From Luidia sarsii (Eukaryota > Echinodermata > Asteroidea > Paxillosida > Luidiidae): a stretch of 64,000 nt of DNA. The stretch is from the NCBI GenBank assembly GCA_949987565.1, contig OX465111.1, positions 10,497,202 through 10,561,201 of the forward strand, given 5' to 3'. Of this stretch, positions 1-64,000 are shown one piece after another (the first letter of the stretch is position 1; each line of letters begins with the position of its first letter). The notes beneath the pieces were generated by a model. That model was given only the letters and a program-made list of their open reading frames with translations, was not told the origin of the DNA and did not search any database. The translations under genes were made by a program, and so were the position numbers.

Positions 1-525
1 AGTCAGTCGAATGATGATGATGATGATACCACCTGGGAACATGCCCTTCCTTCTGACTTATATGAAAGACCTACATGCGCAAGGAAAACAAACAGCTGGG
101 TCTTGAATCAAGTAAACACTAAAAAATCTCTTCTGAACTTCATAGACAAGGGTAGATTGACTTACTTCGGTCATATCATGAGAGCTGACAACAGCCTTGA
201 AAAGATTATCATGCAAGGAAAGATGGAGGGCAAAAGGGGACGCGGAAGACCAAGAACAAGATGGTCGGACAACATTCTGGCAAGAGTGGGCCGACCCCCC
301 ATAGAGACAATTCGAATAACAACGGACAGATCAGCATGGAGGCTACTTGTCAACATGGTCACCAGGGGCCGAAACCGACCTGATGGAAATAGATATAGAC
401 ATGTGCACACTGCACACATCTACTACATCACAATGGATGCCAAATTGTTATGCATATTACGATACAGTACTTGGAATGTTACTGAACACAAAACAACTTT
501 ATTATGTTTGTCCATGAGAAAATAA
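1..525 (+). mobile_element. LINE (non-LTR retrotransposon) reverse-transcriptase C-terminal remnant
   Basis: A reading frame open from the window edge to a stop at 523-525. The conserved part (about 79-400) contains RLTYFGHIMR, then LEKIIMQGKMEGKRGRGRPR, a W.D motif and DRSAWRLLV. This series is the familiar C-terminal tail of animal non-LTR reverse-transcriptase ORFs, downstream of the polymerase domain. After about 400 the frame has no family resemblance and probably reads into flanking DNA. The element continues to the left of the window, so polymerase and endonuclease domains cannot be assessed. A host gene is unlikely because this tail is typical of repeats. The clade was not assigned. 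Confidence 0.7.
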
Positions 526-3500
526 GAAAAGAATTCTGTTTAACAAGAATGTACAGAAGTTTGTAAAGATGATGAGATAGTGTGGTCACCTACATGTACT
601 GTATGTATGTATACCGTAAAGATCGGCTAGGTATAATGCTATGTAGATTGTCTTGCACATATGTACATGTAGGGCCTACATGAACACATATTACGCTACA
701 TCTCTCCACTAACGGCAAGGGATATTCCAATCATAAATAAGTCATGAAAACCCAAGATCGTCATGAAGTACCGAAACAATTTCCCCAGTCTACGGAGGCC
801 TGCCATCTTGGCACTCTGGGAAGATCAAGGATCAATCGGATATCCATTAGAATATTAAATTACTTCTAGGCTGCACTGATTCAAAGGTAGTGGTTCAGTC
901 CTTGCTAAGGCTGTAGGGCACAAGAGGGAAAAGCTTCATGCTTGAAATTAGAATCCAACCAGAGGGCAATCATTTGCAGCTGCTCCATTTCTAGCCAGAG
1001 GTCAAATCCAGTCAAGCTAATCTAGCACCTACTTGATGCAAAGTTACTGACACACTTTTTCCCTTAAACAAAATCAATCACCATCTCACCTTTGTCTAGT
1101 AATGAATTATCCAAAGTTCCAAACTTGAAATCAGAATATTCAGCCGATAACATAACATACAACATTTCAGGTAGAATGAACTAATGACAAGGAATCATGT
1201 AGTCCTCAGTTCTGTACAAATGATGTACATTTCAGACAAAATTTTGAAATGGTCATTAATACTGGTATGAATTCAAAAGTAATTGAAGTAAGTCTTTTAT
1301 GAATGTACATAATGTAGAATGCACACTGTGTATTAGGACTTGTTAAGTTTATCGTGCACAGCCGAACAGGCCATCACAGGTACCGTAAGTTTTCAAAATG
1401 GTTCATTGAGAGATGCTGCATGTATCTGTGTAATCTAATTAATGTACACTGTACATGTATGTACAATGTCAGGCTCTTGCACAAGTCTGTTAAAATTCCA
1501 ATATTTCTGGCCTTTCTATAGTCAGAGAGGTTTGAACAAATTATAACTGAACATTCAGATACGTACCAGTAAGTTTTGCAGTGATAAGCATGCATAGTTG
1601 CATACACATGTACATGAACATGTACATGTACATGTACAGTATATGTATACATGTATATGTACAGTACATGTACAATGCACCATACATGGTGTTGTCACAA
1701 AGTCACAAACCATCCTGTATTATTCCAATTCAATGGATGGCATTCATCAGTCCAGATCCCAGGCTTTGTTTAAGTACACACACAAAAGTTTATTACATGA
1801 AAGTAGTGTTCATTCAATTGGACTGCTCAGTCTTTACGAGGACAGTCCTCCTTTTATTTCCGATTTAACTGGGGATACGTTGAATTCGCGGGTACGTGCA
1901 AAATGTCCCAAACCCTCAGGCCACATTGCTTCTTCCTAGTGAGATGCAATTGCTCTAAAGGGCACACTGCCCTGCAAACACTGATCTAGATTTGCTCCCT
2001 GCAATCCCAAGGGACAAGATACTTGGAATGCCGTTTATTTTCACTCAATGAGAACATAAGTGTATATTAGATCACGGCCAGGAAAAAAAAAAATCTCCTC
2101 GGGGGAAATAAAGGCAATGGACCATGATGTACACATGCAGATTCATGTCCATACACTTTGGGCCAACTGAGCCATCGCGATATTGCCAATGCCTGTACAT
2201 GTACACTGTACAGGTGTAGGCCTATATGATGTCTGTGATGACCTGTGCCGCCTGTGCTTATAGTAAGGTAAAATAAACACTGGGTGAGATTGGGGAATGT
2301 CACAATAAAAACATCATCGTGAATGCACTTTTCCTGGTTCAACCATCCTCAAAGTGCTGTTGTAGTGCCAATCACACATGTAAAGCATACAGTATATGTA
2401 TTTCTTAAGTCAATCTTGTACTCAAAAGCATTACCATAACCATCTTCCTCCGATCATAATCATCATCATTATTCTTAATTTCTTATCTCCCTTTTCACTA
2501 TTCTCACTAACGAGGCCATCGCCGCCATCACTGTCATTACCATCACCACCAGTGCACCAACATCAACGCTTCATCACCATTATCATCATCCCCATCAACA
2601 ACACCACCACCACCTTCACCACTGCCACTCAGAACTATATTCAGCAATGTTTACCTAATATACAAATCAATAGTCCAAATCAATAATGTCAAAGACACAT
2701 TACCCAAACCCTTGATATTGTGATAGATTTATGTGCAATATGTATTCTATTGAGGCCATAGCTGCTACACAAACAAATGAACTTGAGTTACCAGTATCGT
2801 AGTTGCTCCCAATGCTATGTACATGTATCTGATTGAGTTCAGTCTGTGGAGAGCATTGCAGCGCTGTTGAAATCATAATTACATTATTTGATATGGATGA
2901 TATGTGATGGTGTGGAAGTATAATTGAATCTAGCAAAAGACCATTAGGTGATGGTAGGTGACATGGCAATGCCAATACTTCATGCATATATTACTGTCCT
3001 CTGCTGTGTGTATTGCTACATGTACATAAAGGCCTTTGGTGCATCCCTGGGTCTGGCCAAAGCTGTACATGTATGTATGCACATTGCCAGTTTACATAAA
3101 ACAAAAATTGGGTGATGTTTTCTCACTAAAGTTTTGATTTTCTTGTGGAAAATAGAATAGCTACTTCATAATATAATTTCAACAATTGTTCATTGAAATT
3201 ATGTTTCAGTGTATATATTGAATTATTTGAATATGAAGGATGTCAAAAAACTGAGGCAAATCCTAAGTCTTAGCGTAAGCCAACATTGTGCAAGCTGCAT
3301 TGAAAGAGCCAACTCCGTACATGTTTTACATGTAGGTTGGAATCACGCCATTAGTCATGCTGCATATGAAGCCAATTCAACCAAGTGACATTCTCACTAT
3401 GCATGGAAATGTTTATGTATGTGCATTCCTAGAGAACAACGGTTCCAGATTTTTTGCTGTTACTTTGGCCCCTCCTTCAGGTCCATGAATCCAAGTAAAA

Positions 3501-4487
3501 ACAACAAAAATGTATAGTAAAAGAAATGACAGAATGGTAAAAAACGAATATACTGAAGCCATTTATATTGTACGTCCCATTTAAAGCTAAAACTTTTCCA
3601 TATAACAAACTTTTCCATATAACCGGTATGTACATGTAGAAGTGGAGACATGCTTTCCCCAAACCATTGCAGAAATTTGGCTTGGACGGCTACACATTTC
3701 GGGGGTGCTTTTTTCTTGGGGAATTAGCAGAAAATCCAATCAGTTTTCAGTATAGCTACAAGTACTGAGAAACTCTTTGTGTGTACCGTATTTGTTTTGC
3801 CTCGAAATTGAGTGTTTTTGTACTGCATACTATGGGAGCTCAATGTAGTGATCTGCAGCCATACATTGTACATGAATAAATACTGCCCTCTATCATCACT
3901 ACTAGCCATACGGACCCGTGTATATTACATGCATGGTGACAAGGAAGTGAGCCCTCTTTTGGCAGAAATTGTCTGCAGTATCAACAGAGGGCAGGTTTTA
4001 TCCCTTCTCCAAATTGCAAGTAAAATGTCATCTACAGGTACGTACATGTACCGGTAGATGACTATGAGCACAGTGTACACATAAATGCAAAAAAAAAATA
4101 CAGTTTTTGAGACTGATTTTAAAGTACAAGTAATGCACACATGCGTCCTTGATATTTTGCAATTGTTCAACAAATCCACATAATGAGAGGGATCTGTCAG
4201 GTAGTAAGTTAGATTATTTTAGCGTTTGGTTAAAAAAGAAAAAGGTCAGAAAGAGAAGAGGAGACATGGACTGAAGGCTGATAAACAAGGAGTAGGGAAG
4301 GTGAAGGACTGGCTGGGATATGTGTAGGTGGAGCAGTCTCAAGGACAGCAGTGAGAGGGGCAGAAATACAATGTTGTCTTTATCAACCCTGATGACCTTT
4401 AAAGAATGAAACGACAAGCAAATTGCAAAAGGCAGATAGCATACATGTATGAGTGTAATGCAAAGGCCATATTATATGTGGGTGTAC
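526..4487. other. Gene-free repeat-rich stretch
   Basis: No reading frame here resembles a known protein family. The stretch holds scattered TACATG runs and a low-complexity ATC/CAT-rich segment at about 2440-2640. It probably belongs to the long first intron of the SLO2/KCNT gene, whose first exon is at 23.9 kb, or to intergenic DNA. Confidence 0.6.
1606..1682. repeat. TACATG-rich palindromic microsatellite
   Basis: Nearly continuous hexamer-like TACATG/GTACAT repeats, each self-complementary with its neighbour, so both strands read alike. The same words recur through the whole window, for example near 15.2-15.5, 17.2 and 56.3 kb. Confidence 0.8.
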
Positions 4488-4678
4488 ATTTTACAAACTG
4501 ATATATAAACATTTTGCAAACTGCTTACTGACTTAAATTACCAATATGCTAAATTAAGTGCGCCTGACATTTCGATCCTAGCAGGACCTTTCTCAAAGGC
4601 AGAGAGAAAGGCCTTTGAGAAAGGTCCTGCTAGGATCCAAACGTCAGACCCGCTAAATTTTGAGATTTTACAAACTGA
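4488..4678. mobile_element. Penelope-like 3'-end inverted dimer with 14-bp target duplication
   Basis: The insert at 4502-4664 consists of two head-to-head copies of the element end found at 33.4 kb. The left arm reads in plus orientation through CGATCCTAGCAGGACCTTTC, and the right arm is its reverse complement, GAAAGGTCCTGCTAGGATC. A short AGAG-type spacer separates them. The insert is flanked by identical copies of ATTTTACAAACTGA at 4488-4501 and 4665-4678. The right arm is shorter than the left. No coding capacity remains. Confidence 0.8.
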
Positions 4679-5219
4679 AATAAAGGGACATAATATCTTT
4701 GGATGGGTTGCCTAGCTGTAAGTGTCAGCCCCGCCATTCACTCTTCCTCTGTTTCAAGTTGACATCTCCCAGACATTGCAATGTGAACCAGAAAGCATGA
4801 AGGTTGGTTGATTCATGGTTACACTAATCCCTGCTGTCTCCATGAGGAGTAGACAGGATAATGTGACCGTGATGAAGTGGGACAGTGTGACCTTGGGATA
4901 CCCTCAGACAGACTGCATTGTAGAAGTAAGGCCCAGTGCTCCAAGCCTCCAATGCCATGGTACAGTAGGTACAGTATACCCCTCACTGCTTTCCCTAGAC
5001 GGGAGCATTCATTGTGTTTGACAGATGAGCTAGCTGGCCAGCAGTATACACATCACCATATACTTGATTTCATCTGTCTGATCAGTCAACCACATACTGA
5101 ACCCTGGCAAGCACTGCCAACTGCCTCAGTGTGCTCCAGTATTTCACACTACCAGACTATTCCAACTAGCTACTTTGTATGGGGAAGCAGATACCATAGC
5201 CTCCTGCTTTGCCATAAGG

Positions 5220-5460
5220 TTGGATGGCAAATGAATAGCTGATGAAAGTAATGTCTTGTTCATTGGGAATACAAAGTGTTATTAGTTGGTTTCACTGTGG
5301 AACAACAAACTTGTATACTGTATAGTCTACTTATCCAATAAGTTGGATGACAAATGAATAGCTGATGAAAGTAATATCTTGTTCATTGGGAATAAAAAAG
5401 TGTTATTAGTTGGTTTCACTGTGGAACCAGAAACTTGTATAGTCTACTTATTGAATACAG
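5220..5460. repeat. Tandem duplication, period 123 bp
   Basis: Two adjacent, nearly identical units (5220-5342 and 5343-5460) both start TTGGATG(G/A)CAAATGAATA. They share the segment around GTGTTATTAGTTGGTTTCAC. The second copy lacks about ten bases near its end. Confidence 0.85.
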
Positions 5461-5545
5461 TAGATATGCAGATGTGTGACATCATTGAAAAGAATGTTGA
5501 ATTAACCATGGCAAAGACTAGCTCACTATTTGTGAAGACCACCAT

Positions 5546-5835
5546 GGCTGGATAGCTCAGATTGTAAGAGCACTGGTACCCAAAACCAGAGGTCTAGTCA
5601 ACGTTTTCTTTGCTATTTTGCAGAATTGTTAACTAGAAAATGTTGCCAGTCAGTTTTTCCTTTATTTGTTAGACTTATTGAAAAAGCTGCATTCACTTTG
5701 TGTGATCCCAGGGCTGCTGTAAGCCAGGTTTACAACATACAACAATTGGTTGTTTGCATCCGACTAAAAGCAGGGCATGATCCCAGATATTAGTTTGTGT
5801 GGTGTATATGGCAGTTAATGGTTGAATGCTTCTGA
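5546..5835 (+). mobile_element. tRNA-derived SINE, copy 1
   Basis: It starts with a tRNA-like head (GGCTGGATAGCTCAG, then AAGAGCACTGGTACC, and a decayed B box near GGTCTAGTCAACG). The body follows with CCAGTCAGTTTTTCCTTT and GCATTCACTTTGTGTGATCC, ending near CTTCTGACTG. Head and body recur at 49.17-49.52 kb, but there the body segment precedes the head. Confidence 0.7.
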
Positions 5836-7021
5836 CTGATACTCTTTAAAGTACCATATAGGCATTCCTTATTGCTTCAAATATACCAAAGACACGTACA
5901 TGTACATTGCACATATCCATATGGTTTGATTTCCATACCACAGTACACTATGTAAATGAGGTTCCTTTCAACGATGTTTTGGTAGTTCGTGTTCTTTCTC
6001 TTTTGGGTTTTATTTATGAAAATAACAAAAACTTAGTTATTAAAGTTGGCTGCTTTGCCTTGGTTGCGAAAACCGTCAAAAGTGTAATTATGTCACTTGT
6101 TGCTGTAGTGTGCCTGTTAGCTGTGTACTACTGCCAAGCAGCACGCCACAGCAACAAGTAACTTAACGAAAATAATTGAGGAGTTGTTGAATAGCACAAT
6201 ATAGTTACGATAGGCCCGGTATATACTGGTCGCACGATGAGCGGTGTGAGGCTGTCCGTCGACCATGGAAGTGAGGGACAGAATGAGGGGGCGATCAACG
6301 GTGCGTAGCAGCTTTATATACCCGTGTGTGTGTACGGGTGTCTGGAAAGGACGTCGCACCTGGCGCCGTGCGCATAATGGAAAGAAAAAGTGGGGACGCC
6401 CGGACAAACTAAAACAAAACAAAAACTAATGCTCCTCATCGGTCCACTACAATGTCTTCATATTTCAATGAAACTATGCATACCATGATGTAGCCATTTA
6501 CAAAGATCTATCCATTACCTACAGCACTAAAAATCAGGGTAATGTACAGTACATGTATAGATCACTTCACCTACCGGTACAACCAATATATATTGTCTGC
6601 AGTAATAAGATCTACCATCGATTTTCATGAAGACATTCAAACAGAAGGAAGAATGAAAATCATTCCTAACTATGTACTTTTCTGTTTCAAACATCAATAC
6701 GTGTGTACTATATCCACCCTGGTTAAAATGGGACATGTTTGTACTTTGTTGCAGTGGATACCTATCTGTAGTGGACACCTATCTGTAGTGGACACCTATC
6801 ATACTTTTATAATGAAATTGACTAGAATAGCTTTTGTAACAAGATGTGTTCAGTAGTGACTGTTCAGTAAAAAGCTGATGCCCTTAACTACATAATGATA
6901 CAAACACAGTTTTAAAAGCAATTACCTTGACAAACAGAGTGATGCATCGGAAGAGCAAGCCAACACTTGAATCCTGGTAGACACAAGATGAATTGCTTAC
7001 AGAAAAGACCTCTGCTGTCCT
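5836..7021. other. Intergenic or intronic DNA, no gene recognised
   Basis: Several frames of 80-105 codons are open on both strands but show no family motif or splice context. A 17-bp tandem repeat lies at 6754-6800. Confidence 0.5.
6754..6800. repeat. 17-bp tandem repeat
   Basis: The unit GTGGA(T/C)ACCTATCTGTA is repeated 2.8 times. Confidence 0.85.
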
Positions 7022-7130
7022 AAAGATTATAAGCCAGAGGCTGAGCCAGAGGCAGGTTCCCAGGTAGAGCCACAGCCATGTAGCCACAGGCACAGCCACA
7101 GCTATGTAGTCACAGCCACAGCCACATACA
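7022..7130. repeat. Degenerate AGCCACAGC-type repeat
   Basis: A series of imperfect GCCACAG and GCCAGAGGC units. The motif resembles the larger GCCACAGCC minisatellite at 48.2-48.8 kb and short tracts near 40.95, 41.43 and 44.68 kb. Confidence 0.6.
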
Positions 7131-7662
7131 CATCCTTGTTTACATTGATTTGCTCTCTTTCTAAACCAAAAATGTTGCTGAGTTACAGACATATGCACTG
7201 TGTGCATATCACAATATCCCACCAAAGTGAACTTATCACTGTTGTTCTGGCAAGGAATCAACAAGGTTTAAACAATCAACACTCAGTGTATGTATTATAT
7301 ATATGTACCTACAAGTCCATTCTCAACTGTATAATTCAAAATTCTACACATATATGTATTATGTACAGTGAATAATAACTAATTGTTCAAATGCTTCTTT
7401 AGAAATCTGCTGTAAACAGTGCGTGCATTTGTTGTAACAAAGCACAGAACTTGGAATAAATCGAAGAAGCAATGGAAATCAATGGTCAATCAAGAGTAGA
7501 GAACATGTCTCTGGACAGGATTTATCTTAACCTGAGCCTTATGAACATGTCTGTGATATGTGCAGCACTTCATTACCCGATTAATCCAGCCCCTTGATGG
7601 AAGCCGCACTACTTTGCTGCACCAGTGCCAGAGTCAGAAGCAATTACTACCATATCTCTCCA

Positions 7663-7776
7663 GCAGTAATTTCACCAAACTCATTGCAACTTGCGATCCA
7701 TTGCAAGACAATGAACGCTGCACAGAAGCCAGACAACCTATCACAACTTATGATGGGTTATCCATCGTAGGTCGAA
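7663..7776. mobile_element. MITE family A, copy 1
   Basis: About 115 bp matching the copies at 42.24, 58.45 and 59.22 kb. Shared landmarks are TTTCACCAAAC near one end, AAGACAATGAACG(C/A)TGCACAGAA in the centre and GATGGGTTATCCATCGTA. The family's outer ends, seen best at 58.45-58.58 kb, are inverted repeats. An open frame through this copy (7560-7937) is a chance product of the repeat. Confidence 0.7.
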
Positions 7777-7958
7777 ATCCACCCCTGCGACAAAACCCAT
7801 TTTCGATTGATTTGATGCAGACACTACAAGAAGTGACATACAAAAATGTTGCAAACTACAAGAAGTTAGAAAACCCAGCCAGACTAGAGCAGCATGGTGG
7901 GTTTTTTTTTAGGCAAGATCACCCAAAGCAAGGTTGAAAAGCCACTCAAGGTTAAGGG

Positions 7959-8309
7959 CTAGTGAAAGAAGAGGATAGAGAGGGACTCAGGAAGGCTGGA
8001 GATAGGAATTAACATTCCTTTTAAAAATGACAAGATCATATGGAGGGGGAAAGCAAGAATCAGGAAGGGAATTCCAGGTGGAGGCAGAACGAGGGAAAAA
8101 GCCGTTCTGCACCTTGGGATAGATAGAGTGTACGGGTGAGAGCAGGCAAACAGCCTGGTTGCTTGCTTAAATGTCCTGACTGTGAGCTGACCAAGTCGGC
8201 AAGAGCCAGGAACACCTTCCATAGAAAAACAGTAGAAGAGGCTCAAGGAAGCCACCATCCTACGATGCATGAGGGGTTGAAATGACGACCCAAGTTGAAG
8301 AAAGAACAC
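7959..8309 (-). mobile_element. LINE reverse-transcriptase C-terminal remnant
   Basis: The minus-strand frame contains HRRMVASLSLFY, then a cysteine/glycine segment, SHPYTLSIPRCRTAF and a phenylalanine-rich tail. This is the typical end of jockey/CR1-type reverse-transcriptase ORFs, which read like RR.vASL.lFY ... TR...HP...iPR.RT..F..SF.P. The expected SF-P-WN-LP core is distorted, so the copy is probably decayed or frameshifted. A host gene is unlikely. Confidence 0.6.
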
Positions 8310-9958
8310 TATCTATGAACATAGTTGCCCCCAAATCCATGTTCCTGCAGTACATATACACTCACACTGTATATGTAGCAATCCCAAAATGACCAACCCT
8401 TGCAGCACTGACCCACCAAGAATGCTTAAACATTACTGTCCACTTTGAGGACCACTTTGATGAGCATCCTGCAACATCCATGTCCGTGGAGTTTAATGAG
8501 TCAAGAATGCCAGACAAGTAAACATTGTCTATGTACACCGTGTACACAGTCTGTCATTCACGGATGGACTAATGAAGCACAAATCAACAGTAAACCCTGA
8601 CCAGCCAATGAGTGAGACTGAAGTCTGTGCAAATTCGCCACACGTCCTAGAAAGCATTGATTGATGGTGCTGAATCACCCTCTGTTGCCATGGCGGCGGC
8701 ACCTATTGTCCACTAATGAACAAGTCCGGCATGCACGGTGGGTGACTAGAATGGATTGTGATGCCAGCCATGAAATTGCCACTGGCTTGCATGGCAGTAA
8801 GGGCACCCAGGAGAATGACTGCTTATTCTAGATTCAGCAAATTAGCCCAACCAAAAATATCAGCAATCTATTCATGAGCATACCTAGCTATATTCTAATA
8901 AATATTTTATAGAAAATGCCTAGCAACGCTGCATTTGAGCATAAATGAACATATTGAATGGTCGAGCTACATGAATAATATTTTATGGAATTGGAATTTC
9001 AAATGGTAACTTTATGGAGTCATCTGTTTGAATCATTATTGCCTATTCTGCCGCTACAGCGTAGTGGAAAATTCTTACTGTTTGTTCAGATTTTTTCCCC
9101 CAACTTTTTCCACATGTGCCCAACACTGGTCCATACACAAAGCACTATGATGCTCTTTGTTGATGATCTAGTAATTAAACAACAAAAGATTCAAGTCAAA
9201 CTTGGCCAGAACTGAAAACATAAAAGTGGTTCAAAGGATGGTCACGTGACAGCACTTAAGCACTTGAAATTTCAAATCTTCGATATTAAATTGTAGGAAA
9301 TTGGAGGATTGAGGCTGGATTGCAAAACTGCATCGGTTGATTGCAGAGGAAGCATTGTCATCGGCTAGAAATCCATATCCAACAATGTTTATGTTCAGCC
9401 GTGCATAAATCAGCCCTGCATTCTCCTCACAATCATCCACCCGGCCTCTGAATGTCATTTAACTCAGCCTCAAACCATTAGCAGGATTGGAGGAGGAGTT
9501 TGTAGGACTGAAGTTGTGGTTACCCCTCCAAAGAGACTTCATTCAACAAATCCCAAATGATTACGGAGGTTTGGGGAAACATGCACTGTTTGCCTAGTGG
9601 CTATTGGAGGATTTTGCAGGATTGAGGCTGCGTGGGTCCTAGCAAGAGAGACTGGAAAATAAGGTGTACTTTGTCTTGCAGGGTCTTGCATGTGTGAGGG
9701 TATCGCAGGGCCTACATTTTTGGGAAGCTCTAAGTAGTCTAAGGACCAGGTAAGACAATCATATTTCATCTGATTTCCAACTACGTTGCTATACCATAGC
9801 GACCCACATACAGAGAATGTGGCAGTACTTCATCTAATGTACACCCAGCTTTTAGGTGTACATGTATGTGATGCTTAGTGGAAGGCAAAGCAGAATTTTA
9901 AATTGTACACAATGTCGCTGCTCAGTTAATGTCAGCCATTTTTGTGAAGTACTGTTTA
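8310..9958. other. Gene-free stretch
   Basis: No protein family recognised. It contains two loosely similar GGAGGATTGAGGCTG phrases (about 9302 and 9606), suggesting an old duplicated repeat. Confidence 0.5.
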
Positions 9959-9959
9959 C

Positions 9960-10075
9960 TCTCCTGAAGACGAGCAGAGTTCACTGTTCAAAACGTCGAG
10001 TTCCTCCGGTTCTTTTCAGAACCACACTTACTCACAAAAGAGAATTTACATGGTGTCACTGCAAAGCTAATTTTC
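9960..10075 (+). mobile_element. Penelope-like end, family 2, copy 1
   Basis: Contains CTGAAGACGAGCAGAG, then a short inverted arm leading to AAAACGTCGAG, and downstream CGGTTCTTTTCAGAACCACA and ATGGTGTCACTGCAAA. The same module is at 20.57 kb (+), 59.03 kb (-) and 62.0 kb (-). CTGA(T/A)GA...GAAAC modules of this kind are known from the 3' ends of Penelope-like elements. Confidence 0.55.
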
Positions 10076-10089
10076 CTAGACAATAATGA

Positions 10090-10648
10090 TTATACATTAA
10101 CATAGTACATGTACTTACAGGGTAGTCTGGCTGTAAAACATTCACTACACGCAGTCTACATGTATCACAAATTCACGACGAACTTCCCACTGTCACTTTG
10201 TGTTACCCATTGGCCTTGTCATGACATGGTTAAAACTGTACAAGGTCACACCTTTAGCCTGTCCATAAGGGCTGGTTACATGTAAGGCTCATTTACATCG
10301 CCTTATGGGAGGCCTTACAGTTACAGGGAGTCTTTTCATCAAAGTCTGCACTGGCATTAACTCCACAATAAATATTTCAATGTTCATGGTCAATTAGCTG
10401 AGAGTAAAAATGGATAACAAGCATGGGGGAAGAGAGTTCACTCTCAAGGTCAAGATTTTTCCTTGAAATCTTGTGAGTCCAAGATGGCAATTGATAGAAT
10501 GCTCAATGACTGATAATTGATTGGTTCTGTAAATGTATACATGTATATTGTGGATGTGCTATGATGCTTGTCCATCGGTCACATATACATGTATGTATAG
10601 GGATAGGGAATGAAATAGGGCCACAAAACATACAGCAATGTGCCGGGG
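10090..10648. other. Gene-free stretch
   Basis: TACATG words and AT-rich sequence only. No reading frame of note. Confidence 0.5.
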
Positions 10649-11052
10649 ACATAGAGCTCTATAAACTAGAGTGCGCAATCATCGCGTGATGCGTGCCGAC
10701 AAGGGGACTGCGACGCCACTACCAAAGAGGGTAAATGCATGGATTGCAAACTAATCCCAATTTTTACAAAAGAAAGTAGGACATTAAAATTCGCCAATCC
10801 CTTGAGGTAGGCCTATTGATGGCCTTTCCTTTCATTACTAAAACCCATTTGTATAACATTTTAGTTTCCGCATTCACAACCTTTCGGCTATACCTTTCCC
10901 CATTCATATTACGCGCGATTGCTACTGACATCCTGGCACTTCGAGCTGAACTTGCCCTCTTTGGTAATGGCAGATGCGCATCCATGTCGGCACGTTCATA
11001 CCGCGCGTTGATAGGAGAGTGCGCACTCTAGTTTATTCATAGAGCTCTATGG
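10649..11052. mobile_element. MITE with inverted ends (GAGTGCGCA type)
   Basis: The left end reads ATAGAGCTCTAT then AAACTAGAGTGCGCA. The right end is the inverse, GTGCGCACTCTAGTTT then ATTC and ATAGAGCTCTAT. The 12-bp outer word is itself palindromic, so it could be target duplication or part of the terminal repeat. The roughly 370-bp interior is GC-richer than its surroundings and has no convincing gene. Confidence 0.7.
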
Positions 11053-11344
11053 CCAGGGAACATCATCAATACAGCCCTTCAGCCATGCTAAGGTGAAACT
11101 GTTATTGCGTACATTTTTTCAAGCATGATTTTGGCCCCTGAGGTGCCAGGCTTTCAGAGGTGTGAGGTGTGTAGCCGCACAGTTTACTATGCAGGAAAAA
11201 CACTGCACAGGTTCACAAAATGTACTTGTTCTTCGCACATGAATAACTACAGAGGATGCCAGAGCTGCACGCCAGACCCCATGATCACCACTACAACGTC
11301 CGCAAACCGGTACACAGGAACCGGTGAAGCGGATATAAATGGAC

Positions 11345-11500
11345 GCCGCAACGCACATTCTTCAGTTGCCTGATGACGGTTAGCAGTTCCAGCAACCGAA
11401 ATGTCGATACCAGCAACGATACATCGCGTGACTTTTATCACCTTTCTCCTTACCTATACCACCGCCATGAAGAACTCCTTTCCATGAATAACTACTGTAC
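11345..11500 (+). mobile_element. Penelope-like end, family 3, copy 1
   Basis: Contains GTTGCCTGATGACGGTTAGC, then TTCCAGCAACCGAAATGTCG and downstream CCTTACCTATACCACCGCC. It matches each arm of the inverted dimer at 56.80-57.03 kb. The CTGATGA...GAAA arrangement resembles part of a hammerhead core. Confidence 0.6.
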
Positions 11501-12586
11501 CTGGCACACCTGCATGTCACATTGATGGGACGCATGCTTACCAAAGTAGAAATGTAACACAGAGGTGTTATCATCCAACTTTCAACACGGCTCAAGTGCT
11601 CTTAACCCACCCCAGATAGAGTTGAGCGCTAGGCTGGAGCCGTGTTAAAATGGTGCAGTGACTGTGAACAGGTTAAATGGGTGGGACTCGTGTACAAGAT
11701 ACAATAGGCTCAGGGTTCAGCTTCTGGCATGCATTTTAAAATTTGCAGATATCTATGATAACATATAATGTGCATGTACATGTACATGATACATGCAATT
11801 GAAAGCATTTATATACATTTAAGCATAGGGGCCTATATAAGCCGGTGAAATGAAAACAGTTCTCCATTCAATGTACAGTAGGCCTTTAAATTTGTGGTGC
11901 GGGCATAGTGCGAGTATGCATAAAAGACTTGACATAAAGTTGTTTACTATGATATTAGTGTATTCAATGTATAGAATCTACATGGATATTTACCATACTA
12001 ATGAACATTCCTCTAACAACATGTGCATGTCCTATGCTGCACAACTACGCATCCGTGTATAAACCCTACCCAAAGTCCTTATGATCATTATCATCTTGTC
12101 TCGTGGCAACAAATCAAATTTCCGGCCAGGATTCACCATTGACGAGCAAACTGAGTAATAAAGGCTGCTATTTCATGCAATACCTGTACAAGTGGTTATT
12201 TCTTCCGGTCACTGTTGAATTTCTGTGATGAATTCTTTACACATTCAAGGTAACATATATCTTCTAAATTCAAACAAAACTAAATAAGGTAAGCTTTGAT
12301 ACACTGCATAATGTGCATACGGGGATAGTTCACCAAGAAAAAGACTACCGGTAATAGAGATTACGGTATGCAAACAACTGTTGACCACTTTTATTTGAAT
12401 GATCTGAGAGTTCACCATGTGAACCATTCTCCCCTGTGCGCCCAATCAAACACTACAATTGCAATGCTTCTCAAAATTGACCAATATATAAGTGATGAAG
12501 TGTTGAAATTCTGGATGAAATTAAGTTCAGGTAAATGTACAGACTGTGTATAACATCGCCCGACCCTAACTCCCGCCGAGTGACTA
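11501..12586. other. Gene-free stretch
   Basis: No coding similarity. One TACATG tract near 11.77 kb. Confidence 0.5.
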
Positions 12587-12744
12587 CGCCGCCACGCCCA
12601 ATCCGTCATGCACGCCACACCACCACGTTACCGCGCCGCCACGCCCAATCCGTCAGGCATGCCACACCACCACGTCACCGCGCCGCCACGCCCAATCCGT
12701 CAGGCACGCCACACCACCACGTCACCGCGCCGCCACGCCCAATC
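12587..12744. repeat. CpG-rich minisatellite, period 47 bp
   Basis: Units start CGCCGCCACGCCCAATC at 12587, 12634, 12681 and 12728, giving 3.4 copies. The units differ at only a few bases. Local base composition is far more GC-rich than the flanks. Confidence 0.9.
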
Positions 12745-15229
12745 TCCATAGCGGCCAACAGTCTTGTTTTTGGTTCGTTTTGGTACTGTTATATTGTATC
12801 TTATCTTTGCTTTGTTGTGAAGATGTCGTAATTCGTTCTGGTATAGAAAAAATCATTATTGTTCATGTTACAACTTTTGTCTGTCGCCGTTCTTTCCAAG
12901 TTCCTTTTTTTGTGTCTGCCCTATTCTAATAGTTCAACCCACAACCAAAATCTGGACTTTGTAACATATGCACATTGCAAAAGATGCCATATAGCCTACA
13001 GTACTTGAAATATCCAAAAACTGGATACAAGAACTCTCAGAAACTCGACCCATTTCTTTCCAGGTGGCAGTTGATGTCTTGAGTGATGATCATATGCAAT
13101 GCCCACAGTCAGACAGTTGGTGTTGATACAACCACCCTCTACATGCGACCCAGCCCAAGTTATTTCACAACACAGCTTCTAACCCCAAAACTAATAATTC
13201 AGCAAATCCAAGCAAATCTATCACATTATATGTTGAAGCCAGCACGTACTTGAGTCTCCCACGGCAACCCTGCAAGTTGAAGTATTTTTGAAAAAAACCC
13301 AAACCAAAGGTCAGTTTGTCTGACTCAACCGGTAATTTTGATAGAGAAACCTTTAATGCCTTCACTAACGAATGATGCAAATTAACAGTGTGGGTTTCAG
13401 ATGACATGAACTAACATGATTAATGGTCACGGCAGAATGCAGATCTACATTTACATGTACTCTGGATGTACTGGGTAGGCCTATACGGTATGTACATCAC
13501 GCATACATATGTACATGTACATGTTATGTACAGTACATGTGCTCAGGATTGCATCTGACAGTGGCCATCTGGTGGAAGTTGCTAACTTTTTTTTTGATTG
13601 GCTGCAGCACTATTAAGATGAAGTCATTTTCAAAATCTGGGTCACCAAAGGATCCATTATGAAAATATACAGTATATTTTTCCAAGTGGTACAGAAGGTC
13701 ATAAAAGAAAAGGAATCATCTGTAAACCATCGTCAAGAAACCCTGACACAATGATGAATGCATTTGTTCACGAGTGCTTGATCATGGATGGAGAGGACAG
13801 TAGATGAAACCAACCAAACACGAAAGTTAAAAAAATATTGACAAAACAATCTAGAGTACACAGTCCACTGTGACAGGATATATACATGTTATCAATGATA
13901 TTATTGCCTCTGGCAATGCCTACTTGCATGTACACTAATCAAATTCATTTTGTTTTGGTTATTGATTTAATAAGTTCTTTATTGCCGTTTACTTTAATTT
14001 GATTTTTTTTTTTTATTCAATTGTTTTTATTTCATTTTCACCCAAATGGTAAATGTCGATCTAAGTAATACTGAATTGAATTCAAAATCAAACTCACTAT
14101 CAAGAGTCTGTCACAACTAAACAAATGAAACCTTAATTGACTTTAATTGAATTTTAATGAAAGAAAAATACAAATAAGGTAAGAACCCAATTGCAACTTG
14201 TTTGGTAGATTTCTGGCCATAATTTGCTACAGTGGCACAGTATTCTACAAAGTCTGTCAGAACAATTGTGTGAACCTTTCAAGTTGATGTGAGGCTTGTG
14301 AAACTGCTTGCAGTATTATACTGCAATGAGCATGCAAAACAAAAACATGCAGAAATACATTTTAGTATCATGCAAACAACTTGAATGCTTCAACCACAAG
14401 TGTAACGTTTGAGCACCATTGATTATTTAGTGTGAATATGCCAGAAAGGGGTGTGGTGGTAAAACCCATTAAGTGTCCTGGGTACAAATGTAGGGCAATG
14501 ACCCTATCTATACAATACATCCTTTTCAGGCCTTATTTATCCGATCACCACCATTCATTTGGAATGTGTTTAGAAATTAATTAACATGGCCATATTTCTG
14601 TACACTTGTTGCAATTACTGTACTCTAATTAACCATGGTCAGAAAATGTTAAGCTGCCAGATCAACTCCACACACATCAAGCGCCTTGGCATACAATAGG
14701 CTGTACATTCGCCACTAGCAGACTAGCTAGTACTTGTTGCAGAATCTATAATTTACACAGGTCATCCCAGAGAATGATGATGTACTTAACATGTTCTATT
14801 TTATGCAATAAATTGTTTGGCATGTATGCATATTATCAATTTGTACAGAATTTTTGAATTTTCTGTAAATATAATGTACTAACAGCACTGAAAACTTAGA
14901 AGTACCCCCGGTATACAAAATTAAATAAAAACTTAAAGATCGGTACACTGTATTGCCAATTAAGTCATCTTGCAGTTGCATACTCTACATGTACATGTAC
15001 ACAAAGTACAGGTATGATGGCGTGACATATGTATGTGTCTAGACAAACAGGCCTAACAGGTACGTCACAAAAGGCTGGCAGTGGCACTATGGTGTTTTTT
15101 TTAATATTACGGTAAATTGAGTTGGAAGCAGCTGACAGGGGTAACCATGCATTCAGACATCACTGGTCCATAAAACCATTATAAACTATCACTTGATTTA
15201 CCTAACATTAGTGTAGTGTGAAATGTGTG
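12745..15229. other. Gene-free stretch
   Basis: AT-rich DNA with poly-T at about 14,005 and TACATG words near 13.5 and 15.0 kb. No reading frame with family features. Confidence 0.5.
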
Positions 15230-15530
15230 TACTGTACAATGCACAGTACTGTACATGTACATGTAACGGTACATGTAGGCATACACATGTACAGTACACT
15301 GTACGGTACATGTATGTAGACATGTGCATATAATTATGTACCCATTGGTATTGTACATTACACCTAGGTGTGATCAAAGACTATAAACATACATGTAAAT
15401 GTACATGTAATTACATGTAGATGTACTATATATGCACACATGCACATATGCACATATGCACGCATGTTTACGTACACGTAGATGCACATGCACATTCACA
15501 TGCATACACTACCGGTACATCTACAGCGAT
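15230..15530. repeat. TACATG / GCACAT palindromic repeat cluster
   Basis: Dense TACATGTA, GTACAGTAC and ATGCACAT words produce many overlapping short palindromes. Small open frames here (His/Cys/Thr-rich) are products of the repeat. Confidence 0.8.
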
Positions 15531-15655
15531 GTGTGTGGACTTGAAATGTTTTCAGTGTGGGATGGCGGGGCTACGCTTAGACTTGCATGCATGTACTTTT
15601 GTGTGACTTCTTTGGAGTACCATATATTAATGTATAGGCCTATATATTTCTACCA

Positions 15656-15848
15656 GAAATAAGGAGGGCCTGATGTTTGGATCCTGGCTGGATATTTCTC
15701 AAAGGCCTTTGAGAAAGGTCCGGCCAGGATCCAAACCTCTCCTAATGTTTTGGTAAATATTCGCTTTTTGGTCATTTTAGTCATGTAGTTAGCAGTTGGC
15801 AACATTTTTGCATATTACTAATTGTATATTTTTGAATGGAAATAAGGA
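15656..15848. mobile_element. Penelope-like 3'-end inverted dimer with 10-bp target duplication
   Basis: The inverted arms meet at TCTCAAAGGCCTTTGAGA and carry diverged versions of the GGATCCTGGCTGG / CCGGCCAGGATCC core. They are followed by the family tail (GGTCATTTTAGTCATGTAGT, then GCAACATTTTTGCATATTAC). Candidate direct repeats GAAATAAGGA lie at 15656-15665 and 15839-15848. More diverged than the 58.2 kb copy, so older. Confidence 0.65.
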
Positions 15849-17156
15849 TGGGAGATTGTTGATCTGCCCAGTTCAGGCCTGAAATCAGATAAACAATTTC
15901 AATTAAGGATGCACTACAATGTAGCTAGCATGAACAGTACATGATGTGCCTGTGATATCTGGGGATCCACTCCTTGACATATTTCTGACAATGTACATGT
16001 ACATGTACATATACATGTATTTCTACCAGCTACATGTACGTACATATTGTACGTATCATCCATGTTCTGTACATTACTGCTTGTACTTGTACATCTACTG
16101 CCACTGCACAGCTTCTGGTACTCAGCATCAACAGACCAAGTGCATAAACACTGTGCATGTACATTGTAAATTATGCCATGAATCATTATGCTATTCCCAT
16201 CACACCCAGTCCCATGGGATACAATCCAGACCATGCCCCTAAGCCTATCTGGGCATGCACATATACGGATACAGCTGCTTGCTAATTGCTGCTCCGTGCT
16301 CGTCTACTGCATATGCAGTAATACAGTACTTATTGTCATTTCTGGTTGGCTGTGATTTATACAGGCCTGCAATGCATCTATAGCATATCATCCCTATGGA
16401 GATGTTACACTCTGCAGGTCTAGAGTCATGTCATGCTGTGAACAGGTGCTTCTGCCATTCCCTATCCATATTGAAAGATACCGACTAAATTAAACTTGCC
16501 ATTACGTCCTGTGCAATAACAGACACATGCCCTGTCATATTTTCCTGGGGCTCCATACACTTTATACACTGTCTCAGTATCCAGGCAACGCTGTCAAACA
16601 CAAAGATATTTGCTTGTACAGTGCATGCTCGGGTTAGGTAATTTTTCCTTCAAATATCAACCGCGGAACAGAAAGACATCAACCATGAACATGTTTAATA
16701 AGAAGCAGTCATCTGAAAATACAGCATATTGTTTCAAATCAATTTGTTGCTAAATTCATATTTGTGCAGACTGTTCATTACACATTTGCATATTTGCATT
16801 ATTTGGGGGGGTTGAATAGATCTTTACAATGTGTACATGCAGATGGATGTACAATGTCCATGTAAATGAATGGCCTCTATCAGTAATGGCCATCTGTCCC
16901 GTAAAGGTAATTGTTATTTAGCGATCTAATTACTACTGTAGGTCTTCATTCTTCATAGCCATGTGGCTCTACCAAAGTCTGGAAGATGCATGTAACTATT
17001 ATTATATCTTACTGTACGTTATTATTCACTGTAAATCCCCCAACGTGCCGAGCTGAGATTTTCTATAATGCTGAGAGTGAGAAGGTTATCAACTTAGGGC
17101 CATTTCTTATACACGCGCATATTGATCACTGTACTGCATGTACACCGTATGTAAAA
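15849..17156. other. Gene-free stretch
   Basis: TACATG repeats around 15.99-16.17 kb. No gene features. Confidence 0.5.
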
Positions 17157-17275
17157 CCCATGTTACACTGTACATTATACGTGTACATGTACACGTACTG
17201 TACGTGTACATATGTACATGTACTGTACGTGTACATGTACACGTACTGTACGTGTTCATGTACATAGAACACATG
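17157..17275. repeat. Tandem palindrome cluster
   Basis: A roughly 48-bp region built from GTACGTGTACATGTACACGT, itself a near-perfect palindrome, is repeated about twice with spacers ACTGTAC. The segment could extrude cruciforms. Confidence 0.8.
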
Positions 17276-17756
17276 TTGTATTATCATGCACCTGAAAATG
17301 CTGCAGCCATGTATGTAAAGGGATTGAAAAGTGCAGATGATATTAAACATTTATCATGGCATCCCAAAATGTACCCAAACCACCATGAAAGGCATGCTAT
17401 GAAATAATGCATACCTCCAGGGGTACTCAAAGTCAAGGAGATTGATGATCATTGTGCACAATATCTGGTAAAAAGGCATGGGGATCTGTCTTATTACTGA
17501 CTTCCACAATTTATCTCACACACTGATATCGTACATTATTTAGCACATTCATCACCATGACCATAAAAAGAGACAGAAACCAGTCCCAGGCCTGGATGGC
17601 TTCCAAGTGGTTGCATGCCATGGACAAATGAAGTCTTTCTCCGTAGGAGTACGTACATTTAAGAGAGTTCATCTGTTTTGTCTGCCTAAACTTTTACTCT
17701 GGTAGCCCAGCAGATCAGCCAATGAGAACAAAGACAAGCCCATATGAGTTGAATGA

Positions 17757-18185
17757 ATAGGGCCATTTCCACTGTCTCAAATAAACACGATTATTTTCAT
17801 CATTATTTGAATCACGATTCAAACTCCACTATTTGTGTGTGTGTGGACAAGATAAACGCAATTATTAGTGGGGTTTGAAACATGGTCTGGACTTTTCCAA
17901 ATAATTACATTTTGTTTGCGACTGTCACACCATGGTTTTTTCAATCACACAATGCAACACTTGTGCTTTGATTGAAGTGCTGTGCTTGTTTACATATATC
18001 TCCCTGCATGGGCCATTCTTAAGGACACATCCATCATTTGACCACAACTGCTAACCACTATCGGCTCGCGTTTTTTGGCCATTGAAATATTTTGGCCCGT
18101 GTGCATGAACCGAACGCAAAGGGAAAAGAAGGGTTTTGAATGGTGAATCAAATCGTGATTATTTGGATAATGGAATTGTCCCTAA
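17757..18185. mobile_element. MITE family B, copy 1
   Basis: About 430 bp with inverted ends: GGGCCATTTCCACTGTCTCA and AATAAACACGATTATT on the left, and CGTGATTATTTGGATAATGG then AATTGTCCC on the right. The interior matches 19,360-19,750 in order: gattcaaactccact, cacaatgca, attgaagtgctgtgcttgtt, gaccac. No coding capacity. Confidence 0.65.
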
Positions 18186-19354
18186 GGAGAATCCATCCAA
18201 AAACCACCAGGAAGAAAAAATTCACAGCCAATAAAAAAATATATTGTCAGCCAGGAATGACCATCAACTTTCACCTGTAAAGTTCTAAGAACGGATACAC
18301 TGTACATGTACACATGCCCTATGCAGTTGAGTGCCTCTTTCTTTATTTGCAGAAATAACAAATCAACAATCAAATCTGCTGGTCTCTATGAATGGGCAAA
18401 TGATGGCTGAAGAGCACAGCTAGGAGTGCACGAAGGCAGTGCAAATGCCTCACTGTGCATGTCAGTCACTGTTAGTCAATGTCAAAAGCATGTAGTACGG
18501 TAGCCTGACTTCATTATGTTGACTTGTTGGCATTTACCAATAAATATGCATTCAATTAAATGTACATGCATCCCTTATGGGTCGTGACTGCTCATCAGGC
18601 ATTCACAGTATACAGCGTGTACGAGTGTTTGGACAAGCTCCTGTGTGTCCCATAGGCTATATTGTCTAGGACATGTACACCTGGTAGGCAATGTACACTG
18701 TACTGTGCATTATGCACAACTAATCCTGGCACCAGGACATGTCAACAAACCTGAGTACCAATATAGGCCCGAAGACTTTGTTGATGATGTGATACACACT
18801 ATCAATCCATCTTAATCAATATATGAGAATCAGAAAATGATTGTCTCCTTGTCTGTTGCACTTGACATGTTAGTCTGTTACTAGACAATTTTTAACCTTT
18901 CAAGCATATTATTATTTTCAAAGTGACACACAAATTCTTGGCATATGGTTACCCTAAGGTTCTACTACTGCATTATGCATGTACTGTATTCAGGATCATT
19001 AGTGCAACAGCCCTTTTAGCCATAAAGACTTGAACCTGCAAACAACATGCACAATACTATACACAACCATGCTTGATGTCAGTACGACTCAGTAGCGTTA
19101 GGACTATTGAATGCTCATAACAATGTACATGAATACTAACTACTGATGTGCCCTCATTTATACGTGGGTTTATATGCTCATCCCTTTCACCATCTCAGTT
19201 TTAGAAAGGACCTAGCTTCTCAAAGGTAGTCAGATTCTACAAAGGCCCAGCTGTAGTAGAAAGGCCCAACGCTGTGCCTTCTAAAAAAATGTAATCTTGC
19301 ATTTCAGTCATATGAGTCAGTAAACAGAAGGCAACAGCTGTGTACAAACTTTAA
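18186..19354. other. Gene-free stretch
   Basis: No coding similarity. Moderate TACATG content. Confidence 0.5.
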
Positions 19355-19755
19355 AATGATTTTTTTTTTCATGTGTAATAAACGCAATTACCATATTAGT
19401 GGGATTTGGATCGCGATTCAGACTCCACTGAGAGTGAGACTTTTTTCAAATAATCGCGTTTATTTGCGACGCGGTGTGTGTGGGAACGCTCCACTAAATT
19501 GCAGTGTTTTTATATCGTAGCAGTTTTGTTTAATCCCACAATGCACCGCTCATGCTCTGATTGACAGGAAGTGCCGTGCTTGTTAATAATTATTTTTCCC
19601 TGTGTGGACCACCCTCAAGGATAGACTTTGACCACTGCTAACAACAATCGCATCACGATTTTTTGGCACACAACCCCCCCCCCCAAAAAAAAAGGTTTTG
19701 AAATCACAGTTCAAATTGCGATTATTTTGGTAGTGACTGACATGATTGTGGGAGA
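19355..19755. mobile_element. MITE family B, copy 2
   Basis: Homologous along its length to 17,757-18,185, with shared phrases AATAAACGCAATTA, GATTCAGACTCCACT, AAATAATCGCGTTTATTTGC, CCCACAATGCACCGC and GATTGACAGGAAGTGCCGTG. It has a C/A homopolymer expansion at 19,673-19,692. More CpG is retained than in copy 1, which suggests it is younger. Confidence 0.65.
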
Positions 19756-20565
19756 TTTTTTGTAGAAGATACACATGGATAAAGTAACCACACAGTACCG
19801 GTATAATTCATATCAGAAATGGCATACTGATTTCATATTCTGCAGTTTTGCTGTACATAACTGACCTCAGGAGAGCCAGCCTAAATGCATTGGCAAGTAG
19901 AATGAAGCATGTCCTGCTGTCATCACAAGGACTGTGCCAGGCACTTACCAGTATGTGGTTTACACCACTCACTACTACAAGGATTATTATGTATAGAAGG
20001 CAATTTAATTTGGCCTGTGCCTCAAGGATGGGTATGTATATACACCTGTACACAAATGAAGATGCTATATCCCATCTTGTGCAGCCCTTTGATGATCTAT
20101 TTCTGTAAAGGCGCTTTTACAAAAACCTGTTATTAATATTATCATTATCTCCTAAATACCTGGAAGGAACAAGGTCTATAATACCCTCATAAACCTTATC
20201 AAGCATGCACATGTATAAGCATTAGTATTATACGTATTGATGTGTATGTAGGCCTACATGTATATATTGTACATGGATATTAGGTTTGAAAAACACAAAT
20301 TTACTCCAAGATCCTGGAAAATAATTTCGACAAAATTCAAGACTGGATTTAAGTGCTAACTGCTACAGTATCATGAGCAGCCATGCATGTATAAGTGCAT
20401 GTTTTAGTGAAAAATGCTAATGTTATCCAGAAAAAAGACAGCAATTCTAGTATGAAAGGATGTTTCAATATGGCCTGATGGATGCTTTTTTAGAAAGGGT
20501 GAAGAAAGCAATGAAGGCCAATAAGTATCCGTATCTGTCTCCTGACAACGGGCCAAGTACACACT
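19756..20565. other. Gene-free stretch
   Basis: No family-like reading frame. Confidence 0.5.
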
Positions 20566-20567
20566 GC

Positions 20568-20662
20568 CCCAAAACATTGAGTTACCAGGTCTTTTCAGAG
20601 CCACACACTACTTTGCAGAAGGGATGTGTTACATGGTGTCACCACACACCTTCATCTTGGCA
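20568..20662 (+). mobile_element. Penelope-like end, family 2, copy 2 (fragment)
   Basis: Carries TTGAGTTACCAGGTCTTTTC, AGAGCCACACACTAC and TACATGGTGTCACCACACAC, matching the downstream half of the module at 9.96 kb. The CTGA(T/A)GA part is missing. A 130-codon frame across it (20,460-20,852) is not a gene. Confidence 0.5.
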
Positions 20663-21883
20663 TTTCCACCGTGCAAACCTCTACCCAAATAAAACGGTGG
20701 GAATACTTGGCACAATTCTAAGATGCACATGTATGCTTTGTAAAACCATGTTCTATGGTACAACATGCAGTGAACACGTGCACAACAACCATTTAATGCA
20801 CCGAGCCACCGATATTGACACCACAGTCACTTGCATGTATTTCATACAATAGTGCTACCAGCATGCTTTTACACAAGTTTTATGCCACTTCTTTTAAAAA
20901 CATATAAATACTGAGGAGAAACTATCATATTCATACAAATACCAGTACATGGAATAATTTTTGGAAAATAAGCCATGGCTAAAAAAACAGTGATTTTACC
21001 CATAAATCAGTTTACTGTGGCTTATACTGTACACAGGGCGGTCCTGATCCTCGAAGCATAACATTGCCAGTATTACTGGTATAAATCATGAGTCTATCAC
21101 AGTTTTTGTTCGACTCCCCAAAAATGAATTATCAATTGTTACCAGAAGAAAGTCATTAATTTTAACAAAATTTTGAACCAAAAGAAGAACGTCCTGATAG
21201 AGAATGTTAGAGATTTTTGAGAGGTGTATGTACACTTGTACAATGTACAGTACTATAAACTGTGCAATATATTTTTTTACTTTCAATCACATAAATGTAC
21301 ACTTATTGTTGCTTATTTTACAAACAAACTCAATTGAGTATTTTAGTAATAAATAACCATGGATATTTTTGTGTATACTTCTGAAAATCCTTGGTAGCAC
21401 AGCAGCATCAGGTGCATGTGGAATTTCACTTTCGTTTGACCTCTACATAGTCAAAGAGTTGCATGATAACCTCTCGGTATTCACTCAATATCGGATACTT
21501 GAGATTCCAGAGACGTGTACAACCAGTAACCATCAGTGTTTTATTATTCCAACCAGGTACATGTAGAGCTCTACGTACATGTACATGTGGCAATATGTGG
21601 AAAGAAAACAGAAACTTGCTGTAGTAATCATGTATTTTTCCAGGTACGGTACTAAGGCCTAGATACAATACTAATTGATATAATTCATCATATTCTTCAC
21701 CATTGCCTTCTTGATCTTAACAAGAATACATCATGAGTTCATGACACTAAGTACTGTCATAATCATTTGTCATATTTGCCATCACCAGCCTTGTCATTTT
21801 ACCTTCATCGCTGCTGTCAAATTGGCACATTTGGCACATTTCATTTTTCTACTTTATAACCTTTTCTAGGCCTATTAAGGTAT
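20663..21883. other. Gene-free stretch
   Basis: AT-rich, no recognisable gene. Confidence 0.5.
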
Positions 21884-22055
21884 CCAATTCAATGAGGATT
21901 TGCCCTGCTCAATGTAACGCTCATCAGTGCAATGTCCAATGCCTGATGAAAAATATCAGGCAGCTCGGGCAGGATACGAATCTGCGAATCCCGCTTTCTA
22001 GTGAGATACCTTAATCACTTGACCACCGAGCTGGTCAAGGTTCTGTGGTGGATTA
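21884..22055 (-). mobile_element. tRNA-derived SINE, minus strand
   Basis: Read on the minus strand, a tRNA-like block contains an A-box-like GCTCGGTGGTCAAGTGATTA and a B-box-like GATTCGTATCC. The matching tail includes TGCCTGATATTTTTCATC and GGGCAAATCCTCATTGAATT. A second partial copy of the tail lies at 22,118-22,205. It does not fold into a standard tRNA with an evident anticodon loop. Confidence 0.55.
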
Positions 22056-22117
22056 GAATAATGTATAGCAGCGAGTACCGTGTTGCATCATAGATATAAA
22101 TGAAGTTTTGCATCTAG

Positions 22118-22205
22118 GAGAATGTAATTCAATGAGGGTTTGCCCTGCTGGACGTAATAAATACCAGGCAACTCGGGTTGCCTGATTTTTTTAACATCAG
22201 GCATC
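22118..22205 (-). mobile_element. SINE tail, partial second copy
   Basis: Shares AATTCAATGAGGGTTTGCCC, CAGGCAACTCGGGTTGCCTG and an ATCAGGCATCAGG end with the element just upstream, but lacks the tRNA-like head. Confidence 0.5.
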
Positions 22206-23137
22206 AGGTAAAGCACTGTGCATGCAGTGCTTATTACTGGATTGATTTCTATTTGATATGCATGTACAGTTGTACACAGGCCTAGATGTGCAAACTACTA
22301 AATGCATAATTATGTGGCATCTTATGGGATGAGACTAAAATTTAGACCTCTACTGCTTGTCTTTGATGAAAATGCTAACAGTACTAATTGTAAACAGGTT
22401 GACTTGACAGCTATGCTTTAGTATACACAACTGTTCATAACAAATGGTCAGAAATTAACTGTTTTCATGTCAACAGTGCAGTCGCTCATACACCAAACTC
22501 ATCAAGTAAGATGAACATCTGCACAAATTGAATCCATACCGGGTATTCGTTGGTGGTTTTTCTGTTGTGGTTCAATTGCAAGTTTGGACATTTTACAATA
22601 CACACGTGATCTGAATGTCAAGGCAATCAATGTAACATTAACAATGCATTCTCTGCAACTTGCACGTATGCACAATAGCAATACCTTTCCTGTGAAACCA
22701 ATCTCATCATGAAAAGGTCTGAATGTAATATGCTTCATTGTACTGAGCACTACATTCATTCCCCCACTGGATATTTTCCTTTGAAAATAATGAGACAGCA
22801 CATAGTGACATTTGAATAAGAATGCAGTGCTACTTCAGATATCCAGAAAGCTTATGCAAGCAACAACATACTGTACACAATGTATGATCATGATGTACAT
22901 GTACGGGTACATGCATTAGATCACACGATCACCAAATAATTATCCACATGCATTTAAATTAAATGGTGAACAAATCTAGCAAATTGCCAATTTTACAATT
23001 TTCTAGGGCAATCCTTGCAGGGGTATGGTGTGCTGGACTTTTCTCTAAATTGCAGAACATTGACACCTCTGATTTTGTTCAGTGATCAATTCAATGGCAA
23101 TGGTAAGTTTAATACTACAACTTCAAGTACAACTACT

Positions 23138-23438
23138 GGGCTCGACCTTAGCACTAGCCCGGCGGTCATTGTCTAGTAAAAACAGCTGCTGGCTAGTAAA
23201 TGACCCACTTTGCTAGCCCGGCGGACTAGTAACAAGTAGACAGCAGTGTGGCGGCAAAAAAACTGATACGGGCGGGGATGACAAAGTAGAAACTAATTAT
23301 TTGTTTTACCTGACGTAATTACCTTGTATTAAATTAAATATTAATTATACAGGACTAGTAAAACTTGCTGCGGGCTAGCAAAAAACTCAATTTACTAGCC
23401 CGGTGGGTAGTTAAAAAAAAATCAGCGCGAGGCTTGAA
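23138..23438. mobile_element. CTAGCCCG-type MITE, copy 1
   Basis: A roughly 300-bp element beginning GGGCTCGACCTTAGCACTAG and ending GCGCGAGGCTTGAAC. It contains multiple CTAGCCCG/CGGGCTAG words in both orientations, plus TGTCTAGTAAAAACAGCTG and AAACTAATTATTTGTTTTAC. The inverse copies at 53.99 and 58.64 kb have the same order of blocks. Confidence 0.75.
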
Positions 23439-23903
23439 CTAGCTACATTAATGCCACCACTTGCAGTAATTGTAACCCATCCTTGAAGATGAGCTTGGAC
23501 AGTGAGGGGGTTACGCTTACACTTTTACACTTTACAGTATACTCTGTCAAAAGCCATAATAAAATTCCTTCAAAATGATTTTAAAATGTAATCATTTATT
23601 CGCTGAATGCAATATCAAGGTTACAGACTTGATTATGATACTGAAGGCATTTTCATAATCAATTAATGAGGCTGTGCCGTGCGCTATTAAAGTATTATTA
23701 TTAATAACCTGAATAACCACATTAAATGTGCTAAATAATCACCTTGGCTTGGTTTGCGATCCAGGCTCGCTTGCATCACTAGTAATACAGAAATTATGAT
23801 GAGTAGTAATATTAGAAAATACTGCATAGGCCTAAGTACTGCACGCACATTATCTAGTGGCGATAGTGCGTGTACAGTGCATCTTGAAATCCCTTTCACT
23901 TAC

Positions 23904-23998
23904 CTTCCATCGTCTTCCCCACCATGCTCCCCGAGTACAAGATCCCTGAAGCGATATCTGGGAGGAAGGGGAGGCACACCCTCGTATCCGTCAGCCAT
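23904..23998 (-). CDS. KCNT: SLO2/KCNT sodium-activated potassium channel, first coding exon
   Basis: The ATG at 23,996-23,998 opens a 31-codon frame that runs into a consensus GTAAGT donor (23,903-23,898), leaving a phase-2 split codon AG|. The peptide contains [17 protein letters not shown] and ends ...EDDGR. This matches from memory the N terminus of vertebrate KCNT1/KCNT2 ([17 protein letters not shown]...NDDR), where the next residues begin VQVEFY. KCNT channels are large tetrameric plasma-membrane potassium channels opened by intracellular sodium; this exon supplies only the cytoplasmic N-terminal start. No second exon was found between position 1 and 23,900, so the rest is expected off the left edge after an intron longer than about 23.9 kb. 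Confidence 0.8.
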
Positions 23999-24500
23999 TA
24001 TTTCGGCTGCAGGCGTTTCAGGGCAGAGGATAAGAGCTAAGCCATGAAACGGAGTTCACATTGTTGCCGCTCTCCATTCTCGGGTTACTCTGTGCAGTGA
24101 AGTGCACGCAGTGGGCCGTGTGTGTGTACACTGTATGCCTACTGTACACACTGCGTAGCGTGCATATAGACGCACGTTGCTCGTCAGTAATTCGCATTAA
24201 TGCGCGGTGCGTGTTTTGACAGGACAAGGCGTCATTGGTGGCGCCCTTTTCAATCCAAACCTTTCCAATCATGTTAACGAGGTGATTAATTTACATAAAA
24301 CTCCTTAAAAATCATGTGTTCAGTCTGTGTACCCATTATAACAACAAAAAATATCAGACAGTATTCCACACAATTCCAAATTAATTCTACCCTGATACAA
24401 TCCCAGTGATTTTCAATGCTAATGGCAAAAGCACAAAAGTGATGCGATAATTATAGCGCAACAGTATAGGCCTCGATTGTAAATCGCGGCGTGCCGAAAA
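23999..24500 (-). promoter_or_regulatory. Candidate 5'UTR/promoter of SLO2/KCNT
   Basis: Immediately upstream of the KCNT start codon on the minus strand. The DNA here is clearly richer in CpG than the surrounding window (for example around 24,060-24,245) and has no TATA box at a convincing place. The assignment rests on position and composition only. Confidence 0.35.
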
Positions 24501-27005
24501 TAATGAAAGCGTAATACATGTATAGGCCTACACATTGTTTTGCAAACTACTTCAAACTCATTTTTGCAAGATCTTTTGTTTTTTGTCGAGGACGATGTAG
24601 GCTTATCATGTGTGTGACTATTGATTAGTGACTTGCATTTGGGGCATTTTAGTTTGTGTTTGGGTTCAGTTGGTGGTGCTTTTTATATACATAGTGTTGT
24701 ATAGGATGAAGCGGTTTATCTTGGCCGAAAGAACTATTGATTTGTCGATGACCATTTGAGGTCAGCATGCGCGTCTCGTACAAGCTTGGTATACATGGAC
24801 CTATATTTTCACCATGCAAACCTTCAAATCTCATTTTATACATGGACAGGTTGGAATAAACGTTAATTGTGCTCATCCTTACTTCTTTTCTTCATACAAT
24901 TATTGGGGAAGCGTAGCATACGATCCATGCTGGGGCATTACCCGAACATTCAAAATACCACGAGCTTTTTCAATTGAAGTACATGAGCCGGGGAAGTACG
25001 TTTAAAACCGAATATTAATTTTTCCCTCAACTCTTCTTATAGTTATATCACCTTCTCATACAAATTTAGGCACTTAGCCTTTCCGAGGTCACTTATTGGA
25101 GCAAGACGATGTTCCGGGTGCAACACGATCAATAGCGTTATTAATTTCGTCGGCCGATTCATAATTGAAGGTCTCCGGCAAATATTGACGGGTGGGTTAG
25201 TATAAGTTATAGCGTACTGGTGCTCAATATTCCCATTAACGTCCCTGGAAAAGGGCCTACTAAAGCTTGAGGCATAGTCATCGGACCAGACTTGGTCAGA
25301 AATGGTGGATATGAATGCCAATCATGGCGGGTATTGCACTCAATAATAACACTAGGATGATGCAAGGCAAATCTATATAAACACGGGAGATGCTTATTGG
25401 GCTATGGAACAAGGAACTCGGGTCGTGGATTCTGTCTGAGTGGCGTATTCCGCTCCCAATCGTACAATAATTCTGCGATACATTTTGTTGAGAATGTAAT
25501 TCAACTTTGTATGTTTTCCCCGGTGTTGTCAACACTGCGTGTTTAGGCCTATGATTCTGTACGATAGACCTCACGTAGGCTATACCGGTCAGTAAAAATA
25601 CAAACGTTTTCCTCGTACAAAACTCTACTTCGGAATTTTATTACTGTTCTTCAGTCGCTCAGAATAGAGAAAATGGTCTCTTTGAGGTTGATGTTGATGC
25701 GTCATTTTTTGGTCAAAGCGAATGTTTTTATCTTAAGAATGTTGCCCGAAACTCTTTACACTAGCTGTTGAACACTGTTTGCACGGGTGTACTAAATTGA
25801 ACCAAAGGATTGCTATCGAAAAGGACCTACATTAACGGAGCGATCTTGCACAGGATTCGAACGTGGGACGCCCACCGGTGCTCACGTCTTACCACCATTC
25901 GTCTTACCACCAAGCCTTGAGCTTTTCAAAAATTGGCCAAAGTGCGGTATCCTATCGGGTAAAGGACAGAGTATCTGACAATTAGCTCTTTTAAATGCAT
26001 TGCTCAATTTATTTGCTAGGCATTTTATAAAGTATAACAAATTGGAGCCTTCATGTTGAAGGTAGGGTACACTATTTCCGAAGGTCAAAGAATCGCTCCC
26101 AACATCATTTTGTCAAACTCAACGTAGGCCCCTATACATCAAATAACACACCTGCGTAAGTTTCGGCTCAGTCAGTCAAACACGTCATGAACAAAAATGG
26201 AAACGAAATCTAATGCTAACTCTTTTTAGACGCAGAGGGCCGTATTTGCAAAAGGAACTCATTGTTCCGTGGAGCGATCGTGAATTTTACCCTTTCTCGA
26301 AAACGGCAGATTTTCGAGTTCTTAAATTTTACGGACTGTCTGATACCATTACAAACCTCTTGATGAGTAAGTAATTTCTCAAATTTGGAGACACCAGAAA
26401 TTGGGCACTTTGCAAACTATAAAAGCATGTCCTTTTTAAAAACAAAAAACTTAATGGTAAAACATGTCTTTTTTCAATCACTGTAATAATTATTATGTAT
26501 TGAATATAACAATTGGGTTGCAACTTTTTATTATTATTTCACACCACTCATGTATGCATACAAAGATATATTTCTTCAAAACCAAAGCTTAAGCTCATGC
26601 TCCAGATTCATTAAAACGTGATGTTCATTAATGAGATACCTAGATCTATATCTAGCCTGCCACAAAATATCCAACTGAGTTTTAGCTTTTCTGAAGACAG
26701 AAACATAGCTGCATGTGACTCAACTCAAAATGCCATACAATGGATTCACATGGATTAATTTTATTCTCAATACTTTTATCTCTTAACACATTCTTAACAA
26801 CATCAATTGTTGAAATACATTTGAAAGTTAAATGCACATACAATAATCAAGGTTTATCTTTTTAGAATTATTCCGTTGGCATATTTAATTTCGCTCATTT
26901 ATGAAAAAAAAAGGAACTGTGCTTACAATCTAAATAGCTACTTTACTCAAGCATAATCGATATTTAATAGTCATTTTCAAGATACTTTACCACTATTTTG
27001 ATCAG
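24501..27005. other. Gene-free stretch with tRNA-like block and polyadenylation signal
   Basis: No protein family recognised. On the minus strand at about 25,850-25,905 a tRNA-like SINE fragment has TGGTGGTAAGACG repeated and GTTCGAATCCTG. About 26,060-26,460 is distantly similar to MITE family C (59.8 kb). An AATAAA on the minus strand (26,760-26,765), 240 bases after the stop of the four-transmembrane gene, is a plausible polyadenylation signal. Confidence 0.4.
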
Positions 27006-27242
27006 CTACAGATGTGTTGACTGGTCGTATGCATCCAGCTGACAATACCCTTTGTGAAAACTACTGGTTGCATCTGGAGCCATGTTGTGTGGTCTGCTTG
27101 TGGATGGTTCCAAGGACTCATCAGGATGGGTTTGGCTTGGTCCTGAACCACTGTCAATGTTCATTTGTGCGGTAACATCCAATGACATGCTTGGTATACG
27201 GTGGGCATCAAACCTTTCTTTGATTTCGTTCACCAGAGCTTG
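27006..27242 (-). CDS. Four-TM gene, exon 6 with stop
   Basis: 78 codons plus TAG, acceptor CCCTCATAG. The tail peptide begins QALVNEIKERFDAHR and is Ser/Pro-rich. No transmembrane segment. Confidence 0.7.
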   Translation of the reverse strand, partial: QALVNEIKERFDAHRIPSMSLDVTAQMNIDSGSGPSQTHPDESLEPSTSRPHNMAPDATSSFHKGYCQLDAYDQSTHL

Positions 27243-30200
27243 CTATGAGGGAAATGTAGGACAGGATACAGGAAATAATTAGGGAATTCCCTCCAGTCCT
27301 GCATATAGAATAGCCACAGTTTAGGAATCATTTTTTCCCTTCATATCAACTTCAATTGTTTTTAAGAGTTGAAAGAAGTGGGCTTGTCTAAAATAGTTAC
27401 ATTTAAAGTGCACCAAAATCCTCAAAAATGCTTTTAAGCATGCTTCACTGAATCCTGGCCCGGATATATATTTGTTTTACTCTTTATTATCAACATTTTT
27501 TTTGCCCACCATTTTATATTTCTACCTCTCCTTGTAAAAAATGAAATGGTTTTCAAACTAAAGGCATGCAACATATTCAGTCTTTTTAGTAAATGTAAAA
27601 CAAACTTGTACATAAAAACCCGCCTGGATTTATAACAGTCCATCTGGAAAACTAACACATTCCACAGAATGATTTGGCATAGAGACTGCATTGCCTTTAC
27701 AACTATAAGGGTTGGAACTATTTTGGGAACAAAGGCCTATAGGTAAATGAAAGTAAATCCCTATATTATACAGCAGTAGATCCTTACAGAAGGAATTCAC
27801 AGAGGCTTATGCAAATCCATGGTCAATCTCATGCCCTGAATTAGTAAATGAAAGTTTTTCTTGCTCTGTGGTTGTTTACCTAGAAAATGACACAAAGGTC
27901 AGGGAAAATGTACATGATTCTGATCAAGATTCCTAGGTTCCACCATAGATGAGGGTCTTATATAGCAGACAATATTGACCTGAATCAGGTGATATACCAT
28001 CACACACCAACCACTTGTCCAGATATCAGGTGACTGAATGCAGCAGGCATACAAAAGATGGGCATGCCAATGGTCATTAGATATGATATGACAGGTGTAA
28101 TGGAAGCCTGGTGACTTATACTTGCCTTGTAGTCCACACCGGGTTGGTCTGGTGGAACAAAGGTAGATTCCTGCCTGAACTGATAAGCTATCTGCTCCTG
28201 GTCCTCATACACCCAGCTCACATGGTACAGATCCGATTCCCCATTAGCCCAGTCCACTGCAGGAGGCTCTCTGCTATCTGGAGAAGGTGTTAACTGTGAC
28301 AGCAAACACACATGAAAAAGAAGTGAAAATATTGTGTAGTTTGATCAAAGAAGATGAAGTCCATAGAGAAATAGCTTTTGATTACTAAACAATATGTAAT
28401 CTAAAAATAGATCAGTTTTACTTTTATATATAGAAAAAAATATTAACCAAGATAATTTGATAAACTTAAAATAATTGACAAATAACTTTGTTTAAATTGC
28501 AAACTTAGACCATTGCTTTCCACAGAAATTGATTTTTTGTTCCAAAACAGATTTTTCAGAAAAGTTCAGTGAAAAGGGGAAAGAAAATAACAGGTAATTT
28601 GGATTCATTGTATATCATGTGCAAACATGTGAGGACAAACCACCCACAGTTTGATCAGATTGATTTTGTACTTTCTTACAGGTAATCCCAAAGTTTTTCT
28701 CAGGGCTAATTACATAATGACTGACTGAAGGTGGCTTTATCATTGTAATTTCGAAAGGATGAACTTCATACATAAAAATGAACACTTTAAAAATAAAAAT
28801 CATTCACACCATCTTCTAGCAACAACATTGCACGATGTATGAGTTAGATTCATAGTTTAAAAATTTTCAATCCAAAATGTTATTTCATCAAAAATATATG
28901 TTATAAAAAAAAATATTTTGGTTCAGTGTAACTCTTTATGCCTGTTTGCAACAAGAGTCACCTGGTTAATTACCAGCATTTCATTCATTACCTTAAAGTT
29001 GAACTTTCTTTGCGGTTTCTTATTGTACTTTTGAAAGGTGCTCCTCATGATGTGTGCTTCATACTGGGACTTGCTCCTTTCCTCTGGCGTTGGCTGGGGC
29101 ACAATGAGGGTGCAGTAGACATAGGCTGTACCTACGAGTGAAGCTACTACCCCAATGCAGCTCCCTAGCAGAGCAAGAAGATAAGCTGCAGGCAACATAT
29201 ACATGGACAAAAGATTATAAGAATCTGGATCTATGCAACCATCACCACTTGAATTGTATGAAAATTCAAAATTCATTCAGAGATATCCATAGGCCATAAT
29301 GGTATTCTCTGGAAGCAAATTGCTTCCATGTGAAATTCTTTATCCCGTTCCGTTTGTGTACTTCCTTGTGAACATAAAGTGTCAAGTGGCAGAAAAAAAT
29401 ATGTCTAGATACAAGTCAATGATACTAGAAAATTTTATACTAAAGGATGCACTTTAAATTCTTGGTCCAATTATTCTAGGCACGTGTACATGTTCTTCAA
29501 GAAATGCATACAGTGATTTATACGACATTGGTAAAAGTCAAAAGATTGCCACAGTTTGTGTGTTAAACCATTAAACATTCCAAAAACGAAATCCTGCGAA
29601 GGTTTTAGGTCAAATGGTGATCTGAGAAAGGAGAAAAATGCAAAAAACCGTCACAGTTTTCGCACCGTCCTATAGTGTAAGAAATAATTTATTACTCGCG
29701 AGTAATTAGCTATTTGTCGATGTTTGAGTGAAGATTTCTCAAGAAGTACAGCATCACAGACCGTAAGATGTCAACATGAAGAATCTATCATGACCATCTA
29801 CAAACTGTGTAAATTAGGAGGACATTTGTGGACATCAATGTTTTCCGATCTTCCCAATGTTGTATCGGGCCTTTAAATACTGCCTGATGCTTATCATGTT
29901 ATTGTTCTGCCTTCTATTATGTTATAATATCTCATTCAGCCATATATAATATTTTAATTAATTTCAATTGTTTTAACATATGATTTATTAACTGCCAATG
30001 AGGCTAAATATCTTAACAACATCTGACATAATATGTCAGATGTTGTTAAGATATTTAGCCTCATTAAATATGTTATATTTAATGCCCTTCACCTTGAGTG
30101 AGGGCATGCCCCCAACTCATAAGGAGCAATTAACTGCAAGCAGTTGTAAACCCTGCTGTGGATGATCAGGGAATCAGGTAATAGACAATGATGCCTTTTG

Positions 30201-32954
30201 TCTTTCATGGTTTTACTTACTTGGGAAAATAGTGGACCGATTGCGTGCCGTTGCACTGTCACGCACACCTGCCCACTCAACCATCTCGGTCAGGATGATA
30301 TTGGCAACGCTGACACACAGGACAGTCAGGCAAAGGACCATCATCACATAGCTCTGCAACAAAGACCCATGGTGTTGACATAATATATAGTATAAAAAAT
30401 TATGGCAGTAGTGTGAAAAGCTTTTTACAAATGGGGAATAAAGCAGCAAAAAAAAAAAATGAAATATGCGATCCTTGTTCCACAATTCTCCTGTCCATTC
30501 TTCTATGAAAGCATTTCATGTTTTTCAAATTTATCATTTGTCTTTTTGCTTGATTATTTTGGCTGAATATCGGTATCAGCCTATGCAGTGAGCAGAGGTG
30601 CTTTACTGCTGCAATGCATAACACAGAACAAGCCTTAAATATGGGTTTCTTTCACTCTTGACAAATAGTGCAAACAACTACCTAGCTATTATTATACATA
30701 AAAGCCTAACGAAGTGATGAACTAATTTTGCAGTTTTGACAAAGATTCCTTCCTTCCATCTTGAGAATGAGGATATCAGCCTATGCACTGAGCAGGTGTT
30801 TTGCAGCTGCAATGCATAACGCAGAACAAGCCTCAAACTGGCTTCCTTTGCTTTCACTCTTGACAAATAGTGCAACTACCTAGCTATTTTATACATAAAA
30901 GCATAACGAAGTGATGGAAAATCAAAGACTGGAAAACAAAATTTTGCAGTTTTGACAAAAGATTCCTACCTTCCATCGTGAGAAGGATATCAGCTTATAA
31001 AGTGAGCAAAGGTATTTTACTGCTGCAATGCATAACGCAGAACAAGCCTTGAAAATGGGTTTCTTTCAATCTTGACAAATAGTGCAAGCAACTACTTAGC
31101 TTTTTTTATACATAAAAGTACAATGAAGTGATGGAAATTGAAAGAGCAAACAAACTAATGTTGTAGTCTTGACAAAGATTCCTACCTTCCATAGTGAGAT
31201 GCTCTTGTTGCACAACACCATTAAAAGTAGGACGGTGCCACTGAGGAAGATCTAAAAGAAAGGTAAGTCATGCATTCCCTATGCACGGGTACTCTAGAAG
31301 ATTTGCATTTGTCATATTTTTGTATTGTGTACAGCAGCATTAGACTAAGTCTGTGTCCATTGACTAAAGCTTCAAGATGTATGAAAGCCGATTGTGCCTC
31401 CATATGAAATATATTCACATAGACTCTGCCATTGCAAATGAATTGGGACAAGCCAGCCTTATTAGGAATAGCTAAGTGGAGGATTTTCAGTCTCCCGGGC
31501 AGTGTGAGTTAAAGTGAAGGAGACAAATAATGAGAAAATCGTTAGGGGTCACAAGAATGCAAAGCGGATTGAGGATGAGAGTGGAGGAATCAGAAACCAA
31601 GATAGGAGATTTGATAGGACATTTGAATACATCAAAATAGAATCAAACATGGCAAGGAGACAGTGCCAAACCAATGTAGTCTAACACAACCCTTATACAT
31701 GTATGTCATGCAGGCATAAACTCATTTCCTTCATTGATCAGAGTGTAACAACTTGTTTTTATTTACCAGTACATGTATAGGCCTACACGTATTTATGAAA
31801 TTTCAGCCAAAACGAGGCTATGAAGCCACTCTAACTATCATTGAGCAGGCTTTTGGAGACAGTTTTTCAGCAGATGCTCGTCTTAAACATGAAATCAAAC
31901 TGGTGTATGAAGAGAATGAAGCCCGGGTCAGATCCAGGGATTTATAACAGGTTCTTTGTTTGCTTGGAAGACACGAAGAAGTGCACAATTCCACATACAA
32001 TTATAGTCAAAATGTAAACAAAAAAGAAAAAAGATCATACTGCCGGATAGCCATGAAAGCCACAATTCAAAATTTGACATCTCCTGGCTGCTTGGAAAAT
32101 AACAAATTCTTTGGCAAATGTCTACAGAATGCTGGAAATTTCTAATTTTAATCATATCCCCGTTGAAGCCTCTTTTCATGCAAGTCTCAGGTTCATTCAT
32201 CCATCTTATCTTATGAATCCTAAATCTTTGTGCGCTGGGGCTGATGAATGCTTTGGGTGTCCATTGAATGAATGAAGGAGTTTGGTCAAACATCAGTGAG
32301 GGCAGAATGTTAAGGAGTATTATAGGATGGATAATCAGCAATTCTAAGATGAAACTACTGGCGTCCACTAATTAATTTTGTGTGATTGTGGAATGCCTGT
32401 ATAAGGATCATTTCTAGTACCTACGTGTATGTCAAGGATAACTTATATTTTTTTGAGCTGCAGGATATATATTTTAGATTTAAATGTGTCTTAGGCCTAT
32501 GTATTCTAAAACATTAAAACTGCATTTCTGTGTAAAATTACTTGACATAAAGATATCTGAAATATATTAAAAATATATATATCAGATAATAGAAATAATA
32601 ATTGCAATTTAATTATGTACACATGAAATAATAAACACTGACATAGTGACATTATCTCAGTATGGATTTGATTAGCACTGAAGTATAAAATGAGTGTGCT
32701 GAGCATGCCAGTCAAATTGATTGTTTATCATTGGGTTTTTCCCCTTTATTTTGTTTGATTGTACATGGTGTAAACGCCATTCCTTTACCTACCACAATAC
32801 CTGTCCATATGATACATCCTGTGCTGAATACGTCTGGCATGTGGAAGAGTGCAACCAGCCCCACTGACACCATCATGGCTCCGCCCAGCAGGTAGAGGGC
32901 AGCAAACAGAGCCACACCCAAGACAACAGCTCTGCTGCTAAGACAAGCAGCCAT
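27006..32954 (-). CDS. Four-transmembrane MS4A/CD20-like protein, complete six-exon gene (334 aa)
   Basis: Coding exons in transcription order: 32,954-32,793; 31,251-31,186; 30,353-30,221; 29,230-28,992; 28,293-28,126; 27,242-27,006, giving 334 residues. Four hydrophobic segments lie at about residues 9-34, 44-66, 78-100 and 128-160, with short loops and a long hydrophilic C-terminal tail (about 165-334). Exons 1-2 join as CIIWTGIV/IFLSGTVLLLMV, which resembles the W.GI.FI.SG signature of CD20-like proteins. The loop between segments 3 and 4 has an NRS glycosylation sequon. The tail is rich in Pro/Ser/Asp. These are membrane proteins, often modulators of signalling or calcium entry in vertebrates; the role here is unknown. 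An acceptor (CTTCTTTACAG) 21 bases before the ATG implies a spliced 5'UTR. Other tetraspan families (TMEM176, MARVEL) are not excluded. Confidence 0.7.
28126..28293 (-). CDS. Four-TM gene, exon 5, with a GC donor
   Basis: 56 codons, acceptor GTCACAG. The only boundary that keeps frame with exon 6 and gives a good consensus is AAG|GCAAGT, a GC-type donor. It encodes part of the acidic, Trp/Tyr-containing cytoplasmic tail. Confidence 0.65.
28992..29230 (-). CDS. Four-TM gene, exon 4
   Basis: 239 bases, acceptor GCATAG and donor GTAATG, phase 1 to phase 0. It encodes transmembrane segment 4 (LPAAYLLALLGSCIGVVASL) and a basic juxtamembrane stretch (KYNKKPQRKFNFK). Confidence 0.75.
29997..30065. 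repeat. Perfect 33-bp inverted repeat with 3-nt loop
   Basis: The left arm starts AATGAGGCTAAATATCTTAA and the right arm is its exact reverse complement, ending TTTAGCCTCATT. Only AAT separates them. It lies in intron 3 of the four-TM gene, 356 bases downstream of exon 3's acceptor end. Confidence 0.95.
30221..30353 (-). CDS. Four-TM gene, exon 3
   Basis: 133 bases, acceptor TTGCAG and donor GTAAGT, ending in phase 1. It encodes transmembrane segment 3 (VMMVLCLTVLCVSVANIIL) and the loop with the NRS sequon. Confidence 0.75.
30565..31185. repeat. Intronic tandem repeat (three units, about 220 bp)
   Basis: Three diverged units share ATATCAGCCTATGCA(C/G)TGAG, TGCAATGCATAACGCAGAAC, TTGACAAATAGTGCAA, TACATAAAAGC and a closing GACAAAGATTCCTACCTTCC. 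The last phrase spans the real donor site of exon 2, so the array appears to have grown from that exon-intron boundary. Confidence 0.8.
31186..31251 (-). CDS. Four-TM gene, exon 2
   Basis: 22 codons (IFLSGTVLLLMVLCNKSISL...) between acceptor TTTTAG and donor GTAGGA. It completes transmembrane segment 2. Its 3' boundary is copied several times in the adjoining intron. Confidence 0.7.
32793..32954 (-). CDS. Four-TM gene, exon 1
   Basis: 54 codons from ATG (MAACLSSRAVVLGVALFAAL...) to donor GTAGGT, phase 0. It contains transmembrane segment 1 and the start of segment 2. The donor was chosen over a GTATTG four codons earlier and a GTAAAG shortly after because it keeps frame with exon 2. Confidence 0.7.
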
Positions 32955-33544
32955 TATCAGTCGTACCTAATCTGTAAAGAAGTTGAGTTTCCATAATCAG
33001 TATGCTTCATAAAGCAAAAGGCTGAGAGTGATTTCAGAATTGAGAATATCAGTTTTATATGCTACGTAAAATTTCATGCCAGATGCAGCATCTGGTGATG
33101 TAGCGTATTGCCTTCAAAGTTACAGTATTACAGTCTTGGTCATTGGTAGAAAAAAAAATTGCCGTTATTACATACTAAACAATCTCATTGTAAATTGTAA
33201 CTGGTCCATTCCAGTTCAATTTATCTGTGCCAAATTGGACTACTCAAACTTGCATTTTCAAATTTAAAAACATTTTGTGGGAAATAGTGTAAAGGAAATC
33301 TTGGAAAGATATTGGTTTAATAATACCCTTAATGTAAAAGGGTGAGAAAAAAAACCTAATCAATAGACCAACTGGTGATATACAAAAATGTTGCAAACTG
33401 CTTACTGACTAAAATTACCAAAATGTAAATCTAAAATTTAGTGGGCCTGACGTTTCGATCCTAGCAGGACCTTTCTCAAAGGCAGAGTGACAAGGACAAA
33501 ACAGATACATGTACACGAAGGAAGGGGGGAGAGTGAATAGGACA

Positions 33545-33715
33545 CGGATGAGAAACAAAGGACAAAGAGTGAAGCTGGTAGGGAGAGATCAAAGGGAAGG
33601 GCAGGGGGTAGGGTAGGGATTAATGAGAGGAGGGGGAAAGATCAAAGAGAAGGGCAAGGAGTGGGGTAGGGATTAGTGACAATAGGGGGAAAGATCAAAG
33701 AGAGAAGTGTGAAGG
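33545..33715. repeat. Purine-rich tandem repeat in Penelope-like 3' region
   Basis: About 2.6 units of roughly 65 bp, with shared words GATCAAAG(G/A)GAAGGGCA and GTAGGGTAGGGATTA. Lies between the GIY-YIG frame and the element's 3' end. Confidence 0.75.
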
Positions 33716-33755
33716 ACTGAACACAAAAGATGGATTATCAGAAAGCTGCATGGTG

Positions 33756-34523
33756 TTAGTCATTACCCTCCTGGATGTTAAGACCATGTGGTTGAATAGT
33801 CCGAAGACGCTTCATCCACATTTTCTCACGGCTAAGACGGACAGCATTATTACGGTGACCAAGTGATTCTATGCCCAGTACACTCATGTCTGATATCGAA
33901 TGATCAGGGAGATTGAAGTGATACCCAACAGGGGTGTCCATTTTACCAGTTTTGATAGTAGACCTATGGCCATAGATTCGTTTTTTGAGGGTGTTTTTGG
34001 TCTCGCCAACATACTGAATATTACAAACTCTACAAGAGATGAGGTATATGATGTTTGAGGTAGTGCACGTGATAGAGCCATAGGTCGTGTGGGTAGTTCC
34101 AGAAGAATGTCCATTGAAAGAGTCTATTTCCTTGACATGTGTCTTGCAAACAATGCATTTCGAGGTACACTTAAATGTACCAAATTTGGTTGGAGGTGAA
34201 GAGTCCAAAGGGGGAACCTCTGCTCGGACAATTAAGTCACGCAGGTTACGGGGGCGCCTGAAAGCCAAAACAGGCGAATTAGGAATGGCTTCAGCCAGAC
34301 GATCCGAAGTGTGGAGAATATGGTGGTTTTCCTTAGTTATCTTCCTGATAGACCAACTATTATTATGTAGAGAAACGACACTGTCTGGCAAAACCACTTG
34401 CAAAACCACTTGCTCAAAAAAACTTGACTTACAATATTCCCCAAAATCATGAATTTGTGACGCGTATTTGTCAACCGGATGATGGTCAGCAGTGACAGCA
34501 GGCTCTGTGTACAGAACATGCAC
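33756..34523 (-). CDS. Penelope-like element C-terminal ORF with GIY-YIG endonuclease
   Basis: An uninterrupted 255-codon frame. Residues about 88-105 (FRRPRNLRDLIVRAEVPP) match the linker that follows the reverse transcriptase in Penelope-like elements. A C..C pair (KCIVCKTH) follows. The GIY-YIG nuclease starts at IIYLISCRVCNIQYVGET (about 158-175), followed by R/K-rich KKRIYGHR and the C-terminal MWMKRLRTIQPHGLN. In intact elements this nuclease nicks target DNA for retrotransposition. The polymerase half is absent here, so the copy cannot be autonomous. The labelled start is not a true initiator; the protein is a truncated C-terminal part. Confidence 0.85.
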   Translation of the reverse strand: MHVLYTEPAVTADHHPVDKYASQIHDFGEYCKSSFFEQVVLQVVLPDSVVSLHNNSWSIRKITKENHHILHTSDRLAEAIPNSPVLAFRRPRNLRDLIVRAEVPPLDSSPPTKFGTFKCTSKCIVCKTHVKEIDSFNGHSSGTTHTTYGSITCTTSNIIYLISCRVCNIQYVGETKNTLKKRIYGHRSTIKTGKMDTPVGYHFNLPDHSISDMSVLGIESLGHRNNAVRLSREKMWMKRLRTIQPHGLNIQEGND

Positions 34524-34640
34524 TTCACGATTTCTATATACACGTCACACATACCGTACGTGCCACAAAATCATGACTTATGGGAAAACTGTAAGTCCAT
34601 TTTTTTCGGCATGTGGTTGTGCCAGACCGTGGATGTTATT

Positions 34641-37600
34641 ACAATCGTTGATTTAATAATTTGGGTTTAGCTTTTTTCCCCAGACTTTTATAGTGAGGGT
34701 ATCAAACCAATATCTTGCCCAAGATAACGCCCTCTCTTTGAGTATGAGAAACCAGGCTTCTCTTGATTTCTTAAGCCAATCCGTGTCATTTACTTGGAGA
34801 AGCACTAGCAGGCCTACACCTAGTATCACTGTCAGTAATGTCATTAAATCAGCCCAAATGTGGGATTACATTTATAGGGTGAGGAAACAAGAAGTGAACA
34901 CTTGAAAGCATATGCACAACCTTAATGGGACTGATCTGAAACAATCTGAAAAAGTGGTTTCTAAGGATATAATTCGCATGTTCTTTCACAAGTTAAGTGT
35001 ATTACACATATCCAGACATTTTAATCTTGATTAATGGGTTCTATCCTATACCCTAAAACCATCCATTTTAAAAGATTGATTCTAACTCACCTGTATTCTT
35101 GGAGTCAGTCTTTGTGCATTTCAGATGCATAAGTGTGTAATGATGTGATTTGTTTGGCAGATAGAGCAATTATCCCTTGATAAGGGCATTTGGCATTGGA
35201 CTGAGTTGTGTAGAGCACTACCAGTCTATGAGTTCCACAGTGCAGAATGCATGGCCCAGCACAGTGAAGCCAGTATTGTGATTTGAATGACAAAGGAACC
35301 AACTACATATAAAGGACCAGCCCAAGAGCAACATTGCTAGCATATTCCAGGTCTATATTGCCATTATTGGCCTAATAATGATTAACAAAATGACAAATAA
35401 TCGGCCCACCTATTTTGTTTTTGTTCCTTTTCTCATCTGAAATGGTTTCACAGTGCAAATCCAATTTTTATTATAACACATGGAATATTCCGAGTCAGCA
35501 AATTTGAAAGCACGACACTAAAGTGCAAAAGTATGACATGGTGCTAAATGCAGTAAAAGCTTTTGAAAAATAGCCAAATGAAAAATCATAACATTATAAC
35601 TTTCTTCCAAATGAAATAACATGGAAATTTGGGGAGCTGATAACCAAAATAAAATACAACAATGCTGCCTCGTGATACTCGTACAGTCGTAGGGGACTCC
35701 CGCCTGAATTTCTGCCTAGTTTCCGGACGTCATATTTTCAGTATTCTGGGGCAAACTTTTCGGCCTTTTTTTCCTCACATTTTTAAGAGAATGGGACAGA
35801 CGACTTTCAAAGCTCGAGTGTTCTGTAAATAGGCCTAAACTGTCATTTAATAAAATCGTTAAGCAAGTTTATTATCGCCGAGTCCTGATGAAAACATTAC
35901 ATGCACCCTAAAAAAAAATACTTCACTGGAAATAAAAGTGGCACAGTACAGATCGAGCCAAAAAAATACCGGCTCAAGATTGGCTCAAATTATGAGCCAT
36001 GATTGGCTCACATGGTAATGAATGAGCAAAGACAGGTTCAGTTAAACAAAATGAGACACTTATATGGCTCCATTTGAGCCATTTGTTTTACTACTAGTAC
36101 TAGTACAGTAGTACTACTGCACTTATATCATTACGAGTGACAGTGTAGGCCTAGGTGCATGGGACTCCGCTAGTCCATAGACTAGGCACACCGCTACGCT
36201 AATGGTGTGGCCAGTGACATTCATTCCACGGCACTGCAACCAAACTTTTTAACTGACTAGTGACTAGCTGAGCGTCTGAATAATCTTCTAAACAGCTCGC
36301 ATCCAATTTTGCTGCAGGGACATTGTCATGTTCTTTTAGGGGAACGTTGATGAGCGTACGGGTACTCACGGTCCACGAATTTTTTTCACAGTATCACCAT
36401 TGTAGTATTGTACACATTGTAGTATTGTAGGCTGCAAGTGGTGGAAAGTTTGTGACATCCGGGAATTTTGTAACATGCGCACGCATCAAGCCATGCTTGC
36501 GACGTCATTAGCGCGGATTGATATTACTACAGGGGTAATGTCATTAGAACTGCTTAAGCACCACATTTTGCTTTATCATGGAAAGCCTTGCCCAATAAAA
36601 TCAGGGGCCTTCAGGGCCAAAATTTGCTTAATAACCACAAGTCAGGGTTCATAGGATAACCCTGCCAACCCGAAACTTCACTTTGGTTTCATGCTGGGTA
36701 TAGACGAGTAGAATACACATCAAAAGCAATTGACAACACATTGAAATGCGGATTTACACGAGGAGGAATTTCCATGCGTAGCAGATTTTCATGCTTAAGC
36801 AGCTCTATGACATTGGGCCGAGTTACATTCAATAGATGAACAGATATATCAAAATTCTCATGAGTATGATTCTGTATTTTTCTTGTGTGTATGTTATGAA
36901 TAGACAAACATGACCCCCAGGTATTTGATGTATCTTAATACCACTTTAATTAATTACTGTAAATGAATAAAACACAATTAACCCCCAAAGAACTCAATTG
37001 GATTCTTTTCTGTTTCATTGTTTTATTTTATTGCATTGCCATTTCTTCATTACACAACTGTACAACATAAAGACATACACTTTTGGAGACTCAATGACCT
37101 TTCTGTGGGTTGTCATCTACATACTAAAACCTTTTGGACATAACACAATACAATTACTTCTGGCTGTGTTTGGAGGCTGTATTTTTGGCAACTTGCATCA
37201 CATTATATGCTGGAGTTGTTCATGTTAAAACCTTTGATGGTTAAAACATTCATATACATGTAGTATTTTTTTCTCTAAAAAAGAAAAAATCTACTAACAG
37301 TTATAAATAAAACATATGTTACAGGAATAAGTCCTTCCAATATGTACAAACTTTTATGTTTGGTTTTTATGTTGAAGACAGAAGCCTTCAACAAATGTCA
37401 CACAATCATAGATTAATTGTTTATCTCATTTAATGTATTTACATACAGATAGCCATTTCAGACTAAATCGATGATCATAATCAACCAATACAAAATATAT
37501 TTCAAAGGAAGAAGGTTAACTTGGTTGTAATTATGTTTTGACAGAAATTGTTCTGAAAAAGGAGGCAGTTGGTCATATCGATCTTTGGAAAGTCTTTCAA

Positions 37601-39469
37601 CTGCTCTTGTATCTAGGTCTTCACTTTGCTCAAATCTTACATCTTGGCGGTGTGATGGGATCAATGGGAAAGGTCTACGGATATGATTTTGGAGCTGCCA
37701 CTAATTCTCGGTACTCTACACTTGTATAATTGTGCAAAGCAGCAAAAGCCTTCACTAGTCAAAACACATTTCTTACGAATCCCTGTTTGTCACAGACATT
37801 CTAATATTGTCCATACCAAGCCAAATAGATCAGGACTGACTCAAGGTCAATAAATTCACATTATGATTTTATCAAGTAAATGTTACTGCTTGGCATACAA
37901 CCTAACAGATACAAGATTCTTTCACCATCGGTTGCATCTAGTGACTCCGTTTGGTTTCTTCCATCAAACTTAAAACTCTGTCCAGTGCAGCACTCAACAG
38001 CTATCTGAATATCTTTTCCCTCTGACTTCTCTTCCAGTATTCTTTCCTTTGGACAATCCTTGTGGCAAGTTTGGTCATAGATTTGCAAACATGTGTTTTA
38101 GCATGTTTGGCGGCTAATGCAATGGTACCCTGTTCAATTGACTGGTGTCCTCATGTTACTGGCATTCCTACTGACAATAGTGCAGACCCAGCTGTGGTAA
38201 ATGTACACAACCTTGAGCATGTTGGGGTGCCCAGATATACGATAGTTACGCACAAATGCCATGAGATCCTAATGAGAAAAACATAACTAATAAATGATGC
38301 TTTGTTTTCAAGTCATGCATACATACACTATACAGCACCTTCAAAAAGGCAGACAACAGATGGAGAGACTTATACAGTTGAGGATAATTGAATATTATAA
38401 CATTTCATGTGCAGACCTTTCTTTTTTATTAAAAGAGTGCAAAATGATCTCCTTGCTTAGCAAACCTGGCTTCTTGATCAAGGTTACTCTGGTCTACACT
38501 CTCACTACTAAAGTACATATGCATGCTGTCATGGTTCATATAATGGTTTATCCCTAGCTTATAGGCATCTGTATGCATGGATATCCTAACTTGCTCACAA
38601 AGTACAGCAACAGCACTGGTTCTCCTTCTTCTTCTTAATCCATTATTTCTGAATATTTGTACATTGATGTATCACACTAAATGGACAGGGTATCTCTATG
38701 GGATAACTTATTAATTATGTCTGAGCCCTGGGATGTATAAAGGGAAGGGGTATGAGCCAGACAGCCAAAGTGGGCAATTAAATCCTTGAAGTTGCTAAAC
38801 AATGAAGGATATGTTATACTCCTCTCTTGACAGACTGGGCATTGTCAACCCAACCAGGGTTCCAATGGGATAATAATAGATTGAAACAAAGCGTATATCC
38901 TTTGAATGAAAGCTGTGGTTCTCATCATTCAAGATGAGAAGTCTGATGATGGCTCACTGGGAGTTCATCCTTCATGACCTGAACAACGTCTCACAACGAT
39001 CCAATGTGAACACAGTTTTGGTATTTATCAAACTGCGCTCACATTTGCACCTCTTACAATTAGGGGCATGAGGTGTACATGTACATGCCAAATCCCCATG
39101 GGACATGTTATTCCATTGGTGACTTAGTGCACACCTTTACCTGGCTAAAGCCTGTGGTACATATGCAAAGTTTGCATACAGACTCTGAAAAAAAGCCTAC
39201 ACTAGTTTAAGTACAGTGGCTTGAAGGATGTACAATATGCTCTCTACTATTTGCTTTTGTTTTCCATACAAACAAATCATTACTGTGTTACGAATTGACA
39301 TTAAATTTGGTTATCTGCATGGTATATACAGTTTATACATCAGGCTGGTATTACCAGACATTGTGACATTCTGCGTGAAGACTATTTCCAACAGACAATG
39401 CATTACAGGAAAAAAATGGTCTGAGTGGATCATTGCTTGGCATGCTTCAAAGGAATACACAGATGACAA
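34641..39469. other. Intergenic stretch, no gene recognised
   Basis: Contains possible 5'UTR donors for the four-TM gene on the minus strand (ACAG|GTGAGT at about 35,091 and GACC|GTGAGT at about 36,370). A minus-strand frame at 34,653-34,844 (DTDWLKKSREAWF) weakly recalls Penelope-like C termini. The frames around 37,458-38,290 are open but unrecognised. Confidence 0.45.
36120..36560 (-). promoter_or_regulatory. Candidate CpG-containing promoter of the four-TM gene
   Basis: A locally CpG-richer segment (GCGCGG, GACGTCATTAGCGCG, GAACGTTGATGAGCGTACGG) upstream of the four-TM gene on the minus strand. It ends in a good minus-strand GTGAGT donor, and the gene's first coding exon is preceded by an acceptor, so a non-coding first exon here is plausible. 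Position and composition are the only evidence. Confidence 0.3.
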
Positions 39470-39539
39470 TTAACCACTTCGCGCCAGGCGTTTTTCCAGT
39501 GCCCATGACCGCCATACACGGGTTATTGAACAATGCGTT

Positions 39540-39623
39540 ATTTCCAAATTTCAAAATTTAGTGGGCCTGACATTTCGATCCCACCAGGACCTTTCTCAAA
39601 GGCAGAGATATCTAATTTCCAAA
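39540..39623. mobile_element. Single-arm Penelope-like 3'-end insertion with 9-bp target duplication
   Basis: A 66-bp insert (39,549-39,614) carrying AAAATTTAGTGGGCCTGACA and CCAGGACCTTTCTCAAAGGC. It is flanked by ATTTCCAAA at 39,540-39,548 and 39,615-39,623 and lies within the TTAA element. Confidence 0.65.
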
Positions 39624-39808
39624 GATATTTCCAAATGTCGCTAAAACAACCGGAACAATATATTTCTGTGAGATAAACCAATAACAGTATACTATGGGAA
39701 CAAGAGAGTAAAACCCGGCACAATTCAGACATAAGTGTGGCTTTTGTCAAGAGATTATCCGTTTGAAAAAGGGCACATTGTGCGTCGTCAATGAAGCGTA
39801 ACGCGACT

Positions 39809-39821
39809 TGTATGTGTATGT

Positions 39822-39860
<39 letters not shown>
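39809..39860. repeat. (TG)n microsatellite
   Basis: Near-continuous TG dinucleotide run inside the TTAA element. The other two related copies do not have it. Confidence 0.9.
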
Positions 39861-40284
39861 GTACTGACCGTTCCTGACCGCAGACTAGCCTCCACTCCAG
39901 GCTGTAAAATCTTCAAGTTGGTCGGCCCCAACCAAGCGTACAGATTGCGGTGAAGAATGTGGGTGGAATTCCACTGCCTGACCGACGACCGTTGGGATGT
40001 GTGCCATGCCAACACAATGTCCCCACGGCCAGTGGCAGCACGGAATTCCTTGATCATCCACAGTTAAGATCCCACAATAGCACAATTCTTGCCGCTAATC
40101 TTGCAATTCATGTGGCAACTTGCATCAAAATGGGTCTTGGTCATGATTCGTATTGATTTGTTCTAAGCTGAAAAGAGTCTTTGTTTAAATGGTGGACAAT
40201 AGTGGTGCCCAGATTTGAAGGGCCCTGTCACATAGTCAAACCAACGGCATTCCATTTTTTGAGGTCCCGGCGCAAAGTGGTTAA

Positions 40285-42024
40285 TCAACTGACAACTACA
40301 GATATTCAGAGAAACAAAACAAAAATCTAACATAATAAAATATCTTTGGAACATTTAAATTAAATTATCTAAACAATATATAAATACATTTAAATGCACT
40401 AATATAATTAAAGTATTAAGCTTATTTGTAAGGTTTCATGAAACGAAAAATGGATTTTTTTTTTCTCGTGGGTCCAATAGCATGGAATCTACCATGGCCA
40501 GCAGAAAACCTGACGCTAATAATAGCAGACAATTGTGTGGATATTGAGGTAAGTCTGTGTCTGGGATTAGCAAGGAATCTGAGGATTCAGAGCATGGCTG
40601 TCATGGTTCCCTGACTAGACATTCCCTGCTTACGGGGTTGGCACACAATCTCAGAAAGAAATGGTGACAGTAGCGAGAGGTAGACCATTACAGATTCCAT
40701 TCCATTGTACAACCCTGGTTAGAGGTTCCAGTAAACAGCAACATTTAATCTAATAACCTGCAACTTGCATAGTTAGGATTGCACTTAGTCAGTATTCTTC
40801 AAGGAAACAAAAATAAGCTAAACATAAGGGGGTACATGTACATGTATGTTGACCACTTACAAAACCAGGGTGCCTACTGACCAGAGGCAGGATCAGTGCG
40901 TATATGAACCATGCTCGGATTCGTTCAGTCACAGGCTGTTTATGAAATGAAGGCTTAGGCTCGGGCTTAGGCTTTGGCCCCAGTGTCTTGGTGAATACTC
41001 TGTGCTTAACCTACATCCGTTGACTTACGGGATTTCCTTTAGGACGCAGAAAAGCTTCAAATGCCGAACTACGTGAAATTCCGCGGTACATTTTTAGGAT
41101 TATGAAAATGATGGTGTTATCCAATTCACTGTTCTGTTGATATGGTTTATGATATTTTAGATTTTCTGGTATCATATTGAAGTACATTTAATACTCTTTC
41201 CACTGGCATATAGTTTGTTTGGGTTTTATTCATTGGAAAAAGCTGTCATTGACAATTTTCTCTTGAGATGCACGTTTTGTTTGTTTGAGTGTGATAGGGG
41301 CTTTGGCAGGAACACTGTTCATGTGCTGTGACCAGTCAGGCTGACACCGTATGTGTTAACAAGCCAACAAACCTTCAAATTCGGAGATAAACCACAACCT
41401 GGCTTCTCAGCTTTCGTCAGACAGAGACGAAGCCTGAGCCCGAGCCTGATCAATGAATTCTTAAAGGGCCACACTCATGGGTGTGGATACTTATGCCATG
41501 TACGTGTATACCACGGATCTTGCACAGTACCATAGTGTTTGGATTCAGCTGTGCCAGATGCTTGGCATCACAGTCAGAAAAGATCAACTTTGCATTTCAA
41601 CCCTGGCAAGAAGTGGTTGCAGTAACTGTTATTCCCCAGCAACTACAGTAAACATATTCTCCATATTAGCACTAACACACGAATACAGGGCTGATTGGGA
41701 TGGGTTGATTGGATGGTTGATTGACATCTAGCCCACCAGGCAAGGGTTCACAATGCTACACATTCTGATCAATATAGCAATATCACAAGACACGATGGCT
41801 TGATTACGATACCCAATCACCCATACTTCCTTTAGGAAGCAAATCAATGGGAATGATTTAATTGTGGCGGGCTAGCTTAAAATGAAATCAAAATCCAACC
41901 ATTCACTGTCAGGAGTTTGTCTCTCGTGTAGGACACGTGACGAGATCTATCTATCTACAACATGTCTTTAGTTTCCTATCAAGGCGATCGTGTGGAGGTT
42001 CAAAGGTCAAGGTTCGTGGCCGTG
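40285..42024. other. RABGAP1 3' flank and 3'UTR
   Basis: No second gene recognised. A minus-strand AATAAA (41,225-41,230), about 795 bases after the RABGAP1 stop, is the nearest polyadenylation signal I found and suggests a 3'UTR of about 0.8 kb. Confidence 0.45.
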
Positions 42025-42210
42025 TCACTCTTTCTTGGTTACCGTGGCATCCTTGAGGGAGGAGAATGTCTTCTGAAGCCAGCTGTTGCTCCTGGAGGCA
42101 TGGAGCTCACTTATGGAAGAGTTGAGTTTGTGCTCCAGGTCTTGCACCAGGCACTGGGATTCCACCAGCTGCAGCTTGGTTTGTGCCAGCTCCAACTCCA
42201 GCTCACGGAT
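42025..42210 (-). CDS. RABGAP1: RABGAP1 terminal exon with stop
   Basis: 61 codons plus TGA, acceptor [26 protein letters not shown] and [14 protein letters not shown] match the human C terminus ([20 protein letters not shown], then TWFNRTLSSIKTAT). Confidence 0.93.
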   Translation of the reverse strand: MRELELELAQTKLQLVESQCLVQDLEHKLNSSISELHASRSNSWLQKTFSSLKDATVTKKE

Positions 42211-45200
42211 CTAGGCAAGGGAAAGAGAAAAGTGTTTCATCAGAACTTATGATCAATCGCAAGACAATGAGCGATGCACAGAAACCATATACGGCCTATC
42301 GCAACTTACGATGGGTTATCCATCGTAAGTTGAGTTACGTGGCATCGCAAAGCTTCGTGAAATCCAGCCCTTTTTCAGGCTTTCACATTTTTTCAAATGG
42401 ACTAAGTTTGCTCTCGTGGAGTGGCAAAAAACGAACAGCATTTATTTCTACATTCGAAGCAGCATCTAGCATTCATACTCTCTCTCTAATTCTAATCCCT
42501 CTAATCCTTTCCTAGCAAGAGGGGTCTTCATATTTATATCATTGGTCTGAGGAGTTGGGGGTGTGGTATAAGGAGAAGGTGACCTACTGGTATAATACTT
42601 AATAGATGGAGGGCAGACGGCTTGGTCATCAGGTTGTTGTTTCAACGCAGGAGGTTTGGTCAGAAGGTTTCTATGAAAGTGGTCAGTGGTCAGTTTGGAA
42701 TGGGACCAGGATGATCGAGTCTAGGGCTGAAGATTTCTAGGTAAAGAGATAGTGTAGGGGTGACTTATACACAACAGAAGTCTGATGTCGCATAGGTGTG
42801 CTTAGTACAATCTAAAGCACTCAAGCCATAGTCTCATTGACATTGTCAGCCGTTGTCAATGTATGGCCTTCTGCAGTTGGCAAAGCGGCATTGATAAGCT
42901 CTGGCTGTATTGGACTGAAAATTGGAGTGAGTTCCCTGCAGATATACAATGTATATGGGGAATTCCATAAATCACAGGTCCAACTTGTGACATTTTGGTG
43001 TCCTTACTTACATATGAAACCATTGAACTTTTCTATATCAGGCCCTCCTAGTTTTTGATATTTGGATTTTGGTCACTTTAGCCAGTAAGCAGTGTGCAAC
43101 ATGTGTGCATGTTACTGTAGTCATTTCCATACGAATGTCAATAGCCTTTGATGTGTGTTATTCTCCTGCCCCTTGGTGCCAGTATCATATCACTGGCTTG
43201 CCTGAGCCCATGGTCTAGTATCCAGACTCACCTGCTGTTCAGCAGCAGCCAGTTCTGGCTCAGGCTCCTCCTCCTCACTGGCTTGGATGAGGTTCGCTGA
43301 CTGATTGAGTTTGCCATCTTCATCAATCAAGTTGGCGCACTGCTCACAAGACTGCAGCTTTCGCTGGCACGGGCAAACCCAGGGGAAAAAAAACCATCAC
43401 TTTCAATCTTTCCAATTAATCAGACACACGCATAAAACACACTGTGATTTGTGTCAGAGAGATTTCATTAATCCCAAATTACCCCAAATTCCCCCAACCG
43501 TGTTTGATTTACAAAGTGTTAGGGCTATGGGTTTTCCTATATGTGTACAGTTCATTCACTGTACAAAAAGCTTGAGCATAATTATTCATAACACCAGTCT
43601 GGACTGTGGTTTGTTCACATGGCCATGTGTACATGTAAATTGACGCCACACTTGGCTGATAGTAATTTGAAAAGCAAGTGGATTGGAGTGACATGAAGGA
43701 AAGCTTTTAATCAAAGTGATTAACAAGTTAATGGGGTAATTATTTGATGGCTCAAAGAAAAAAAAAAGTAGGAAAATATTGATCAATCTGTGATCAGGAT
43801 AAAGCTAAATGCTAGATGAATAAAATCCACTACAGGTTATAATTATACTCCTGATAAGCCAGCTGTGGGTTGACTGGAGAAGTGGGCATGCCATAGCATT
43901 TAAAGAGGGCAAGATCAAGCTCAACACCGGGTGTGATGAATGCTCAGTGCTTTCCCAGCTTCTATCAAAAACACGGGTGGCTGAGATGAAAGTCCACCTC
44001 AGGCACCAATTTCATAGAGCCGCTTAACCAAGAAAACCTGCTTAGCATGAAAGTTCCTCCTTGATTAATAAAATAGTGCCAACCATATTTCACTCGGTGC
44101 TGCTCAATATGTACAATATTCCAATCAGGGGTGCTCAGCTTAGGATATAAGTGGAACTCTGTCTGGCAACCTTATTTTATTGGGCGAGGCTTTTCATGCT
44201 GAAGCAAATTTTGGTGTTTAAATGGATAACACAACATTGGTTGAGGTCAAAGAATAGCATCCATACGTTGTCTGATCCAACATGTGCATGAAATAGCACA
44301 CCTGTGAAAATTTTAGCTCAATCTGCCAACCGAGTCTCGAGAAAATAGTGAAAAACCTCTTCATTTGTTGAAAATGCAGTATTCAATTAATTGTTCTGAA
44401 AAATCGTTTAGATATAGGGGGTGAGACGTAAACTCTTTTCCCCCAAAATACAACAATTTAGACAGAAATATTTCAGTGCGAGTTTTCTACTATAACCATC
44501 TTCAAACTGTATAAGTTTCATGTAAATCTGTGAAAATTTCTGTTTTTCGATCTTACCAATGTTAAATCTGTGAGCATTTCTGTTTTTCGATCTTACCAAT
44601 GTTGTGTAGGGGCTTTAAGCATCTCTATGACATTGGCCCTTGCTCTTCAGTGCAGAAGTATCATTCACTTAATCAGTAAGCCAGAGCCACAGCCACAGCC
44701 TAAGCTGTGGTTTAGAAAAAGGGCCCACAGTACTTGCAGCACTGCAGGCCAGTCTCCTAGGAAGCAGAGAGGTCTGTGCTAAGTGTTGAGTGCTGCTTGC
44801 TGCTCTCACCCGTAGTCTTGCCATATCCTCCCTCGCTGCTGTCTGCTGTTTCTCCAGCCGCTCACTCAGCTGGGAACAGATTTGTTTGTAGTCGGCAATG
44901 ATGCTGGCATTTCGCTTGGAATCCGACTCGGATTTCTCCATCCCTGTCCTGTACATTTCCTTGATCTGGATGAAAGTTTAAATGGATGACAAGCGTAAAA
45001 TCCAGTATTAATTTAAAGTTCGAATTTCTAGTCCCCCATTTATTTTGATTGTGTAATAATTGCCCATGCGAATAGTGCCTTTTCTCTACCACAGAAGACG
45101 CGGTCTTTTCGGTATTTTCGCGGGCTTGTCATTATCCTGTTAGACGGAGTCCCAACAAGGTGTATTCTGGTCTTCTCCCTCAGGTAATGACAATTTGTAT

Positions 45201-48200
45201 TTATCCTTAAGAACTTACTTGTAGATGATGCAGCTTGATTTAGACATCCTGTCAATGTTTAATATTTATATATTTAAAGATAAGCAAAGGTCGTTTGTAA
45301 ATATTTGGAAATATTTGATAATGATGAAACTGGCTCAGAGACTACATTTTGTCTTCGGGACAAAATGCATATAAACGTCAATCTCAATGCAGCGTTACTC
45401 AATACAGTCTTGACGGGATTTAAAGTACATGTAATCCCAAGCAAATACTTCCAGAGAATTGTTTGTTGCTTTGTAAATGTTTCGATAATGTTTAGTAAAA
45501 TAGTAGACGGAGACCCAACAAGGCATATTCTGGTCTTCTCCCTCAGGTCCAATAAACAGCGATCTTCAAGGTGAAGTCTAACTACCTCCCAGATCTTCAA
45601 TCTTTTCATTTCTGATGGTCACAAAAGTATTATCAAGATTCATTCAGAATGATACCCAAGAATCAATGTGTGATTAAGTTAAGGAGTTAATTAAGGTTCA
45701 CATTGTAAATTTATCTTCTCTTTGCTTCTAAACAGTGACCACTGGCAGCTCTGGCATGTTTCTTAGAGAGAAGACAGGGCAGGAACTAGGCAACAAGATT
45801 CCGTCTTACAACTTGGTTAACCTTGGGGTAGCCTTTACCATAATACATGTACCTCACAGTGATCCAATTTTTCACACTTCAACTCTAATGAGAGGAACAT
45901 GAAGTGATTGGCACCTTAAACACATTTTCTTTGCTTTGAGCAAAGTATGGCCCTTGTACATAGACTGGAATCCTAGCTGCAATTCATTGTTGATAGTTTT
46001 TTTTATTGCTGAACTGGACGTGGTAAAAGTTACTGAGAAAGAAGGGAAACAAGATATAAACCAAAATATGGTGCAAATGTCACTGAGCTGTATTAGCGTG
46101 AAAAGTCTCCCTTGGTTCCACAGGACAGCCAAACACACCTTTGCACGATGCTGATTGTTTTTGAATAGTATTCAACTACTGACTGGAAAAGCCATCAACT
46201 TATCTAAGAGTAAGTTCATACGAGGGACTAACTTCGAGACTAAACTCGAACGGGTTAGCCCGACTGGCAAAAGTTGTCGTTTGGACACAATTTTTGTTTA
46301 GCACCTTGGGACTGAATTTGAGGCTAACCTGATTGAGTTTAGCCTTACATGTAAAATTGAGTGGGTTTAATCCCGATCCCATGCCCTGCAGGTGTTTCTT
46401 TACAACCCACCACCCACTGTGTTATCATTTGGACACGGCTTACACAGTCCCCACATATCCCTAGTGGGTTGCGTAATCATCGGTATGAGAGATAAGGCGA
46501 TTTTGGACTTTGCAGTGGAGCGTAACGGATTTGTCTGTGTGTGCAAGTACGGTACTGACGATCCCTGACCACAGACTCCAGCCTCCACTCCAGGCAGTCA
46601 AATCTTCGAGTTGGTCGGCCACAACCGAGCATACAGATTGCGGTGAAGAATGTGGGTGGAATTCCACTGCCTGACCGACTACCGTTGGGCTGTGTGGCAT
46701 GCCAACACAATGTCCCCCGCGTGCTTTCAGCGGCAGCGCGGTATCCCTCGATCCTCCACAGTAAAGGTCCCACAATTGCACAATTACTGCTGCTAATTTT
46801 GCAATTCATGTGGCAACTTGCGTCAAAAAGGGTCTTTGTACTGATTCCTATAGCTTTGTTCTAAGCTGAAAAGAGTCTTTGTTTAGAATGGGGACAATAT
46901 TGGTGCACGGATTCGGAGGGCCCCGTCGCATAGTCAAACCAGCGGAGCTCCGATTTCGGAGGTCCCGGAGCGAAGTGGTTAAGCAGCTGTATGGCATTGG
47001 CACTAGGCCATACCTGGGTAGTCTCTGATTCCAGGTGCTTGTTTTCCTCCTCTGTGTCTATCAGCTGTAGCTTGATGGCTGTCAGGTCCCTGTCTAACTC
47101 ATCGGCTCTGTCTCTCTCCTGCAGGCAGACACGAGTGTCAACGGCACCATTTAGATAAGTGCAGGCCACTATGTACAATGTAGATTTGACTTGAATTCTG
47201 CTTGGCTGGACTAGCTTGTGGGACTACAAAGCATTCGGGGATTGAACATCTGGTCTATTATACTGTATGTCATTGCATCACTGAAATTGAGGTTTGATAC
47301 CAAGGCATTGAGACAAAACGCGTGCCTTTATACACTCGCGAGCTGAACGATGGTGTACTGCCAGGCTTTTGAATGCCAAAATGCCAGTGGGAAAAAGGTG
47401 GCGAAATCTTTCCATGCAGTTCCCAACAAGGACAAGAGACCTGTTTGACATCTATGCAGGAGTTTTCCGTTGCGATGTCATACCCCCGCAGTGACTGGCG
47501 GGCCATTCGAAAAGATGGCGGATTGCGGGAACGCGAATTCGACCACCAAATTCCATGATTTTTCCCTCTTTATGAAACTCGTAGGTGAGTAGCACATAGG
47601 TAATTGTAGGTTGTTTTTAACACCCAATCAGATAAGGCAACATTTTTCTCTGGGATTCATTCCCCTTTAACCTGACTAGACTAAACTTGATTCATTCAAG
47701 AATGGACCTCAGAGCAAAATTACAACACAAATACCACACTGTAATTATTATGCACTAAGACACACTAAATACAGATTGCCAAACATCATTGAGTGCAGCT
47801 ACAATTACACATGACTGTATGACAGACAGTAGGCTGTGGCTATAGGGGATTTCCCACAGACTTTTGCAGTGTTCCTGGTACAGTAGTAGGTACATGTACA
47901 GCATTGAGTGCCTTACCTTATCTAGTTGTTTCTCCATGGCTAGTCTGTGTACTATGAGCTCCCTGGCTAGTTCATCATTCTCCTGCTCTAGACGGATGTT
48001 TGCATGCATCAGCTGCTTGTTCTCCCGCTATCAATAGATACACACATCAATCTGGTTACCAACAGCACATTCAAAAACTCACAAATCTTGAGGGACTAAC
48101 ATTTCAATCCAAGCAGAACCGTTCCAAAAGGGAGACTGAGATTCAGACTAAACAACAAATACAGTATACTATAGAGTATACCATAGCATACTGTACAATA

Positions 48201-51200
48201 CAGCCTGCCTTTGTAGCTACTGGGTAATTGAGACAAAGCCCGAGGCCTAGCCAAAGCTCAAAGCCAAGCCTCAGGCCTAGCCAAAGCTCAAAGCCAAGCC
48301 TCAGGCCTAGCCAAAGCTCAAAGCCAGGCCTCGGGCCTAGCCACAGGCCCAAACCAAGCCTCAGGCCCAGCCACAGCCCAAACCAAGCTTCAGGCCCAGC
48401 CACAGGCCCAATCAAGCCTCAGGCCCAGCCACAGCCCAAAGTCAGGCCTCAGGCCCAGCCACAGCCCACAGCCAAGCCTCAGGCCCAGCCAAAGCTCAAA
48501 ACCAAGCCTCAGGCCCAGCCACAGCCCCAAACCAAGCCTCAGGCCAAGCCACAGCCCAAACCAAGCTTCAGGCCCAGCCACAGCCCCAAACCAAGCCTCA
48601 GGCCCAGCCACAGCCCACAGCCAAGCCTCAGGCCCAGCCAAAGCTCAAAACCAAGCCTCAGGCCTAGCCACAGCCCCAAACCAAGCCTCAGGCCTAGCCA
48701 CAGCCCAAAGCCAAGCCTCAGGGCCAGCCAAAGACTAGCAAAAGCCCAAAGCTGAGCCAAAGTCAAGGTTTGGAAAAAGTATGGACAGAAAGTTAGTATC
48801 AATTGTAAGTTTCGCAGAAAGGATAACTTAACAACAGTACAGTGGAGACAGTACAAGGATGGAAGAGAGATAGTGGGTTCTGACTACACATGTAGGTGGA
48901 AGGAAGGCAAGAGATGTCTAGGATTGTTAGATGCAACTGACCTCAATTCTCTCCAGAGGGTCCTCACGATCCTCATCTTCTCTCATTGCATAAAACTCCT
49001 TCTCATACTTCTTCAGCTTACGATTGCTAATCTGTTTGGGTGATAAAACAATAATTGATTAAGATTGTGACAAAGAGACTTGCCAAAAGAAATGCACTAA
49101 CAGGAGGTAATTTGAATGTACAAGTTAAATATAAATCAGTTTAATAATAATTTGTCATTGATTTCTTTGACTTGAATTGCAAAAGCTGCATCCACTTTGT
49201 GTGATCCACAAGCTTCTGTAGCGAGATTTACAACAATTAGTTGTTTGCATCTGAATGAAAGCAGGGATGTGATCCCTGGAGATATACGGCAGTTAATGGT
49301 TGAATTGCTTCTGACTGGCGCCCCACCCCGGCAGAGACTAGTTGACCTACATTGTATTTAGGAGGGCAAACATCTAAGGGCTGGACAGCTCAGATGGAAG
49401 AGCACTGGTACGTTAATCCAGAGGTCCAGGGTTCAATTCCCAATCCAGTCAAAGTTTCCTTTGCCAATTTTTCAATTTGTTCCCAGTCAGTTTTTCCTTT
49501 CTTTGTTTAAGTTAGATAATAGTTAAATATGTGCCTACAGGTGCAAAAGCAAGCGATGACTTTTGCCACTCTAAGGCAATACCACTTTAACTGTGAATGG
49601 AACACAGGCCGATCAGCGGGGCACCCACAGTGACAGCAATGGGTGCACTGGCCCTCATTTGGCAGGCATTTCCATGAAGTACAGTTAGCAAATCATTCTC
49701 AAACGTCAAAATTGCATGAAACACCACCTCAAGACAAAAATCAGTATCACTTCATGCTGTCAACTTCAACAGCCATTGTATCACAGGACCACATTGTACA
49801 CTTCCCATTACAAGACGGCTGAAGGTTTCTTTAGAACACTGATACTAACTTTCTAAGCCATCTTTTCTGCAGCATGGATGGATTTGAAAGTTTGTGAAAA
49901 TGCCAACGATATCTGACCCGGTACGGCATACTGAGAATTCTCGTCCAAATTTGAGTTTTCGAGATTTTCCCACGACTGCAAAGAGTACCTTATTAGCAAA
50001 ATCCAAAGTTACAAAACGGGAAATATGACAAACCAACTCGCAGTCACAGAAACCACTTTTGAGAAAAACGGCTTTAAAGTTTGAGGTCATGCACACGCAA
50101 TGCAGTGATTGCAGTATACCAAGGAGGTATTAGGCGAGCTGGAGGAACAGCTTCAATTTTCTTATCGCCCGCGTTACGTAACTAGCAGTCGGACCACCAG
50201 AACTTCCAAGTACCGCTCGCCGCTTATCGCGAAGATCTTGCCTGTGGCGACAGCCGTCCCTCCCTTTACAATGTGATGTTCGAAGCCGCTCAGTTAGCTA
50301 AGTGGAGAAACGAAATTTGAACAGACACACGGAGGCAATTCATAATGCCCATGCGCAGTGTCAGGAGGAAGCCATATTCCGTGCGTGCTCTATGCCATCG
50401 TGTTTGCCTAAATTTACTGAATCCATCGCTACTTCTTTCGTGAAAATCCGTCGAAAAATGGGTGAGTTATGATGTCTTTTTGTATGTATGATTTTGATTA
50501 TTAATTATTTTCACAGGTTTATTACTTCATGTTCCGATTCGACCCTGCGTTAACGAAATATATCATTGGAAAGAGCGTGAGTTTTCCTTGAAAATGCGCC
50601 CGGTTTAAAGAGTGCCCGGGAGTGCCCATACATTGATAATTGCATGGAAAGGGAGCGCTACATTGCATTGCGTACGGCACGGTGTTGAGGATTCGATTAG
50701 GATCGGAAGCTCTTTGGCTCTTTGGTTGGATGGAGTGCGCGAGATCGATATTAATTTCGGGTGTGCTGTATGAAAATACTGTGGTCAATGACTCAGTCAT
50801 ACCATTCATGGTTTTCTTTGATTGAAGTGTGCCTGCCCTGATATAAAAATAAAAAAATATTATACATTTTTAGCTCTTTATTGTCTTGAGTTGAAACTTG
50901 AAGATCGTTTATATCAATAATATATCATGTTTAGGCCTATATAATTATAAATCTTAATTCACTGATATGAGGTATAGACTAAAGACTAGTAATGATATGT
51001 TTTCAGATCAAAATCAGTTGATCAATGAAAGAATACTACCTGCGTTAGTGATGTTAAAATTTAATAATATTTATAACAACTACATCACATTTGCAAAACA
51101 AGTCAGATTGATTTTTGTCTTCAATGTCCTAATTCATATTCTGATCATTTGGATTGCATGAGTAAATCTGAAATTTACCAGTTTTGGTTTATAATGTACA

Positions 51201-54200
51201 TAACATGATTGTAGGATGTTTTGTACGAACATGCTGCTAATTCATTCACAATTGTTTTTATTATTTCAATTAACCTTGGGACAGACTCGGTAAAAAAAGT
51301 GGTCATTCAGTAATGTTTTTGATCATTCATTCAGTAATGTTATTGATCATTAAATGATTGTACAGTATATCTAGTTTGTAAGGTTTGCCATACATGTATT
51401 TCATACAAAACTCAATGCAGTAATATGAAAACATGTTGCAAACTGCTTTCTGAGTAAAATTACCAAAAGCAAATGTCAAAGGACCTTTCTCAAGGCAGAA
51501 ACTGCCTTTGAGAAAAATTGGAGGTCCTGTTAAGTTAAAATGTGAGGCCCCACTTGGTCCATTCGAGTGTTTTGAAGGACAGTTGCAGACGCTGAACAGT
51601 TTGCCAGATTTGGGGAACATCGGGACAACTGTGATGTGGAGTGTATTTTGAAGACACTATGTGATATAATTATACATTTAAGTCTAAACTTTTTGTTCTG
51701 TTTTGTTTTACTTTTTTCTTATATACAGACATCCATGTTGAAACTACATGGGAGTTCTTCAAGTTGCTGGATCCTGCATTGCTACATCTCTGAGAGCCAA
51801 TGTTCAAAGGCAGTCGAAAAAATCCCCACTAAAAGTCCATCCTCTCCCCAAGTCCTCAAAGAAGTAAAAACGGTCCAATTTCCATCCCAAATTGCGATGG
51901 GAATTATCAGTTGTTCTTTTCCATTTTGTCCTCTCTCCTTCCCCTTGTATCATTGGCTGTATCTTTGATATGTTTTCCGAAATACAAGCAATATATTCAC
52001 ACGCACAATTGGTATGTTTTGTTAATAACAATTGGAAATTTTGGAAGTGGGAGTAGATGATATCAAGCTCATTATTTAATGTAAGATGAAATAAGATCGA
52101 GGAAGGAAATGACGTCAGGAAGTGCAATAGACTAACAAACGTTTATTCGAGGATGAGCTCTTTAATAAATACTTTAATCATGTACACATATAGCATTCTT
52201 CAATCATCAACATGTGTATGTAAGTATTTAGCTTACATCAAGGTTACAACCACTGGAGTTGCACATGGCACAAGTCTAAGGGCACATTATTTTGTTCATT
52301 TAAAAAACCAATCTTTAGTAATTAAATTGTTTGAGCTGTACATTAATCTTCATTCAACTGTCAGAGTAGTTCAACATTTCCTCTTGTCAAATGTCTACTG
52401 ACTTGCTATAATCCACCAAATATGTCTTAGGGACATGTAATACACAAATGTCACTGAAATAATGCAATTTTGTTGCAATCATATGGACATGTATGTATCA
52501 ATCTTTTATCACCATTTCAAAATAAGGTCTTACAAGTTTCAGTATGAACAGCATGTCATTCTAAAATCTGAAATTGGGTTTGACTGTAACTCGGCATTTC
52601 ACTTTGGCATGTGAAGTCTACATATGTATTCAACAAGATATTTGCACATAAAAACAAAAAAAGAATCCTGTACAGTGGAAATTGTAATAATTCGCAATAC
52701 AAATTATGACAATATCTGATTCGAACAAACCAAGCATCTGATTTGAATAAATATTTAATATTTATGAAATGTATAAATACTGTATGAATGACATGAATAA
52801 GTGAAATGGCTCAGTAAAGAAACTTTCTGATATGAGCAATGTAAACTGAATCCTGCATTTACCATTCACTTCTTGCTAAGTTCTTTTCGAAGTCCTTTTT
52901 CTCCTCTGCTAGATCTATCGCATTGTTTCTTCTTCTCAAGATAAAGTTTCAAAACAGCACGGAGTCTGATCTCAATCCAGTAATTGACAAATGTTCGGAG
53001 CAGTCCTTCACTATTTGCCAATTCATCTCCATGAAGGGCATCCCACATGTTATTTACATACACATTTGAAATGAGTTTCTTGTATAATACCTCCTTGATG
53101 GACTTGGAACGACCTTCCACAAGGAAGTTGTCAGACAGGTGTTTCCGTGTTTCTACTTCCATTGCCTGAAACAATCTGAAGCAGGTGTCGTTGACAATAA
53201 ATAAGCCACCACGATTTTGGAGTCTGGTCCACTCGTTGGTGTATTCCAAAAAGGAGTCTACATCTGTATGGTCTTCTTTGACCTTCAATTTTTCTAGGAA
53301 TACAACATACTGTTTTGCTGCGTCTGACGACAGTTTTCTGTATTTCTTCATGAGGGCGTATGGGATGAACCCTGCAATGTATCGTAACACTTCTTGGTCA
53401 TGAGTTGTGTATTCCTGTTCTTGTTTCCTTAATTCCTTATCTGTTGGGACAATGTTCCTCCTTTGTAAAACAATCTCAAGAAGCTCCTTCAATGTCTCCT
53501 GCAAAACAATATTCTTCATAAATTCACTAATATCTATGTCTACTTGTTCTGTGAGAAACTTGCTCCATTCACCCCATAAACTGTCGCTTAACCTTAAACT
53601 ATGGAAGTTTTTCCACATCTCTGTGTTGGCTGGTGTGCCAACTGGCAAGTTCTTGCCACTATCCACTACCTTCCATATTTCACGTAGGAGGTATGTTGAG
53701 ATGTGCTGGAGGGTGTCATCATCACACAGCTGTAGTTTCTGACTGATGGCAGACATATCCTCTCCTACTGGCGTTGACATGACCATCGAGCTGTTGCTGC
53801 ACATCGATCTCTGCAGCATGCTTACTGCCTCGGGAAGAAGATCGTCAAGGCTCACAGCAGGCTCGTTATGCACTGTAGGAATTCAAGAGTAAAATAAATC
53901 ATAAGTTGGGTTATAAAACATCACATTTAATGGCTCAATACAACATTGGGAAGATCAGAACACATTGATGTCCACAGTTTGTAGATGAACTCAAGCCTCG
54001 CGCTTAAGGTTTTTGTTTACTAGCCCACCGGGCTAGTAAATTGAGTTTTTTGCTAGCCCGCAGCAAGTTTTACTAGCCCTGTAAAATTAATATTGAATTT
54101 AACACAAGGTTATTAGGTCAAGTAAAACAAATTATTAGTTTCTACTTTCTCATCTCCGCCCGCATAGGTTGTTTTTGGCACCACACCGCTGTCTACTTTT

Positions 54201-57200
54201 TACTAGTACGCTGGGCTAGCAAAGTGGGCCCACAGCTGTTTTTACTAGACAATGACCGCCGGGCTAGTGCTAAGGTCGAGCCCTAATTATTGGTGATGAC
54301 ACTGATGATAGAAACCTCATGTTGAAATCTTACGGTCTTTGGACATTCATTAACAAAATACTTCATGTTAAAGACAGAAATGTGATAGCATACCTTGCAT
54401 ATGTCTTCTTGGTTTGCTTTGTTTTGATGACCCAGGTAGTGATTTTGAACTTCTTGTAGCATCAGATGTTGTAGCATCAGATGTTGTAGCATCAGATGTT
54501 GTAGCATCGTTATCTGCTGCTGGGACAACATCTATAAAAAGTAATAATACCAAACAAATCATCAATCAACAGTAACTATTATTATAACAAATATGGCAGT
54601 TAATCCATGGAGGAATAAGAATCTATCATTACTCAGTTGGAAGGGAAAAAAATGCAGACATTCATGATTCATGCACAAGAAAGTTCGTAGTAGCAGGAAT
54701 TTAAAACAATTATTTTATTTCAATACACACAACGTATATGGTGGAAAATAATTCTACACCCACAATAGATCAATCATTTGTGGAAAATGGTCATTTCCTG
54801 TCAAAACCTAGCGCGGCTTCTTGCCGAAAAAAATCTGGTTTGCGGGAGCTGAGGTTTTCACGTTCAGTAAGTATTTTAGGATTGGCCAAGTGCATGTTTT
54901 ATACCATCATGGAGGAAGGAAAAGGGAAAGGGAAAAGGGTCCATGTAAATTTTACAGTGTAGTCGGTTCACGTCAAAAAAATCATGATCTTGGGAAAACT
55001 TATCACAATAAATAAAAGTAAAACTAAGCAAAGGTTCCAGTACAACTACAATTACAAATGATCGTAGTACTAGCCGAGTATAGAGCAAGACTCTATTTAT
55101 TGCCGTCCGAGTATAAACTTGGACCTTAAATCTTACCATCAACTCCGATTTCCAAATCGTCAGGTAGAAGCTCAAGGTCCTCAATATCTCCCCAGAAGGT
55201 CACCTCTTCGTCAAGATCCATTGTGAATTAAGTAAGATCAGAGAAAGATTCGCTCGAGAAATGAAGAGAATGAACGCCGAACTCAATGGTGTAAAACAGC
55301 CCACGCGTTTCCGTCGAAGCTTCTGAACATTCGGATCTTACTACGTGTACAGTGTACAGCGTGGGGCTATAAAAACTGCATGTGTACAGCGTGCTTGTGT
55401 ACATGCGCATGCGCAGAATCCCCGACTTTGGATTTTTTTTTGCGCGAACAAGAGAACAGCTGGGGCGTATCACACTGCGGCCACCCACTGGTTTTACGAG
55501 GCGGCTTCTAAGCTCGCATAAAGAACTTTCGAGAGCTGTTCCTCCAGCTCGCCTAATACCTCCTTGAGTATACATTGTACAAAAGTATGTGCTGACACCC
55601 TTACGAATTCCCAAATTTTTCAATATTTACAGACATTAGTTGAACAATTCCTTCTGACAGATGATTCTCTTATGAATAAGCTTTCCAAAAAAGAAAAGAA
55701 AAATGAATGGATTTTGACCTGCATTTTGACAATACTTTGACTTTTGATGCCGTTAACTCGAAAAGGACTTTTGGAGTAGATGACTCATTAGGCCATCTTA
55801 GGTCACATACGTAACTTGTGATTTGGATAAAGGCGGTAGTTCTCTGTAAACTCTGTTGTTGTAGATTTGGATTCCACATACCTTAGTACTGAGTGCTGAC
55901 TGCATGAGCTCCTGGGCACTCTCTTCAGTGCGATATCGCTTGGGCAAGGTTACCCGGAAGTACTTCAATACGCCCTCAAAATCCTGACCCAAAAGTTCCT
56001 TTTTAGCAGCCTGCAAATGGACAGGAAAGACATTAACATCAGATGCAGGGACATACATGTATGCATTATGATTACAATGTACAGCACACAAGTACTTACA
56101 ATATGTTAAGCAACCACTGCAATGGTACATGGTAGGCATACATCTGCAATGATAGCTTTGGAGGAAATGTGATTCCAGTGTGTAGAGAGATTTAGTGCAG
56201 CATCAAATCAATGCAGAATGGTGACGCTACATCTACTTTCAGCATGACATGTACATTTGTACATGTACATGTATGATTGTACATGTAACTGCTCATCTAC
56301 AGTACAGTACATTGTACATGTACATATCACACTGGCATCAATCAGATGGTGCTTCTACTAACTGGCAAAGTCTAACTGGTATAGTGCAATCCCAATGACT
56401 CACCATCCATATAATGTAGATGTCAAAGGGTATATCAACATGTACTTCTCAACAAGTTAGTGGTTCAGAGCAAGTGGTCATAATTCTTGCTACTACATGT
56501 ACATGTAGTATTGGCTTGTCTGACTAGAACACTTTGGGCTACATAGGGCCACTACGGTAGCTGCTAGTCCTAGGGTACATGTACAACACTGAGGGGTCCC
56601 TGTGGTCTCACTTGAGTCTTACTCAGAAGGCAGGGCACATGCCACAGGAAGGGGCAGATTTCCTCCCAAACAATACAGTCTGTAACTGCATTAGGCTTAG
56701 GTGCAGTCTGGTAGGTACAGTAGTCCAGTAAGTAAGTCAGTGTGCTCAGAGAGAAGACATGGCAGGAACTAGGCAACAGGATTCCAAGCATTACAACTTG
56801 GAAGGAGAAGGGTGATCAAAGTCAGGCGATGTCTCGTTGCTGGTAGCAACGTTTCGGTTGCTGGAACTGCTAACCTTCATCAGGCAACTGAAGAAGGTTA
56901 GCAGTTCAGGCAACTGTTCAAAGGTTAGCAGCAACCACCAACCGAAACGTCGCTGCCAGCAACGAGACATCACATGACTTTGATCACCCTCTTCCTTACC
57001 TGTACCACCGCGATGAACAACTCCTTCATTTCTATTACAACTTGGATAACTGAGCATGTCTTGGGGTAGCCTCTACCCTAATACCTCATAGTGATCTGAT
57101 TATATTCACAAGTATACATTGTAGAGGGATCTCTAATGACAGGAAAATGAAGTGATTGTCAGCGAAATGACTTTCAGCAAATCATGGTCCTTGCACATAG

Positions 57201-60200
57201 ACTGGGATCCTCTGTATTTCATTGTTGATAATTGTTATTGGACTGGACTTGGTAAAAGTTACCGAGAGGAAAAAAGGGGTAAAGCTGTCCAGAGTGTAAC
57301 TTGATATAGAAAAAAGTACCCATTATCTTAGAAGTCAGAATGCTTCTATAAAAACAAGTTTACAAAAATATGGTTTAAAATGATCATTGCCAATCTGCAA
57401 GTGAAATTTGACAGTAAAAAAAAAACAATTCATGAATTTTCTGACTGGCTTTAGAAAACAAAGGGCACAGCGATAATTAACTAATCATGGGAAAAGCTCT
57501 GTGCAGCGTGTGTAACAGAAAAAGAGGCAACTGAAATGATGATCTTACCTTCAGTAAAGCCACTGCAATATTGAATACAATGGGCATTCCCTGGTGAAAA
57601 AGGAACAAACCAGTGATTACAATCAGAGTCACCCAAGAATTTCACACATTGACAGTAATAAGAGAACATCCAATATGTAATCATGCAAAATGGTCAAATG
57701 CAATTGAAGGCATAAGTCACTGCTACATGTATGTGCATGCAGTTTCAGTCTGTTGCATGATGCGTACAAACTATTGGTACTGCTTCTATTGATAAAGCAT
57801 GGTGTTTGAGAAGGATCTGTTGAATTACATGTACAGTCAGAACAAATGGTAGTTTGTTGTTGTAGTTGGTGTTGTAAATGTCACAGCATTAGTTTTGGAC
57901 TGGTTCTCGTTACATCATGTGCAATCTTCTTGCGTTTAGACGATTTAGACAGTAGACACCACCTACCTCCATCAGGAATAGGTCCATGATATGGAATACT
58001 GTGTACAAAGGGAAGCGTGCTGTATACAGAGTCAGGAACCACTGGGATGCGTACATGTGGGCCTCAATCCCAATGTGTACAAAATGGGAAAACAAATCTG
58101 GAATATTGTCCTGCAAAACAAACCCGTAATATCTGCATTAGTTTCTTTCCAGTACAAATACCAAATCTTAAAATTTAGTGGGCCTGACGTTTCGATCCTA
58201 GCAGGACCTTTCTCAAAGGCTGCCTTTGAGAAAGGTCCTGCTAGGATCGAAACGTCAGGCCCACTAAATTTTAAGATTTGCATTTTGGTAATTTTAGTCA
58301 GTGAGCAGTTTGCAACATTTTTGTATATCACTTCAGTACAAATACAATTTTTTTTGAAAATAAGTCAGTGGCAATACCGCAATTAAAAGTTGTGGGCCAG
58401 CATGAAATCTATTTGGCTACTTGTAAGATGACTCTACATGTAAGTGGCCTGCAGTTGATTTCACCAAACCCATCGTAACTTACGATCAATCACAGAACAA
58501 TGAACGATGCACAGAAACCATGCAGCCTATCCCAACTTAAGTTGAGTTACAATGCATCGTAAGGCTTTGTGAAATCCAGCCCTCCCCGGCTGACCAAGTA
58601 AAAAGGTTACAAGCAAGGCTGCAAGGCATTCATTAGCCTAGCCTGAGTGTCCAGAAGCCTACCGGGCTAGTAAATCAAGTTTTTTTGCTAGCCCGGAGCA
58701 AGTTTTACTAGCCCTGTATATAATTAATATTGAACACAAGGTTATTAGGTCAAGTAAAACAAATTATTAGTTTCTACTTTCTCATCGTTTTTTTGCCGCC
58801 ACACTGCTGTCTATTTTTTACTAGTCCATCAGGCTAGCAAAGTGGGTCATTTTACTAGCCAGCAGCTGTTTTTACTAGACAATGACCCCCGGGCTAGTGC
58901 TAAGGTTGAACCTGCTGGCCTATAACATATCTACATAGTGCTTGTATCCCTGCCTATGAAAAAGGTCCCGCTAGGTTCAAAACGTTGGGCTGTCTACACA
59001 TTTGAGACTTGCATTTTCAAATGGAAGGTTAGTGGTGACACCATTTAACAAATCTCTTCTGAGAAAGGAGCCAGTAACTCAACGGTTCGGGCAGTGTGTA
59101 CTCTGCCCATCGCCATTTTGGTCATTTTGGTCATTTTGGACATTTTGATCATTTTGGTCATTTTGGAAATTTTCATCATTTTCATCATTTTCGTCAATTT
59201 GGACATTTTGGTTATTTTGGATTTCACTAAGCCCTACGATGTGTTATATAACTCAACATAAGATGGATAACCCATCGTAAGTTGTGGTAGGCCATATGGT
59301 TTCTGTGCATCGCTCATTGTCTTGCAATTGAACATAAGTTACAATGAGTTTTGTGAAATTGACAGATTGTCTCAGCACGGCCTCACCTCCATCAGTCTCT
59401 CTAGCTGGTAAAACTTGACGTGCAGCTCCACAAAGCTGTTCATGAACAGGTCTCTCAGGTGGTAGTCATACATGATCTTGGTCAGGACCGCAAAGGCCTG
59501 CTCCTCTGGCATCTGATGGCAGTCAATGGATGAAAGCGGTAAGAAAGAAGCCATCTACTTGATCTGGGGCCAATTTCATAGAACCACTTAAGCACCAACG
59601 TTTGCTTCAGCACAAAATACACGTAGGACCCCCTTGCCCACCAAAAGTTCCCCTTTGTATCATACCAAAGTAAAGAATAGTGAAATACATGTACAAGTCA
59701 AAAGCAATTAACATCATTTCAAAGTGTGATTTGTAATTCTGTTTACACAAGGAGGGACTTTCATGCTTAAAGCCCCTACACAATATTGGTAAGATCGAAA
59801 AACAGAAATGTTCACAGATTTACATGAAACTCATACAGTTTGAAGATGGTTATGGTAGAAACCTCTCACTGAAATATTTCAGCCTAAAATGTTGTATTTT
59901 GGGAGAAAAGAGTAAAATAAATCGTTTATGAAGTGGTTTTCACGAATTTCTCGAGACTCAGTTGGCGGATTGAGCTGAAATTTTCACAGGTGTGCTATTT
60001 CATGCATATGTTGGATCAGACAACGTAGGGATGCTACTCTTTGACCTCGACCAATGTTGTGTAGGGGCTTTAAGCAGCAGTATGAAATTAGCCTCTGGGT
60101 CCAAGATTAGAAGGCTGCTTAGTGCTTAAAGCTGCTAAACACAATATGTCTTCCTCGGTTCAACAGGATCAGCAACTTCCCTCTGTGTGGTACTTCTTGC

Positions 60201-62269
60201 TTCGGGCTTGTGATGGACTATTGTTGGCTCATAAAAATGTCAAATTAAGCGCACCTTTGGCTTGCAACCTCATCTTATAAGGCATGAGTTTTGTGGCATA
60301 AGCAGGTTTGGGTGCTTAAGGAGCTCAATGAATTAGAATCCATTAGTCTGCTATGATTGTTAGTATTGGAAGACTACCACATACAGTGGCTAGCCAACTG
60401 TGATCTAACACACCTCTGAAAGAGAGAAACCCTGATATAACTGGTTCCACCGGGCAGTGGAACAAAAGCGCAGGCCTAACCAATAAGGGCTAGCTCCAAC
60501 TAACCAGGACCAGATCCAACCTGATGAAACCAAATCTTGTGCTTCACTTAGGTTACCTAAATATAACAGTGGAGTGTATAACTGACATACATACATGTAT
60601 GTTTTCCAAGGTCAATTATGACAGATATTGATGGAATCAGAAACTGTTTTTTTCTTGACAAACTCAAAGTGAGTGAGTGGAGATGGTACCGGTACAACTC
60701 CTTGCCTTCTGTGCAAGTAGTTAACCACTTCATGCCGGGACCTCCGAATTTTGAGCTCCGTTGGTTTGACTGTGCGACAGGGCCCTCCAAATCCAAGCAC
60801 CACTATTGTCCGCAATTAAAACAAAGACTCTTTTCAGCTTAGAACAAAGCAATATGAAGCAGTACCCTTTGAATTCAAAGAATTGGTCTTTGTACTGATT
60901 CATATTGCTTTGTTCTAAGCTGAAAAGAGTCTAAGTTGTTTAAAATGTGGACAATAGTGGTGCCCAGATTTGCATAGTCAAGCCAACGGAGCTCCCATTT
61001 CGGAGGTCCCGGCGTGAAGTGGTTAAGGGAGAGGCAAAGTCATGTACTGTACTTACATGCAACCATAGGACAGCAGCCAGGAATGACAGGCCTTGACAGT
61101 AACCCACCTCTGAATCATACACTGAATATGCCTGTAAGAAATACACATAAACAAAGGATAGAACTCAAAGTCAGATGAGATCTCACCTTGTAAGATGTAA
61201 TGTAGTGTACAGTGCATTATTCAGCATCCACATGCACTTATCAATGACTGTAATTGGTCAATGCATGACTGCATAACAATCATAAAAAACTAAAAGTATC
61301 TTAAGACAGTTTTAACTGAACATTATTTTGTTTTAGTTTTTGCAAAATACTTTACTGAAATTCAATCAATAATCATTGCTCCGCCTTTTTGACTGCTGCA
61401 TATAAATATACTGTTTGATATAATTCTACTGGGTATGTGTTTATAATTTCAATTTCTCTGCCACATTCTTATGCTACTTTCATGTTGAAAACCTTTAAAA
61501 AAAAAGCTAAACCAAAAGGATCAAGACATCAGGTGGTACAAACTGTTCAAGTGAACTACAAAACTAAAATGACCCTTATTTGCAAAACTTAAACACATTC
61601 AGAAAGTTCCAGCAAGGATCAAAACACTGGGATGTACAAACTGTTCAACATTTCTGCTGAGACCACATGAAGATGGACATACCTTTCATTGTGTATATTT
61701 CTAAAAGATTTCCCAAAGCCTGACAACAAAATTTGACCCTTTTTTGCAAGACTCAAACAGAACGAAAGGTACAGGAGTCTGCCCTTCAGTTACGTAGTTC
61801 CTGCTAGGATAAAAACACTGGGATGTACAAACTGCTCAACTTTTCTGCTGAGACCACATGAAGATGGACATACCGGTATCTTTGTGTATATTTCTTTTAG
61901 CTTTACCAAAGTTTGACAACAAAATGTCTGCCATTTGGGTATAACAGGGGTATTTTTGAATAAGACATAAGGCTTTGCATGGTGGGTGAATCAATATAGG
62001 AAGGTTTGCGGTGACACCATGTATAAGGTCTCTTAAAGGAAGAGGTGTGGTTCTGAAAAGAACCTGAGTGGTAACTCAACGTTTCGACCAGTATGCTCTG
62101 GCCGTCATCAGGAGTCAATCGGCCCGGTCATGAGCCTTGCCAGCCTTGTACCCACCTTACTGATCTTATACATGGCATCCTGTCCTCCTTCGCTCTCATT
62201 CTGAAACTTCTCATGGGCCGTAAACGTCCGGGTGATGTCAGATAGAATGACTTGCTCTGCTGGCGAATT
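42025..62269 (-). CDS. RABGAP1: RABGAP1 (TBC domain Rab GTPase-activating protein 1), 3' half, 12 exons
   Basis: Exons in transcription order: 62,269-62,156; 61,131-61,057; 59,512-59,387; 58,110-57,967; 57,590-57,549; 56,010-55,882; 49,031-48,942; 48,027-47,917; 47,118-47,014; 44,965-44,810; 43,363-43,232; 42,210-42,025. They join to 469 residues plus stop and align from memory end-to-end with the last part of human RABGAP1/RABGAP1L. The TBC domain keeps both catalytic fingers: the arginine finger ILSDITR (I..D..R) and the glutamine finger GYCQG. It is followed by [20 protein letters not shown] and a long coiled coil ([18 protein letters not shown]). The protein stimulates GTP hydrolysis by Rab proteins in endosomal and mitotic trafficking. 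The N-terminal PTB and kinesin-like parts lie beyond 64,000. All eleven introns are phase 0. The separate RABGAP1 and RABGAP1L paralogues of vertebrates cannot be distinguished here. Confidence 0.93.
42236..42371. mobile_element. MITE family A, copy 2
   Basis: Contains CAAGACAATGAGCGATGCAC, a 13-bp hairpin CAACTTACGATGG/CCATCGTAAGTTG, and the terminal GCTTCGTGAAATCCAGCCC. It starts 26 bases upstream of the last RABGAP1 exon. Confidence 0.75.
43030..43112. mobile_element. Penelope-like 3' tail remnant
   Basis: Matches the element tail (GATTTTGGTCACTTTAGCCA, then GTAAGCAGTGTGCAACATG) without the palindromic core. Confidence 0.45.
43232..43363 (-). CDS. RABGAP1: RABGAP1 exon: C-terminal linker
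   Basis: 44 codons, acceptor TGCCAG and donor [14 protein letters not shown] corresponds to the CERC/CREFF cysteine pair of the human protein. Followed by an acidic EEEEPEPE stretch. Confidence 0.88.
44225..44622. mobile_element. MITE family C, copy 1
   Basis: The inverse of 59.77-60.07 kb. It shares CCTGTGAAAATTTTAGCTCA, GAGTCTCGAGAAA, CCATCTTCAAACTGTATAAG and the end ACCAATGTTGTGTAGGGGCT. An internal 43-bp duplication repeats TCTGTTTTTCGATCTTACCA. Confidence 0.75.
44810..44965 (-). CDS. RABGAP1: RABGAP1 exon: coiled coil
   Basis: 52 codons, acceptor ATCCAG and donor GTGAGA. Contains the highly conserved [20 protein letters not shown]. Confidence 0.95.
45143..45187. repeat. Direct repeat unit 1 (TAGACGGAG type)
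   Basis: TAGACGGAGTCCCAACAAGG then TATTCTGGTCTTCTCCCTCAG. Repeated at 45,504-45,547. Both are inside a RABGAP1 intron. Confidence 0.75.
45504..45547. repeat. Direct repeat unit 2 (TAGACGGAG type)
   Basis: Differs from unit 1 at three or four bases. Read on the minus strand both units encode LREKTRI(C/H)LVG(S/T)PS, which I did not recognise. Confidence 0.75.
45690..46065. repeat. Dispersed repeat D, uninterrupted copy
   Basis: Homologous to 56,742-57,280 in order: AGAAGACAGGGCAGGAACTA, TTACAACTTGG, TTGGGGTAGCC, CATAGACTGG, CATTGTTGATA, GGTAAAAGTTAC. It represents the site before the insertion seen in the other copy. Confidence 0.75.
46480..46982. mobile_element. TTAA-flanked transposon, copy 2 (left end degraded)
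   Basis: Matches 39.85-40.28 kb closely. It ends CGGAGCGAAGTGGTTAA, which gives TTAA at 46,979-46,982. The left terminal repeat was not recognised. Located 31 bases downstream of a RABGAP1 exon donor. Confidence 0.7.
47014..47118 (-). CDS. RABGAP1: RABGAP1 exon: coiled coil
   Basis: 35 codons ([20 protein letters not shown]...), acceptor CTGCAG and donor GTATGG. Confidence 0.92.
47917..48027 (-). CDS. RABGAP1: RABGAP1 exon: coiled coil
   Basis: 37 codons ([20 protein letters not shown]...), acceptor TTGATAG and donor GTAAGG. Confidence 0.92.
48236..48765. repeat. GCCACAGCC/CAAGCCTCAGG minisatellite in RABGAP1 intron
   Basis: About 18 units of roughly 30 bp, typically CAAGCCTCAGGCCCAGCCAC followed by AGCCCAAAC. 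The array is open in a plus frame for 175 codons (S-K-P-S-L-R-P type repeats) and also in minus frames. The unit length, a multiple of three, explains the open frames. Confidence 0.95.
48942..49031 (-). CDS. RABGAP1: RABGAP1 exon: start of coiled coil
   Basis: 30 codons ([20 protein letters not shown]...DPLERIE), acceptor AAACAG and donor GTCAGT. The intron separating it from the previous exon is 6.85 kb and contains the 5.4-kb transposon. Confidence 0.92.
49165..49520 (+). mobile_element. tRNA-derived SINE, copy 2 (permuted order)
   Basis: The body segment (GCATCCACTTTGTGTGATCC ... GGCAGTTAATGGTTGAATTG) comes first. The tRNA-like head follows at 49,378-49,453: GGGCTGGACAGCTCAGATGG, GGTTCAATTCC B box and closing CCAGTC. 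It ends in CAGTCAGTTTTTCCTTTC. The tRNA-like part has 7-bp acceptor-stem pairing but no T at the U-turn position of the anticodon loop. Confidence 0.7.
50113..50152. repeat. Left target duplication and terminal inverted repeat
   Basis: AGTATAC followed by the 33-bp terminal repeat ending ...GGAGGAACAGCT. Identical to the inverse at the right end. Confidence 0.92.
50153..52865. other. Transposon left half, no gene recognised
   Basis: Close to the left TIR is a CpG-rich stretch, then a plus-strand ATGG|GTGAGT (about 50,458) that looks like a short first exon with a donor. No convincing downstream partner was found. A decayed Penelope-like dimer lies at 51.42-51.54 kb. On the minus strand an AATAAA at about 52,142-52,147 could end the transposon gene's transcript. 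Confidence 0.4.
51420..51545. mobile_element. Decayed Penelope-like inverted dimer
   Basis: TTGCAAACTGCTTTCTGAGT, AAAATTACCAAAAGCAAATG and facing arms GGACCTTTCTCAAGGCAG / CTGCCTTTGAGAAA. No clear target duplication. Confidence 0.55.
52866..53872 (-). CDS. Transposon gene exon 3 (main coding exon)
   Basis: 1007 bases, open to the stop at 52,866-52,868. It starts as [20 protein letters not shown] and ends in a lysine/arginine-rich tail. Confidence 0.85.
52866..55221 (-). CDS. Transposon-borne gene, 409-residue protein of unknown function
   Basis: Three exons: 55,221-55,137; 54,531-54,394; 53,872-52,866, joined by phase-1 introns with GTAAGA and GTATGC donors and TTATAG and CTACAG acceptors; the frame is intact throughout. 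The N terminus (1-28) is very acidic. Residues 29-74 hold ATTSD repeats and a basic KQSKPRRH patch. The large exon has [14 protein letters not shown] (about 239-252) and [12 protein letters not shown] (about 292-303). Similar invertebrate proteins of unknown function exist as far as I recall. A YIAG...RGGL order also occurs near the C terminus of P/THAP9-type transposases, but no DDE catalytic triad or THAP domain was seen. It could be a reduced transposase, an accessory protein or a captured gene. Confidence 0.75.
53991..54283. mobile_element. CTAGCCCG-type MITE, copy 2, nested in the transposon
   Basis: The inverse of the 23.1 kb copy. It lies wholly within intron 2 of the transposon gene, so it does not break the coding frame. 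Confidence 0.75.
54394..54531 (-). CDS. Transposon gene exon 2
   Basis: 138 bases, phase 1 to phase 1. It contains a 15-bp tandem repeat (54,456-54,508, about 3.5 copies) encoding ATTSD. Confidence 0.7.
55137..55221 (-). CDS. Transposon gene exon 1
   Basis: 85 bases from ATG ([20 protein letters not shown]...) to donor GTAAGA. The start lies 313 bases inside the right TIR, and the surrounding DNA is CpG-rich. Confidence 0.75.
55534..55573. repeat. Right terminal inverted repeat and target duplication
   Basis: AGCTGTTCCTCCAGCTCGCC ... CCTCCTTG followed by AGTATAC. Confidence 0.92.
55574..55881. other. RABGAP1 intron remnant between transposon and exon
   Basis: No feature recognised. Confidence 0.5.
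55882..56010 (-). CDS. RABGAP1: RABGAP1 exon: end of TBC domain
   Basis: 43 codons ([20 protein letters not shown], then [15 protein letters not shown]), acceptor TTGCAG and donor GTATGT. Confidence 0.95.
56240..56320. repeat. TACATG-rich palindromic repeat
   Basis: Alternating GTACATGTAC words in a RABGAP1 intron. Confidence 0.75.
56742..57280. repeat. Dispersed repeat D, copy interrupted by an insertion
   Basis: Same family as 45,690-46,065, split by the Penelope-like dimer at 56,803-57,033. Confidence 0.75.
56790..57046. mobile_element. Penelope-like family 3 inverted dimer with 13-bp target duplication
   Basis: The insert is 56,803-57,033. Two inverted copies meet near CCTTCATCAGGCAACTGAAG, and each carries GTTAGCAGTT(C)C...CAACCGAAACGT and CAGCAACGAGACATC. 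Flanking ATTACAACTTGGA copies are at 56,790-56,802 and 57,034-57,046. The left arm is shorter. The uninterrupted paralogue at 45.8 kb reads TTACAACTTGG once. Confidence 0.85.
57549..57590 (-). CDS. RABGAP1: RABGAP1 micro-exon: TBC domain
   Basis: A 14-codon exon ([14 protein letters not shown]), acceptor CACCAG and donor GTAAGA. Equivalent to the GISVIFNVALGLLK segment of the human protein. Confidence 0.9.
57967..58110 (-). CDS. RABGAP1: RABGAP1 exon: TBC domain
   Basis: 48 codons ([20 protein letters not shown]...), acceptor TTGCAG and donor GTAGGT. Fifty-one bases of intron separate its acceptor from a transposon insertion at 58.16 kb. Confidence 0.95.
58150..58345. mobile_element. Penelope-like family 1 inverted dimer with 12-bp target duplication
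   Basis: The insert 58,162-58,333 has near-perfect arms of about 58 bp (CAAATCTTAAAATTTAGTGG ... CCACTAAATTTTAAGATTTG) meeting at AAAGGCTGCCTTTGAG. The right arm continues with the full tail to GTATATCAC. CAGTACAAATAC lies at 58,150-58,161 and 58,334-58,345. It is the best-preserved dimer in the window. Confidence 0.88.
58449..58581. mobile_element. MITE family A, copy 3
   Basis: Ends are inverted repeats: GATTTCACCAAACCCATCGT and AAGGCTTTGTGAAATCCAGC. The interior holds GAACAATGAACGATGCACAG. Confidence 0.8.
58631..58915. mobile_element. CTAGCCCG-type MITE, copy 3
   Basis: Same orientation as the 53.99 kb copy: ACCGGGCTAGTAAATCAAG, GGTCAAGTAAAACAAATTAT, TTTTACTAGACAATGACC. About 285 bp. Confidence 0.75.
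59025..59100 (-). mobile_element. Penelope-like end, family 2, copy 3
   Basis: On the minus strand, CAGAGTACACACTGCCCGAA then CCGTTGAGTTACTGGCTCC and AATGGTGTCACCACTAACC. Confidence 0.5.
59113..59222. repeat. 9-bp tandem repeat (TTTTGGTCA)
   Basis: About twelve imperfect copies of TTTTGG(T/A)CA, some changed to TTTTCATCA. Confidence 0.9.
59220..59358. mobile_element. MITE family A, copy 4 (inverse)
   Basis: TTTCACTAAGCCCTACGATG, GATGGATAACCCATCGTAAG, TGTGCATCGCTCATTGTCTT, GAGTTTTGTGAAATT. Thirty bases from the RABGAP1 exon at 59.39 kb. Confidence 0.75.
59387..59512 (-). CDS. RABGAP1: RABGAP1 exon: TBC domain
   Basis: 42 codons ([20 protein letters not shown]...), acceptor CATCAG and donor GTGAGG. 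Confidence 0.95.
59768..60075. mobile_element. MITE family C, copy 2
   Basis: Bounded by inverted repeats CTTAAAGCCCCTACACAA(T/C)A and TGTTGTGTAGGGGCTTTAAG. About 308 bp, no coding capacity. Confidence 0.8.
60721..61026. mobile_element. TTAA-flanked foldback element, copy 3 of the family
   Basis: Bounded by TTAA on both sides. The two halves are inverted copies of about 140 bp, from TTAACCACTTCATGCCGGGA to TCCCGGCGTGAAGTGGTTAA, meeting near CAATATGAAGCAGTACC. Each half matches the right end of the 39.5-40.28 kb element. It ends 31 bases before the RABGAP1 exon at 61,057. Confidence 0.88.
61057..61131 (-). CDS. RABGAP1: RABGAP1 exon: TBC domain, glutamine finger
   Basis: 25 codons ([20 protein letters not shown]...), acceptor TTACAG and donor GTAAGT. 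YCQ supplies the catalytic glutamine. Confidence 0.95.
61604..61925. repeat. Tandem duplication, period about 192 bp
   Basis: Shared words AACACTGGGATGTACAAACT, CTGCTGAGACCACATGAAGA and TTTGTGTATATTTCT recur at 192-bp spacing. The start (CCAGCAAGGATCAAAACACT) resembles the Penelope-like core. Confidence 0.7.
61990..62125 (-). mobile_element. Penelope-like end, family 2, copy 4, with hammerhead-like motif
   Basis: On the minus strand, CTCCTGATGACGGCCAGAGC then ATACTGGTCGAAACGTTGAG, GGTTCTTTTCAGAACCACAC and ATGGTGTCACCGCAAACC. CTGATGA, a 6-7 bp stem (GGCCAG/CTGGTC) and GAAAC are in the order of a hammerhead core, but a third stem and cleavage-site strand were not found. Confidence 0.6.
62156..62269 (-). 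CDS. RABGAP1: RABGAP1 exon: TBC domain, arginine finger
   Basis: 38 codons, acceptor ATGTAG and donor GTGGGT. Contains [16 protein letters not shown] and [11 protein letters not shown]; the I..D..R motif supplies the catalytic arginine. The preceding exon should encode the residues before NSPAEQ and was not found up to 64,000. Confidence 0.92.
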
Positions 62270-64000
62270 CTACATCCAAAAGGAAGAGACGGAAAACCAG
62301 TAGAGTTATGTGACTTGCTCCAATGCTCAGTAAACATACAGTTTGATTATTAAACGGCTAAACCTGCGCAATGTCAATATCAAAGTGTCACAGATGCAAA
62401 CGTATCCTAGACGGAGCTTTCTCATAGAGAGAATGACAAGGATGCAATGGCAGAAGATGGGTGAACAAAGGGAAAGTCAAGCAGTAAGGAAGGAATCAAA
62501 AGAGGCAGATAAAAAGGAAGGAAGCAACAGTACATGTACATGTACATCTGGATCCCCTCTCAGAATGATGAACATATAATTAAGCTGTGTTTCCTCTGTC
62601 CAGACTTATTTTGGTCAAAGTAACTGAGACGATAATTACTCTTTCCATTTTAAGTCCAGTGGAAACGGCCAAGTAAACTTTCCCCTTGGTTATTTTAACT
62701 GAACGGAATGGTTAATTTTACTGCCCCCAAAAAAGTGACCGGTGAAGTTTAACCTAGCTGATAAGTCCAGTGGGAATGTACCACTTGGTAAAACATGACT
62801 CGGTAAAAAGACACATCCATGTGAAAATGCACGTGAAAATTGCCTTGTATCAAATGACATTAAAAAGCACATACGGTAAATAGACATTATTCCAAACTAG
62901 AAAGGGAATTAAGTCATTTATCGATTAGTTTCCAGCCAAATATCTGAATAAAGGTCCTGCTGAGCAAACAATAGCATCTTGTTAGGAGTGATTGACATTA
63001 ATCGGGAATTCTTTGTGTAAAACTGGTTTCACTTAGCGAGATTGTTCATGCTGAGCCCATTATGAGTGATGTCATCTGTGATGTCATCAGTGATGTCATC
63101 TGTGAGACTGTGATGTCATCTGTGATGTCATCAGTGATGTCATCAGTGATGTACAGTAGATACATTGTACATGTACATGTACATGCATTACATACATACC
63201 GGTACATTACCGTACGTGTACAAACTGACATCTTCAACAATGTTGCCCAATAAGGAGACACCATGTTAGGCTGCTTCACGTGTCCATTGTCACTAGTCAT
63301 CTGTATGGCAATGCAAATTTGCTATCTTTCTGGGTACTCTACACCATTCACTCATGCTGTTGATCAAAATGCACTTGTAACGGTAGTGCAGCATCCCTGT
63401 TTACAAGTGGAGGATTCCATACTGCAACCAGCATCAATGGTGAGTTTCTCATGGGTAGGCTTTGCCTTGTACCATCCACTGCATATATCAGCACTGATCA
63501 GAATGGGCAAGGGTGCACTGACTGGACACACCGGCGCTTACAACTCAGTCAAACAACGGATAAATGCAATCGTGGTTTGTGCTTGAAGCTGGTATCCTAG
63601 CTGCACGACACAGGACCTAGCATCTTTCAATACAGGTAAAGTCTTCCTGCTTTGGTATTGAACAGTCATTGGAGTGAGTACGGACTCTGGCACCATAACT
63701 ATTATGGTCTGAGGAAAAGTTCACTGCCAATATATTGCATATGTACTGCTCCGTCTGACGTTTTTGTGGGCTCAGCTGCAATCTTAATGTGAACAGTTTA
63801 TGATTCATTGCTTATACATCACCCATTAACGTCTGAGTGAACAAACCTAATGTTGGCAGTTCAAGACAGTAGAGTCATTAGGAAGCCAAGAAATATGACA
63901 AGTTTATGACAGCTGACTGTATAGAATGGACCAAAATGGATATTGAACACAGTGCATTACCTCCATGGTCATCACATATTCTCATGTAATAATGTCATGT
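62270..64000. other. RABGAP1 intron, no exon found
   Basis: The exon expected upstream of 62,269 (encoding the segment equivalent to human VEKYRILITK) was not recognised, so it probably lies beyond 64,000. The region contains a TACATG tract and a 12-bp tandem repeat. Confidence 0.55.
63062..63155. repeat. 12-bp tandem repeat (GATGTCATC(T/A)GT)
   Basis: About seven copies of TGATGTCATCNG. Each contains TGATGTCA, one base from a cAMP-response-element core. Confidence 0.9.

Follow-up and report, generated by a model that had tools for sequence, protein, structure and literature searches.

We conclude that the transposable element at 50120-55566 of the window (the whole stretch of 64,000 nucleotides of Luidia sarsii DNA analyzed here) is probably a non-autonomous copy, shortened by an internal deletion, from a lineage of the P superfamily in which two convergent genes each encode a part of the transposase. 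The 409-residue protein that it encodes is the non-catalytic C-terminal domain (CTD) of a P transposase. Compared with a complete copy, the element is an internal-deletion derivative without most of the catalytic gene; an earlier note had described a complete DNA transposon, which holds for the ends only and not for the interior, from which ~3.56 kb has gone.

Results

Termini, target site, and setting of the element

The left (50120-50152, plus strand) and right (55534-55566, minus strand) terminal inverted repeats (TIRs) are 33 nt long (CAAGGAGG) and, as the earlier note had stated, perfect (complementarity 100%); when up to 3 mismatches are allowed, the window contains two occurrences of the TIR end, and 100 dinucleotide shuffles contain none. 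Both copies of the proposed 7-bp target site duplication (TSD), AGTATAC, were found flanking the element ends (50113-50119 and 55567-55573). TIRs that start with CA together with a 7-bp TSD agree with the P superfamily, which is characterized by a CA start and a TSD of 7-8 bp. The element had been placed in an intron of RABGAP1; one flank supports this, in that a minus-strand frame there (55801-56202) shows similarity to RABGAP1L/RABGAP1 structures in their TBC domain (5e-11), and the exons on the other side were read by eye alone. The nearest Rfam match to the window copy is a tRNA that ends at 49451, ~660 bp away. This setting, assessed for the window copy, differs from that of Dada, which is described as inserting into multicopy small RNA genes (PMC8869645).

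We note that the element ends (50120-50869 and 55120-55619) are CpG-rich (observed/expected of at least 1.0 in 250-base steps) and that a palindrome (GCGCATGCGC) lies at 55405 in the right end; to judge by sequence, these features look like two inward promoters. Elsewhere in the window, a histone 3' UTR stem-loop (Rfam) is found on the plus strand at 10003-10047, and a frame at 33759-34544 contains a GIY-YIG domain (Pfam 6.7e-6), which we assume may come from a Penelope-like element.

Copies in the genome and the shared deletion

We searched the window's own assembly (470.9 Mb, 227 contigs) and found at least 13 near-full copies, including that in the window, at 99-100% identity, in line with the earlier view that the copy is young; the number is a lower bound because 40 of 3254 first-look candidates were scored. 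The ends are therefore not unique in the genome, and the reading as a transposon, which the note had staked on this point, stands. Comparison of boundaries across the copies located both ends in 16 of 20 fetched loci, with an exact 7-bp TSD in 13 of the 16 (GTTCTAC, GTTACAC, and GTTGAAC among them) and an inexact one in L018, L026, and L027. Two loci on C19 (L019 and L020) lie ~50 kb apart with TSDs and flanks that are reverse-complementary to each other, and probably represent a single insertion that was counted two times because the host locus has undergone an inverted duplication.

One copy, L009, is complete (8991 bp, perfect TIRs, TSD GTTACAC), and with it as the reference, a single ~3.56-kb deletion is common to 14 loci, namely L014 and all 13 near-full copies. 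Separate deletions at other points are found in L011 (1803/5354) and L013 (1738/5369). L012 retains only the right part (5035 onward), L010 is broken and older, and L015 is a fragment. Sixteen of the 20 loci have an intact CTD gene (it is broken or partial in L010, L013, L014, and L015), and one of the 20 has an intact catalytic frame.

In the window copy, comparison with L009 identified the plus-strand remnants of the catalytic gene as follows: ATGG of exon 1 (50458-50461, with the donor GTGAGT at 50462), ~12 nt from the start of exon 2 (51729-51740, with a CAG acceptor ahead), and, beyond the deletion junction at 51740/51741, part of the last exon encoding the post-RNase H tail (51741-51867), with the native stop, its position read by eye, at 51865-51867. 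The sequence missing at the junction corresponds to L009 positions 1623 to 5183 of 8991, with a 2-bp overlap. What is left, the start and ~41 final codons, is mutually out of frame; the P-type RNase H domain, deleted there, was not found in the window copy, and no Pfam domain was found in its left half. The window copy is thus unable to produce a catalytic chain of its own, and we infer that it is mobilized by a chain made elsewhere. A 64-aa spliced plus-strand microprotein in the left half was considered and discarded: the complete copy has GTG in place of its start codon (50392), and its end falls out of frame once the deletion is crossed.

The catalytic gene of the complete copy

The additional DNA in L009 contains six exons, oriented against the CTD gene on the other strand, that together encode a protein of 859 aa, in which a zinc finger (CRLCG...HPRHLCGSCYRKL), a putative helix-turn-helix (HTH), the N-part of RNase H, a putative GTP-binding insertion, and the C-part of RNase H follow one another. 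RNaseH_N (3.7e-26) and RNaseH_C (1.1e-6) both exceed the Pfam cut-off, the HTH is below it, and the GTP-binding insertion, scanned for in the L009 exon between the RNase H parts, scores 21.4 bits against a cut-off of 24.8. The P-type (TNP-like) RNase H that marks the P superfamily is likewise found in L029 and L030. The earlier suggestion of a P-like element with a 7-bp duplication is thus borne out by the RNase H of the complete copy and the exact TSDs. The L009 stop lies 42 residues past the RNaseH_C match, with no CTD; in all three families examined, the catalytic frame ends once RNase H is complete, and a convergent gene of its own encodes the CTD. When the long catalytic frames of these families were scanned for THAP, no match was found (E up to 1 for L009 and 0.01 for L029 and L030). 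Instead, the N terminus of the L009 transposase (L009:5647-7662) matches RAG1_imp_bd (2e-6, 28.0 bits, cut-off 23.3), a match found in this one of the three families scanned, and matches zf-AD below the cut-off. If RAG1_imp_bd corresponds to the Chapa domain, as we assume, this sequence match is a lead on, and not proof of, the origin of the RAG1 N-terminal region.

The 409-aa protein is a P transposase CTD

The predicted 409-aa frame lies on the minus strand in three exons whose borders are all GT-AG, as previously proposed, the splicing being conceptual. Exon 1 (55221-55137) is acidic, without a PHD finger; exon 2 (54531-54394) contains TSDAT repeats and is 15 nt shorter in L009, L012, and L028; exon 3 (53872-52866) encodes a helical N-domain, the P-type CTD, and a basic tail. 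In the fruit-fly P element, the CTD is the piece of the transposase that contacts target DNA. The absence of an obvious DDE triad, remarked on earlier, is correct, because the protein is the non-catalytic CTD. Its YIAG...RGGL motif recurs in the CTDs of two conventional P transposases of this genome (L031 and L032, see below), its frame is kept in relatives at 25-53% identity, and the N-terminal helical domain is retained in four of four diverged members tested. A first predicted structure (5 sequences, pLDDT 57) gave no usable fold; for a second, 6p5a was absent from the Foldseek top 50 and was brought up by a second look with VIA-align, which suggests, at the level of a model, a likeness to that structure. 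Sequence searches of PDB returned no P transposase, BFVD gave nothing at E 0.001, protein queries found no relatives in the viral and prokaryote collections, and a 25-base piece of the TIR had no match in viral contigs.

We considered whether purifying selection acts on the 409-aa gene among the copies of this genome and do not claim it. For L009, changed sites are fewer in coding (1/1215) than in noncoding (19/2356) sequence (p 0.004), and in the same comparison for six other copies (L028 not in the alignment), p ranged from 0.08 to 1; a low value was obtained for L009 only, and among copies, amino-acid changes in the CTD gene are no less frequent than silent changes. The outermost 13 bp of the TIR (CAAGGAGGTATTA) are present a third time within exon 3 (53085-53097, reading IKEVL), compared with a maximum count of 0 across 100 window shuffles; chance, a binding site, and a source of the TIR are candidate readings. 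A separate ~300-bp repeat is nested in intron 2 (53991-54284), with further genomic copies at 91-94% identity; the window contains two more copies (23138-23437 and 58656-58912).

The split is shared by related families

The genome search returned 73 rows for the transposase and 58 for the CTD, and 34 of the former were compared with 35 of the latter. When an intact place was defined as a frame of at least 600 aa with no stop and at least 37% identity, all 10 had a CTD match downstream on the opposite strand, across a gap of 2065-3078 bp; by frame length and identity alone, these loci would represent about six families. At 35% identity or more, 15 of 21 compared places have a CTD match, convergent every time (two of the 15 share one match), and the remaining 6 have stops in frame. 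None of 13 places at 22-30% identity has a CTD match within 10 kb. Two of these, L031 and L032, were inspected and proved to be P transposases of the conventional kind, in which a single frame encodes RNase H and CTD, that of L031 ending early within the CTD. By hhalign, the stand-alone CTD family aligns only to residues 646-804 of the whole of L032 (816 aa; E 2.3e-5, Prob 76) and only to 668-742 of L031 (E 3.3e-4, Prob 38), and homology of the CTDs is therefore visible, modestly, at the sequence level. Intact lone CTD frames of other families were seen at C7:2342785, C14:8035183, and C12:12489315, with no compared transposase place within 10 kb; CTD-only derivatives of other families may thus exist.

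Whole elements were recovered on C21 (8607 bp, TSD TACAAAT) and C7 (9410 bp, TSD GTAAAAT), with TIRs that start CATGGAGGTAGA; the TIRs of these two sister families (CATGGAGG) go with a 7-bp TSD. In both the C21 and C7 elements, a same-strand exon upstream of the CTD frame encodes an acidic segment along with a PHD finger (Pfam 1.5e-6 and 2.6e-5, in each case above the cut-off). The finger in the CTD gene is ING-like (L029:604-1074 and the C7 element, L030/L036), and 20 of 21 PDB matches to that of C7 are of ING type (ING1-5, YNG1, YNG2, PHO23, and Png2). ING-type PHD fingers are known to bind H3K4me3. Joined by GT-AG, the PHD, linker, and CTD exons of C21 form one predicted 510-aa frame; for C7, 12 open three-exon CTD models of 510-529 aa are possible, and stricter modeling gave none. 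No PHD match was found in exon 1 of the window family.

Discussion

The catalytic chain would bind the element ends and cut, and the two proteins would assemble into one transpososome in which the 409-aa subunit replaces the covalent CTD. The CTD chain would join RNase H and the GBD in trans, holding transposon and target DNA, with its basic tail pointing to the target DNA; in families that have a PHD finger, methylated histone H3 could serve as its docking site for the complex. The copy in the window would move in trans when another copy provides the catalytic subunit and could still supply the CTD chain. A further reading, on which we are evenly divided, is a P-superfamily lineage with an obligate two-subunit transposase, a RAG1/RAG2-like design reached independently, and with CTD-only deletion derivatives. 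Its catalytic chain would have a RAG1-like or ZAD-like finger in place of THAP, and its target-DNA chain would combine the P CTD, in some families, with an ING-like PHD finger reading H3K4 methylation.

Three other explanations for the CTD gene were weighed. It could make a regulator that competes with or titrates the transposase, like the KP and 66-kDa repressors, which we consider unlikely. P elements are described as making truncated repressor proteins (PMC7776569), and copies with an intact CTD frame outnumber complete copies here. However, the 66-kDa repressor is described as keeping the N-terminal DNA-binding part and missing the C-terminal third (PMC7776569), the opposite of the 409-aa protein; further, in the three families looked at, the catalytic frames themselves lack a CTD, and a CTD gene accompanies each of the 10 intact relatives compared. 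Less probable still, the CTD gene might be needed for nothing, a passenger that deletions happen to spare: amino-acid changes among copies are as described above, and non-autonomous copies generally need only their ends to move, but the frame and the helical N-domain have been kept across diverged members, which points to long-term selection, although not necessarily in deleted copies. Finally, the earlier note had offered a non-autonomous element with a captured gene, and the first half of this holds by virtue of the internal deletion, but capture of a host gene (a Pack-type transposon), although reported for TIR transposons in animals (PMC8277862) and compatible with a left half lacking Pfam domains, is very improbable because the same gene adjoins the transposase, convergently, both in the complete element and in families that have diverged from it, and its fold and motifs are those of a P transposase CTD.

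With the P superfamily (Drosophila P, THAP9, Galileo, and zebrafish Pdre2), the elements share RNase H, CA-starting TIRs, a 7-8 bp TSD, the CTD fold, and internally deleted non-autonomous copies; the GTP-binding insertion and HTH, both scoring below the cut-off, are weaker candidate likenesses. GTP as cofactor and 17-nt staggered cleavage are also traits of that superfamily. As in PIF/Harbinger, a transposase is accompanied by a separate second protein (ORF1), which there, to our knowledge, is not a domain split off the transposase. Two element-encoded proteins are described as required for PIF/Harbinger movement (PMC2836001), Pdre2 TIRs as beginning CATACC... (PMC10983969), and the Galileo TSD as 7 bp, GTANTAC (PMC4168063). 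Unlike in the P element and THAP9 proper, the CTD here is its own gene on the opposite strand (L031 and L032 are fused), the N-terminal zinc finger is of another kind with no THAP match, and the CTD protein is extended by a further helical domain, to which two families add a PHD finger. Because a fused CTD and THAP were looked for and not found, we file the elements as a P-superfamily lineage and not as P elements proper.

RAG-like transposons also have two genes, described as convergent for RAG1L and RAG2L (PMC7204232) and as a head-to-head pair, RAG2 having a PHD finger (PMC4411706); shared, too, are the PHD finger on the accessory protein and, in L009, the RAG1_imp_bd match. By contrast, the core here is P-type and not Transib, the TSD is 7 bp and not the 5 bp described for RAG/Transib (PMC8355894), and the accessory protein is a P CTD where RAG2 is a beta-propeller. 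By description only, the L009 N terminus can also be likened to N-RAG-TP of Aplysia, a transposable element described as composed entirely of RAG1 N-terminus-like sequence (PMC8355894).

In the literature searched, we found no earlier P element with a stand-alone CTD or PHD partner, and the convergent two-gene layout is new as far as searched; Repbase lay outside this search, and such families may therefore be catalogued elsewhere. P transposases in the descriptions that we met are single chains, and in the present lineage the cut appears to fall where the cryo-EM structure has its flexible linker. With each half retained as a gene of its own, one protein can be omitted to test what the CTD does in synapsis and target choice. 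The parallel with the RAG transposon (convergent genes, a PHD finger on the accessory chain, and, in one family, a RAG1-like finger on the catalytic chain) would offer an independent case of a single-chain transposase becoming a two-subunit recombinase, and a separate targeting subunit would be a natural handle on target choice.
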